Below, one piece after another: positions 1 through 64,000 of a stretch of 64,000 nucleotides of DNA. The stretch is taken from positions 3,410,001 through 3,474,000 of the forward strand of contig NC_135244.1 in assembly GCF_947623445.1 (NCBI RefSeq), in the 5' to 3' direction. The translations under genes were made by a program, and so were the position numbers. Source of the DNA: Clavelina lepadiformis. Its lineage: Eukaryota > Chordata > Ascidiacea > Aplousobranchia > Clavelinidae. Positions within the stretch are counted from its first letter, which is position 1. The number at the start of each line of letters is the position of its first letter. Under the pieces are notes generated by a model, which was given only the letters and a program-made list of their open reading frames with translations, was not told where the DNA came from and did not search any database.

Positions 1-705
1 GCATGTCCAATTGGTAATTAGCTAATTCGTGTAGCGATTGTTCCGGATTTCCTGTTTGTTGTAGCATTCTTACATTCCAAGTCCGAAATGTTGTTTTATT
101 TTTGGTACTTTTCATCCATTTCGCATTCTTCCATCGTAGTCATACGTAGATTTGCATTTCTTCTTCTTTAGTCTTTGTCCTTGTACCGAATTACAGAGTT
201 ATCTTTTAATAAGACCGGTTGTGCCCGACCCTTCTCTTCAACTGGGCATGGAACCAGCTAATACGTTAATGAGTATCAAGTTATACAGGATTATAAATTG
301 ATAACTGAAGCAATTGTTATGAAACGTCAACGGCTATTATGACATCATAGCACATTTTAGAAAAAAGTGCTATCATGGTCAAATGCATATGCATGGCACG
401 CAAAGCATAGCACGTATTTGAAAATTCAAATTCAAAAATGATTGATCTTTTCAGTAATAATCCGAATTACAAATATATCCTTCGTTAGATTCAGAAGTAT
501 TATATTTATACCCATGTTGGCTGTAACTGCTGGAATGGTATCGGAACTTTTTTCTTTAGTCATTGAAAGATTTTACTGGTGTTGCACATAACTGACACTA
601 ATAATAATATTTATATAGCGCCCCCTGTTGCCAGAGATCTGGTTCCCCACATGACAGTTCGTTGTAATATTGTGAAATAAATCATATTAACTTTTTTATT
701 TTAAT
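1..705. other. left edge, no gene recognised
   Basis: I see no convincing exon, RNA gene or repeat here on either strand. The missing 5' exons of the NLR gene that starts at 1629 may lie here or beyond the window. Confidence 0.4.
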
Positions 706-707
706 TA

Positions 708-1120
708 CCGTAAAACCTCTATTTCACCGCCATGGCGCTCTATTTTTCAACTCTTGTTTAAAAGTGGCGTTCTATTAGAGGTGACGTTCAATTAGAGGTT
801 GGCGCTCTATTTTTCGACTAGCTGGTCAGAATTTTGAAATAAAGTTTATTAATGAAAAGAAAAAACACCAAACACATTTACCGGTATATACAGGTAATTA
901 GAAAATATACCAATACAGGGTGATTACTGGTAAGTAATCACAAATTCACTGGTTAAAATCAAGAGACCTGCTAATACAATTCCGCCGCTAAAAGTGGTGT
1001 TCTATTAGAGGTGGCGTTCAATTAGAGGGAGGCGCTCTATTTTTCAACCCTTCTTTAAAAGTGGCGTTCTATTAGAGGTGGCGTTCAAATAGAGGTGGCG
1101 CTCAAATAGAGGTTTTACGG
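708..1120. mobile_element. MITE with TA target-site duplication
   Basis: A 413-bp non-coding element. It begins CCGTAAAACCTCTATTT and ends with the inverted counterpart AAATAGAGGTTTTACGG. It is flanked on both sides by TA (706-707 and 1121-1122), as for Tc1/mariner-type insertions. Inside both ends the motifs GGCGTTCTATTAGAGGTGG and GGCGCTCTATTTTTC recur several times in direct and inverted order, so the subterminal regions are repeat-rich. No open reading frame is present, so it would be mobilised in trans if at all. The ends and TSD are read directly; the superfamily is inference from the TA. Confidence 0.8.
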
Positions 1121-1122
1121 TA

Positions 1123-1628
1123 TATTGTATAAATTGATCATGGAAAGTACATCAGTGATAACGTTAACGAAGCCCACGAGGAATATTTTTTACTTTGCGC
1201 AAAAGTAGGTCACACAGTTCGTTGTTACAGATATGCAATTGAGTTTGGAAAAATGTTTGTCGGGAAATAAATAAATGTGAATAATAACAATTATTGTAAA
1301 TAAATTTGAACTTGCTTAATATGGTATAAAACAGAGATAAAAGTGTTTATTGAAACAGACTTTTTTATTTTTGTGAAATTCGAGTAACAGCCGTTGGTGA
1401 AAACATAAATCTCAACTAACTCATAAACAAAACACCAGTCAAGCTGTAACTCAACCAACGACCAGTTAAATTTCAATTCTTTGTCTCTGATAAAATTTTT
1501 GTTGCAAGAATAAATTCTGATACCATACCAGTCGTAAAAGTTTCAAACTCAAGATTTAAACTCGTAAAATATTTCTAGTTAAGTCTTCTCAAATCATCAA
1601 TTCATGTTCAATTTCTTTTATTTTTCAG
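1123..1628. other. intron or upstream region of the NLR gene
   Basis: AT-rich sequence with no exon that I can defend. It ends in a pyrimidine-rich tract and the AG acceptor at 1627-1628. Confidence 0.4.
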
Positions 1629-4600
1629 GAGAAAATGCATTTAAAAAAGCGCTGAAACTTCATTCTAAATATTTGGTTCGTGAAGGTGACCTCAGCATTC
1701 AAGGTGTCAACGTTTGTAAAGATGAGATTCCCGTTGTTCACCCAGGCATAACTCAAATACCCTTCTATGAAGGAAAATCCGCTCCAAAAGAAGAGAGATA
1801 CCAGCCCTCTGATAAACTCTCGAAGTTGCCGAAATATCAACGAGAAGAACCGAAACGAATCCATTTTGATGAACTTTTAAGAAAGGATGGTGGCTCTAGT
1901 TTTATCAGCATCATTGGATACCCAGGGAGTGGTAAATCAGTTCTAAGTAAAAGGTTGGCGAGATCTTACACCTGGCCCCATCACATCTGCTGGCACAGAA
2001 AGTTCATGGACATGAATTACAGGGACAAATTGACAATTGAGGAGCTTATATGCAAAAAGGCTTTACCTGGCCTCGATGACGACACATCTGCCCAAGCATT
2101 CAACTGGCTGGTAGAAAACGACGACAAAGCCACGTTGATATTTGACGGCTTTGACCAAGCCGAGTTTGAATTGAAGGGAAACTCACCTAAAGAAGATTAC
2201 CAAACTCCAATGCATGTACGTGATATTATGGCCAATCTTTGCAGCAAACACTTTCTGCCGAATTGTCGGCTCATTTTTACATCTCGCCCCCATTCTATGA
2301 TATTCGTGCCCAAATCTTTACGTCCCAGCTCAACGTTGCTTCTTGGTGACCTGGCTCCTGCTGACATGAAGAAGATGTTTGTCGCCTACACCGGCACAAA
2401 GTCGGATGAAATTTGGACGAAACTAAACAACAACGCTCCTAACCTTGTTCCGCTTTGCCACAATCCATTGATGCTGCAGATGATAATCTCGTCCCAATTC
2501 CATCCTTCCAAGAGGATCGGTGATGCCACAACTTTGACTCGAGTATTTGCGACGGTGGTTGAAAATCTTCGTCGTAGTGAGAATCTGAGGTACCAAGAGG
2601 ATTTCAATGAACTCGTGTTAAAACTGTCCCAAGTCGCCTACAATGCAACTAAAAATGGAACTGTGGTTATTACCACTAAACAGCTGCGGAAAATTGATCT
2701 TGATCCCAGCACAGTTCAAGATATCGTCATCCAGTTGTTTGCTCACGATGGTGCCACCAACAGCAGAGTATTTGATGGCGACTGCAGACTGTATTTCTGC
2801 CACCAAACCTTTCAGGAGTTTTTTGCTGCTTTTTACATCATCTACCAAATGCTGGTGAAGGACTTCAAGGCATTTATGAAGAACCTGTTCAAAGACCACT
2901 GGTCTGTTGTTCGAAGATTCACCTCTGGTCTTCTACTTGATTTGGGTCCTCTTCCTGACTCAGATGCAAGTACGTCTTCTTTACCATATCCAGTGCTGCA
3001 TGAATTGATAATTTCGTGTATAGCGGGCACGTCCAACACGCGATCCAAATGTGGCCATTTGTGAACTGGAATGTGTTCGATGGCGTCTTTAAGTTGTTTG
3101 AAGTTGAGGTTATGATGCATCAGGTTTCAGTGCTTAGCTCACTCCACTTTGCAATTGTTATCGTTGTGTTGACAGATAATTTAAACGAACACATGAGAGG
3201 ATTTTTATGAGCAGGTGATTTAGTTATTCTGTGAGACAGTTGGAAAGATGAAGGAGAGAATTATGAAAGAAGTGGAAATAAGCAAAGGACTAAAAGTGAA
3301 AGTTAGTTAAGCACTGAGAGTTGGACTAGACAATTAAGATCTTTGTTTGGTTTTTCATATGTTTGGTGGTTTGCTGACAGGAGTGACGAGCTACTCATCA
3401 GTAATGATGGTTGGGAAACGAGGAGGATGATCCATGGAGGTAGTTGAAGAGTTTCGCTGCTTGGGCGATTTGCTGGAAAGGATGGAGAAGTTAGAAAGAC
3501 AGTGGCGGCAAGAATATTTGCTGGTGGAAGAAATTAGTGAGTCGTCAAATGTGCTCTGAGGGAGAACTCTGTCACTGAAGTGAAGGGACAAGTTGAAAGA
3601 GCGAGGACAGAGATGGAAAACATACGGGGAAGCACCGACTTAGATGGCTATATTGAAAGAATGGACGCAGCAAAGTTTACGAGAGGAGCGTTGGCCGAGG
3701 AAGTTCCAGGAACTACTAAGAGAGGCTGATCCAAGAAGACTTGGAATGAACGAGATGAGAGAGGCTTCAATATTAAAGAGGTGCAGTTGAGGGAAAAGTG
3801 AAAACGTCGCTGCCCAAATCATGGTCGACCTTGGCAAGCCAGGATAAAGATCTTGTCTTGAGCAAAATGAAGATGAAATAACCAGGGTTGGACCTGATTC
3901 ATATTTAAGCCTCATTAAATAAAACCAAACCTTTGGAGAACCGCAAGTGGCCACTTCTGATAATATAAACCAAACTCATGCGGCTATCATGACATGAAAT
4001 ATTAGACATGTGACTCGTAAATGTTGTGCTGCTTGACATGCCTGATCAATGGTGATATGTGCTTGTGCTAGGTATGCTGCCAGGTGTACCGGTTACCATT
4101 GATATTCAGTTTTTGCAAAACAATATGTTTTACCAATAAATGGCTATTTGTTCAGCTAAATGAGTTAGTTAATAAAAAGTAAAAATCTAATAAAGATGTT
4201 GTTCTAAACAGAAAACCTTGGAACGAAAAAGGAGATCTTTGTTGAAACTTTGCACCAACAACTGGCAAAGATCTCGTCAAAATATGTGAAAAACACAGGT
4301 AAGATATATGAAGGTTTTATTAGTGGATTATGAAATGATGTAACGAATTGGCATTTGTATTGTATAAGAATGGTTTAATGAGTCGTGACAAATGCAAATG
4401 CTTAATTGCATGCAATCCATTTGTGAATGTTTGCAACCAAACCTTGACTTGTTAACCATCATGGCTCAATGTCTCCACATGTGTACATAGGCAGCTGATG
4501 TCACCACTTTGACACACACTTGGATATAATTTTAGCAAATGTGACAGCAAAGATATGTCACGTCATTATTATGTAAAATATGTTTGTTATATCATAATGC

Positions 4601-6697
4601 GATGTATTGACGTTATTCCTTATTTTCCATTACGTAGCTGGTATCTCAAGATCCTTTCAAAGTCTGGATAAAATTATACAATGTTTCTGTTGATATGCAA
4701 GTTCACCATCAACCTGCGCAATACAATATAAAATTGTGATGTAACAATCATAATTTTTAATTTTGATGTTTTTTTATTATTGAGTGTTTAACCACGTGTG
4801 GTTGCAGATTTACGAGACTACATAGCAATGTAGTTTATATTTTTATTTGTTTGATTTCCCGCTGACCACCAAACATATCTGCATCGCCCCACTTCTATGG
4901 ATATGTTATTGTAGCAATTCTACCCACATAATCGCTTTATAACTATTATGTTTATTTAGATCAGTGGTTCTCAAACTGTGGTACGCGTACCACTAGTGGT
5001 ACGCGAGAGCTTTTTAAGTGGTACCGCGTACCGCTGAACATGATTTTCGATGTGCTGTGAGTAATGTGTTGCCCCGGATAGACAAGCTTGTGCAGAAGAA
5101 ACAGTTGCTTCTATCAAATTAAATTGTGTTTTCTTGCTATTCATTGGTGTTATGGTATAGTAATAACGGTAATAACTAATAAATACCGGTACATTTGAGT
5201 AAAATAAGTCATTCAGGAGCCAGGTGGTACGCAGTGTAGCAAAAAAAACGAACGAGTGGTACGCGATCGCAAAAAGTTTGAGAAACACTGATTTAGATGA
5301 TAAAGCACTCAGAGACAAACTATTCGACCTGTACGCCTGCGTTGGAAAAGGAAAAGATTCGTCCATCGCAACCAAAGCAGCAGAGCATTTTCCAACAACA
5401 ATCCGATTACCGCAGCCGATGAATTCAAACCTGGTCCCTGGGTTCTTGTACGTCATGAAACACGTCACAAAGCAATTGGATGAGCTCAGTCTGACCGACT
5501 GTTTTCTGGACGAGAATTCATTTCACGAGATCGCTTCGGTCATAAAAGAGATGAAACCTGGACAAGTAAGATATTATTGACATCAATTATTTATTGTTGT
5601 TTGTTTACATTCTGCCTAAATGTTCCCGAACAGTCGAAATATTAAATTGCTGACTTGTCCCATGTAATATTGGCAAAAAGTCATAAGTACGGTCATGTCT
5701 ATGAGTCACTTATGACTGGTCAAACAAAATCTTTAGTAATTTTGATGTCAGTGTAAATACCCAAGCCTTTGATATTATTACGTAATCATTGAAATATTAG
5801 TGAAATGGAAAACTTGATGCCTATTCTGACGTCATAATCACAGCGCGATTAGGTGGTTAATTGGTGATAAGTTATTACGTCACCATATTCAAAAAACTAT
5901 ATCTTATAATCGTGAACGTAAAAGCTGTTTTGGAACCTGCTTTAAATCACGAATCTAGTGTTACTTTGTCTACTTATTCATTACGTCACTATTTTTCTGA
6001 TTACTACGTCACAAAAAGCACATATATTTGATGACGTCAAGGTTTGTGGAAGCCTGGTTGTCAAAATGTCAACAATCGCATTTCCCTCCTATAACCGGCC
6101 CCAGTCACGCAATTGGTGTTTTGATAATTTGGTAACCCGCAACCGGTGAAATATGCGCCACCTTGTGTTTATTTTTCGGATATGATAATTAATCAATTTT
6201 CCTATTAATATTAGTGTTAAGTTATACCAAGATAAATTAACTCAAACTATGTTAATTGCACTGATACAAAGTAGCATATTGATTTCCTGCATGCGCCCTA
6301 CAACTTTGGTCGGTACCAGAAATGAAAATTATTTGGTATATAAATCACGCACATAGCATGTTGTAATAAGATAGAATCTGTGCATCGTTATCATTAGCAG
6401 TGAGTTGAACCGAGATAGACCAAGTTATAGTTGACGTCATCACAAATATTTCAACTCTAGATTGGAAAGATGGATATCTATGGTAACCATCTGCAACCAT
6501 CCAATATCGATGACGTCATCGGGTTGTTTGGAGTCGTAAGAGATGTGATGTCGATGTTCAGATGCTTCATTGGTGGCGATGGATGGGGACGAGATGCTAA
6601 CCAGGATGAAAGAAGCAAACTTCGAACAGCGTTGAACAAAATTGGATCCGGTTTGTTGGTTTATGTTGATGGCACCATACTTCGCTCACAGAAGTGA
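1629..6697 (+). CDS. NLR-type NACHT and leucine-rich-repeat protein, 5' end missing
   Basis: Likely a cytosolic pattern-recognition NTPase of the NLR class. Four exons join in phase: 1629-2969, 4212-4298, 5297-5565 and 6461-6697 (stop). The first visible exon opens after a TTTTTCAG acceptor and needs one base from an unseen upstream exon, so an ATG at 1604 is not the true start. Exon 1 holds the NACHT domain: Walker A GYPGSGKS (1916-1939), a Walker B region LIFDGFD (about 2140-2160), the LIFTSRP sensor stretch (about 2270-2290) and a C-terminal QEFFAAFY helix. The last two exons read as one or two LRR units (DELSLTDCFLDENSF, then MDIYGNHLQPSNIDD). The visible product is about 645 aa with very few LRRs. 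No effector domain is visible. The 87-base exon at 4212-4298 is the least certain. A LINE remnant and a hAT MITE sit in its introns. Confidence 0.75.
3405..3870 (+). pseudogene. decayed non-LTR retrotransposon, reverse transcriptase 3' part
   Basis: Different frames give fragments typical of the end of a LINE reverse transcriptase: EEFRCLGDLLE near 3440-3470, VRKTVAARIFAGG near 3490-3525, a GRTLSLK-like piece near 3560-3580, and RRCPNHGRPWQARIK near 3810-3845. Stops and frameshifts separate them, so nothing is translatable. It lies in the first visible intron of the NLR gene, in the same direction. Family assignment is from remembered motif patterns and is approximate. Confidence 0.6.
4962..5290. 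mobile_element. hAT-type MITE with 8-bp target duplication
   Basis: A 329-bp element. It starts CAGTGGTTCTCAAACT and ends AGTTTGAGAAACACTG, which are inverted repeats differing at one base. The 8-bp flank ATTTAGAT occurs at 4954-4961 and again at 5291-5298, the target-duplication length of hAT elements. Internal GTACCACT/AGTGGTAC words add short palindromes. There is no transposase. The duplicated target contains the AG of a splice acceptor of the NLR gene. Confidence 0.88.
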
Positions 6698-8304
6698 ATC
6701 GGTATGAACGAGACAAACTCCAAGAAGCGCTAAATGATGTGGAATTTTTTGTTTGTTTGTTTTATGTAATTTGTTCATTTTGACAACTTAGTTGTGCTCG
6801 TTATGACGTAACAAGCAGATGTAGACGAATTGTTTATATTCATTCTAAGAAATTCAAAATTTTATTAAAACTATGAAATTAACTTCAGTTGTTGAACTTG
6901 TTGTTGATGATGTCACTCATGCATTGAGAAATTCATTTACTCGAGCGCGATTACGAGTGGTCAATGCAGCAATGTCGTGGTCACTTCTACATTTCTTCAA
7001 ATTGTTTTTAAATTTGCATTTTATGATCGCGATTTCTTATGTGATTGTTGACGCCGTGTTCTGTGCTTTGCCACTCCTCTCTGATCTTTTCTAGAATATC
7101 GGAACGCTTTGATTGTTATAGTTTATTACGTCACACATGAAGGTGTTGCGTCTCTTGCAATCAATTTTACTCCCGAGCGTTATCTTACGAGTGCTTTTTT
7201 GTATAATTTTTTGTAACTTTACGATTTAATTTTGACAATTTTCCATATTTTTATGCTGTATTAATCGTCGCCTGATTATTGTTATATCGAGTTTTTATGA
7301 AGAAAATTTGATGATTTCTATGTTTGTTGCAGATGGTGGCATTTTTGATATTGTTGTTGATATTGTAGCGAGTAGTTGCTTAATAGGCAATTATGTTCTT
7401 TGCCTCCACAACTCACCGATTAACTACAGTTGTGTGGGCGAGTGCATCGTTTAAAGTCGTTATTATGCCGAGTTTCAAATCAATTTTACAATCATCGCCA
7501 AATGCAAGTGAATCTTTCGATTTATTAAACTATCAACTATCGATTTTTCACCGGATTAAATCGCACATTGAACCTATTTTTCGCGGTCACTTATAAACCC
7601 AACCTCAGTGTATCTTCTCATCCAAGTTCATGAAGATGAATTGCACGTGACCGAAGCAGCCTGCTGTGAATCGACGCCATGACCTTGGCAATAAATTAGT
7701 GACGTAATCGCGTTCAATGGCTGTTTATCAGATTGTTTGAAACTAAACTTCTGGTGAAAGTTTAATTTAAAAGAACAGCAATAAAAGAGAGAAAGGAACG
7801 AATCAAACTCAAAACACTACAAGTCGAAATAAGACACATCACTTATTCTTATATTGTTTTAACATAAGGGGATGTCTTCCCACTTCTGCTGGTTCTCTAC
7901 AATCTCTCTTTTGCGGTTGGCGATGAAATACTCGGGGTGTTTGGTATTTAATATCGTAATTAGAATGTTTACTATTTACACATTTTTAATATTTCTTTTA
8001 CGAAGATGATTTGATCCGTATCGATGTTTGCGTCACTCAATACTCATGAGTTTGCCAGTTCGGGAAAATAGACAAGTTTATTTTCGTTTTTAACCAACTT
8101 GTTTAGCCGTGGAGGCTTCGATTCGCATTTTGGAAGTAAACTGAAACCTCTTGAGCCTCTATATCTTACCAATGGTCGTGATAATCTTTGTCTGATAGAT
8201 ATTCGAGCAACTTGACTTGCAATTCTAAAAGGTATTTGTCGATGATTGACATGTCAGCAACAACCCCTTCATTGAAGCGCTCACATAAAATATCGCGACT
8301 TATA
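6698..8304. other. gene-free interval downstream of the NLR gene
   Basis: About 1.6 kb with short ORFs (for example at 6873-7094 and 7393-7596) that show no domain, no splice context and no codon pattern I trust. Contains several TTACGTCA/TGACGTAA words. Confidence 0.4.
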
Positions 8305-8526
8305 GACCCCAAATATAAGCCCACTTAGACCCCAAATATTAGCCCACTTTGACCCCAAATATAAGCCCACTTTAACCCCAAATATTAGCCCACTTAGACC
8401 CCAAATATAAGCCCACTTAGACCCCAAATAAAAGCCTACTTGGACCCCAAATATAAGCCCACTTAGACCGCAAATATAAGCCTACTTAGACCCCAAATAT
8501 TAGCCCCACTTAGACCCCAAATAAAC
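8305..8526. repeat. 23-bp minisatellite
   Basis: Nine full tandem units and a partial one, unit GACCCCAAATATAAGCCCACTTA (23 bp; variants have TATT for TATA or CCTA for CCCA, and one copy has 24 bases). Copies sit head to tail with no spacers. The array abuts the broken end of a LINE fragment. Confidence 0.93.
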
Positions 8527-8891
8527 TTGCACAACTGCGTTCTTATTTTAACCAGAAATGTTTTGGGTAAAATTATCGATAAGAAATTCATTTTAAAAGA
8601 TAACGAAGGAATTATCAAGACTTTTAAAATGGCGACTTTTCCTGGCAAGCTACGTCCTCTACTTGACCATATATTAAGTGTCGAACCAATCTCATTCAAT
8701 GTGGAAGAGAAACTCAAGTCATATAAAGTTTTATCGTTTAGTTTGGCGGACGTGGAGATTTTGATGTCTAAATAAGGCAATGCATGGACCCCCCTGGACA
8801 AAGCTTTGTCCACCAGAGGACGCTCCGTTACGTCATGTTTTACTCCGATACAAAAAGCATGTTGCCCCAGTTTAAGACGCAACATGGCCAT
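8527..8891 (-). pseudogene. LINE reverse transcriptase fragment (L1/Tx1-like)
   Basis: A minus-strand open stretch of about 120 codons. It reads LDIKISTSAKLNDKTLYDL, then LNIWSSRGRSLPGKVAILK and LCKFIWG. This order (a 'W.SRG.SL.GK..ILK' block followed by 'FIWG') is typical of the region after the catalytic core of L1/Tx1-clade reverse transcriptases. The catalytic YxDD part is absent and no other part of the element is visible. At its downstream end the reading frame runs straight into the 23-bp minisatellite, so the fragment ends at 8527 rather than at its stop codon. Dead copy. Confidence 0.65.
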
Positions 8892-10080
8892 AGTTTAGAG
8901 CCATATCTCATTTGAACCCGATGCTCACAACTGCGAAAGAATCTTTTCTTAAAGCAACAGCCAAGCACAATATGACCACCACGAATAGTAATGAAGATAA
9001 CGGGTGTCTCCCTCTTTCTATCGCTGGCGTGATCGGGCGAAAGTTGGAAAGTAAAAGATGGTCTTTGTTAGGTTTTGGTTAAAGGGTGATGATGTCATGG
9101 TTTTGGGCGGGGCTTACCCGACGCAAGTGATCGGTCAACGCAGCCAGAGAATGCGCCTCAATTTCATACCAAAAAATTTTCTAGAAACGCGTAGAAAGCC
9201 GGGCCTGGAGAATTGTTGTCAATAGACGTATAAATTGTTGTCGTGATGACGTTTTCAAGGTTCGGGAAATATTTAGCGTTTTTTTCGTCAAATTCAACCC
9301 ATTTCGCTCTATTGCGTACCATTGCGCCTTGGGTAGGATTTTACTTCGAAAATGTCAGTGCTGCGATTGTTGTAGCGCCACCAGTCATTGATTGTAATGT
9401 TAATGTTTGACCGCACAAGGTCAGTAGTGAGATTGACCGGACGTAAAACCCATCACCAGCTTACTACTCGTGGTTTGTTGAAAAAGTATCACTGGCAGAT
9501 CTTGGAACGTTGAAATCAGCCGAACAATGACATATTGTGACGTAGTAATAGCTGCTTGGACGTCACTTTATACACAAATAAGTGTGTTTACTCCAAAATT
9601 GCTTTGATACCAACAAAAATGTTTACATTGTAATGTTTTTATGTTGATGAACACGTTCGACGTCCAATTGCTTTTCTTTGTTGTCGCTAGTCAATGCTCA
9701 TCATATTGTTACATCACAATAGACGACATTGTTGCGTCAAAGGTTTTGTATTTGAAATTTACGAAAAGAAGAAATGAAAAAAATTTCTTAAAATTTCTCT
9801 TTATGAGTTCTTGCTAACCTTCTTGATAACGTCATAGTTTTGTCTGTTACATCATTGCTATGTAGCTGTGACATCTACATCTACGTCACGGTTTTTTCCG
9901 TGCACTACCTGTGGAAGGTATTAAGTTGTTTAAATATTCTTTGCCAAGAATTATGTAATGAATTTGTATTACATGATTTATTTTATTTACGTGCAAGTAT
10001 TTACTAAATCATACCTTCGGGAAGTTGAACAGAATTTAGTTCTGTAAAAAATATTTGAAATTAGTTTGAAGTCGGCCAAA
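8892..10080. other. gene-free interval
   Basis: No coding exon or RNA gene recognised. Contains six ACGTCA/TGACGT words and otherwise unremarkable AT-rich sequence. Confidence 0.4.
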
Positions 10081-10084
10081 GTGC

Positions 10085-10698
10085 CGGGGTCGCCAAACCA
10101 GCATCGACTCTTATCAGGGTCAACAACTCGGCTCTGGCACTTACCGTCACCTCCGCGCTCTGCGCATTTACTGACGTACTGGCTGCTGCGAACGCCCCGC
10201 TAGTGGCGCCGGTCTAGATCAGTCCGGAAACGTCACATGGTAGCTTGATACTTCCAGTGTTGGCAGTGGCACTGGCTCCGGCCGCTACACATGGCATGTT
10301 GACTAGAAATTTCTGGCAGCCAGCGCAGAAACAAGGGTCATTGGTGCCAGTAGCCTGACATGGCGTGGCTGGTCGTATATAAAACTCAGTGAGATTGAAA
10401 CAAATTAAATTAGGCAGAAAAAAAATTGTGGTGAACAACTGACGTAATGAAACACAGGACGACGCCATCTTACCTGAACGACGGACGCCACCTGACTAGC
10501 ACCGCATGCGCAAGCCCTTCTTCTGAAACATGACCGACGAACAATTTTCATCTGTGGCGCCGGTGCACATGGCGTGGCTGGTCTGAAAACGACGTTTGTT
10601 GGTGGCGCACATGGCTCGATGGTTTTCAACAATGTGGCGCATGGCTGGTAGGCTGGCATCGGTGGAGGGAAGTTCCCAGATGAAATATTTCTCAACAT
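10085..10698 (-). CDS. possible Cys/Pro-rich protein, two exons, doubtful
   Basis: An island richer in G+C than its surroundings. On the minus strand one open stretch (about 10698 down to 10472) contains YQPCATLL, IEPCAPPTN and FRPATPCAPAPQ and ends at a good donor (CAG before GTAAGA). A second (about 10390 down to 10214) repeats the RPATPC motif (IRPATPCQATGT) and has CFCAGCQKF, then a TAG. After that TAG the same frame stays open for roughly 50 more codons (ATSGAFAAASTS...) to about 10085. The shared motif and splice border suggest an exon pair. The stop, missing start and lack of a known family keep this tentative. It could be a decayed gene or a GC-rich promoter region. Confidence 0.3.
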
Positions 10699-10734
10699 TA
10701 TTACGTCAGATAAAAACAGATTTTCGGGAAGTAT

Positions 10735-12393
10735 TACGTCATAACATCATTGCCAATAAAAATATTGTCACGTGACCAAAAAATCATGTAAATATTCCCT
10801 CCCTGGAATAATCTCATCGCGCAGGAGACAAAAAATCGTGCACAGCGAAAGCAAAAATTTAACACAAAGTTTATATTTAAAGTTTTTTTTTCCAGAAAAT
10901 AAGGTAATTTAGCGGCAGGCGTTGATAAAATCAATTTCTACCATTTTTTTAAAATCCCGCAATGGAATTCTTATTGAGTGTATTTATGACTATTATTATT
11001 TGGGTTAAGGGGTCGCGCTAACTGTTCATGGTTCAGCAACACTGACAACCTGGTTAAGATCGTGCACGTTTCAAGCCCTCGAGGCTTTGCCGCTTTTCTC
11101 CTTTCATTAATTGTATATGAGCGAGTTTCGTTTGTATACCAGACCCCATCTACTCAAATTGTGACGTCATCAGGTTGTGCACTTGTGTACTAGACTCGAA
11201 TGTCAGTCTGTGGTTTCAGTTTTAATGGATTATACGAATAAATACTCAATCTACAATTAATCACAATCCTGCAAAGAGATACTGGTACAAAATTTTAGGC
11301 TATGTCCGTCTGCTATCCGAAACATCTTAGCCTTCTTAGGCTAGTTTTATTCCGTTAAAAAACATGCATTTGGCTATTTTGTGTTCTCATTGCAATCGCA
11401 TGGTCCTTAGAATCAACTTTGGCCTTTCCTACATTGTGCTGGTCCACCTTTAAGCAAATAGTGCAGTTGATATAACTGGCTGCTGTTTATTCGCCCCAAA
11501 CCAGTCAGGTTCAACACCTCTTCCGCCACTGCGCTGCCTACCTTGGAATTGTTGCCAACTGCTTTGGTTATTCAGTGGCTCCAAAAACATTTTGTGGCGC
11601 AATGAGGCGTCGCAGCAAGCTGCCATATAGCCTAGCAATTCAATATTCAAAGAATGAAAGATTCACCGATCTCATTGTAGAATTTCAAGAGAACCCTATC
11701 AGATTCAAGTGACTGTTTGGTAGCTTTGTTCGCCTCAGCTAGTAAACAGTCAAGTCAGAGGGGTTCGTAAATAAACACTAAGTTTGCAGCTAAAAACGGT
11801 GATATTTCGGGATAAAATGCCTGGAAAGGATTTAGCTGGGGATGGCGCGTAGTTAGGTAGTGTAAAGTGCCCAAATACGGAGATATTTCGGGACAAAATT
11901 CTGGCACGTTATCAGACAATTTTTTTCCTGTGTTCAAAATGGCGTAATGGACGTCTAATTTGTCCAAACGGAAACTGGAAAGTATGGCAATTTTTGATGA
12001 TAAATCGTGTGTGCAAGATATTAAACGCCAAACTATAATCAATAAACAAAAAATTGAGACTTCAGTGCACACAATCACACCAAAATTTTCATTTTTGCAC
12101 GCACAATTTCTCGTCGAAAACTGCCATACTTTCCTGTTGGGTGCAGCATGCTACATTACAAACAAACAAAACAGTGCTGCAGAAACGTTTGTAAATCATG
12201 CATTTAGGAATTATGAAATCATAATACTTTAGCAAGGCTTGAATTTCCTATTTAGCCTCAAACTTGAGTTAATTTTGATTTATAACTGATATTAATTGGA
12301 GCTGCACTGTTTTGTAGTTCGTACGTGTTTACTTATCATTTTTCTTAAAATGACAGAAATTTACCAGTAATTAGAATATATTGTGGAATACAA
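10735..12393. other. gene-free interval upstream of the acylaminoacyl-peptidase
   Basis: No exon recognised. Short ORFs at 11450-11650 and 11755-12232 look accidental. The phrase ACGGNGATATTTCGGGANAA occurs twice (near 11795 and 11877), a short local duplication. Confidence 0.4.
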
Positions 12394-14487
12394 ATGTCGT
12401 ACTTTGAAGAAAATTGCGTTTCAATTTATCGTGATTTGGCACGATTCTCTTCTCTTGATGGTGTCATTGTAACAAGAAGTGATGTAAGGGATGATGTCAC
12501 ACACTGGGAAGCAACCTGGTCTCATCGAGATATTGAAAGAAACTCCAAAGTTAGCTTTCGGTCAACTGGTTCTCTTTTTCTTGAAAATGGAACTCTTACA
12601 AAAGTAAATAATTCAGGGACAACTGAAATAAACGGTGAGAAATTTGTACGAGTTTCACCTTGTGGAAAGAAAAAAGCAATTTTAAGGGAAGTCTTAGTTA
12701 AAGACACAAAACATTGTTTTCTTGAGATATGGAGCGGTTTGTGCAAAACGTTTTGCATTGATTTGACTGATGAAGATATACACGGAAAAGTCCATTTTGA
12801 CTCAGTCTTTGGCTGCTTGGAATGGTCCTATGATGGTAGCAAAGTGCTTTATGTTGCTGAAAAGAAATTGCAGAAAACTTGCTCATTTTTCAAGAAGAGC
12901 AAAGATGCTGATACAAAGAGAGGAGATGAGTTTTTATACAGAGATGAGTGGGGCGAGCAGTTGGTTGGATCTTATCATCCAACTCTGTATTATTATGACC
13001 TCAAATCTTCGATGGTTTTTGATCTCGGTCAGCACCTTCCCAATGATATATCCGTGAGCAACGCATTATGGTCAAGAGATGACTCGTCAGTTGTTTTTAT
13101 CGGTTGGAAGTCGTCACCTTGGAAACTCGGCTTGATGTATTGCAAGAACAGGTTCAGCACTTTGTACAAGATTGATCTTTCGACTAAAGATCTATTTGCT
13201 TTTAGTGATGGTACTAGCTGTGTCTTTGCAGCTGGTTTAAGTCCAGATGGAAGCAGACTTATTTGTCTTGAAAGTGTCCCATTTGGCCCTCATATGCAAT
13301 GTTGTAAACTCAAATGCTTGGATTTCAATGAAACAACAACACCACCAATAGTTGTTGATGTGGTAAACAAACCTGTTGACTCAAATAGTTTCCAAGGATT
13401 GTTTGTTGACACGATTCCACGGAATTGTTGGCTTTCAAATGACGAACTGATACTGCACAGCATACATAGAAGTAACATAGCTCTGTTGAAAATAAATATC
13501 AGAACTGGAAATTTGTTATTGTTAGAAACAGAAGGAGTTTGGAATGTTTTGTGCGTTTCGAATGGAATTATCTTTGCATCTCACTCGACACCTAATGTAC
13601 CGCCTGTACTTAAATGTGCTTCTTACGATTCAACCAAAAATACTTTAGAATGGGTTACGTTGGAAACACCTTTCGCTGCTCTCACTGATATCAAGTGGTC
13701 CATTAAAAAGTTTCAACCCAAACTCGTTAATAATGATTTTCCTGACCTTGATATTGAAGCAGTTTTGCTACAACCTAGTGGTGAAAATTCTTCATGTGGC
13801 TTAATAGTAAATCCACATGGAGGACCACATAGTGCATGCACGGCTGGCTTTGATTTATTTTCTGCATGTTTTTGCAAATTAGGATTTAATGTGTTGCGTG
13901 TAAACTACCGTGGTTCATTGGGTTGTGGCCAAAACAATGTGCTATCCCTTCCTGGTAATGTAGGGAAGCAGGATGTGGCAGATGTTCAACAAGCAGCACA
14001 AATAATTGCAAGGGACCTCCACGTTCCTAGCAACAAAATATTTGTCCAGGGAGGTTCACACGGTGGTTTCTTAACCTTACACCTCGTTGGCCAATTTCCG
14101 GATTTCTATGCAGCAGGGGGAGTTAGGAATCCAGTGTGCAATATATCCACAATGGTGTCAGCTACTGATATCACTGATTGGTGTTTCTATGAAGGCGGAC
14201 TGCCATTCAGTTATGACAAAATAATGACTCCGGAATCATGCCAAAAGTTATTGGAATGCTCTCCGATTCGATACGTCAAGGAAGTGAAATCACCACTCTT
14301 GTTTATGATTGGTTCCTCTGATTTAAGGGTACCACCCTCACAATCCCATGAATACATCCACGCACTACAAGGTCTGGGAAAGGAAGTACGAGTGCTCAAG
14401 TATGACAACAACAACCACCCGATTTCGAAAGTGGACGCTGAGGCTGATTGCTTCATGAACTTTGCTCTTTGGTTTCATAATCACTAA
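12394..14487 (+). CDS. APEH: acylaminoacyl-peptidase (acylamino-acid-releasing enzyme), single exon
   Basis: A 697-residue serine peptidase of the prolyl oligopeptidase family (S9C). It removes N-acylated amino acids from short peptides in the cytosol. An N-terminal beta-propeller region (about 1-440, with WSYDGSKVLYVAE and LSPDGSRLICLE repeats) precedes an alpha/beta-hydrolase domain. There I see the oxyanion region NPHGGPHS, the nucleophile elbow GGSHGG (Ser555), Asp643 in GSSDLRVPP and His675 in NNHPIS. The spacings of 88 and 32 residues match the human enzyme's triad (Ser587, Asp675, His707). Human protein is 732 aa, so this is nearly full length with a slightly short N terminus. The start ATG at 12394 opens the family-like N terminus. 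There are no introns, unlike its neighbours and the many-exon vertebrate gene. Confidence 0.93.
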   Translation: MSYFEENCVSIYRDLARFSSLDGVIVTRSDVRDDVTHWEATWSHRDIERNSKVSFRSTGSLFLENGTLTKVNNSGTTEINGEKFVRVSPCGKKKAILREVLVKDTKHCFLEIWSGLCKTFCIDLTDEDIHGKVHFDSVFGCLEWSYDGSKVLYVAEKKLQKTCSFFKKSKDADTKRGDEFLYRDEWGEQLVGSYHPTLYYYDLKSSMVFDLGQHLPNDISVSNALWSRDDSSVVFIGWKSSPWKLGLMYCKNRFSTLYKIDLSTKDLFAFSDGTSCVFAAGLSPDGSRLICLESVPFGPHMQCCKLKCLDFNETTTPPIVVDVVNKPVDSNSFQGLFVDTIPRNCWLSNDELILHSIHRSNIALLKINIRTGNLLLLETEGVWNVLCVSNGIIFASHSTPNVPPVLKCASYDSTKNTLEWVTLETPFAALTDIKWSIKKFQPKLVNNDFPDLDIEAVLLQPSGENSSCGLIVNPHGGPHSACTAGFDLFSACFCKLGFNVLRVNYRGSLGCGQNNVLSLPGNVGKQDVADVQQAAQIIARDLHVPSNKIFVQGGSHGGFLTLHLVGQFPDFYAAGGVRNPVCNISTMVSATDITDWCFYEGGLPFSYDKIMTPESCQKLLECSPIRYVKEVKSPLLFMIGSSDLRVPPSQSHEYIHALQGLGKEVRVLKYDNNNHPISKVDAEADCFMNFALWFHNH

Positions 14488-15078
14488 AATGATGCCTAAG
14501 TTCATGCAATGCAAAGAAAATTTGCTTTCTGTCTTGCGATTTTGTGCTTAATCATGAACCAGTTAACTGCTTTTTATTGGATGATGTCTGATGATGATGC
14601 ATATGAGTAACGTCCAAGTTATATCATTTAAGTGATAATGATTTTGTGTCACCCAAATATCTTTGTCATTGCGTGTCTTGACTCGTGGTAATTCCCTTTC
14701 CTTGTTTTAGCTTCCTTTGTTTAGATCTGGTTAGCCGTGACCTGCTTTGCTACCATGTCGTTGTTAACACCCAGTTTTTTGCAGTATGATAAATTAATTT
14801 CCAGTTAACCTGTTTTAATGTCTGTTTTGTTAGCCATGCGATTAAGATCTAATGTACTAGTTTTGCCAATTATTGCTATCGCTTCCAGATTCACAGGATA
14901 GTGTCATTTCCCTTACTTAGTCCTTGATAGTGTTTTCAGATTATAAGTAATATTGCTCTGGGTTCTGTACTGATAGAGATCACACGTGCCGTAAGTACAC
15001 ATACAAAGTTAACTTATGTTCCTTGCTTTCATTTTCATATTTGTAGCTGTTCTGTTTCAGTGATCACTTTCAAACCAT
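14488..15078. other. 3' flank of the peptidase gene
   Basis: No exon, RNA gene or repeat recognised. Probably contains the 3' untranslated region, though I see no clear poly(A) signal close to the stop. Confidence 0.35.
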
Positions 15079-15556
15079 TCAATATAAGACTTTCAAGAAA
15101 TTGTGTGCATTTCTAATATCCAAGGTAGGGTGGTTTTCAGGCCTTGCTACCAGCAAGCTGCATAAAGATAACTGCTGTTTTGCGGAACAATCCGTTGTTT
15201 CGTCAGCTATGATTGAATAGAATTTGGAATCGCTAATTTGTTGAACACAACTGCGTATAATGTTATGAGCAGCCAATCTCAGCAATTTACTGTGTTTTTT
15301 AATGGAGACTAAACCTCGTCGCCAAGTATTAAACCCATTCATCCACACTTTAGACTGGCCATTAATCTGGACGAAAATGTCCGCAGTGGCAGCACTGCAT
15401 CTAAATGCCCACGAACATACACAGCAGATTATAACGTCGTTGGTCACGTCATACTCCACTCATTGATATTGTATGACTAAAAAATTGTGCGGCTCGCTGT
15501 AAATCAGCTGTAACTGACAAGGTGGCCCGCGACAGCGAATAGTTTCATCACCCCTG
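15079..15556 (-). pseudogene. hAT (DUF4371/ZMYM-like) transposase fragment with one terminus
   Basis: A 126-codon minus-strand ORF (15459-15079) carries LLRLAAHNIIRSCVQQISD followed by KFYSIIADETTDCSAKQQL. The second is the signature of the DUF4371 region in hAT-derived transposases and contains the first catalytic Asp context (DETTD). To its right the sequence ends at 15556 with CACCCCTG, which on the minus strand reads CAGGGGTGATGAAACTATTC, a typical hAT terminus. The other terminus and most of the transposase are missing. Likely an internally deleted copy. Confidence 0.65.
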
Positions 15557-16025
15557 CTTTAGGTGATGAGCATCAATAAATTTGCCGTTTACAATGGTTA
15601 CGTTTAGTTAATTTAAACTTTGGATTTATGGAAATCTATGCTTTTGTTTTTCATTTACGTATTTGGATAATGTTTTGTTAATGTTCGGATTTCTTGTATG
15701 AGTTGGAGTTATTTTTCCAATGTTTTTTGATATTATTGCTTTTAATATATCTGGCTGTTAACTTTGAATGCTTGACGTGCTTGTAATGCTGTATAATTTC
15801 CTTAATGCGATATTTCAACTAAAATTGTTGTAAACATTATGTTTAAGCGTTTAATCAGCTTATTGTCAACGTCTAACACACCAAGCTTTTCAGTGTGCAG
15901 CCTCCATATTTGTTTACATGTTTAACACTATTGTTCACGTAGTGCAGCAAATACCAAAATCAGTTTATTTATTTGTGTTTAGTATAGTTCGTTACGAGTA
16001 AGTGATTAGTTTGCTGTAATTTGTG
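15557..16025. other. region upstream of RPAP2
   Basis: AT-rich, no ORF of note. Presumably holds the RPAP2 promoter and 5' untranslated region, but I see no clear TATA box. Confidence 0.35.
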
Positions 16026-19000
16026 ATGTCCAATGCGGACAATCTGGGTGTCAATGATGATGCATTATTTAGGTATGTATTTCCTGCACAGTATATATTC
16101 TGCAAACTAGAAAGTCTGTTAAATCTAATGCAAGTTGCTTTAAAATATTATTGGTGTCCGAGCTAGATTATTATTTTTCAGTGGCAAAAAAGTGACAAAA
16201 GATGTGAAAAAAAAAGTTTTATCAGAAAAGAAAGCTCATGAAATTGTGCAACAATTGCTCGAAGAGAAGATACCAGAAAGCTTCTTCACAACTGCTGTTA
16301 GTATGTGCCTCATGGTCATGAATACCAACTTTGACTAAGTGCTGAATATTCCATGAATCAACTAGAAGTTGTGCAAGAGCCTGCGCAGCTTCAAAGATGC
16401 ACTTGAATGGCTTGTATCACTGCGATGACCACCAAATTTGATTACATTGCTTGTATATTTTGGAAGGATACGGCCACAATGTTATGCTTTGATGTTATTT
16501 TCCAAAAAGACCATCACCCAATACCCCCGCATTAGTAACATTTTTTTATTTTAGGTTTATTTTTTGACGGTTGAACATTATCAAGATGTCGTGGAGGAGA
16601 GGGCAATTTTAAACATGTGTGGATACCCTATGTGTGATAACAAACTAGAAAATGTAAACAAAATTCGCTTTGGTATTCAGGCTTAGCATACTCGATGGTT
16701 GGTAGACTTACCACTGACTGATGTGCTGTTTTTGTGATTCTTGCATTTGGTTTAGGTTCCACGTCAGCAGTATAAGATTTCTGGAAATAAAGTCTATGAT
16801 TTAACCCAGCGAAAGAATTTCTGCAGTAACTTGTGTTATCGATTGTCAAGTCACGTGCAAAATCAGATTCTAACTTCTCCACTTTGGCTGCGAGATCCAG
16901 AGAAGTACATTATAATCTCTCTTCATTGTTATTCGTATAACAGTAAATTTAAAAGTACTTTTAGAGTTTCCGTCTAAAGTGCGCAATTGATGTCACATTG
17001 TACTCAATGTTTTTAGTTCTATGATATCTTGTTAATTTACTTGGAACCGTGTGCTATAATTTGCCATCATTCCTAAGTTATTCAAGTCATCTTATTTTCA
17101 GAATAACACCAATAACGTTGGAGACATCTGGTGTCGGATTACAAGGAGATCGAGTCATTCTGCGGCATGTTGCAGTTGACACAAACACACATATACAGCA
17201 CTGCGGTGAGATTTCCATGCATAGTCATATTTTTTGCAACAGCCATGTGATTGCATTGATCACAACTTTTTGTAAAGCTGCAATGGCATATAACAGTTAG
17301 GTATATCAGTGACTTGCTTTGTGACAAGTTTTTTGTGTTTTAAACTTCACCAATTTTCGATGATGCAGAGTCCAATCAAGGTGGTAATGACATTGATGAA
17401 TCTGACAATCGTGAAGTGAGATTTGCTGAAGAATCATATTCAGATTCTGCAAATCACGCCTCCCATCCTCTTCCCAAATCTTCATCAGCATCCTCGACTA
17501 AATCATCAACTCAAAGAAAGATCCTGTCACTCGCGCAACAAAAAGCACAACTGGAGCTGATGTTTAAGAAGCTACTTTCTGTCTTGCAAGAATGGATCAC
17601 AAAAGAGTCTCTGATTTATCTAAAATATTGCTCTTGGAATGTGGACGAGGTAAATGGTGTAGTTTTACCTAAGATGAATATGTTATGGACAACAAGAGTA
17701 ACACTTTTCCCTGAAGTAGGTGGAGTAAATGATTGCCATTACAGTGTAGAGTTTTGAGAAAATGAGCGTGTTCTATCACTTGTTAAACTTCGACTGCTCA
17801 GGAGAAATGCACCAACACTTGTGACGTGACAAAGAAAAACATTGAAATAAGCGAAGAGGAGAGAAGAAAGAGGAACAAAATAAGATTACTCGAGGAGAGA
17901 CTTCACAGAGTTGTTGTTGGGAATTCACCAGCAGCTGGTACCATAAATTGTTGTTGCAACCTTTTCACATATGCACTCAGTGCAACTTTCTGAGCCACAG
18001 AACAATCTTTGAAAGATCTGTATTCAATTTAGGGAGTAATGAAGAGTTGCATATATTTTGCAATTTGTTTATGAATTTCAGGCAAGCAGGAAGAGAGTAA
18101 GGCCGGTGAATTAGAAGCAGTTCACATCTTCTCAGAGAGAGTGGAACGCTTCTACGGTGGCCAGTTGGAATATCGAGAGCAGACTTCAAGAAAAATACCA
18201 AAACATTCTGAGGTTTGTGACAACCGTCATGCAAAGCCTCATTATGAATTGGTTATCATCCAACAGCAAATTTTATTTGTTACCTGTCATGTTTTTGATT
18301 AACTGAAATCAAAGGGTTAATGAGGTTACAGGACAAAAGCTTGTTACGTTATGCTTTTATTGAAATTAATACAATATTGAAGTTTTATATTTCAATAGAA
18401 ATTCCATTCACCCATTTATTTTAAAGAATGCAGATAAAGGTGCTGTTTTTATGCGGCCTCCAGTTGACTCAGTAAATCAAGCAGTTATAAGGAGGAAAAT
18501 CCTGCATCAGAAAATTTCCAAAGTGTAAGTTTTAGCATGATGCTATGAAAAGGAAGTTTCGAAGCCTCTGTATATCCAGCTGTGAAATTATGATAGATGC
18601 AAACTAGATTTTAGTTTACTACTGAATGAAATTTTTTTAACAATTTTCTGTTTATTTCAGCATGCATGATATACTGCCTACCTTACCATCGACTGTTTTG
18701 TCACACGATCTTAAAGAACTTATAGCATCATTTCGGTATTGACATGTTAATTAAAACGTAAATTTTCAAAAATCCTCATGTCGTATGTCACCAGTTACCT
18801 TCCTGATAATATTGTATTATATCTGCTTGCAGGTTATCAAGCAACAACATTGTTTTGAAAACTAACGAGTACCCAATTATGGCCATTGTGCTCTTACAGT
18901 TGTAAGTGAAGTTTCAAACTTAAAGCATACTTTTTTAAACATTTACTGCGATTCATGGTAAAATAAAAATATAAAATAAAATAAACGTAAAATATACGTC

Positions 19001-19224
19001 AGAGCTCCTAAACGACTTGTCTTTACTCATAGAAATTCGTAGACCGTAATTTCATGTCATAATAATAATATTTTCTGATTTTCAGAATGAGCAAAAGCAA
19101 TTTAGACGTGAAACAAGCGCTTGGAGCCAACAGCACAGTGATCAACCACATGTTAAAATTATTCACATTGAGCTTAAAGTCGGTTGAACAAGCGCTCGAT
19201 GCTTTAATTCATGAGCTGATATGA
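16026..19224 (+). CDS. RPAP2: RPAP2/RTR1: RNA polymerase II CTD Ser5 phosphatase and assembly factor, 12 exons
   Basis: Associates with RNA polymerase II, helps its nuclear import and removes Ser5 phosphate from the CTD. Exons: 16026-16072, 16182-16296, 16555-16653, 16756-16904, 17102-17205, 17369-17649, 17802-17937, 18082-18212, 18427-18524, 18661-18735, 18833-18901 and 19086-19224. Every phase matches and the total is 1443 bases, 480 aa. The RTR1 zinc-binding motif is visible: HYQDVVEERAILNMCGYPMC (Cys76, Cys81), then NFCSNLCY (Cys110, Cys114). The C terminus (PPVDSVNQAVIRRKIL, SFRLSSNNIVLK) matches the RPAP2 C-terminal domain. Human RPAP2 is 612 aa; the shortening is in the central acidic region. 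The exon 2 donor (GTTAGT) is weak and could shift. A tempting acceptor 17 nt before 18427 is out of phase. Confidence 0.93.
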
Positions 19225-20983
19225 CTCTGCAGAGTCAGTGCGACAGGTTTTTTAACGCCTATGAACTTGCTGAACTGCTTTTGTTTTTTGAAAATGTCAT
19301 GAAATACAAATATAATTCTCTTTTGAAACGACTGCTATACACAAGAACAACAGATCTTACATGAAAACTGTGCAGTACGTATCTACATCATGTGATAGGT
19401 TAACGACAGGATTGCAAGATTTGCCCGACCGTGACAAAAACGTCACCTGACAAATGTACGGTATTATTCGAGGTCATGGCAGCGTAAGTTGCTACTGTTA
19501 GACAGGTTCAGCATATTGAAGGTAACCAATTGCTTGTGGCCCTATCATTGTATCGGTCTTAGGCGAAAGTAGTCTGACGCAAACACAGTGCTGGGTACAA
19601 GAAGTACGTGATATAACGTCACAAATCGTGGTGTTAGCTAGGTTCTTTGCACGATTTTATGTTACAAGTAGCACAGATTTTGGTGTCATATTTTTTGATA
19701 TATTTTGTTAAAAACGTAAAATACTTCAACGGCAAATCATAAGTGATTGCGGTCCGTTTAATAAGCGTCTCAGGCTGCAACAAATTCTTGTTCGAAACGG
19801 AAAAGCGGCGTTAGCAAATAGCTGATAAGTTGGCCTACTGTAAAACGTTTGATGCTGTAGTTACATTTCCTTGTTGCAAGTCTGGCTCTTAACGGTAAAG
19901 TTTTTTCCGTTGCTTGCATTAGGTAAGGCCACATGCTGTATATGTTAGCAGTGCATGTAAGGATGTTATAATTATAACACGACTGCGGAATACGTTGATC
20001 AATTCAGAAACAAAAGTTAGCTCGACAGCTTATTTTGGTGAATACTGAAAGATACGGTAGCTTAATGTTTTCATGAAATTATTCAGGCTATTTAGAACTT
20101 ACTGTGTACAGGTAACAGTATGATTCTGTTCGATCTTCGATGTGTATACTATTGGCATATTGCAGCATCTAATAAGCCCAAGCTCGTTTTCAAACAGAGA
20201 AGCACGTTCGTTTCTTTTAGATGAGATAAGATTTTCACAGGGAAAAACTTTAACCTATAGACGGGCTAGTTGGAGAGGAGTATCGTGGGCGTATCGCCTT
20301 TCATTGGTCCAATAATGTGAGCATGTTTAAAACATTTGGGTCATTAAGTTCATCACTGTAACACGACAGTGCGCATGAAATCATGTTGAACCGTGCAGAT
20401 CGTATACTGTAGAGAGCATTTGTATATATTACAAGTTAAGCCTACTGGAAGCAGTAAGTGGCATAGGCGCATTTGCGCGTTTTGTGCGATGTATAGGTAG
20501 TTTTGGGTTGTCATTTCCTCATCTGTTTTGTATGTAACATTTGGCTGGACACAAGATACGTGTTAGGTAAAGGAAAGAGGCGGTTTGTTTTGGACTGCGC
20601 TCAGTCGCAAATTAGTTTACAAGCACGAATGAGTCACGTTCTCGCAATTTTACAAGCCAGTAAAATTGCGTATTGTTTGACGTATGTTGTAATCATGTAA
20701 TGGAATGATTGTCTGTTGCGGTATGTTGCTATGGAGACGTTAGCAAAAGTTTTAGTTAGAATCTCTTTTTGTTGGTTTTGGTTTTGGTTTTACGTTGAAC
20801 AGTTTTGCATTAAATAATCGGCAACTTGACGTCATTAATGTCATTCTTAACTTGTATTGGGAATATTGTATAAATGAGCTATGTTTTATTCTGCACAGTG
20901 TAGCTTGCTGCCAGTTTAACATTGTTACCATGACAATTGCACAGTGTGTTCCAGGTACATTTGTTTAGTTTAGCTGCTATTCG
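19225..20983. other. interval between RPAP2 and PRODH
   Basis: 1.76 kb holding the RPAP2 3' end and the PRODH promoter. No further gene seen; an ORF at 20503-20700 has no recognisable features. Confidence 0.4.
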
Positions 20984-23900
20984 ATGTATAAGGTTGGCTT
21001 AAACTGTGCCATCAGATGTGGTGTGTCACGTAAAAGCCAACTCTTTTTCCGGGAACCACCCAGACTGCAAAGTGTTTTATCTACCAGGTTAAGCTCAAGA
21101 GTGCTATGTGGATTTAATCCTTGGCGAGGATTAAATGAAGACAATTTAAAAGTACACAAAAAAGGAAGCACTGAAGTCGGCCAACTGAAGAAAGCAAGTT
21201 TTATGTTACGTTTTACATCTCTGCTGCACAGTGATTCAAAGAGAAATTTTGAAACAATTGGTGTTTCAAATGTTTCTGAAAGTAAAAAGAAACTTGTTGA
21301 AAAACAATGGGATATAGATTTTGAAAACGCTGAAAAAGCGTACATGAATAAATCAACATTTGAAATATTGAGAGCTGCACTGGTATTTCAGCTTTGCACA
21401 ATTAACTTTCTTGTTGATAATGGCATTTATGTAAGTATCAGTGTAACAAATAGGGAACAATATTAAACTTTAGGACATTAGAGCAGATTAATTAAACTTG
21501 ATTTTATCACAAATAAAGCGGTTTGAGTACCTGAAATAATGCTGATAGTACTTTTATATAAGTTAAATGCCGATTGTACTGTACATGTAAAGGTTGTAAA
21601 TATGTTGCATTTAGATGGCGAAGTATGTGGAAAAAATTTTTGGCCAAAAGATTTTTAAGACTCTTATGAAACTCACAGTCTATGGCCATTTTGTTGCCGG
21701 TGAAAATCAAGAAGAAATAAAGGTTTGCTTGTTTAATGTTTACGTATTACATACTACAATATAAACAGTATAATATATACTGTATTTGAATACGTGTTGC
21801 TTATTGTTATTACTATTACTTTTTGTAAATATTAAGTTGATGTTTGTTTAAAACGGATAATAAGTGTAAATTGTCTGAGCTAGCTGCTTGTAAAGTTATG
21901 GTTTGTGTATATATTTGATTAAAAAGTTTGCATGTGCTCACAAAACACTGTACAAATATTTGTAGAATAAACGTTTTGAACTAATCAAAATGTTTGCTTA
22001 GACCGTGATCAATAAACTTCAAGAAAATGGAGTGGGTGCCATTTTAGATTATGGGGTGGAGGAGGATCTCTCTGAAGAGAAGGCCAAGGATCTTGAAATG
22101 ACTTCTTGTACATCGGATGCCGACCACCACGAAGGTATAAACAATGCTACAAAGGGCTAAGCTCATGTGTAATGTACTGTATATGTATGGAAAGTAGAAC
22201 ATTGTTGAACAATGATTGATGTTTGGCTTTGTTAGAGGACTACTTTGTGTTTTGAAAGCTTAAACCAGATCAAACAAAAAGTTTTTAAATTAGCACTGAC
22301 CCCAGTCTCCGTATAGATTTCTAAAAGTGTTAAGTTACTAATTTTCCAGAACATGGCGGTGGAAAATACAAACCCCATCGACAATTTGGGGATCGTCGTC
22401 AGAAAGTTGTCAGTGCAAGAACTTATTTCTACGAGGGCGAAGAAAAATGTGATGAGAACATGAAAATATTTTTGAAGTAAATAGCATCATGTCTTTAATC
22501 TTTATGTATATACGCTAAATACTCTTGGGCAAGCTTAGCGTTGTTAGTTTGATTGGCTGCTACATAAAGTTTTCATGTTGCAATGCTTACACAAATGACA
22601 TGACTCACTTTTGATTCAACTCCTATAAGAATGAGATTTCATCATTACTGTATGCACATTGCACAGAGTTGTTTATCTTGTTATACACAAAAATAGTGTC
22701 ACAAACTATAACTAACTGCATGTACATTACGTTAGGTGAAGTCAATTTAAGATGATTTCAAAACGTAAATCCAGTATATATATATATATACACACAATGT
22801 TTTTCAAAGGTGCATTGTTGTCCATGCACCACGTTGTTTGCCTTCTTATGAATAAGAAAACAATCTTGAACCAATATGAACGTTATGTTAGATCAAGTCA
22901 ACTTTAGATTATTTCCGATACATTTATTTCAGTATGTATTTACAATCTTATGCTTATCAAAGGTGCATTGATGCTGCAGAATTCGCCACTGATGGAGGAT
23001 TTGCTGCGATTAAATTAACAGCTCTTGGTCGACCACAGTTTTTAGTGAGTTAACACTTTCGTGTGTTGGTTACTTCTTCTGGTTCTTTTTAACATGATGC
23101 TTTTGTTTAGTTACAATTCTCAGAAGTATTAACGAAAGCGAGACAGTTGTTTCAAAAATACTCTGGCAGAGATGGAGATATTGTAAGCAGGAAATTTGAT
23201 TTGAAAAGATTTGAGGTGATTTTATTAGAAACATTGTTATTATTAGTTTCAATATGTGTTGGGGGCTGGTGCCCAATATGCCAATCCCGATCAATTGGTC
23301 AAGAGCAAAGGCTGTCTGGGGTAGATTACATATATACCATTGAATTTTTTAGTCTTTAAACTTTTTATGAAATTTAACTTTTACTGTGCTTTAAAATCAG
23401 AGAGATTGCAGTTGTATCAAAGGTAGTTATAATTATTTAGAAAGTATACTTTAAGCATAAGTTCTTAAACGTTTTCATTATTTCGTGGAAGAGCTTATTA
23501 ATTTTCGCTGGATGACTTTGGCTGCACCATTTAAGAAGTAGCTCACAAGCCAAAAATCTTTAAGTGCTTCTCACCTACACCTTTACGATCAAATGAAATA
23601 ACTTTCTGAAATGAAAACGATACAACTTCATCAATCAAATTTAAAAACAAGATTATTATATGTGTCAGAACAAGTCAGAGAAGTTGGGAGTTTTAATGAG
23701 TCGTGACGAGTCAAGAAAATGGTTTACATGGATGGATCGGGATGACACAGGATTTGTCGATCTACTTGACTGGAACGAATTAATTGCTGATAATCGAAAA
23801 TTTTCAAAGCTCTTCAACGTGATTGACCCAGTTGTAAGCAATTCCAAAGTATTTTTCATGAGAACAAGTCAAATTTCTTTTCAACTCAGTTATTATTGCA

Positions 23901-26196
23901 TCCACCTAATCTAGTTGTTGTTTGAATATTCAGTTGAAATCATTGAGATAGCTATGAAATGATTAAAATGACTATGAACCGGCTACTGCTTAGACTGGTG
24001 AAGAGCAGTCGCTCCTACCCAACTTGAGTGACTCGGAAGAGGCCCAGATGAAGAGGATGTTGCAGAGAGTTGACGTGCTCGCTCAGAGCGCTCTCGAGAA
24101 AGGAGTCCGGTTGATGATCGATGCAGAGCAGTCTTACTTCCAACCAGCAATCAGCCGCATCACCATGGAAATGATGAGGAAATTTAATAAGGATCGAACG
24201 GTTATCATGAACACTTACCAGTGCTACTTGAAGGTACTTGGTACTGAGTCCAATTTTTTTGTAAATGCTGATGATGTATTTGAAGTACGAAGTACACGAT
24301 GCAGAAGTTATCCAACGTATGTTTACTACATGTTTTCTATAAGACAAATGATACTTTCGCTCTTACACATTTTATTATGATTTAAATCTCGGTAAGATTA
24401 AAAAGAGTTTAGACTTTTTACACAAGCCCTCGTACGCACAGGACGCTCGAGACAACGTCCTGGCTGACTTGGCGCTCTCAAAGCGGGAACAATTCCACTT
24501 TGGTTTGAAGCTTGTCAGAGGTGCCTATATGCTCCAGGAGCGCGAACGAGCTCAAGAGTTTGATTATGATGATCCGATACAATCTAATTATGACGAAACA
24601 AACAGGTGAGCTAAATTTCCGTCAGAAATTATGACGTTGCTAATACTTTCATGACAAGATTTTCCAATCACCAGCACGTATTATTTAAGTACTGCGAGTA
24701 ATTTATGATTGTTCTCCTAATAGCATGGATAATGCAGCTATTAACTTTGAAATTATTTGCAAACGACTATTAGTTTAAAACGGTTTTCACGGAGCCCACT
24801 TTGGTAAATGTGATTAATTACTTTAAAACCTGTTTGAACTAGTTTGAACAACTACCACCGAGCCCTTAATGTGGCCTCTTGGTACTCAAGTGCTTTTCAA
24901 ATCGATTTTTTATTATCAGATTTGTGACTATTGCACAGTAATAAACTGTTGTGCATCCATTGAATTGAATATTTACAGCTTGTTTTTGCGCATAATTTTT
25001 GGTAACTGTAACAGCGATGTTAGTACGTTTCCATAATGATTAAAATTACTGTGTTTTAACAAAGTTAAACTTGCAGAATTAGTTAGAACCTGGCTGCGTT
25101 GTAAAATGTGTACCTCTGACACTAATAAAACACTAAAAGTTGGGTGCGTTTAATGTTTTTATTGAAATCTTAACCCAGTATATTGCTTTGTAAAGTAATA
25201 AATTGCGTCATAAGTGGTCTATTTTTTTCAGCAATTACAACCAGCTCCTCAATTTTCTTCTGCAAGAAATTTTCTGCGAAGGCAATATCACAATCATGGC
25301 GGCAACTCATAACGAAGAAAGCGTGAAATACGCACTGAAAACGTAAGTCTCTAACAGTCAGTTAGAATTAGAATTATATCTGTACAGTACATTGTGCACA
25401 TAACCATTAATTTTCAAGTAGAAAGAACACACTTGTCAACGACGCGTTCATCATAACTTGCACGCGGCCAAAACTCTAACTTTGCAAAATTATTTTGTCA
25501 GAATGCGAGAGTTGGACATGACGTCAGAACAATTGTCGCAAGTTTATTTCGGTCAGTTACTTGGTATGTGCGACCACATCACGTTTCCACTTGGTAAGTT
25601 GAAAATTCATTTTCAATTATGTACAAATGGTCAACACGAACGTTGCTGCGAGAAAATCATGCTCACTTTCTTGTCCACTGCGTTATGTGATTTTGTCTGG
25701 TTATTCTGCGTTTTATAAATCAAATCTGTCTTGTGGTGATTTGTCTATAAATGCTTTAGTCTATAAATAGTTACGCCAAATGCCAGCCGACAGCAACATT
25801 GTACACATAAGATTTGGATAAAAATTTGTGTAAACAATTAAAATGCATTTTGTCAAATTTAGGAAAGATTATTAATTTTGCGTTGACATGTGATTATGGT
25901 TATGATTTATAAAATCAGTTTCAATTCCACCATAGCTATTACACATTTGAGCGTTTTAACATTTCTTTATCTTTTCATTTCTAGGACATGCAGGGCACCA
26001 TGCATTCAAATACGTCCCTTTCGGCCCCGTAGCAGACGTCTTGCCCTATCTTCACAGACGTGCACAGGAAAACAAATCCGTTCTAAGCGCATCCAAGAAA
26101 GAGCGTCAGATGTTGCGACGCGAGCTTTGGCGTCGAGCCAAGAATATGATGCACTTGTCGAAGCCACAAGTCGCTCGTAGTCACGTGACGGAATAG
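20984..26196 (+). CDS. PRODH: mitochondrial proline dehydrogenase with EF-hand, 12 exons
   Basis: FAD enzyme of the inner mitochondrial membrane that oxidises proline to pyrroline-5-carboxylate. Exons: 20984-21430, 21615-21722, 22002-22134, 22350-22476, 22963-23044, 23111-23215, 23669-23833, 23994-24233, 24442-24605, 25232-25342, 25502-25593 and 25985-26196. All phases match; total 1986 bases, 661 aa. The N terminus is Arg/Ser-rich, as for a mitochondrial presequence. Family blocks: [80 protein letters not shown] and [14 protein letters not shown]. The last carries the conserved Tyr/Arg-Arg of the substrate site. Exon 7 encodes an EF-hand-like loop, [12 protein letters not shown]. Human PRODH is 600 aa. 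Start chosen as the only upstream ATG in frame giving a presequence. Confidence 0.95.
22768..22798. repeat. TA-rich dinucleotide microsatellite
   Basis: A short run of alternating TA followed by CACACA inside PRODH intron 4. No further significance seen. Confidence 0.75.
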
Positions 26197-27436
26197 GCTG
26201 GGCGGAATTGTGCTTGGTGAGTTCGGCGAGCAATTGATATTGCGTTTTTGGTGAGGCTTTGACCATACCACTTCATGTTAAGCCACGAATAATACCCTAC
26301 AAGCGATGTTGTTCTTGCATTTATCGTTAAAGCACTTCTTTTAAAGAATTTATTGCACGCACTATATTTATCAATACTTATTGTTGATTTTCATTGCGAT
26401 TAACTATATGTCGGTACCTTATGTGCGTTTTTTGCTTGTCCTATGCATTTGCCAGACTTGTAGATTATTTTCGTAATTTTGTGTCTGCATATAGAAAGAT
26501 TCGAGCTGTGTCTAAGGAGGTCATCTTTTAACTCTTTTCTTCGTATTGTTCATTCTATGCTTTTCTCGCTTTTTAAAAATCTCATTTTCAGGGCTCTGTG
26601 GCTGTAAATAGTAGGACACGTCCCGATATCTTACTATCGTGTGTAGGCAGTTTCAAGTCGTTTTAAATTATTATAAATTAGCTTATTTGTAATTAGATCG
26701 TTTTTAATATTGACGTTATGACTGACTTTTGTGCTGTAATTTACATGACAACGTCGTTAAATGACCTTTTTCGTGTCCAGCATGTCGTGTTGATATTAGT
26801 TATTGATAGTTGTAGCTACGACTATTTGTGATTATTTTTGTGTATTTAACGACTAGTAGTTTCTTACGCCGGTGATGACATACATTTTGTTTGCTATTTC
26901 TCTTTCACATTACGTCATTTCTCTCATCGCCTTTATATTGTGATGCTGCACACCGCTCATATCATATGCACATCTTCATTTGTGCGCGCTCACCAATTCC
27001 TGACTTTTCTGTCTATGACGCAATCATGGTCTGTCAAGGTGTATTACATATAAATACGATGTTTATGTTTGGAAATCTTGGGTATCCGGAGTTTCACCTC
27101 AAGGCAATGCGATCTTTGAAATATCCTGTAGTTGTGACCCACGACCTGAATAGTTAAGTCATATTTGCAAATTTAAGTACGGCGATGTCAGTTTTAAACT
27201 TAACTATAGCGTATGGCCAAAGTACTGATACAACTGGAGGTATACAGCTCATAGTAACTTTATTTGTGTGAAGGAACAGCCCTAACTCACCCCATATGGT
27301 TTTAATGCGGAAGCATTTACAGTAGAACGCATATTAGTCACACTATAAAACCGGTGGTGTGTCATATCGTGAGATTTTCTTGAAAGTTACCGGCTGTAGT
27401 TTAGCTGTAGAGTGCACTACGATTAAGACGAAAAAA
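26197..27436. other. interval between PRODH and the tetraspanin gene
   Basis: Contains the PRODH 3' untranslated region and the tetraspanin promoter/5' leader. The ORF at 26891-27157 has no recognisable features. No RNA gene or repeat found. Confidence 0.4.
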
Positions 27437-28192
27437 ATGGAACTTTCAGAGAAGTTAGCATTAACTGAACCGGAAGATCGTTCCAGTTCAAAATGGCTGA
27501 AATACGTTCTTTGTCTAATGAATTTTTCGTTTTTTTTCGGAGGAATCTTTCTCGGAATCTTCGCACTTTCGTCGTTACTGGAAAGAAACGTTTTATATCA
27601 ACTCATTCTTATCAGTGATAGCGTCGTCTTACGTCGAGCATTTATTATATTGCTGGTCGGTGCTTGCTTGCTGCTTATAAATGCTGTACTTGGGCTCTTT
27701 GGTGTAACGACAGAAAACAGATATCTCCTCAGCATCTGTTTGATTTTAAACTCATTAGGTTTCGGCATCTTCCTCACAACCCTGGTGTATATTTTCATCA
27801 AATTTAACGACATGAAAATGTTGTTGCTTTCAGTGATTAGCAGCAACGCGGGTTGCATGAAATCCGATCCCTTATTTCCGGCGCTGAAGTCGATTGAAGA
27901 GTCCTTTCGCTGCTGCGGTGTAAATGGTCCGGGAGACTATCACTGCCGTCCAATCCCGACAAGTTGCTATGGCAACTCCTCTGTTTTTTCAAATTCATCC
28001 CACTATCGATCTGGTGAGGCTCTTTTCACCTCCGGATGTGCATCTTACTCCCAATTGCTGTTGGACGTCGCTGGAGGAGTGGGCTTATTTGTTCTTATCC
28101 TGGAGATTCCAGCCGCCTTGTTAGCAGCTTGGCTCATTTCAAGATTGAAAAATAGTCAAGCTCCTACTGAATACCCACGGACAATGCAATGA
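27437..28192 (+). CDS. tetraspanin, single exon
   Basis: A 251-residue four-pass membrane protein that would organise partner proteins in the plasma membrane. Hydrophobic segments lie at about 23-45, 68-90, 97-121 and 210-234. The large extracellular loop (about 122-209) has the family hallmark CCG (159-161), with further cysteines at 170, 177 (PTSC) and 201 (SGC). Two N-glycosylation sequons (NSS at 180 and 186) fall in this loop. I start at the ATG at 27437 because the 26 codons before it, though open from 27359, are not tetraspanin-like. Which tetraspanin it is I cannot say. It has no introns, unusual for the family. Confidence 0.87.
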   Translation: MELSEKLALTEPEDRSSSKWLKYVLCLMNFSFFFGGIFLGIFALSSLLERNVLYQLILISDSVVLRRAFIILLVGACLLLINAVLGLFGVTTENRYLLSICLILNSLGFGIFLTTLVYIFIKFNDMKMLLLSVISSNAGCMKSDPLFPALKSIEESFRCCGVNGPGDYHCRPIPTSCYGNSSVFSNSSHYRSGEALFTSGCASYSQLLLDVAGGVGLFVLILEIPAALLAAWLISRLKNSQAPTEYPRTMQ

Positions 28193-30747
28193 TGCGACTG
28201 CTCTGCATACAAACATCCTGCTGTGACTTATTTTGTACCGGTATGTACAATTTTGGGATACGTCGATTCTAAAACAAGTTTTTAAAACTAACGAAGTTAA
28301 CGGAGTTTTTGAAATATATAGTCTTCAAAATATCATTAGATAGACTATATGAGTTAAGATCATTTGTCTTCTTAAAACTTGCTGTTATCTGGTAAATTAT
28401 ATTTCTTAATGGAATCTTGCCTGATCGTGATGCTGTGTTTCAAGTCGCCACAGACATTATTATTGCGAACCATAATAAGCAAGTTGGACATTTAAGCTCT
28501 ATCCGAAAGCAACTGACGAGAAACGTACTCTGCGATGCGCATGCGCAAAACGTGACTTTGATTTTGTTTTATAAATAAAATTATTATACAGTACAAAAAG
28601 TTACAAAATTTCAGAAAACGATAAAAAGTTGAAAGAGCATTTAGCATCACAAAGTATAAGGCATCTACGATGCCAAGACAGGACTTTTGCTATTTGTGGG
28701 TTTGGTAAAGCATTAATTGTCAGGCTGCGTGTATAATCTGCATTTAGAAATCGAAGTTTCAAATGCAATTCTCAAACTTTCTTACTTAATTTGAAAAATT
28801 CAATGAAATGTTTGTTTAAGAAATACAGTATATAATAAAGTTTTTACTTTCAGCCTATATGCTCGAAGTATAGCTAATACTATACAAAAGTTGCGGGACT
28901 GATTACCTCGCGTTTAAAGCAAGTCTGAGATCGCAACACGATGTAAGCCACATTAATGGTAACCAACTTAATTAATCTTTGCCAAGTGAATTCAAAAAAA
29001 TCAACGCTCTTATACTTTCATCTACTGCAATTTCCAACCAAATCATTTAACATTTTTCGAACGACCCTCGTCGTATCTTATAACTCTATAATTTTATGTC
29101 CACGCTCGGAATACCTAAAAACCTAATGCAAAAACTCTCGTAAAACTAAGTAAAACATCATCGGAATAATTGGAAATCTTACGCAATGTTAGTCTTAGGC
29201 AGTAAGTTTCTCACGCGCAAGTGTTTTTGGAAGGCAGCTTGAAAGAAGCCCTTGCTTTGAAAATGTTCGGATGTTGTAAACGATTTAAAAAAAGTTTGTA
29301 GCGCGAAGCATATGCGTCGACGTTAAAAACTTATTCACCGTTACATGTGTCTTTGTTTTATTTATTTTAGTTTTATTAATTGGCGCGATGAGGACAAAAA
29401 ACAAGACCATAGTTGATAGAAGCCATGCTGCCCTAATGTCCCAGAAAAAGCAACAATGTCTATCTACTGTATAAGGTTAAAAACGTGAATGAAAATAATG
29501 ATGATATGAGCTTGCTAGTTGCCAGTGACAGCTATAGCTCGCGTATTAAACCCGAAGTAAATTCAAAAAAGAAACCAGTACGTGTTTGAATCATATGTTG
29601 CCACCGAGTGGCTATAATTTCTGAACTTTACTGTAATCGCTACGTCATTATTGACGATTCCTTATTTATGTTAACGTCATGCGTATATTTGCGCGTCGTT
29701 GTGTCGCCTACAAGGGTAATTTCCCCTGATTATGTTTCCTGGATAGGTAATTTATGAACTTGAACTACCTGGCTACAAGCTTTCGTGCCAGGTTACAAGC
29801 CAATTCAGTATATTTTTAGCAAAAGTTTCCAGCTAACTCAACCAAACATGTTTTTGTCACAGAGACAATGGCGATAAACAAACGATGTGATGTTTTGACA
29901 GATTAGAAAAATATTTTCAAGCTTTATTACTGGAAAATCAAAATTTTGCAGCAAAATTTTGATTAAAAGCGGATATAAAATTTTTTAATTAAATAGCTCT
30001 TTTAAAACTTCAGTCTGAGTTTAGCTCTTCAAACCTATAGGCAGGGTCTCGGTTTAAACTAAAAAATAAGGACGAGTAGGATACGAAAGAAGAATACTAC
30101 CTTAAGCAGTGCAGAACAGGAGAAGGCAATCAATGTTCCTAAAAAAAACAAACAAAAACGAGACACTAGAAATACGGACGATATGGCAACCCCCCTATAG
30201 GCCTAACACCTTCCACAAAATTGAATGATCAAATTATACAAGGTTAAAACCTTCGCAAGTTGTCGTATATCCGATGAAGTGTTTGCTTGCGTTGAAAAGG
30301 TTTTACAACCGATTTTACAAGCTTTTTTTATAGCGATTAGTAAAATGAAAATTGAACTAAAACGCCGATACTCAGAAATTGTAAAAATGATTTTATTGCG
30401 AATCGTTAATCTTAGAAATTACACCAGAGCAGCAGCCTAAAGACTTTCATTTTAAAAATCACGTAACCAAGAAATCGTAAGTAGTTATAATCAGCTTACA
30501 AAAATTTTAAAAACATTTAGTTTTAGTAGCCTACGTTAGAAGGTAGTTATAGTAAGACCTAAGAAAGTTTTATTTTGGACACCTTTGCTATGATTTATTT
30601 GTAATAAGTTACAGCAGCCTATACCGTATATACAATGTTTTGGTTTGTAATTTATTGGTACGATACATGCATAGATATAAGTTTTCAGCAAGCAGATTTA
30701 GCAACTGCGGTTGAAGTCAACCTTTGAAGAAACTTTTGATACCAACA
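28193..30747. other. gene-free interval between tetraspanin and Kazal genes
   Basis: About 2.5 kb without a defensible exon on either strand. The only ORF over 60 codons (30225-30440) has no start context, signal peptide or family resemblance. Confidence 0.4.
28536..28547. promoter_or_regulatory. perfect NRF1-type palindrome
   Basis: TGCGCATGCGCA, the full palindromic binding site of the transcription factor NRF1 (known motif), in otherwise AT-rich sequence. No transcription unit is recognised beside it; the tetraspanin gene ends about 340 bases to the left. Confidence 0.35.
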
Positions 30748-30752
30748 ATGAA
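30734..30752 (+). promoter_or_regulatory. conserved leader and start context of Kazal gene 1
   Basis: TTTTGATACCAACAATGAA is identical to the start context of the second Kazal gene at 33006-33024. It spans the end of the 5' leader and the first codon and probably reflects recent duplication or a conserved translation leader. Confidence 0.5.
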
Positions 30753-31279
30753 GACAACTTATCTGAGCCTTATTCTATCCTCCATGCTTGTGTGTGCTTG
30801 TGTGGGAAACCCTGTACAACGTTGTCCTGAGTAAGTCAATGTTCTTTCAAGAATTAAAGAAGTTGACATAAAAAACGATGGATTGTGAACATTGTTTAGG
30901 ATCAACTGAATAAAAGACTAAACACGTGTACCAAAGCTGATTAAAATACTCTTTCAGCGTTTGCATAGCTGTATACGATCCAGTCTGTGGCAGCGATGGC
31001 GTTGTTTACTCAAATTCATGTTCTTTAGCGATAGCATCCTGTCATACACAGTGAGTCTCTAACTCTGTTGTCTATGTTTGAGTGACTTAGACATCCATAC
31101 CTGCCCGTCAAATGCGGTCACGTTATATGGTATCACATAAAGTATCTCTGTAATAATCTTCTATTGTATGATCGGCCAAAAATCTGGGTATTTTTAACAG
31201 GAAGAGAATAACGAAAGCGAAGTTTCCAGACAAAAAATGCCCCGATTGTAAGCTGTGTGGCGGAGGCATGGCTATCTGA
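30748..31279 (+). CDS. secreted Kazal-type peptide 1
   Basis: An 84-residue precursor in three exons (30748-30830, 30958-31050, 31201-31279), phases matching. Residues 1-20 form a signal peptide ending ...LVCACVG. The mature part has a Kazal core: Cys26-x3-Cys30-x7-Cys38-x10-Cys49-x6-Cys56, with the hallmark PVCGSDGVVYSNSC. After it comes a charged linker and a tail CPDCKLCGGG (Cys72, 75, 78). Kazal domains usually have six cysteines, so eight with a CxxCxxC tail is unusual. The residue two after the second Cys, normally the P1 reactive site, is Ala, which would suit elastase-like proteases; this is inference. Likely an extracellular serine-protease inhibitor or defence peptide. AATAAA lies about 95 bases after the stop. 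Confidence 0.82.
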
Positions 31280-33005
31280 CCAGTTCTTTAAAATATTAAT
31301 TATTAATACATCTGACTGGTGTGATTATAATTGCAAAATGTGTACTGTGCATATACAAATGTAATAGTTGTAATAATAAATGTAATATACTATTTACAAA
31401 TTGATGTAATTTGACAAACTGTATCAAGTTAAAATAAAAACTTTTATTGGTACACTGTAGTTGTTGTTTGGCTTCTCAAAACTTGCAACTTGGTTTGGTT
31501 CCAGAAAAACGTGATCGTGATTATAAATGTCTGTGCATTCCACATTCGTCTGACGGAGTTAGGATTGCATTGAGGAGGGGGGAACGAGTGTTTAAGGCGA
31601 GGTCTAAAATTCCACGTTTGTCCACCCGGTTTAAAATGCACGGAGCGACATAATTTTATGTTTTTAAACCTAAAAATACTTTGATTAACTGGTTGCTAGC
31701 AATTTATGTTGTACAATTTTGAAACGCTGTAAGCTACAAAATACTATTATAGGCCTATATTTCTAAGTTATGTGCTAGTCGATAAGTAGGCCCAAGTACA
31801 AGCATGAAAATGCTATGAACGAAAACGAATGAAGACGTAAAACACCTATGTATATGGCCCTCAAAAATTGGGTTCGTGGTGGAGTATGGCTTAATTATCT
31901 CCTTCGCCCTAAATACGCTAAAGTGGCCAGCACCTTCGAACAGTCCTAATATTTGCTTATTGTCGAGATTTTGGATCAACGCTCAGAAAAATGCAGGTTT
32001 TTATTTCGATCAGTCCATAGGCGGTATCGAAGTTATAACAAAACATGTCTTACCATGGTGCATATATAATTTATTTTAAATGCTTTTTAGACGATACAAC
32101 TATTATACTGCATTTTATCCTTTCAAATGACTTATGAAACGAAATGACTTACGCTACACCTTGCAGCACAAAACCATAGGTTACCATTATGTAATTCTGA
32201 AAATCTCATCGTTCCTTTATAGGCCTATTGTCATTACTCAGTAGGTAACTTCTTTGGTGTTGCGGTTGGGTCGACAAATAAGCCTTCCCAAAATATGATT
32301 GGATGTGACATTTGTTTTTGAGCGAGCGGTCCCTTGCAATGGCACTAAATTTCAGCTTTTCAAGGAAAACAAAATTCCATAAATAATAACATTTGACCAA
32401 ACACTTTATAATATTTTTTGAAATTATGAATCACGTTGTGGATCATCACTATGAGTCACAACCTTTATTATTACATCAAGTTTATATTGCGCCAGTTTAT
32501 TACGTAGATAAGTCAGCACTCATTGTTATATACGCCATTGTCAAACAAAGCGGCTTCCACTTGCTAAATATTTGCAAACTTGTTGTATGAGCATTTCAAC
32601 CGACTACAAGTTTTCCGATAACAGTTAAAATGACGACACCTGCACAAAACAAGTTTAATATACTGTAGGACATCAACAAAAACTATTACTCGTTGAGTAG
32701 GTAGACGAAAAATATATCTAGAAAAACAACTTTGATGGAGAATGCTTGCTTTCTGAAAAAAAAACATCAATTGAACACGTCAGAAACGCAGACAGTTTCG
32801 ATGTTGTAACCACGTGATCAAAAACATCTATAAAATATAAAAAGCGCTAAAACTACTGTCAGTCATTAGTTGCTTTGGGTCGTATAAAGCATATAGTTTC
32901 GAAGTGTAATTGTAAATCTAAATGCCTATATGACAAATTTTTAATAGATATTTTCAGCAATATTTGTAGGCAAACGTATTAAGTGTAAGATTTAATTAAA
33001 GAAGG
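31280..33005. other. interval between the two Kazal genes
   Basis: Holds the 3' end of Kazal gene 1, with AATAAA words near 31374 and 31433, and the promoter of Kazal gene 2. Several 60-70 codon ORFs on both strands look accidental. Confidence 0.4.
32829..32836 (+). promoter_or_regulatory. TATA box candidate of Kazal gene 2
   Basis: TATAAAAT about 190 bases before the Kazal gene 2 ATG, in the right direction. The distance allows a leader of about 160 bases. There is no equally clear box before gene 1. Confidence 0.45.
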
Positions 33006-33019
33006 TTTTGATACCAACA

Positions 33020-33515
33020 ATGAAACAAATTTATTTTGCCGTGTTTCAAGTGCTCGTTTTGTGTATGCTTATGTTTAGATGTATGGGAATACCAATTGAA
33101 TCATGCCCTCAGTAAGTTAATATTTTGTGCAAAACTAAGTGTAACAAAAACTTAACACAGCTACGTTAGCATGCTAATTAAAGCACTTGTTTAGAATTTG
33201 TCCAGCTGTCTACGATCCAGTGTGCGGCAACAACGGCGTCATCTTTTCAAACTATTGTACACTAGGAGTAGCTGCTTGCAACTCGCCCTGGTGTGTTCCT
33301 ATATCTTGTTGTTTATGCAGTTTGTATGAAATTTTTACCCAAGAATGATATGGATTATGTTTCGAACTTAAACTATATGGTTAATTTATATTTGACGGTA
33401 GTATTCTCACGAAATAATTGATTTTTTTTGCAGGGAGGACATCAGGGAGGCGACGGACCCAACGAAAACCTGCCCCGATTGTTTGCTATGCGCTGGCGGT
33501 GGAATTCATGCCTGA
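33020..33515 (+). CDS. secreted Kazal-type peptide 2 (tandem paralogue)
   Basis: An 89-residue precursor in three exons (33020-33111, 33195-33290, 33434-33515) with the same intron positions and phases as gene 1. Signal peptide about 1-23. Cys29-x3-Cys33-x7-Cys41-x10-Cys52-x6-Cys59, then an acidic linker and the tail TCPDCLLCAGGG (Cys76, 79, 82). Spacing is the same as in gene 1 except for one extra residue in the linker. The presumed P1 residue is again Ala (CPAVYDPVC). The linker differs in charge (EDIREATD here, KRITKAKF in gene 1), so the pair has diverged outside the cysteine frame. Extracellular protease inhibition is the likely role. Confidence 0.82.
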
Positions 33516-34054
33516 CCACAACTGTTCCAGATACTGTGAAGTGTCAACATTACATTTAACTCGTGTTTACTTACTCTACATAATTGCAAGATATACAGTA
33601 CAAATAACTGTGATTGACTTTGGCAAACTTTAATCTGGTATAAACACGTCAATTGATATAATTGGAATTTCTTTGCAAAGGCTGAAGGATGCTTTATAAG
33701 AAAATTATATGAAAACGAATTGCGTTAAAAAAGTTGGCAATGTGTAGAATGTAATGTTTGACGTATGACATATGACGATAACATATGAAGATTTATTTAT
33801 ATCAAGCGCTTTTACAACGAAAGGTGTGTTGACTCAGGTTACTTATGGCAGCAATTTAACACAAAACTAAATTGAAAGCAGCACGTGCGCTTGTCAAGAG
33901 AAGCTGTGACCGAATGATTGACCGCTGTGTGCAAACGCAATTAAAACATAAAACACCGAAATCGCTTTAGCGACAAATTAGGCTACAAACATAACACAAT
34001 AGAAACATTAAACAGAACAGAACACTCACCAAAGACCCCCAATTTCTTATTACC
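33516..34054. other. gene-free interval after the Kazal pair
   Basis: Includes the 3' end of Kazal gene 2. Nothing else recognised. Confidence 0.35.
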
Positions 34055-34252
34055 ATGACCGATGTGGAAAAAAAAGCATGGCTCTCTTTCACCGAAGTTG
34101 TATCTAAATTTCTTGGAAATACTAAAGATCCGGATTACCAAAATATTGTAGAAAACATGTTGGTTTCTTATCAAGCACTTGGATGTCTAATGAGTTTAAA
34201 GGTTCATTTTCTACGCGCACATTTGGACAATTTTCCTAAATTTCCTACTTAA
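34055..34252 (+). pseudogene. transposon-derived ORF fragment
   Basis: 65 codons including AWLSFTEVVSKFLGNT and ALGCLMSLKVHFLRAHLDNF. This pairing (W.SF..V...FLGN followed by GC.MSLK.HFL..HLD.FP) recurs in repetitive proteins of many invertebrate genomes; in those it continues into a longer block that is absent here. I recognise the pattern but cannot name the element family. A truncated remnant, ended by a stop. Confidence 0.45.
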
Positions 34253-34575
34253 GTAAGGTAATAGTATTTTTAAAAGCGCCCAAGGAAAAACTATTGCACA
34301 AGCAATATTAAAAAAATACATAATGATAGTCAAACAAAAAATTGCATGTGCACTTGTACAATGCTTGGCAATGTTATAAGAATGACTTCGAATAGTAAAA
34401 CTTAGATACTATATTCTATCCTATCACAATGTTAAGAAAAGTTTTGAGGCAGCATGTCGATAATGTTAACATAGCTCTACAAGTCTACATGGACATGTAA
34501 AAAAGCAGTTGTAAAGAAAACACATGAAGGCAAATTAATGGACAGCTATGTAACTAAAATTAGCTCAATGTTACT

Positions 34576-34584
34576 GTTATAAAT
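34576..34584. repeat. target-site duplication, left copy
   Basis: GTTATAAAT, repeated exactly at 36763-36771, flanking the MULE element. Nine bases is the usual Mutator-type length. Confidence 0.85.
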
Positions 34585-34966
34585 GGTTCTACGACAATTA
34601 ACCGTGTGAAATTGACCGCGAACAAACTAACCGGGGACAACTGACCGTGACGTAAATTGACCTAGAACCAACTGACTGGAATCAAAATTGACCGTGAGGT
34701 AAATTGACCGTGCAAGTGCTGAATTATTGTGTTTAAGTTGATGGTAGTATATTAGATGTAAAGCAAATATTTGTTTGTAATTATTTCGTTTTTTTAACAA
34801 AATTTATTTTTATTTCAATACAAATTGAAACATTTATTTAAATAAACAAAAAGACTTCCGGAAATACGAGTAATACATTAAAACAACTTCGCTGCAAAAC
34901 ACATATGACACTACATAATAAGGGCACTAAAATTTACACAAACAGTTATTTGACAAATAAGGAAGT

Positions 34967-35899
34967 TTATTGCACAAATTGTAGGTTGTGGGCGATGCCT
35001 CTGAGAAAATCTAATATGTCACGGTTTGCAAAATCTTCAACGATGGTTTTAAGTGGCGCATCCAGATCCTTATATTTTCCCCTTTTGGCAGGAGGGCCTT
35101 GGGCACAGAGCGCCTCAATCTTGTTTTTGTTTATGTTCTGCAATTTCCTCAAAGCTTCTATAAATTTCCAAATGGTTGGGTGTTGCATTGATAACATCTT
35201 GTTTATTAGATTGTGGTGACCTTCAACTTTGTTGTTGGTTCTGGCGTCGCCATTTAACACCCGAACATGGACGTTCCAGAAGTCATGTGAATATGGCGGG
35301 TCTCGTCGGCGAGCCCGAAAGCGACGCCCGATGTAAGTACACTCAAAGTAGTCGAGAAGCGGAAGCATTTCATCAGGCACAACTTCCTCTAATGTTTCAA
35401 AAGCCTCAATTAGATGCTGTATTGGAACAAATGCCAAAGCCGGTATGTGACGCAGCAGTAGTGCAAATTCTGGATCATTTTGATACCTTCTTTGAAGTCC
35501 GATTTTCTGCATGTGCTTCCTAACATTTTGATTTAAATGAAAAAAACAACCACTTACTGTGAGGTCATCATAGTCAAACACCATCCGAATTGCATTTATT
35601 GCAGACATTTCAAAATCAACCAAAAAACTTGTTGGATGTGCATTTGGTATCAGTTGCCACACTGCGCGAAATAACCGCTCATATGTTTCTTGTGCTTTGT
35701 TCGGTAGTAAACAGTAAAACGCTGGGACAAGGTCGCCATGTCGTGAAGCATGGATAGAGTAAACCTGTGAAAATATTGGCGGGGTAACCTTGAACGTCCC
35801 ATCAGCTTGCCAGTTTTCTGATAATTCTAGTACTCTTTTGCTCTCTTCGGTGCCAAAAATTAATATCCTATTTTCTTCAGCTCCCGAGTCATACTGCAA
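34967..35899 (-). CDS. MULE transposase, catalytic part
   Basis: About 310 codons. Motifs in order: WQADGTFKVTPPIF (first catalytic Asp), FLVDFEMSAINAIRMVF (second Asp), CFFHLNQNVRKHM (the CxxH stretch after the second Asp) and RTNNKVEGHHNLIN (the conserved Glu). The frame ends with a stop 382 bases from the element's left end. It overlaps the FLYWCH frame by 40 bases in another register. Aligning the two implies a single-base difference in a run of six T residues near 35892. The downstream frame (LQYDSGAEENRILIFGT) is the family-typical continuation. So this is one transposase gene split by a frameshift, not two genes. Confidence 0.82.
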   Translation of the reverse strand: MQYDSGAEENRILIFGTEESKRVLELSENWQADGTFKVTPPIFSQVYSIHASRHGDLVPAFYCLLPNKAQETYERLFRAVWQLIPNAHPTSFLVDFEMSAINAIRMVFDYDDLTVSGCFFHLNQNVRKHMQKIGLQRRYQNDPEFALLLRHIPALAFVPIQHLIEAFETLEEVVPDEMLPLLDYFECTYIGRRFRARRRDPPYSHDFWNVHVRVLNGDARTNNKVEGHHNLINKMLSMQHPTIWKFIEALRKLQNINKNKIEALCAQGPPAKRGKYKDLDAPLKTIVEDFANRDILDFLRGIAHNLQFVQ

Positions 35900-36381
35900 A
35901 AAAGTTCAGACCCCTTAGCATCATCTAAAAGAATATGTTTGTATGAGTCAGGTATTTCTAAATCTGTGCAGTTCCGTGGATTTGCAGGTGCTGAAACAGT
36001 CCTAAGTCGTGTTCGTTGTATTGTTTTTTTCAGATTTTTTTCCACAATAAGCGCTCTGACGGCACCTGGCAATCCCACTGTCGCGTCAGATATGATATTT
36101 GCTGGTGTGGACATATCGTTAGCGTTGCCCGCGCGTTCCTTGACGACCGTAAGTAGTTTGGCCACTTGAACATGTCTCTCTTCTTGCAAGTGACTGTGTT
36201 CGTGCAACTCTTTCGTGACTAAGCCATCTACAGTATGGAGACGTGCCTTACAAGAACTCTTGTAGTAATTGCTGCATCTCCAGAATGTAGTTTTCCCGTC
36301 TAAACTTTGTCCATCTCTCCAGAAAATGTAATGGTTGTAAACTAATTTTTTCTTACCTCTCTCTGAGATTACTTCTGCCAT
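35860..36381 (-). CDS. FLYWCH zinc-finger part of the MULE transposase
   Basis: About 173 codons from an ATG at 36381. The N-terminal FLYWCH domain reads LVYNHYIFWRDGQ, then TTFWRCSNYYKSSCKARLHT and ELHEHSH. It has the aromatic, the two Cys and the two His that bind zinc in this family; it would recognise the element's ends. The frame runs off into a short wrong-register tail (about the last 13 codons) after the T-run near 35892. Confidence 0.82.
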   Translation of the reverse strand: MAEVISERGKKKLVYNHYIFWRDGQSLDGKTTFWRCSNYYKSSCKARLHTVDGLVTKELHEHSHLQEERHVQVAKLLTVVKERAGNANDMSTPANIISDATVGLPGAVRALIVEKNLKKTIQRTRLRTVSAPANPRNCTDLEIPDSYKHILLDDAKGSELFCSMTRELKKIGY

Positions 36382-36926
36382 TTTCAGACCTTAAAAATCA
36401 GTTTTATACTAAAAGTGTCGGCATCTAGTATGCAAAAGTATCTCAATCACGTGGCTAACAAATATAGGCATTACAACGGGTTTACTGGCAACTCACTTAA
36501 ACAAGTCAGGCTAACAACTGCAATACACATACTAAATTGGCTGGGATTAAAGCTGATGCGCGACTAGATATAACACAAAGAAACTGGAAGCACATGGTTA
36601 GCAAGCAGGTCACGGTTCACAATAAACAACAATGCTAATTTGGACTACTTATTTCATACAATTGTACGGTTAAAATGCATAGCGGTTGATTTGTGTCGTC
36701 GGCCAATTTGTTGCCGGTCAGTTGATCAAGACCAATTGTCGCCGGTCAATTGACGTGATCCCGTTATAAATATGGTGACATGCAAACAAATTGGCAGCAA
36801 CAAAAGCCACCTTTTTAAGCAAAACCAACAATTTTGAAAATAATCATATCTTTAAAAATAAGTTTAAGTTGCTTTTACCATTTTAGGACAAAGACCAAAA
36901 CTTTTACAAATAACATAGGTATTGTT

Positions 36927-37732
36927 GGTTCCATGACATATGACCGCGGGAAAATGACCGCGAACAAACTCACCGGGGACAACTGAACGTGACGTAAATT
37001 GACCGCGAACAAACTAACCGGGAACAGACTTACCGGAATGAAAATTGACCGGGAGGTAAATTGACCGTGCAAGTGCTGAATTATTGTGTTTAAGTTGATG
37101 GTAGTATATGATATGTAAAGTAAATATTTGTTTGTAACTATTTCCTTTGTTTTTAACAAAATTTTTTTTTTATTTCAATACACATTGAAACATTTATTGA
37201 AATAAACAGAAATATTTCCGGAAATACGAGAAATACGAGTAACAACATTAAAAGAAGTTCACTGCAAAACACATATGACACTACATAATAAGGGCACTAA
37301 AATTTACACAAACAGTTATTTGACAAATAAGGAAGTTTATTGCACAAATTGTAGGTTGTGGGCGATGCCTCTGAGAAAATCTAATATGTCACGGTTTGCA
37401 AAATCTTCAACGATGGTTTGAAGTCGCGCATCCAGATCCTTGTATTTTCTCCTTTTGGCAGGAGGCCCTACACCCTACAAGGGGCCAACAAACCCTACGA
37501 GTGGCAACCTTGACTGCAATACACATACTAAATTGGCTGGGATTAAAGCTGATGCGCGACTAGATAGTGAATTAGAATTTTGACCTTTTGACGGCCAATT
37601 TATCGACGGTTAATTTCATCGCCGGCCAATTTACGTCACGGTTAATTTGATCGCCGGCCAATTTGTTGCCGGTCAGTTGACCATTACCAGTTGTCGCCGG
37701 TGAATTTGTTCACGGTCATTTCACGTGATCCC
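36927..37732 (-). mobile_element. internally deleted MULE derivative with its own 9-bp duplication
   Basis: An 806-bp element flanked by GGTATTGTT at 36918-36926 and 37733-37741. Its left part (to about 37470) is nearly the same as 34590-35095 of the neighbouring full element, including the last codons of the transposase. It then jumps to sequence equal to the full element's right end (from about 37514, matching 36520 onward). The transposase is lost, so it is non-autonomous. Its terminus GGGATCACGT matches that of the full copy. Confidence 0.87.
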
Positions 37733-37741
37733 GGTATTGTT

Positions 37742-39321
37742 TTTCTCGAATTTTACCACTGACAGCTTTGTGTCAATGCTTTAGTTAGCTTCATTTTTAA
37801 CACTACAATATCTTTCTTGGATTATAAACACAGTCTGATTAAAATGAAAAGGCATTAATACTTGGTCGTCATTTTGAAACTCAAATTTATTTTACGAATG
37901 TAATGCAACAATCGGTCTTTATCAGCTATTTCTGTGTCAAAATAGTATATTTCATGGCTTATCAAACTGTTGTTTAAATTTAGACAATCCCACATCACAT
38001 CCATAGTAATGTCTTATTTTGTAAGACGAACATATTGTAGACTATCCAAAGTGCGGTTTTAAAACGTTTCTGTCAAAACACTGACAACAGTAACCAATTA
38101 ACCATCAAAAATCGCTTTAATTTCCAGATTTTCAAGTTTTGCCATGGTTCTCAAAATTTCCACAATGACTGTGGTTTACATCTAACCCATATTTAGTTTG
38201 TTTATTTTAAACATTATTCATTTGTTGGTGAAATCTTAGAAAATATTGACAACCACTTTACTGTCACAAGGTTACAAGTAATTAAAAGCAATTCCGTGTT
38301 AAATTAAAAAAAATTATGATGCTATTCAAGTTTAGCAGGGTATTTATCAATTGCCACAATCAGTTAAAGGTTCTTCAATCAGTTGTGTAAAGAACGAATC
38401 AGTGAACACTGATTAAAGATTACATGATTATAGCAAGCACTGAGCAAATACATTGCAAGCCAGTCTGTAGAGTAAACAGGAAAATAATACATGCTGGAAA
38501 ATGGACTAACACTAAAAACTATCCTGTCAGTAAAAACACTGGTAAGTAGTTGTGTAATCTTGTTGACTGTGTTTTTACCTCGTAACTTTTCACAATTAAC
38601 AGATTAAAAAAAATTAAAAATCTTCTGGGAAATTTTTGGTCTTCATATCTGGAATATTCCATGTGAGAATTATTAATAAAAGCGCTTTTCTTATTTGACA
38701 GTCTAAAACATGCATGTGTGCTAACTGCACGAGTCGTTAGGGCTGATTGTTGTTAATTAATTATTGCTTGATCGATTGTTTGTTAGTTTGACTCCATCGA
38801 TAGTGAGTTTATCAACCCCTGATATCCTAGCTGAGCATCACAGTACCAACACCAACTGTCAATGTCTTGAATATTTATGTATTATTGATTTTTAAAGAAA
38901 CGGTTACTGCTCTCAGAGCACAGAATAGAGTTGCATTCAGTAGACTGTGAATATTGGACTGCCGTTGATAGTTTCCACTATTGAGAACTAACGCATAAAA
39001 CGGATTATTGCTTTGAGTGTCTTATTCAATGTGCATCACGCACTGCTAAGTGAGAACTCATATCAAAGTGTTAGCATTGTAATTGCTCCTTGATGAAACA
39101 GGTCCTTTTAATTTTTTAAAGTTTTTGGTCAGCTTTTAAACAAAAAAGAAAACATCTTCTTTGCTTCAAATACAGCTTCAATTTATTTTTTGGTTTCGCC
39201 TAAATTTGGGTTGCACTATGAAAGGATAAAAATAGGCGAAAATTCTGCTCTGGCAATCTGCAATAAAAGCAGTTCAAAAACAATTCTATAGAAAAATAAT
39301 TAATAGTTTCCTTTAAACCAT
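37742..39321. other. gene-free interval
   Basis: AT-rich, no exon, repeat or RNA gene recognised. The left edge adjoins the MULE derivative, the right part may hold the 3' end of the LRR gene. Confidence 0.4.
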
Positions 39322-40920
39322 TTATTTGTGAAAACGGTCAACATTATCTGAATAAAAAACATCCACACTGCATTTAGTTTTCCTTAAGCAGTCTTCAAGC
39401 TGCACACACTCATGGTTAGAAGTTTGCAAAGATTGTGTGAAGTTAAGTAGTTTTAAACTATTTTCCTTCATCAGCAATTGGCAAATTAGGGAAATGTCCA
39501 GTGTTGACAACTTTATACGCAGGTGTACAACGGTTTTCAAATAATCACCATTTACTCCCCATTGAAGAAACTTGTTTACGCCATCACCAAAACCAATTAA
39601 ATTTAATGTATGAAGTTCGGTGTTGTTCATCACCATACTCTGAAGAGCTGGTACAATGCTATCATCAGGCACTTTATGAGTCCTTACAGTAAGACTAATT
39701 AAATTTGACCAAGGTTTTGACTCACACATTGAGTCTGATTCCATACTATCACAAAAGTGTTGAGCGAAGGCATTATCCACAACACTGTTCTGGTCTGTGC
39801 AATGATAAACATTCAAGTAAACTTCTGCTAAGGACATGCAAATAGAACCAATAGGTAGGATTGAAGCTAGTGAAAAACAGCCACTCAATTTCAATTCACA
39901 AAGATTATGGCTGAGCATTGTAGAAAAATAAACCAGGTTAGCATCCAGTAGGTATGGATATTCAAGATAGAATGATTTCAGATTAGGTACACACTTCGCC
40001 ATCATTGTCATGTTTACTTTGTCGTTTTGCAATTCGGTAACTGCCAGTGGAATCGGTGGCCACTGTGTCCCTAATACCTCTAACTCGAGTGGCCTTGGAC
40101 CACAATTAAAATCGCATAACCAAGCGATTCCCTTCCAAGCTTGAGCATGCGAAAACCGGATGAGCTGTGGACACCAATACATAAACATGGAAGCAATGAA
40201 ATTTTGCACAATGGGGCAATCGACACCAAGCATGTCAAATGTTCTCAATGTCTTGGCTACTTCAGTTCTGCAGTTGTTGATCACAAACAAGCCGCTTAAA
40301 CTTTTATAACTTATCTTTCTTGGCAAAGTTAAGTTGTCCGAAATGTCCAAAGAAAGCAATTTAACACAATAACGACCAATAGCTTCCAGTACATTCCCGT
40401 CATATTGAATTTCACTCATAACCAGGATTTCTAAAGAATGAGAAAAATTGGTCACGAGTTTAGTCAAGCATTTAGCTGTGATTTTTGAACATCTTGACAG
40501 GTTCAATGCAGATATGTTGGAACAATATTCCATGACATACTGCACATTATTATCATTAATTATTTCATGCGGACAATTAGAAAAGTCCAATCTAGTAATC
40601 AAATGGCACATTAGTTGCAGACTAGGTTGAAAGTTCCATGGCATAGTTTCTATAAAACGATCAAATAAGATGTGTGCCAAATCCCCTGAAAGATCTTTGA
40701 AGTACGAATGCTTGATAAGTAACAGAATACCATCTCTATAATGAAAGTGTTTAAGATGTTCTGCGATATATTCACAAATGACCTTGCTAGCAATAGTTTC
40801 AAGTGAGTCAAAGGTAATTAATCTTGGCATTTCGTCTTGACAGTATTTCATGAATTTTCTTCTGTGCTTTTCAAAAACACTATTTTTTGCCAAATAATCG
40901 TAACTTACTTCACAGAGAAC
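39322..40920 (-). CDS. leucine-rich-repeat protein, last exon
   Basis: An open frame of more than 520 codons ending at 39322. Several LRR-like units are visible: ITRLDFSNCP, ISALNLSRCSKITAKCL, LLSLDISDNLTLP, LCELKLSGCFSL and LHTLNLIGFGDG. The 'LNLSRC.KIT' form resembles the cysteine-containing (AMN1/F-box) subtype, so a substrate receptor for a ubiquitin ligase is possible, but I see no F-box. The codon at 40893 is TTG, not ATG. The exon more likely opens at 40920 after an AG acceptor with a good pyrimidine tract and reads VLCEVSYDYLAKN in frame; otherwise the first ATG is at 40851. Any 5' exon lies to the right and was not found; a donor-like site near 41571 could belong to it. Confidence 0.72.
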   Translation of the reverse strand, partial: VLCEVSYDYLAKNSVFEKHRRKFMKYCQDEMPRLITFDSLETIASKVICEYIAEHLKHFHYRDGILLLIKHSYFKDLSGDLAHILFDRFIETMPWNFQPSLQLMCHLITRLDFSNCPHEIINDNNVQYVMEYCSNISALNLSRCSKITAKCLTKLVTNFSHSLEILVMSEIQYDGNVLEAIGRYCVKLLSLDISDNLTLPRKISYKSLSGLFVINNCRTEVAKTLRTFDMLGVDCPIVQNFIASMFMYWCPQLIRFSHAQAWKGIAWLCDFNCGPRPLELEVLGTQWPPIPLAVTELQNDKVNMTMMAKCVPNLKSFYLEYPYLLDANLVYFSTMLSHNLCELKLSGCFSLASILPIGSICMSLAEVYLNVYHCTDQNSVVDNAFAQHFCDSMESDSMCESKPWSNLISLTVRTHKVPDDSIVPALQSMVMNNTELHTLNLIGFGDGVNKFLQWGVNGDYLKTVVHLRIKLSTLDISLICQLLMKENSLKLLNFTQSLQTSNHECVQLEDCLRKTKCSVDVFYSDNVDRFHK

Positions 40921-40922
40921 CT

Positions 40923-41936
40923 ATTATGCAAATGAAAACAAAAATTAGATTTAAGCTCTTTATCAAAAATAAAATATTCTACCTTTCATGCAAACAAATT
41001 AAAGAATGGATATTGGTACAATAATATATATAAAAATAAACTAAAAAAACTGAAAACAACATATTTTGCAAAAAGTTTTTTAAAAATGCATACCAGTACA
41101 CTTTAAAGGTAATGTATATTTAAGCATCAAGGTACAGTTCCAGTAAAACACTTTCTCACTTTCATCTTCTTTGTTTTTACGTAGCTTGCACATTAAAATA
41201 CCAAGTTTTTTTTAACTGAGGACATAATTATGTTTTAGGTTACTTTTTCAACGCTCAGTTTTTCTGACTTTTGGGGATTTTACAATTAAAAAGGCCATTT
41301 TAAGCATATATCTACCTAGAACGACGAAGCGCATCAATTACTTTCAATTTGAGTTACTTCTCTTCATTTTACGGATCTTTTTTGGTGGGAGGCCGCCTAG
41401 ACAGCTCTTCTTAGGCTGCTACATCCTACCTGGCCTTTAATGTAATTCGATAGCCTACGCCTTACCCTCCTACAGCACAGTATGGCATTGATTTCGGCTT
41501 ATCTCAACAGATATAAACATGCATTAAAAGAATCCTTCGAAACTATGTCAACAGTAGGTGTAGGTTACTTACAACTGCAGTAGGGCAGCACTATCTACTA
41601 ACTTTTGCTAGGCCTATAGATTGCAAACGTGCGCAACACATTGTTATTGCTTATGATCCAGCCTGGAAAATCAGTCAAGCATACAAAACATTTTGTCCTC
41701 TCATAAACATCAAACTTTTTTTTTGTTCATAGGTTCCGTGCTTCTAGAATTTGCCGTTTTGTAGTAAACGGATATCTTATGACCCAAACGATATTTACTG
41801 CGGGTATTGGCTTGATTCCAGGGTTAACTGACTCTCGCGGAATCAAATGTCCGTGTCCCGTAAAATTGAGGTTATCTGGCATACAGTTTTACACACTATT
41901 ACACATATAGGCCTACAACAACGTAACAATATTGAG
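40923..41936. other. region upstream of the LRR exon
   Basis: May contain the first exon of the minus-strand LRR gene. A possible donor (GTAAGT on the minus strand near 41571) follows sequence with no ATG in phase. Nothing firm. Confidence 0.35.
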
Positions 41937-42424
41937 TGGGTTGAATCGTCCGCGGGTTGAATCGTCCGCAAGTTGAATCGTCCGCGGGTTGAATCGTCCG
42001 CAGGTTGAATCGTCTGCGGGTTGAATCGTCTGCGGGTTGAATCGTCTGCGACTGCGGGTTGAATCGTCCGCAGGTTGAATCGTCCGTGGTTTGAAACGTC
42101 CGTGGGTTGAATCGTCCTAGGTTAAATCGTCCGCGGGTTAAATCGTCCGCGGGTTAAATCGTCCGCGGGTTGAATCGTCCGCAGGTTGAATCGTCTGCGG
42201 GTTGAATCGTCTGCGGGTTGAATCGTCTGCGACTGCGGGTTGAATCGTCCGCAGGTTGAATCGTCCGTGGTTTGAAACGTCCGTGGGTTGAATCGTCCTA
42301 GGTTAAATCGTCCGCGGGTTAAATCGTCCGTGGGTTGAATCGTCCTAGGTTAAATCGTCCGCAGGTTAAATCGTCCGCGGGTTAAATCGTCCGCGGGTTG
42401 CATCGTCCGTGGGTTGAATCGTCC
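41937..42424. repeat. 16-bp minisatellite with higher-order repeat
   Basis: About 30 tandem units of TTGAATCGTCCGCGGG and variants (TTAAATCG, CGTCTGCG, CGTCCGTG). A block of about 180 bases is itself repeated: the string CAGGTTGAATCGTCTGCGGG starts at 42001 and again at 42182, followed by the same irregular unit (TGCGACTGCGGG) and the same TTTGAAACG unit. No spacers, so not a CRISPR-like array. The CG content contrasts with the AT-rich surroundings. Confidence 0.93.
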
Positions 42425-42512
42425 AACCACCCTTATGAACATCTATTCCTTGACGTTCCAATTTTTCTATATTATTTTTATCACAACCCAGTGATCGTCA
42501 TTGATTATTACT

Positions 42513-43465
42513 AGGGCAAGTTTTTGCAACTTTTGCAACTTTTTTTTACAGCTTCCGGCAGCTTCCTAAATACTCAGAATTTATGTAGTATGATGTTTTA
42601 AGCTGTTTGTAAGAATTTTATATTGCAACTTTTTGCAACTTTTTTCTATTTTTCATGCAACTTTTTACTGCAACTTTTATTAAGTATTGTGCAAAATGTG
42701 AAGGAGTGATTTAAAAAACATGCTATAAAACTTTTTCTAGTATGTTTCTATTCTCTTTGCTTTGCATAACAAAGATATATGTGTTGGATTAGCTGCATCT
42801 CAATGTTATCTATGACGCAACACTTGGCTTGCAAGCTAAAAGTTTAACAACCCCAGCCAAGCACGACAGTGCTCCAACTAAATTAGAAGTGGAAGTATGA
42901 CTTGGCTTTTGGCCAAGCCTGCACAAACGGGAACAGGTTGTGTCTAGTCTTTCGAGGTCAATTTTTGTTGAGATAGCTTAGTTAGTTGCAGACCTAGAGG
43001 GTTTGGGGTGTGGTATTTGACTTGTTTTGGGGGGAGGGGAGGGGTGGGTTAACGCTTTGCTGTTTGGCTTTTTGCAGAAAATTATTTCCGCATTGCGTTA
43101 TTTTCTTGCTGCGTACCGGCAAAAAATGTTATTTTCGGCGGTCTCGCCAAGCCGTCCGTGAAATGGGAAAGTACCAAATTTGACAGCTCTGCAGGAGCTG
43201 ACAGCGATATGCTGTCATGTAGGTTTCAAACCTATAGATATAGAACATAAAAATGTATACATGATCGATTGTATAGCGAAGAAAGAAACGGAACAAGCAG
43301 ACACTCTGCAAATCTTAAACTGTTGGGTTATACAACGGATCCTTTCGAGTATCTCATACCCTAATGCTTTTAAAAACTTGTGCATAAATGCAACTTTTTA
43401 CTACAACTTTTGTTAAAATTAAGTGCAACTTTCTCACGTTTTTCGTGCAGCAAAAACTTGCCCTA
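42513..43465. mobile_element. non-autonomous TIR element with 9-bp target duplication
   Basis: About 953 bp. Begins AGGGCAAGTTTTTGC and ends GCAAAAACTTGCCCTA. ATTATTACT lies directly before (42504-42512) and after (43466-43474). Near both ends TGCAACTTTT is repeated in both directions. There is a G-rich stretch near 43029-43050. No transposase ORF. A 9-bp duplication would fit a MULE-type origin, but the termini differ from the MULE family above. Confidence 0.7.
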
Positions 43466-43474
43466 ATTATTACT

Positions 43475-46400
43475 ATTGATTAGTAATGACTGAATAAAAC
43501 GCAATAATCAAAAAATGGGTCAATTGATTGCGTGTTCTTTTCTTATATAGCGTATCGTTACGAAAATATCTCAACAATACCACATTGCAGTGTTCGATTT
43601 TTCTCTGATCATTCTAATTTCTATCTGTATTATTCAACTGGCAAGAAGCTAAGCTATCTCCAGAAATAAGAATTTTCGTGCATGAGACATTTCTGTCCCG
43701 CAATTCCATCGCATTTAGCTACTTGACTGATTTTTTACCAAGACTCTGATCTAACAAAGTGCATTTTAAGCTTATTGGCCTGAAATCTATGTCAGACAGT
43801 TAGCGGGTTAGTGGATTAAGGCATCTCAATTTAAGGCCACCTTGCCCGAGAAAAAATGTATACGGTCATTCAAATTATATTTAGAGCTGATTTGTTTGGT
43901 GACAATCTGTTCAACTTCAAATGCAGACATTATTTATCTGTCTTTTAGGGACTAACTCCACAAAGATAATTACAGAAAAAATCGGTGTCTATTTGCCTTT
44001 GCGCGCGATAAGACAAACAGTGGTTCAACCACAAGCGTCTATAAACAAACACTAGTTACGAAGTAGATGATAACAACAGAAAAAGGCGATATAATTGGAA
44101 CGCTTGAACGCGCATCCCGCAAAAGATTAAATCTTTTTAATCACAGGGTGATTTGTTAGATCACTTGGTAACCTGGTAATCACATGGTTCGAGCAAAGGC
44201 TCTAACATTTTTATGGCGATCTAGCTGTTAATCTCTGACGTAATTGTCTCAACTGATCATGGTACATAAAAACATTAATTAAAATATGGATCTATTGTAG
44301 CCTATACGTCTAAAAACTACAATTGTCCTAGCCATCAAAGATATAGGCCTACTACTCGCCTCATGTAACCTTATAGATTATAAAAGAAAATTAAAATGTA
44401 ACGCTATATTACAGTATTTGCTTTTTGACACATTTAAATCAGTTTTTAATTTGGCAGCGTTTAGTGACGGTTTTGGTAACAACGGCAGCCCTCTTCACTG
44501 TCCAAAGTGTTACGCATTTATCATTAAAGCTCACTCTAAAATAGTACGACAACTAGCAACATTTAGGAGCAAGGTATTGGGAGTTATAGGCATATGAAGA
44601 GATAAAATACAGAACAGATAAAACAATAGGAATAACAGAGCAATAATAACAGAATAACCGATAATAATAATAACAGAACACTACAGATAAAATACTAGAA
44701 CCAAAACAGCAAAAAGTAGCCTACAAGTTGTTCGTACGTTTCGGTTACAATCATGAATCAAAGTTTTCGAGAAACAAAAAGACGGCAGAGTTATAAGTAT
44801 TCGTTACATGGAGAAAAAATCGATTATGTGGGACTGACGAATGCTAAACCAGAGTTCATTTTGTTTTGATTATTAATTATAATGATAACAATATCGACCA
44901 AAATACCGGAGTTACGAAATTGTTATCCAGTGTCTTTTCTCTCGAGTATTTACGTTTTATATAACTAGCTGCAGTGTATTGTTCCAGATCAACTGGTATG
45001 TGTCGGTTTTGTTTTTTTCCAATCAATGTATTAACAAATAACTATCACCACATTGTGATCAATGCTCTTTTCAGTAAATACATTAAATAATATAATTTAT
45101 ATAATTCACCAGGAAAAAAGGAATATTTACGTCATGTGTGTGTTTGCGTCGTGTAAACTTTCTCAACTACAGTATATTGGTTAATCTTATAATAACGCCA
45201 CTTTCCAACGTAGACCAAAAAGCACGTTTTCCCATTCTGCATGTGAAAGAAATCATATTATTATTTCTTCCGCTCTCTCGGTTTAACTTAAACAAAGCAG
45301 TGCTTTGGAAGTTTTGTTATTCACGTATCTATGCCTACCTATAGTTTATAGATGAACTGTAATGAAATTCGATTATAACAAACACAAATTTTAAGTTAGT
45401 GTTGGCTTACAAATTTTTAATGGTAAGTAAGTGCAAAGCGGGACCTATATAATGTCACAACGTCATTAACTGACCAAGATTTCAAGGTAAACTTGATGTG
45501 ACTTAATGATGTAAACTTCAACTAGACGCAGTTGCTTCTGTGACGACAACTTTTCGTAGTTGACTGGAAAAAACACTTGATCCTGTCGTACAACATTTAC
45601 TATTGTATAGTGGTTATGATCGTGTCTCTATGACAAATGATAAAAACATCAAAGATTGGCCAATTTTTGAAAGAGGTCAGTGCTTTGTTATTGACAGGTT
45701 CGAGTGTAGTTAATCAATGTTAATCAATGAACTGCGGTAGTTGTGAAAAGTCGATAATTTATAGAAACGATAAACACATGCAGAAAAAAACGAGGGTTGA
45801 GTACAGTGGTTGGATTCAGCCGGTTCACACCGGTTCGTGCGAAACGGTTCTTGGAATTTTAATGACTTTCGGGAACCGAAAGGTTGTTAACAAGCGTATG
45901 TATACGTCTATATATATTGGCCCCGGATCAATATGGCATGCTGGTAGTGAGAAAACCGGATGTTGAAATATTTGAATCCCACCAATGGTTGACTATAGTG
46001 CTACAAAATAGATGAAGTAACAGTCATTGGACCTTTTAATCGCGCTATAATAAACTCTCCGTGGACAAATAAGTTGCCAGGCATCTGCATGAACAATGAA
46101 CATTCCAATCTAACAAAAGGATTTGCTTATCCAGACATTTGTAACAACTTGTCATAATCGCAAGCTAAAGTCTACAGATGCATTTACTTCGAACATCGCT
46201 AAACGTATAGGCGCCAATTACTATGCGTGATGCTTGCTTGGCTATTAGCAGTAATTGGCCAAAGTGATGTCACAGAATTGTCTGTAACTTCTGTCGCTTG
46301 CTTCATAAAATGATGGGTATCTTTTCACCTTCACAAGTGCACAAAAAATTTAACTTAATATACAGTATGTGAATTTGGGAATCATTGAAAGATAAAATTT

Positions 46401-48405
46401 GCAACTTTACGAAGTTTTTTTGAAAATTTCTCACAAAACGAGTCATTTGGTCAATCTGAAATTGCATTTTTAAAATATATTTACATAGGCTTACTTACTT
46501 ACAATAATGACTTTATGTCCTAATTTAAAAAAGTTAAAAAATAGTTGTTTTGGTTAAAAAAACCACTTATTAAAAAGTTTGAGTTGGAAAAATTCCTAAA
46601 TTTGCATTGAACAATCTAAAAAGTTTCAAAAAAATTCAAGTTAAAATTACCGAAATATTAAGGTTTGAAGTGACGAAAAGTTGGAAGTCATTTTCAAAAT
46701 TTTATTAAAAAAGTTAGAATAACCATATAACTTACTTTAGATGTAGCTTTAATGCGATGTACCTGTATGCTACTGCTAAAAATGGTTGGATAGCTCAGTA
46801 GAAAGACTCTTTGCAGTTGAAAGTGTTACGTTATTTTTATTAAAATCGCATGAAAACCATATAGCACTTTTTATAGGTGTAAAGTGCTAAGAGTTATCGG
46901 TTACATTTCATTCGCTAAACGAACACTATAGAGCCAAGACAGTCGAAGACGTTTTAATTATTCTGATACTTAGGTCGATAATTAATTCAATCATAATTAT
47001 CAGCGTAGTGGAGGAACAACCAGGTTTGGTAGGTGGTAAAGAAATATCGACTATATAAAAAGGGCAAATCCTGGAACACATTCATTCACTTGATTGGTAT
47101 TAATATTTGAAGTACTAGTATCGAACAAAACATCTAATTAATTAATCAAGATATATTTTGTGGGGTCTTTCTTCTTCCATCCAGGGACACAGGTTGGTTC
47201 CATCTTGACGGTGACACAACGCTTATGTCCTGCCAAACTATCAGCGTAACTTTTGTTTTATATTAAATGTGTTTTTTGTAATTTGGGTTTGGTTTCCGTG
47301 CTGACGCTAATAACTTTTTTACATTCTCTTAAGGATCTGTAAAGCACGTTTTTGCCCTCGACGTCTCGTCACATTTGCCGGTCCAATTTGTGGAAGTTTT
47401 TGTCATTAGCTGCTAATAGGCCTATGTTTGCAACCACCTGCGTCAGCACAATTTTTCGTTTCCCACATTGACAACGAAAAATAAAATAAATGAAATTCAT
47501 AATCTTATGTTGGACAATAACCTTTAATGTCTTATTTTTCTAGCATTCCTTTGCGAGTGTGCTGTACGTCATAATTGGTTTGTTCGTGTTTTCACAGATT
47601 TGCTTAAGGGTGGCCCACAAACCACACGTGCAAGTCCTTTACGAGATAAATTCAGATATGCAGTTACAGCAAACGATCTTTTGTTCAGGGACGAGTTCGT
47701 AGCGGGTACATCGGCGGCAAACAGTAAAGCACGTGTGCGTTTCACTGTTTTCCACTAACCAGTTGCCAAAGGAATATCAAAGAAAATCCAAAGTTTAGCT
47801 TTTCGTTAAATGACCTGTCAGCCACGTTTACTCACTAACTGTAAATTTTTAACTTCGGCAATGCAGTAAATTTGTAAAAGGCAACTCGTGTTTACCTTTA
47901 TCAAAAACTGCCAATCGATAAACAGCAAGTTTCGACTTGATTTTCAAATCGTGGCCTTAATTTGCTGCAATAATATTGCCTTAAACGAATGGAATGGAAA
48001 AAATGGATATGTTTTGACTAAGCAAGTAAACGAAATTTCAGCGAGTAAGAAATTCCCCATGCAATAAGAGGACACATTATTAATTATTTATTTCAATTAA
48101 TTAATTTTAATCCCTGCGCACGTTACAACCTTTCCAATTCAGTTCAAACCCATGTCATTGACATAACTGGTTCCAAAGTCAAGTTGTTTTGGTGGAGTGG
48201 AGAAGCTCTAGTTTAATAATCTTATTAAGAATAATTGCATACTACAGCTTCACTGCACATACCCATCGTTAAATACTTCTAATATGATATAAACTTGAAA
48301 TTAAGTTTTATTTAACACTTTTGGGAAAATATTGCTTGGAGCAGATGGCTTTACCTGTGAACATGCTGCTAAGTTTATAATGATCTTTCTATTTAGATAA
48401 GCAGT
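43475..48405. other. gene-poor interval of about 4.9 kb
   Basis: No convincing exon on either strand. ORFs at 45138-45344 and 45727-45966 have no signal peptide, domain or splice context. A TATA-like TATATAAAAAGGG-type sequence near 47050 has no gene behind it. A/T-rich homopolymer stretches occupy 46400-46740. Confidence 0.4.
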
Positions 48406-49568
48406 ATGGATGACCTGCCTTTAATTTTCCCATTGTTTATAATTTTAGTTTTTTCAGTTGTTTTCCTGGTATGCTTTTACGTCTGCATAAGATTTGTGGT
48501 GAGTAATTTAAAATTGTTTGTACTAATAAAATTTTATTAAAAACGAATGCACTTAAAAGTAACAAACGCACCACTTGATCAAACTATTTCTATTGGTACA
48601 TGTATATGCATATAAGTGAGGAATGTTGTTGGTTTTGAAGGGCTTGGAAATACATGGTAAACTTTTACAAGATAGGTTACATTTTACCCATAGTCTGTTC
48701 TCTTCTGTTTTGTATGACCCCATTTTTCTTTTTCAGTGGATCACCCTTAGAATGCCATTTCCGGATATGTTGCTTCGTATCATTGCTCTCTTTCGTTATT
48801 CGTTTTTCGTTTTTGCGTTGGTAACATTTTTTAGTGAGTGTCATTACCTGCTTTGTATAATACTGCGAGTATGTTGGTATCTCAAAGTTCTAAAGCAATG
48901 TTTCAAATTCAATTTTACTTTCTCTACTATATTTAACTGCGTTGGGATGTTAAATTTTACTTGTGGCAAATAATTTCAGAATTTTTCCAACGGTGGGTTT
49001 TACAATTTTGAAAACATGGAAGTTTGCTGTGCAGCTGAAACTCTCACTTAAGCTGTCGTAAGTATGTATGTATGCATGTATGTAGTATGTAGTGGTAAAG
49101 TCTATTTTGATGCATAAATCTCAAGGAAATGTTATAAATGAAAGTATTGATATTTGAACATTTTCGTGAAATGTGAAAGGTGATATTTCTAAATTTCTTG
49201 CCCAACAGTGACCTATTTTATCACAAAAATCTCTACTGATAAAAGAAGCTGCCTATTTTCCGTAATAGAAAAAGTTGTGATACGAGTTGAACTTGTGAAA
49301 CTTGAAAATAAATGAAATAATAAGTCATATATAATTCATGTGTTAGTTATAATAATACGTTAATATAATTTTAACGAATCAAAAAATATGGTTTCATTGT
49401 TTCAGACAACTCTGTTATCTATACATGACTGTTAAAAGTAGTGCATACGCTTATGTTGCTATACCACTTTTAAAGCCAATTTCTTTCAGGTGGTTAGAAA
49501 GACTTTACGTCGGACATCAAAATCATGCATCAGTAGCAACATTTTTGTGGATTTTTTGTTTTCCGTAA
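48406..49568 (+). CDS. small predicted two-pass membrane protein, four exons
   Basis: Not recognised. Exons 48406-48498, 48737-48837, 48980-49057 and 49490-49568 join in phase to give 116 aa. Residues about 5-27 (LIFPLFIILVFSVVFLVCF) and about 46-64 (RYSFFVFALVTFF) are hydrophobic and would span a membrane. The rest is short and basic, including ILKTWKFAVQLKLSLKLS, an amphipathic-looking helix. The donor of exon 2 is ambiguous: ending at 48837 keeps exon 3 open to its strong GTAAGT donor, whereas ending at 48833 leads to an early stop. A GTAT microsatellite follows exon 3. Function unknown. Confidence 0.45.
49058..49095. repeat. GTAT microsatellite
   Basis: Irregular tetranucleotide run immediately at the intron border after exon 3 of the small membrane-protein gene, so it overlaps the donor region. 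Confidence 0.7.
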
Positions 49569-51607
49569 TTTTTACTGTATATTCAACATACAATGTTAAC
49601 ATTCATTTTGTTTATTTACTTTGCAAAAGTTTATTATAAAACAATTCATGGACATTGCTTGGTGGAGATGGTACCGAACTATGTTTGGCAATAACTCTAT
49701 AGCCTACCCTTTTTATTTTTAGTCAAGGGTGGCACTAGAATTTGTTCATTGCCCGTAATATTTCCGGCTTGTAATCACAAAGTTATAGGGCTATATGTAT
49801 TCAATTCCTACACTGTTGCTGGTTGTCGGTGTTTGGTTATTTTTAGGCCGATGCTATTTTTTTAAGTTTCTGCCCAAATCTATACCAAAATTCAACATCA
49901 GCTGTGGCTCTAGCATAACTGTGAAATGTTTTGATGGAGTTTATAAAGAAACCTGGCAAACATGCGTTTGAATGACAGGACCCACACCAAAGCTGAGCTT
50001 TTAGGGTACTCCACAATGTCAATCCGGCGCTGAAAAACTAAGCTGAGTAACATTACGGTACAGAAATAAATGTTGGTTTTATCACACTGTACGCTTGGGA
50101 ACCATGTGGTAAATGGGATGGTCGCGCAACCATCGTCGCTCGTCAGGACTTACCCAGATGAATCTCGATTCTCAACATGGTTGTTACAAGTTAAATACTA
50201 ATATCAGGGCAATCAAACTCGTATTAGAACTCGTATAAGAAGTTTCTAAATTTAACTTGAAAAGTTTTGGATAACAACAAAATGAACACGAGAATATTAC
50301 AAACGAAAATGTGTAGAAAAAGGTAGGGGTATGATCGCAGATATTAAAGACATTGTTAACGGCTATACCTAAATAACAAGTAGGCCTAAGGTGCAGTAGC
50401 CTACTGTAAATTGATCACAGCAGCAAGACACTAACAAACACGCATTAAACTAACAATTACATTAAATTAAGCAAAAGGTTGTCAAAACAAATTCTAAACA
50501 AGAAAAGATAAGGAGAAATTGAAAATGGCGATAATGACAATGTTGGTTACCAGTGTTTACATTTCTGTTACGGCTTTGAGAGTTTGGGTTAATTTGGGTA
50601 TTGGTACGGTATTGAATAAAACTGTAGAATTTATAAAAAAAATACTTGAAATATTGCTTAGGCTTATTCCGGTAATAGTAATACCATCTGAAAAGAGCTG
50701 TTTTTATAAATAAAATGGAAACACTGGTTACCGTCAATGTTATTACGCTGTCGCAATTTTCTCGCGCACCCATTACAAAATAGTTTGAAATTAAATAGAT
50801 TTATCTAATTTTTGCTTTAATATTTTCAGTTCGCCAATTTCTTGTTTATTTGTTTCCATTTTTTATTTTCATGTTTGGAAAATTTCGTTTTGTCAAGTAT
50901 GGGATTTGCACGGCACAAATAGTTTTTTTTTCTTGCTAACTATTTTCCGGTCTTACCTTGTTCCGTTTGAAAATTTTCGATTTATAAACTTTGTACTGAT
51001 AATTATTTACAATGCATTATATTTTTTCGTATAAAATATCTAATTTATCCTACTTTCCTTCTTGTTCAAAAAATTATGGTAACTTCATTGTAGTAAATAA
51101 ATAAAACACAAAAATACAATGAAAAATAAATATACTGCAATAAATAACTACATTATAATAGAAAAATAATAAAAATACAATAAAAATAAATACAATACAA
51201 TAAAACAAAAAAATATGCTCACAGAAAAACAACGAACAGGAAGAAAGCGGTGAAGCCCTCGGAATGAGGACTATAAAACGTATACAAGGTGTGACGTCAA
51301 GAGTCTTAATACATGTCATAATCGTCGTGACGCACATAAAGTCAAGTCACTAACAGCGCAAACCAAAGTCAAGTTGAGTCAATTTAATTACATTCCCAAG
51401 TTAACCTTATCCAAACCGGGCTCGCGAAATTACTATTTTAACTAGGTGTGGCCGACACTTCGCACACATTTTCAATCGTTATTTACTCGAAAACTATACG
51501 TTGTAAACTGATCGGACTTTTACAGATTAGTAGCAAAAACATCTGGCTTCCTGTATACATCATTGTATACACGTTTTGTTGTGACTGTGTGCAGGAGAAG
51601 CCACACC
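49569..51607. other. gene-free interval
   Basis: About 2 kb, strongly AT-rich between 50800 and 51200. ORFs at 50462-50773 and 51074-51337 are compositional artefacts. No RNA gene recognised. Confidence 0.4.
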
Positions 51608-51609
51608 TA

Positions 51610-53059
51610 CAGTGCTGGCAAAAAAAATCTTTACATAGACAAAAAAATCTTTACATAGACAAAAAAAATCTTTACAAAAAATTCAAACGAAAGGACTTCA
51701 CAAATTATGTCTTTTATTGCACATAAAATATTGTCAATCAGTACTTTGTCATCTCGCCCTTGGAATTGATGACAATTTGAAGCCTTCTGGGTATGGAATC
51801 AGCAAGGGAGGCAAAGTAGGTGGAGTCCAGGGTTACCCAGAGTTTTTTCAGCTCATGCTGAAGATCATTGATACTGCTTGGCCGCTTCTCTTGAATTTGG
51901 TTTTTTAAGACATTCCATGCATTTTGAATCGGATTAAGGTCTGGCGAATTACCAGGCCACTCTAAAACCTCGATAATATGCTCATTAAGAAAGTTTTTTA
52001 CGATCTTCGACTTGTGTGCTGGACTGCTGGTGCACCATCATGCATGAAATGATCACACTGATGAATCCTCCAGAATGTGAGAAGATGATCTTTTAAAACA
52101 GTGATATAATTGCTTCCTTTCTTTGTTACATTTCTCGGAAGGAAGTACAAACCTGCCCGGTCCATATTTCCACTGAAAGCACCCCACACCATTACACTGC
52201 CAGGGTGTTTCATCGTTTTAACCGTATATTTAGGGTCATACCGTGATGCGGTACTCGGACGACGCACCATCTTTGGGACTCCCCTCACCAGTCTAAAAGT
52301 GCTCTCATCACTGAACATTACTTTTCTCCACTCTTCAGTTGTCCAATATCTATATCTTTTGCAAAAAATGAGTCTTTTCTTCTTCATAGCTGCAGTAAGC
52401 ATGGGCTTCTTGGCTGCACGGCGACATGGCAGACCAAGGTCCTTTTGCAGTCGATGACGAATTTTCCTGGTGGAGACGCAATTGAGAAGCTCTGGGTGCT
52501 TGTTTTTCAATTCAAACGAGGTTATAGACGGATATGATGTTACTTCACGCTTCAAAAGCTTATCCGTTCTTGGCGTGGTCTTCTTAGGTGCGCCAGAGCC
52601 TGACTTCCTCTTCGGTACCATCCCGGGTGGAAATGACGACGTCGATCTTTTTAACTGATAAATGGCCTCTCTTGAGACCCCAATATCTCTGGCTACAGCA
52701 ATCACAGAATCTCCCTTCTCTAACAAAGTCAACGCACGAGACTTTTCTGCCATTTGCATCTTCTTTCGACCCATTTTCGTTTTTGCAATAAAATTTCCAA
52801 GTCCTCAAAATTTCAAGAAATTGAAAAATACTGACCGATTTCACCCACCTTACTATTCACCAAGCTGCAACACAACACGAGGAACGCAGAGCATTGTCTT
52901 TGCGGTGAAGTATAGCCACATAGTAGATTATGACGTAAATACAAGCGTTTTTGTGACACAATGCTTTTGGCGGGAACAGTAAGTAAAACACATACATGGA
53001 TTTTTCATGTAAAGTTTTTTTTTGCCAAATCAATGTAAAGATTTTTTTTGCCAGCACTG
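51610..53059 (-). mobile_element. Tc1-like transposon
   Basis: A 1450-bp element with perfect 27-bp terminal inverted repeats (starting CAGTGCTGGCA, then eight A residues and TCTTTACAT). It is flanked by TA at 51608-51609 and 53060-53061. The left end carries an AATCTTTACATAGAC unit three times in tandem. The transposase lies on the minus strand (next entry). Confidence 0.94.
51738..52774 (-). pseudogene. Tc1-like transposase with frameshift and altered catalytic residue
   Basis: Starts at the ATG at 52774. The N-terminal DNA-binding region includes SVIAVARDIGVSREAIYQLK (helix-turn-helix) and SITSFELKNKHPEL. First catalytic Asp in VMFSDESTF, second in HFMHDGAP. Just after the second Asp the frame breaks near 52010-52025, apparently through an extra GCAGTCCA-like 8 bases. 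The remaining third continues in another frame (IVKNFLNEH, then SPDLNPIQNAWNVLK) to a stop at 51738. The position of the third catalytic residue in Tc1 (Glu in NPIEN) is Gln here, so two independent faults make it inactive. The perfect TIRs could still be used in trans. Confidence 0.85.
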
Positions 53060-53061
53060 TA

Positions 53062-54921
53062 GTGTAAATAGGGTTAAGTCAAGTCGAATCAGTATAACGT
53101 TTATCAAGTCAACTTGTCAAGTCCAAGTCTTACCACCAGCCAAGTCTTACCACTTAATAACCGAAGTGTTTTATGTGCAGTCTTACATTTTTTTGTTTTT
53201 ACTACTTTTTCCTGTTGTTGAAACCTGTTTTTTTGCGGTTCATTTTGCCAGTAGGTAACCCACTCTCGTCAACAATTTTTGTTTTTGTTACGTCCCCATG
53301 TGCACTTGCTTACATAAATTTCTTCAGACTATTGATTATTGCATTACTTTTTCCATTGGTGTTGCAGTATTTTGAATTGTACGAAGTGGCTACCAATTTA
53401 CAAGTTTACACTTGGCGATACAACCTGAAATTTGTCTTTTAATCATATTAAAACTATTGTACGTTAACCTTGAATAAGATTGAACAGCTTTGTGCTGTTT
53501 TTACAGTGCAAATATTTATTTTTACAAACGACAAATACACGTATGCTGAGTTTGTGGTCTTCAAAACATTTATGTAACCTCTATGAGATTTCTATAGTCT
53601 TTAGTGGTCTTTTTATGGAAACCACCGAAAAAAACTTTGGTGATTTTTTTGAGGGAATCCCCGAAAAATAAATTGCTGCTTCAAAATACAGTACCATGTT
53701 TGCCACCAGATGTAATTTCAATAACAAAAGGTGCTCAGTTGGTGAATTAATTCTTTTATGAACTAACGTTTCGCAAACCCATACCGGTGAGCTTCGTCAG
53801 GGCAGATTACAAGAGAGAATTGCTGCTTTGTTTATCAACAAGGTTATCAAGATTTTTGCATTACGGTAGCCGGTAGGTTAAGTTATTACTGTATTGGTTG
53901 TTGTTTGACGCTGCATGGGCTGATGGGTACATCGTTAAGTAAGAAAATGACTGCTTCACTGTAAATAAGTCACGCAGCATGTTGTTAAAGATAGTTTTTA
54001 TCTTATCATTTGGCTACATAAACATTATTCTTGCACGTTTTGAGCCTGTGGGCTTTGCTGCTTTCCCCAATCATTGTTTGTTTGTATGGAATTAATTTTT
54101 ATCACGCTATAATGGTTAGCCTTTTATTTTTCGTTCCCCCAAAAGCAATGACAGAATGAAAAGAAATCCGGTCTGTATTTCATGACAGAATTTGTCGACA
54201 TCTCGAGTGTCCTGGTGTGCAACGACTATAGCCAAGTGTGCCCCTGTTCAATCTTTCTTCAGTTCATACCCAGCCTAATACTTGTAATTGTAACTACAAA
54301 TATATCTATCCTAACATAACACTTTATCAAAAAATATTGTGGGCCCGATAAGTTTTCATCACTTCAATCCCAAATACATTCATACCGCTCAAGGTCTTTC
54401 TCTATGCATGACTCCTTATATTTTACTATGAAATGTCTGTCAGTATGATAGTCACTTGACAACGTTGAGGCAAAATTTTGGTTAACTCGGACCAGATTGA
54501 GAAGTTTGCTAAGTACGCGGGGGATAGAGTTTAATTGCGCATATAATGACTATTGTTTCATCATGTTGCACAAGCATTTCTCACTCAAAAACTGCAAACT
54601 TTCCAATCTGGAACTCGGATTCCAAGTTTATCTAAAAATTGGATTCCATGGAAAAGATGTGGTGTTTCGTATCGTGTATTCTTGATACTTGCTTGTAGCA
54701 AAGTTGAAGAAAATTAGCAAATCTTTTTCAACTTCTAAGTTTATAAGAAAATGCAGAATTGTAGCTAAATTTATTTTTATATACTCAGTATGCGCTATTT
54801 CACCCACTGATTAATACCATAAATGCTGAAATAAGACAGTAAGATAAGCTGCTAGGAATAATGGTAAGTAAATATTATTGGAAGTTTAGAATAAGTAGAT
54901 GATATATCTATGCAAGTCCAA
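53062..54921. other. gene-free interval with retroelement debris
   Basis: No exon recognised. Contains the hammerhead-like motif at 53761-53800. A stretch near 54038-54080 (GCACGTTTTGAGCC...GGGCTTTGCTGC) resembles one near 11065-11100, a faint dispersed repeat. Confidence 0.4.
53761..53800 (-). ncRNA. hammerhead-ribozyme-like motif
   Basis: On the minus strand: CTGACGA, then a stem-loop candidate (GCTCACC, loop GGTAT, GGGTTTGC), then GAAAC, GTTA and GTT. This is the order CUGANGA - stem II - GAAA - very short stem III - NUH of minimal type I hammerheads, as described for Penelope-like elements. Stem II is imperfect (two mismatches) and the cleavage triplet would be GUU rather than the favoured GUC, so activity is doubtful. 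No reverse transcriptase is visible nearby. Confidence 0.4.
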
Positions 54922-55650
54922 TAGACCCTTTTCGAGTTACTGTTCGGTTGGAAGATCTTTTTCAATTGCCTATACAATATCGCTTTAACAATGGAAATTA
55001 TCGACCCACTTTGATTTTTTTAGATTGCAAACGTTTTGGCCATTGCTTTGTTACAATTTCACTCAGTTGGGTAACATAAGAATTCCTTTACACAATACAG
55101 AAAAAATTTAAAAAAATTTGTTGGCTAGTGCTTATTTAACAGTGGTTTGAATCCTACGCACTGGACTTGTTTGATATGATGTATGGATATGTGGTCAGTG
55201 AAACATGCAATGTTAAATGCATAAGAATTTGCATGAAATCTGCAGCACCAGCACTTTACACAGACTAATTTTGTTTGGCATTTCAAGCAAAGTTTAAAAT
55301 AATCAACTAGAATTAATATATAAACTGAATTACTACATTCAGTGGTGCTGTAGTTACCATGCAAACTCTTCCGCATTTTAAGTTGCATGCTTTCCTGACC
55401 AGTATCCAAACATCATATTAAACTAGTCCAGTAGGATTCAAACCACTGTAAAGTAAGAACTAGCCAATATATTTTCAAATTTTTTTCTTTATTGCGTAAA
55501 GGAATTCGTTTGCTACTCACCAGAGCAAAATCTTTACAATCCAATGCCTAAAACGCTTGTAATTCAAAAAACAATTAAAATAAGTCAACATAGGTGACTG
55601 AAAAATCTTGTCACCCAAAAGAATGGTGACTGTAACTTGGAAAGGGTCTA
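54922..55650. mobile_element. foldback element with long inverted arms
   Basis: About 730 bp that reads almost as a palindrome. The outer ends are TAGACCCTTTTCGAGTTAC and, inverted, TAGACCCTTTCCAAGTTAC. Inner matches include AATTCCTTTACAC, GTTGGCTAGT and CAGTGGTTTGAATCCTAC against their inverted partners near 55430-55510, so the arms extend close to the centre around 55290. Arms have diverged by many small changes. No coding capacity and no clear target duplication. A large foldback MITE. Confidence 0.75.
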
Positions 55651-56090
55651 CATTGTTTAAATTGATTGCTTGTTAGATGTAATTCGATAGAATTATTGCC
55701 GAACAAAATATGGAACGCAGCCAGTAACAGAAGTTTTTAAGCTTATATTAAAGCTTAAAATCCGTGAGCAAAGGTTGTGAATTTTGGACAATAACCTAAA
55801 TATAATAATAATTTTATCCTTTTAGGTCAAGTTTAACACTAAAAACTATTTGAAAACAAAAGAGGCACAGAATGAAAGTTTGTTGCGTACGATTTTTGAA
55901 TGCAGGTATTTGCTTTATTGACGTTAACATACAGTATTTCAGTTTGTGTTTCATAAGTACACTAATTATACCTGAAGAAAAGCATGCAATAAGATTTTAT
56001 GACTTTATATATGTGACATTTACTACAAATTTAAAATGAAAAGCTTTCAGATCGATTGTTTGCAGGGCTTCAAAATGCACCAATGGTAGC
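55651..56090. other. upstream region of the following gene
   Basis: A short candidate 5' exon with ATG at 55872 and a donor near 55906 exists, but its phase does not match the next exon, so if used it is untranslated. Otherwise nothing. Confidence 0.3.
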
Positions 56091-58117
56091 ATGTCAATAT
56101 CCTTAGTTAATTCAACAGAAACAAACTTTGCTGGGCCCGAAATAGTAACGGAAACTTCTTCCTTCTTTGATGACAGACGATACTCAGCTGGTATGTGTGT
56201 ATTTATTAGATGTGTTTTATTGGATTATATGACAGAAGACAAAGAATAGAGGTCACTTATGTTACAAACCAATATACTGCCAATTATTTTGCAAAAATAG
56301 AGTTGCTAAAATATGAAACCAAAACAACAAGCTAATGCTTCAATTATTTCTAGGGTTTTTATGTTAATATAGCATTGGATACATGTGTTTAAACTTTTTT
56401 AAGTTTAATCAATAATTACTACTGTTTCTCCATACAATATTTTTGAGTAAATTAAATCGATTAGGCCAAAATGCCATTAATGTTGCTACTTTTTTCTACT
56501 GACTTCATTTATTTTCGGATTAGGCTTCATAATTCTGTTCCTTCTCACTCTCATATTGGCTTCTTTTATGTTGAGCTCTCTTGTTGACTATTTGCTTCAG
56601 AAAAAGTACACAAGAAAATGTGAAGAGGTTAGTATCAGCACATGTGCTGTTGTTATACAAGTTTTTTTCTTTATTTTCTGACGCAGTATTTCTTGACGCA
56701 GGCTATTAGTTGCGCTGGAAAATCAAGTAGACAACGTCGCTATTCATACTTTTCTTCGTTTTTCCCAAAAAAGTATGATACTACTTTTTCTTAGAGAAAC
56801 CCACACCATAGTATTGTTTGCTTAAATATCAAAAAAGTTGGAAGTGTGTATAAAGATATGTGCAAAAGATTCAAGGGCCTTTGAAATTGATTTCAATGTT
56901 TTTAAGGAAAAAGCAACAAAAGAGTACGAAGTGTAACTGCAGAAACAGCTGCCAAATTTTGAACTGCGTAAAATGTTCCAGTTCCTGCTCATACCAGACC
57001 AATGTGTCATCAGAGTAACATTTTTTCTTTGCATATTTAAACGTTGAATGAGTAAATTTCTTTTGGTGTAGCATTCAATTATAGTAGAACCTGTACTATT
57101 TTTTACTTTTATTACCTTCATGTCTGTTAACAATTTAATTCTTTACTTTACTGTAGAATATGTAGATATAAATGCTGTGTGTGTGGTAGTGTATTGGAAA
57201 GATCAAACAATTGTTGTGTTTATTCCAAGCATTTGCGAAACTGCTTTAACATTTAATATTTTTACAATTGACAGAACATCATATGGCAGTTTACTTGACA
57301 TCACAAAGGAAAATCTAAAAAATGTCCGCACTTTGACAGATTTGGGTAAATGGTAGTTAAATTTCATATACCGGTAACTCTTACGGTATTACAAATATTA
57401 TTTTCTTCCAATCGGTGTGATTAATATGTCTGAGAATTACTGGTAATTCCTATTTGATCATGTCCTCGTACTTCTGCTACGCCCTTATATTTTGTATTTC
57501 GATTTTAACAACATTTGTGTTTGTAGTATTTTTCTCAATAGTTTTAACATGTTTTGCATGGTATTCTCTAACCCACTCCGAAAAAAAGGATTTATTGCTT
57601 TTTTTTATTTAAGATAAACTGAAGATATTCTTTATTAATCTCTCAAATTCTCATTACAATGGACTTTCCATTAGAGAAGTGAGACAGTTTGCCATTCAGT
57701 TTGGAGTACCTCCAAGAATGCTCTTATCTAACCGTCCAACAAACTTCAGTTCTAGTGAATCTAGTAGGTCATTTCTGCTACTAGCTAGGGTCTGAATTTA
57801 AACTAAATCACTATTTCTACATAAAATAACTTTTGCTTTTAGTACTTGCTGCACAATGTATGGTGAAATGCTTGGAATGGATTCATTCCAAGAAATTAAC
57901 CGTAAAAGCAACAGATGTTATCGAGTTCTTTGATGAAGAAATGCAAATGAGAGGATTGGCTGATGACATGAGGCTAGCTGCTGGTTATTCTCCAATACCT
58001 GTTTGTAGGTGGTCCTCCATCAACCTTGTCAACGAATCTGCGAATTCAGCTTCATCTGCATTAGTACTCTCAGATGGTTCTTCAATACAGCAGACTCCAT
58101 GTGCTTCAGTCTCATAA
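56091..58117 (+). CDS. unrecognised single-pass membrane protein, six coding exons
   Basis: Exons 56091-56190, 56524-56627, 56702-56772, 57275-57345, 57614-57763 and 57843-58117 join in phase: 771 bases, 256 aa. The short N-terminal part has a glycosylation sequon (NST at 7) and precedes a membrane segment at about 35-57 (FIILFLLTLILASFMLSSLV). The roughly 200-residue tail begins with a basic stretch (KKYTRK, SSRQRRYSYF) and contains YGSLLDITKENL, SIREVRQFAIQFGVPPRM, CMVKCLEWIHSKKL and DVIEFFDEEMQMRGLADDM. It ends Ser-rich. The tail looks helical and globular. I cannot name a family. The initiator is the first in-frame ATG of the first exon compatible in phase; a 5' exon may precede it. Confidence 0.6.
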
Positions 58118-59301
58118 GTCTTGTGCCTTTCAAACACATCTAGAGCAAGTGCATCAGTTTCTAATTGACTTTATCCAAGCTTCAACCCTATCGCTCTATT
58201 TCGTTTGAAAATCTTGCCATACAGTATTTTTACACATTTTCATTGTTACTTTTCGTTTTTGCTGGTGCCGGAGTTAATTTGAAAATTAAAGATTCCCCAC
58301 TCACAGCCTTGCTATTTGTAATGTCACGTGCAGTTTAATGCAGTTCATTTGTTGCAAAGTTTGTTTGTTTTTTTCTAATGTTTTTTGTTCATTGCCTTCA
58401 ATTGAGTCAGATAAGTACTAAACTTTTGTTATCATCTTTAAGGTGTCATTTTTTATTATTACCATGTGTTAGTACTGTGAGTATTCCTGCATAGGGACTG
58501 TGTTTCTTTATGCTATTTTGTTCGTTTTCATTTTTTATATATGCACAAAATTTGAGTATTAACTAACAAAATGTTGTGTGCGTCTGCGAGACTGGGTAAC
58601 GTATATTTTCCTGGTGTCTGAATAAATTTTCTTAGGGACGACTTGATGGAAAGCTAATAGGTCTTGATGCAGCATGATAAGGGTTGAAACTAAAAGATTT
58701 ATTGAACGATTGCGAGAAATGTTGATATCTGACTAGGGACCTAGTTTGCTAAAAAACTTGGTGTGATATGCATTGACAGTTTACAGAATACTGTTCCAAT
58801 TGTGATAAACTACGGTAATTGTTCAAAAGTTGGGCAGACGTCCCTAAATCGAGCTCCCTGTATGTGACAACATGTCGGCTTGATGTTATTCGGTTAAAGC
58901 CCCGTTTGCAAATTCGTCCTGGGTTCGATACACAACGGCGCTACCCGTTGTGAAGAAGACAAGAACAATGATTGTCTCTGTTGAACCAACGATATAAAGA
59001 ACATGATAGGAAACTGCTAGGGGAAGTACCGTTTTTATTTCGCCCTCGTTACGCTTCAGTGCGGTCACATTCGTTTCACACGTTTGACTTTGGTTGAGCC
59101 TTGGACTTAGTGTAGCCTTACGGAGAAAGAACTATGATTAGGGGAAGGTGACCTTTGGAAGCGTATATATCAGTATAGCCTATAGGCCTAGCTGAATTTG
59201 GTTAACTTTGAAGTTTACAATGGTGCGAAATTTTTAAAACTCGGTGAAACTAGGCCTAAAGATCTACAGGTATGCTTGCAGATTGAGACTGCAATATTAA
59301 A
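58118..59301. other. interval with possible tRNA-derived SINE
   Basis: Contains the 3' end of the preceding gene. At 58895-58935 the sequence includes GGGTTCGATACACA, similar to a pol III B box, but no partner A box or acceptor stem is evident, so I do not call a tRNA. Confidence 0.3.
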
Positions 59302-59545
59302 ATGCCACGTATATGTTGCATGCCTGAATGCAACAACTGTCAACCTCAGCACAATTTGTTTAGTGTACCAAACAAAAAAATTTGTATCAAAAAAAGAAGC
59401 ATGGGCAGAAGTATTAGAAAGAAAAAGTTTGTCATACCGAGAGGACAAGTTCATGCACATGCACACTTGCAAAACCAGTACTAAAATTAGCCTGAAATTT
59501 GTACAATTACTCGAAGTACGATGGGTCAATTTTGACAACTAAAAC
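59302..59545 (+). pseudogene. THAP-like zinc-finger remnant
   Basis: One frame gives MPRICCMPECNN followed by HNLFSVPNKK, the start of a THAP domain (C-x(2-4)-C and LFSVP). The expected continuation (KKEAWAEVLERKSLSYRED, then HMHTC) is in another frame from about 59375, so a frameshift divides it. THAP domains occur in host transcription regulators and P-element transposases. With no downstream exon seen, this is probably a dead fragment. Confidence 0.4.
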
Positions 59546-59885
59546 ATTTCTGACACGGCAGGACATTCATCTTTCGAACCGTGTAATCGCTTTTCTTTTA
59601 ACTACAGCGATAAGAAAATAAATTGAATGTTTACAAGTCTAGCTCCTGCCATCAAAACTAGATAGCAAGCATTATTACATCATCCAGCATTCAAGTCAAA
59701 CAAAGCCTTTGTTACATCATAAACATTTTATTGCATTTGAATTCACACCTAGGGTGGACTCACCACCTTTATTTAAAGACGAAACGTGTACAAATGTGTA
59801 ACATACAAATTAAAATTGCGTTTCAGTTTACGCAGAATTTATCCTCCAACATACTCGAGAATACTAATTTCATCAGGAGTGAGGT

Positions 59886-60572
59886 TGCGGAGGCACTTGT
59901 TGGTTACACTATTCGGACTTAATTTACCTGCCGAATTAATGATCTGACTCCGTGGTTGCGTGCGGTTAGAAATCTCTAACCTTAACGTGTTACTACTGTT
60001 ACTAGCCGAAAGCTATTACGATTAACAGATACAGTTTATCAGAAAACAATCCTTTATTGTAGGAACTGTACAGGTTCCGATTAATATGACACAAGCACAA
60101 ACTTAGCATTCACCAATTAAAACAAGTCTAACGAATTACATTTTAACACGACTGACGTAATACGTTCGTGCGATTCGATATCTCTCTGTCTGCGCCGTTA
60201 CTCGCGCAGAAGTTCGAGTTTATAAAGCGGAGCGATGTGAGCGGAAATATTCAACACAATATACACGAACATTTCAGAATGTGTGAACGATAAAAACAAA
60301 GCGTTGGCAATGGGAATTACATTCAGTTAAAACTAGGATGTTATGAAATCACCTGGTAACGTACTAACGGCGTTTTCACATAAAGTTATTTAGAGCAAGT
60401 TTCCAAATGTTGCATCACGATTGCAGTGTTATAAAGTTGCAACTGCAGCCAAATTGCATCTGCAGAACTGCTGATTGCAGTCTTGTAAATGAACAATGTT
60501 TTAGTAACTAAATGGCGCATACGTTCTCACAATTGATATAACGTTATTGGATGTGGCTCCCAAGCCACTACA
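59886..60572 (-). repeat. long terminal repeat (3' LTR for the minus-strand element)
   Basis: 687 bp, TG...CA ended, appears identical to 62117-62803 throughout my line-by-line comparison (constant offset 2231). On the minus strand it has a TATA box (TTTATAAA, 60219-60226) followed about 165 bases later by AATAAA (60053-60058), the correct order for U3-R-U5. The 4-bp target duplication AGGT lies at 59882-59885. Confidence 0.93.
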
Positions 60573-60582
60573 TTCCTCCCCC
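60573..60582 (-). promoter_or_regulatory. polypurine tract
   Basis: GGGGGAGGAA on the minus strand, immediately before the 3' LTR; the usual primer for plus-strand synthesis in LTR elements. Confidence 0.8.
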
Positions 60583-60838
60583 GCTACGGAAGGCAAAAAA
60601 AAATTGACAATTAAAATGTAATATACTGATTACAACAATGAGCATGCAATACGACGGAAAATCGGTAACGATACGAGCACAAGACAAAACGACGCAGCAA
60701 AGAAAAGGTTATTACGCATGCACTAAGCAAAAGAGATATACTAAAAATGTCGGCCGACAACTACAAAGGGAAATGGTAAAAGGTTACATGCATACGACAT
60801 TAGCGGCACCGAAAACGCGTTTATACAATTAAAGAACC

Positions 60839-62020
60839 TCAAAGTTTGTGTGTGTCCGCGAATTCATCACGAGACGACGAAGCGGGCAGCGCGTCATCAG
60901 AAGATCCAGAAGAAGACGGTTGGTCACGAGAACGTCGAAGCAAGGGCGACGGATGAGTTTGTTGTGGATGTGCATCTCGATGGCTGCGTCCAGCGCGAAT
61001 ACGGGATACAAGGGATCTGGCATACCGCAAATGCTGCGGAGATGATCGGATAAACCCGATGGTATGGCAGAAGGCCCACATCATGGCAAGTAGCTGCAGG
61101 ATGAAGATAAGGGCTGAGAGAAAAGGATTCGTAATCTGTGACAATGCAAGCAGCAACGTTTGTTTCGCGGCGTGCGCGAACGTGTCTGCGACGTAGGATC
61201 CGTTGATCATAGTTTCATCAGTAGTAGTAAGACTTGTTATGACATTTCGCATTTTCTCCTTAAGCAGGTTGGCTTCAGACATAGAGCTGAGCAGCGATTG
61301 AAAGTCAGTGAACGAGTCGGAGTCAGGCAGCTCGTTGAGAATCTTCTCGTAGTCGGGAGCGTTGTAGCTGAGGTGTATAGTCGACAAAGGTAAGTTGAGT
61401 TGGTGCACCTGCACATGTTCGTGCGATAAGGTGTAGTTGTGATAAAGGACCGTGTCCCCATGAACTCGGAAGACAAAACTTCTAGCTGGTCGATACGATT
61501 CCAGCAGATGTACTCCCGGTAAGACAATGTTGTCTGAAATGAGTTGGCCGTATTGGCTGTGGCCGTTTTGATCGCGATAAAGGATGAGAGGGCGTTGACT
61601 GAACGCGTTGCGGTACGCAAGTGACGGTAAGACAGTACCGTTGATAGCGTGACATGTTGCTCTGGACATAAAATCTCCAAGGTTGGAACCCATGGCTTGA
61701 TGTCCAAGAGTAGAAGACAGTATCTCAGTAGGGAAAATCTTCCCAACTGCTTTGTAGAGTGTGCCAATCAGCTTCGTGAGTTGACAATGTAGGAACTTGT
61801 TGTCTTCATTGAACGTAGTGAGAACTTCGGAAATGTAAGCGAAACATGTAAGCATCAAACAAATGAACATGTTGTGTTTGTAATCAGAGAAACGTTTCGG
61901 TGGAAGGATTTTCCAACCAGTCCAAGAAGTCCTGAATGTGGCAGAAGAGGTTGTAGCGTCGTCATCATCGTCGTCTTCGTCATCTCCGTCAGAAACTGAA
62001 CTACTTTGAGCTGGAGCCAT
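60839..62020 (-). CDS. envelope-like membrane protein of the LTR element
   Basis: 393 codons from an ATG at 62020 with good context, intact. An acidic run of Asp/Glu/Ser (about 8-25) precedes a hydrophobic segment at about 50-66, possibly a signal anchor. The middle (about 67-295) has three N-x-S/T sequons and few cysteines. A strong membrane segment lies at about 296-322, followed by a roughly 70-residue Arg/Ser-rich tail. This layout resembles the membrane-anchored subunit of retroviral or errantivirus-type envelope proteins, or a captured cellular membrane protein. I recognise no diagnostic fusion peptide or furin site, so 'envelope-like' rests on topology and on its place in an LTR element. 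The ORF starts only about 97 bases after the 5' LTR, where gag would normally be. Confidence 0.6.
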   Translation of the reverse strand: MAPAQSSSVSDGDDEDDDDDDATTSSATFRTSWTGWKILPPKRFSDYKHNMFICLMLTCFAYISEVLTTFNEDNKFLHCQLTKLIGTLYKAVGKIFPTEILSSTLGHQAMGSNLGDFMSRATCHAINGTVLPSLAYRNAFSQRPLILYRDQNGHSQYGQLISDNIVLPGVHLLESYRPARSFVFRVHGDTVLYHNYTLSHEHVQVHQLNLPLSTIHLSYNAPDYEKILNELPDSDSFTDFQSLLSSMSEANLLKEKMRNVITSLTTTDETMINGSYVADTFAHAAKQTLLLALSQITNPFLSALIFILQLLAMMWAFCHTIGFIRSSPQHLRYARSLVSRIRAGRSHRDAHPQQTHPSPLLRRSRDQPSSSGSSDDALPASSSRDEFADTHKL

Positions 62021-62116
62021 TGCTGTCGTTGTTGTTAATCAGCTTGTTTACAAGAATAAAGTTAACAGTGTCCGCTTCATTGAAACACGTCGGGTCAACG
62101 TCGGTGGTCATCAAAA

Positions 62117-62803
62117 TGCGGAGGCACTTGTTGGTTACACTATTCGGACTTAATTTACCTGCCGAATTAATGATCTGACTCCGTGGTTGCGTGCGGTTAG
62201 AAATCTCTAACCTTAACGTGTTACTACTGTTACTAGCCGAAAGCTATTACGATTAACAGATACAGTTTATCAGAAAACAATCCTTTATTGTAGGAACTGT
62301 ACAGGTTCCGATTAATATGACACAAGCACAAACTTAGCATTCACCAATTAAAACAAGTCTAACGAATTACATTTTAACACGACTGACGTAATACGTTCGT
62401 GCGATTCGATATCTCTCTGTCTGCGCCGTTACTCGCGCAGAAGTTCGAGTTTATAAAGCGGAGCGATGTGAGCGGAAATATTCAACACAATATACACGAA
62501 CATTTCAGAATGTGTGAACGATAAAAACAAAGCGTTGGCAATGGGAATTACATTCAGTTAAAACTAGGATGTTATGAAATCACCTGGTAACGTACTAACG
62601 GCGTTTTCACATAAAGTTATTTAGAGCAAGTTTCCAAATGTTGCATCACGATTGCAGTGTTATAAAGTTGCAACTGCAGCCAAATTGCATCTGCAGAACT
62701 GCTGATTGCAGTCTTGTAAATGAACAATGTTTTAGTAACTAAATGGCGCATACGTTCTCACAATTGATATAACGTTATTGGATGTGGCTCCCAAGCCACT
62801 ACA
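62117..62803 (-). repeat. long terminal repeat (5' LTR for the minus-strand element)
   Basis: Same 687 bases as 59886-60572. Its TATA box is at 62450-62457. Right flank AGGT (62804-62807) completes the target duplication. Confidence 0.93.
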
Positions 62804-62985
62804 AGGTTACTTGATGGCAATTCTGTTGTATTTTCTGCGTGTATTTTCCTAGAGTAAACAATCCAACTTATTGCAATTGATTTCAGAAAGTTGGAACATA
62901 TTATACCACACCATTCAATATCAGTATAATACAACATTAATATCTTATCACATTAAATGTTAAGCTGAATCATAAAAATATATAC

Positions 62986-63696
62986 CTGAGAAAAAGATCA
63001 AACATTTTTCTTGTGGCTTCAAGTGATTTGCATCGATCTGCATTCGGGCCAAAAATATGAAGAATTCTAGATATGCCATGTATACTAAACGTTGTCAACA
63101 ACTCAGATCCAGTTGGTTTGGTGGCGAAAATGTTCATAAAGTAATCAATGGCTTCTGTCGTCAAATCATCTGGTGATTCACATACCTCAACCCACATACT
63201 TTTAACTGTTTTGCAAGAACACGTCTCAGAGGAAAAGCCTTAAAAAATGTTAGCTTGTGAAAAATCCTGTATTTGGCATACACACAAATTTATCTTGCTA
63301 AACATGTAAACTTATAAAAATATACAAAACCTTAAGGCTGCAGGACTTACCTAAATAACCACGATGCTTGACCTTTTGATGAACTTCAAAACCTCGCTGA
63401 CTTTTAAATTTTTCATCACAGTATTTACACCTAACCAGTAACATGCAAAAGTAAACTCATTAAATGTATCCAACCTTCTATTTTCCTGGTGTGAGAGATA
63501 GTTTCTAAATCATATAAAGCTATAAGCACCATATACTTAAAAGGTCTCTTAGCCTCAGCCTATCTTAATTCTTAACTTACTGAAAGAGATCATTAGCTTG
63601 CAAAGCAGAAGATGATACAGGCTTGATTCTACACTTTTCATCGTCGACAACGATTTCAATTAAATATTCAGCAGTAAGTGCTGGTGCAGACGACAT
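62986..63696 (-). CDS. C2H2 zinc-finger protein, 5' part (three exons)
   Basis: Exons on the minus strand: 63696-63581 (ATG), 63430-63351 and 63238-62986, with matching phases and good borders; the frame continues beyond. The N terminus (LTAEYLIEIVVDDEKCRIKP) leads to one C2H2 finger, CKYCDEKF...FEVHQKVKH, with Cys40, Cys43, His56 and His61 (C-x2-C-x12-H-x4-H). Then comes a region with a short Cys pair (ETCSCK) and a helical stretch (TEAIDYFMNIFATK, FSIHGISRILHIFG). Probably a nuclear DNA- or RNA-binding protein; the family is not recognised. The third exon ends at a GTATAT donor, so later exons lie further left. The env-like LTR element sits 182 bases past that donor, i.e. in the next intron and in the same orientation. 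Confidence 0.65.
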
Positions 63697-64000
63697 GTTG
63701 GCAACTGATAGGCTACACACGTTTGAATCGTCAAAACAACGTAAACAGCAACCTCACTTCTCAGTAATCGATAAACGAACCATGCAAATGCGTATAACTT
63801 TTCGCCACGACTCGCGTAGTGTGAGTGAGTAAGTGTCCGCAACCATGCGTGACGCGGGCGAAACAAAACCTTCTCTTCTCATAAAAAAGAAACAAACGAG
63901 GAGGAGGTAGTTTCCCATCATGTTCTTTATATCGTTGGTTGAACAGTTCTAATTTCAAATGATAAAAACAACATGAGTGTTTATTGTCGATCAGATTGTC
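63697..64000. other. promoter side of the zinc-finger gene
   Basis: Holds the 5' leader and presumably the promoter of the minus-strand zinc-finger gene. GC content is higher than average around 63790-63860. ORFs here are accidental. Confidence 0.35.

What the first reader, a model, noticed from the sequence alone, without database searches (positions are those of the whole stretch)
59886..62803. Young LTR element whose only gene is an envelope-like membrane protein
Sequence shows two apparently identical 687-bp LTRs, a 4-bp target duplication, a polypurine tract, TATA and poly(A) signals in order, and one intact 393-codon ORF with two hydrophobic segments, three glycosylation sequons and a basic tail. 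No gag or pol is present. Autonomous LTR elements need gag-pol, and known non-autonomous ones (TRIM, LARD) usually lack intact genes. An intact membrane-protein ORF starting about 97 bases after the LTR suggests either a mobilised spliced env transcript or capture of a cellular gene. A young env-only or gene-carrying LTR family would be unusual.
Basis: partly seen in the sequence, partly recalled or inferred. Interest (0 to 1): 0.85.

Follow-up and report, generated by a model that had tools for sequence, protein, structure and literature searches.

The report
Sea-squirt retroelement carrying only truncated envelope
In a sea-squirt genome, a recently inserted retrovirus-like element carries a single intact gene, a shortened version of a herpesvirus-type envelope protein; it belongs to a family of such gene-poor copies whose envelope gene appears to have been kept open by selection although the elements lack the genes needed to copy themselves.

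Summary
Window 59886-62803 (minus strand) is an LTR element with two identical 687-bp LTRs, a 4-bp target duplication, a polypurine tract, no gag or pol, and one 393-codon ORF. The host is the tunicate Clavelina lepadiformis. The ORF is the C-terminal half of an Env related to herpesvirus glycoprotein B (PF00606, E 1.2e-9). The genome holds relatives with gag, pol and a complete Env of about 640 aa; in the window ORF the surface half (about 300 codons) is deleted and the signal peptide is joined to the gB-like half. At least 24 full-span copies share this form; 23 lack an in-frame stop. In eight copies compared, replacements are well below neutral expectation (75 against 112; 0 of 2000 draws as low). 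Nine of the 24 also keep a second, weakly gag-like ORF, which the window copy has lost. Origin from a spliced env RNA is possible but not shown. Inferred: trans-mobilisation by full-length relatives, and a stub acting through the Env trimer core. Closest precedents: Tas (gB-like env) and rotifer TelKA2n (non-autonomous, keeps env).

The parts
62117..62803 (-). 5' LTR, 687 bp
   Evidence: identical to the 3' LTR; TG...CA
59886..60572 (-). 3' LTR, 687 bp
62804..62807 (.). target-site duplication AGGT (right copy)
59882..59885 (.). target-site duplication AGGT (left copy)
62450..62455 (-). TATAAA in the 5' LTR
   Evidence: LTR position 349; motif only
62284..62289 (-). AATAAA in the 5' LTR
   Evidence: LTR position 515; motif only
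62086..62113 (-). degenerate primer-binding-site region (tRNA-Trp type)
   Evidence: the same place in L009, L015 and L016 carries TGGTGACCCCGACGTGA, complementary to the 3' end of host tRNA-Trp-like sequences plus CCA
60839..62020 (-). ORF, 393 codons: surface-less gB-like Env
61932..62020 (-). family-specific 5' coding segment, absent from the two full-length-type relatives read (L017, L039)
61823..61870 (-). hydrophobic segment = signal peptide of the full-length Env
   Evidence: corresponds to the Env start of L017 and P0003; hydropathy
61835..61840 (-). junction left by the deleted surface domain (about 300 codons absent), a few unmatched bases
   Evidence: comparison with L017, L015, L011, L012, L014
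61391..61786 (-). region matching herpesvirus gB ectodomain (residues 79-210)
   Evidence: PF00606 E 1.2e-9, 38.4 bits, curated cut-off 43; PDB phmmer best 5.1e-5; profile best 1.2e-6
61049..61135 (-). membrane anchor, residues about 296-324
60633..60639 (-). point where about 0.8 kb with the downstream ORF2 is missing compared with L009
   Evidence: interior match breaks at 1478/1484
60573..60584 (-). polypurine tract

Best explanation
The window holds a young copy of a non-autonomous LTR retroelement family of Clavelina lepadiformis that descends from retrovirus-like gag-pol-env elements with a herpesvirus-gB-like Env. SHOWN: it has no gag or pol, keeps LTRs, priming signals and one ORF, and that ORF is an Env lacking the surface half; the family has at least 24 full-span copies, and changes in the ORF bear the mark of purifying selection. 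INFERRED: it is copied in trans by Gag-Pol of full-length relatives that share its LTR and polypurine tract. INFERRED, weaker: the protein is a membrane-anchored stub that keeps the gB trimer core (domains III-V and anchor, by position) but not the part that in gB carries the fusion loops, so it should not fuse membranes alone and most likely acts by assembling with full-length Env, interfering with its maturation or use (a satellite- or receptor-interference-like role).
For: Full-length relative L017: LTRs with TSD AGAA, gag 404 aa, pol and env in one open frame, RVT_1, RNase H and integrase domains. Window LTR 91-92% identical to L017's with the same polypurine tract. Window interior 96% identical in DNA over 1095 bp to L017 env; the surface region is absent. 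gB homology. Copies: 24 full-span surface-less rows among 107 matches, 23 without stop. dN/dS 0.15-0.69 in 27 of 28 pairs among window, L009 and L011-L016; the 28th (tandem duplicates L015/L016) has no synonymous change and 3 non-synonymous. On a tree of 8 copies, 150 inferred changes outside the 5' segment: 75 non-synonymous, 112.1 expected, 0 of 2000 draws as low; the 63 on internal branches: 27 against 46.4, 0 of 2000. ORF2 is intact in 9 of the 24 while the Env ORF is free of stops in 23, so Env is the constant part. Potential helpers: 64 exact unspliced leader-donor sites; 44 of 69 other env rows have one 3.5-8 kb upstream, against 0 of 24 surface-less copies within 9 kb.
Against: Nothing shows expression, translation, membrane location or interaction with full-length Env. 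The AlphaFold models are too poor to use (mean pLDDT 37.1 and 33.0). Domain numbering by gB is recalled and positional; only one stretch is matched by sequence, and the Pfam score is below the curated cut-off. Copies look mosaic (C-terminal tails of some match L017's), so selection on full-length Env spread by recombination could produce part of the signal; in the family-specific 5' segment alone the evidence is borderline (7 non-synonymous of 14, 10.0 expected, 107 of 2000 draws as low). One of the 8 copies in that test (L015) keeps part of the surface region. Counting 7 partial loci that I read as surface-less from coordinates, 6 of 31 carry a stop or frameshift.
Confidence: 0.6

Rival explanations
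1. Pure passenger: the surface-less Env has no function; the ORF is open because the copies are young or because template switching with full-length elements keeps refreshing it.
For: LTR pairs of the nine derivative elements measured are 0-1.3% different; tails of L011, L012, L013 and L014 match L017's while window and L009 differ; 6 of 31 surface-less loci look broken.
Against: Apart from the L015/L016 duplicates, copies differ at 3-19% of synonymous sites, far more than their LTR pairs, so the divergence arose in master lineages; for one branch of 0.05 only 14% of neutral draws stay open by substitutions alone; non-synonymous deficit 0 of 2000; the 5' segment absent from the full-length-type relatives read shows pooled pN/pS 0.24, though its own test is borderline.
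Confidence: 0.3
2. Origin as a retrotransposed spliced env messenger RNA, followed by deletion of the surface domain.
For: Both gag-pol-env relatives read (L017, L039) have the leader donor TTCACTG^GTAAGTG. L010 and one other locus carry the exact spliced leader-to-gag junction, so spliced RNAs of this family do get retrotransposed. Similarity between window and these elements starts at an AG upstream of env (in L017 by eye). Derivatives such as L009 keep what an env transcript would keep: leader, env, ORF2.
Against: The 5' coding segment is not found in L017 or L039. No site joins the leader donor to it at up to 2 mismatches, and no exact match of its end is followed by GT. The surface-domain junction has no GT-AG logic.
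Confidence: 0.4
3. Capture of a cellular membrane-protein gene by an LTR element.
For: The 5' segment (about 29 mostly acidic codons) has no known source and could be host-derived.
Against: The rest of the ORF is nearly identical to the env of full-length relatives and matches viral gB.
Confidence: 0.03
4. Host-domesticated env gene (syncytin or restriction-factor type) serving the sea squirt.
For: Constraint on the ORF.
Against: The constrained ORF sits in many dispersed young elements with their own LTRs; 9 of 10 anatomised elements have a matching 4-bp duplication. It is not in one fixed locus.
Confidence: 0.07

Closest known systems
Tas element of Ascaris (belpaovirus)
   Same: LTR element with an env weakly similar to herpesvirus gB (PMC9094657 and PMC5962544, passages read)
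   Different: Tas is classified by its own reverse transcriptase and lives in a nematode; here the host is a tunicate and the window copy has only the C-terminal half of env. PMC7642597 (passages read) assigns Tas to phlebovirus and Cer to herpesvirus, so the papers disagree.
TelKA2n of bdelloid rotifers
   Different: TelKA env is paramyxovirus-F-like, about 1.7 kb; here gag and pol are wholly absent and the surface half of a gB-like env is deleted.
Oikopleura dioica endogenous retroviruses (Tor)
   Same: Env-bearing LTR elements in a tunicate (PMC4977317, passage read; the name Tor is recalled)
   Different: One family possibly has a paramyxovirus env; no gB-type env or surface-less derivative is mentioned in the passage read.
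TRIM / LARD
   Same: Non-autonomous LTR elements mobilised in trans (recalled)
   Different: By recalled definition they lack coding capacity; this family keeps a selected ORF.
Receptor-interference env loci (Fv4, Refrex-1 type)
   Same: Truncated or isolated env products that act against full-length virus (recalled)
   Different: Those are host-fixed loci; here the product, if it works so, rides on a mobile element.

Membership tests
LTR retrotransposon | identical LTRs TG...CA, target duplication, polypurine tract | tested here: met
LTR retrotransposon | primer-binding site complementary to a host tRNA | tested here: inconclusive
   window copy degenerate; L009, L015, L016 carry 17 bases complementary to host tRNA-Trp-like 3' ends plus CCA
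LTR retrotransposon (autonomous) | gag and pol | tested here: not met
   not detected in the window; present in L017 and L039
Ty3/gypsy-type element (Metaviridae) | pol order RT, RNase H, integrase (excludes copia, not BEL/Pao) | tested here: met
   Pfam on L017 pol; not applicable to the window copy itself, which has no pol
Ty3/gypsy-type element (Metaviridae) | RT phylogeny within Ty3/gypsy | not tested
   no tree was built; the pol genome search stayed unanswered (and earlier)
Herpesvirus-gB-like Env (class III fusogen) | sequence homology to the gB ectodomain | tested here: met
   PF00606 1.2e-9 but below the curated cut-off; profile against PDB 1.2e-6, the 43 listed hits are gB or its named equivalents GP110/BALF4
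Herpesvirus-gB-like Env (class III fusogen) | fusion-loop domain | tested here: not met
   the surface half is absent from the window ORF; that it corresponds to gB domains I-II is inferred by position
Herpesvirus-gB-like Env (class III fusogen) | class III fold | tested here: inconclusive
   models of pLDDT 37.1 and 33.0
TRIM / LARD | no coding capacity | tested here: not met
   intact, selected ORF

The most novel reading that the evidence does not exclude
A satellite system of a retrovirus-like family: surface-less Env (with or without ORF2) and a gag-ORF2 chimera travel as separate LTR elements, each with an intact ORF, mobilised by full-length gB-enveloped relatives, and the Env stub is selected because it interferes with, or modifies, the helper's envelope. 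That would be a defective-interfering or split retroelement maintained in a genome by selection on a truncated fusogen.
Probability: 0.2. Interest if true: 0.85.

Novelty: new variant of a known kind. Interest (0 to 1): 0.62.

Why it matters
Retroelements are said to lose env first and keep gag-pol (PMC9094657, passage); here a lineage did the opposite, and then kept only half of env under apparent selection. It offers a natural case to ask whether a non-autonomous retroelement can profit from an envelope fragment (interference, particle sharing or host protection). It also adds a gB-like envelope in a chordate retroelement with many recent copies, where the papers I saw cite only weak similarity in a nematode element.

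Tried and rejected
Captured cellular gene: rejected for residues 30-393. Divergent gag: rejected. gag/pol remnants in the window: none detected. Surface-domain loss as an intron: rejected, no GT-AG at the junction. Leader donor spliced to the 5' segment: 0 matches at up to 2 mismatches (its control pattern gave 1 and 1). 5' segment followed by GT: 0 exact matches. AlphaFold models: too poor, no fold search was run. ORF2 against L017 Gag: no significant BLASTP match, only a weak DUF7041 hit (E 0.057), although UniRef names 5 of its 13 relatives 'Gag protein'. NCBIfam gave nothing. No paper on gB-type env in tunicates or on Clavelina retroelements turned up in the listings (open-licence PMC only); one search listed one paper holding the words Clavelina lepadiformis and retrotransposon (PMC12373286), which I did not open.

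Rows dropped and limits: L016 was left out as a near-duplicate of L015, and L017 as a full-length element. The tally of 24 uses only rows covering residues 1 to 392/393; 69 rows were treated as surface-containing or full-length type and 14 as partial (24 + 69 + 14 = the 107 rows). One search was given 17 of the 109 ORF2 rows; I checked by eye that no other row lies within 1.5 kb of the 24. Counts are lower bounds: one search scored 40 of 757 candidates, 105 of 429, 40 of 69. Only the window, L009, L011-L014 and L034 were read as surface-less DNA; the other copies are known from coordinates and translated matches.
Full report
Observation. The element lies on the minus strand at 59886-62803. Its LTRs (59886-60572, 62117-62803) are identical over 687 bp and flanked by AGGT on both sides. 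TATAAA and AATAAA occur in that order in the LTR, and a polypurine tract abuts the 3' LTR. Between the LTRs there are 1544 bp with one long ORF, 60839-62020, 393 codons, starting at base 97 after the LTR. One addition: the primer-binding site of this copy is degenerate; the corresponding place in L009, L015 and L016 reads TGGTGACCCCGACGTGA, complementary to the 3' ends of host tRNA-Trp-like sequences plus CCA (10 pattern matches, letters shown for 8, control 0; that they are tRNA-Trp is by recall of the sequence).

Host. The best protein match is 97% identical and comes from Clavelina lepadiformis, a tunicate. The window is C5:3410001-3474000 of a 209-Mb assembly.

What the ORF is. Pfam PF00606, herpesvirus glycoprotein B ectodomain, matches residues 79-210 at E 1.2e-9 (38.4 bits; the curated cut-off is 43). 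phmmer against solved structures gives gB chains from E 5.1e-5, and a profile of relatives gives gB from 1.2e-6, the 43 listed hits being gB or its named equivalents. Structure prediction was uninformative (pLDDT 37.1 and 33.0). In solved gB this stretch belongs to the central helix and crown (domains III-IV) by recall of residue numbers.

Full-length relatives. L017 (C3:3208800-3218700) has LTRs with TSD AGAA, a 404-aa gag ORF and an open frame of 1770 codons that runs from pol (RVT_1, RNase H, integrase zinc finger and core) into a 642-residue Env. The window interior is 96% identical in DNA to L017 env over 1095 bp; the tblastn alignment reports 91.6% over 358 residues but includes about 20 unrelated residues before the junction. 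In the full-length Env a surface region of roughly 300 residues, ending near a basic PRR motif at position 285, lies between the signal peptide and the gB-like part; the first 300 positions hold 15 cysteines. In the window that region is gone and the signal peptide is joined to the gB-like part, with a few unmatched bases at the junction. No GT-AG pattern fits that junction.

A second, very young family. L039 is a gag-pol-env element of another subfamily with a further ORF after env; its 3' end was not fetched. In one search, 46 rows have open frames of 646-670 codons (read from the list used) and 21 rows share the same score of 623.5, so this family expanded recently. L039 has the same leader splice donor; 64 exact copies of that donor motif exist in the genome, and 44 of 69 other env rows have one 3.5-8 kb upstream, against 0 of 24 surface-less copies within 9 kb.

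The surface-less family. Twenty-four rows cover residues 1 to 392/393 of the window ORF without a gap for the surface region; 23 have no in-frame stop. Seven partial loci also appear surface-less by their coordinates; of all 31, six carry a stop or frameshift. Six surface-less copies besides the window's were read as DNA (L009, L011, L012, L013, L014, L034), and two tandem copies that keep part of the surface region (L015, L016): the ORF is open in all eight, with an in-frame deletion in L011. L034 has no recognisable 5' LTR. Of ten elements anatomised with paired LTRs (window, L009-L017), nine have a matching 4-bp duplication (L012 does not). LTR pairs of the nine derivatives differ by 0-1.3%; L017's have no substitution and one gap.

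A downstream ORF2 of 187-201 codons is intact in 9 of the 24, a remnant in 2 and not found in 13, including the window. It also follows env in gag-pol-env elements. It has a weak DUF7041 (gag-type) match (E 0.057), no significant BLASTP match to L017 Gag, and dN/dS of 0.41-0.83 in the 8 of 10 pairs with synonymous changes.

Selection. Pairwise dN/dS of the Env ORF among window, L009 and L011-L016 lies between 0.15 and 0.69 in 27 of 28 pairs; the other pair has no synonymous change. On a tree of eight copies (window, L009, L011-L015, L034) 150 changes outside the 5' segment include 75 non-synonymous, against 112.1 expected when the same changes fall at random (0 of 2000 draws as low); internal branches 27 against 46.4 (0 of 2000); terminal branches 48 against 66.0 (0 of 2000). 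In the 5' segment, absent from L017 and L039, 7 of 14 changes are non-synonymous against 10.0 expected (107 of 2000), and pooled pN/pS is 0.24. So the ORF has been constrained while the lineage multiplied. Recombination with full-length elements, suggested by shared C-terminal tails, may contribute.

Origin. Two lines favour spliced RNA: the strong leader donor, and a gag-type derivative (L010; a second locus at C8:19418753 by motif and coordinates) that carries the exact joined leader-gag junction and a 401-codon open frame fusing the first part of gag to the end of ORF2. Similarity of the window to L039 begins at an AG, and likewise by eye in L017. Against it, the 5' segment has no source in these elements, no site joins the donor to it, and no exact match of its end is followed by GT. 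A degenerate copy (L029) and L015 already have this segment fused to an Env that still has surface sequence, and at C3:6793388-6795522 the spacing fits a complete surface region in a 725-codon frame (not read). So the segment was probably acquired before the surface domain was lost.

How it most likely works. Without gag and pol the element must be copied in trans; L017-type elements share its LTR (91-92%) and polypurine tract. The protein should be inserted into membranes through its retained signal and anchor. It keeps the part of gB that forms the trimer core but lacks the half in which gB carries its fusion loops (positional inference), so fusion by itself is unlikely. Persisting constraint then suggests a role with full-length Env: mixed trimers or interference. 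This last step is inference only.

Comparison. gB-like env has been cited for Tas (PMC9094657 and PMC5962544, passages), although another paper assigns Tas and Cer the other way round (PMC7642597, passages). A non-autonomous rotifer family that keeps env exists (TelKA2n; PMC5408684, passages). Tunicate endogenous retroviruses are known from Oikopleura, one possibly with a paramyxovirus env (PMC4977317, passage). I found no report of a gB-type env in tunicates or of a surface-less env-only family in the searches listed under Tried and rejected. Hence: new variant of a known kind.

Noticed in passing
L039; 46 rows: A gag-pol-env family with a further ORF after env has expanded very recently: 46 env rows with open frames 646-670, 21 of all rows sharing one score.
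   Followed up: partly
L010:1409-2569(+); C8:19418753-19419910(+): L010 carries an exact spliced leader junction and a 401-codon open frame fusing gag to ORF2; a second locus shows the same junction motif and frame length. Evidence that spliced RNAs of this family are retrotransposed.
   Followed up: partly
L009:2937-3542(+) and equivalents: ORF2, a weakly gag-like ORF downstream of env, present in gag-pol-env and derivative elements; possible accessory gene.
   Followed up: partly
61932-62020 (minus strand): The 29-codon, mostly acidic 5' segment of the ORF occurs in at least 40 places but its source is unknown.
   Followed up: partly
58978-59015 and 63909-63946: A 38-bp inverted repeat (95%) brackets the element and short ORFs on both sides, perhaps an older DNA transposon into which it inserted; Pfam found nothing in the two short ORFs tested.
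   Followed up: partly
C1:359326, 422001, 484676: LTRs spaced by exactly 62,675 bp, suggesting a tandem segmental duplication of that size.
   Followed up: no
C9:3801445-3818569 (L015, L016): Tandem array of LTRs and interiors of this family with repeat units of about 0.6 kb beside it, partly withheld.
   Followed up: no
window 34970-36390 (-), 52001-52804 (-): MULE transposase next to a FLYWCH finger, and a Tc3-type transposase fragment.
   Followed up: no
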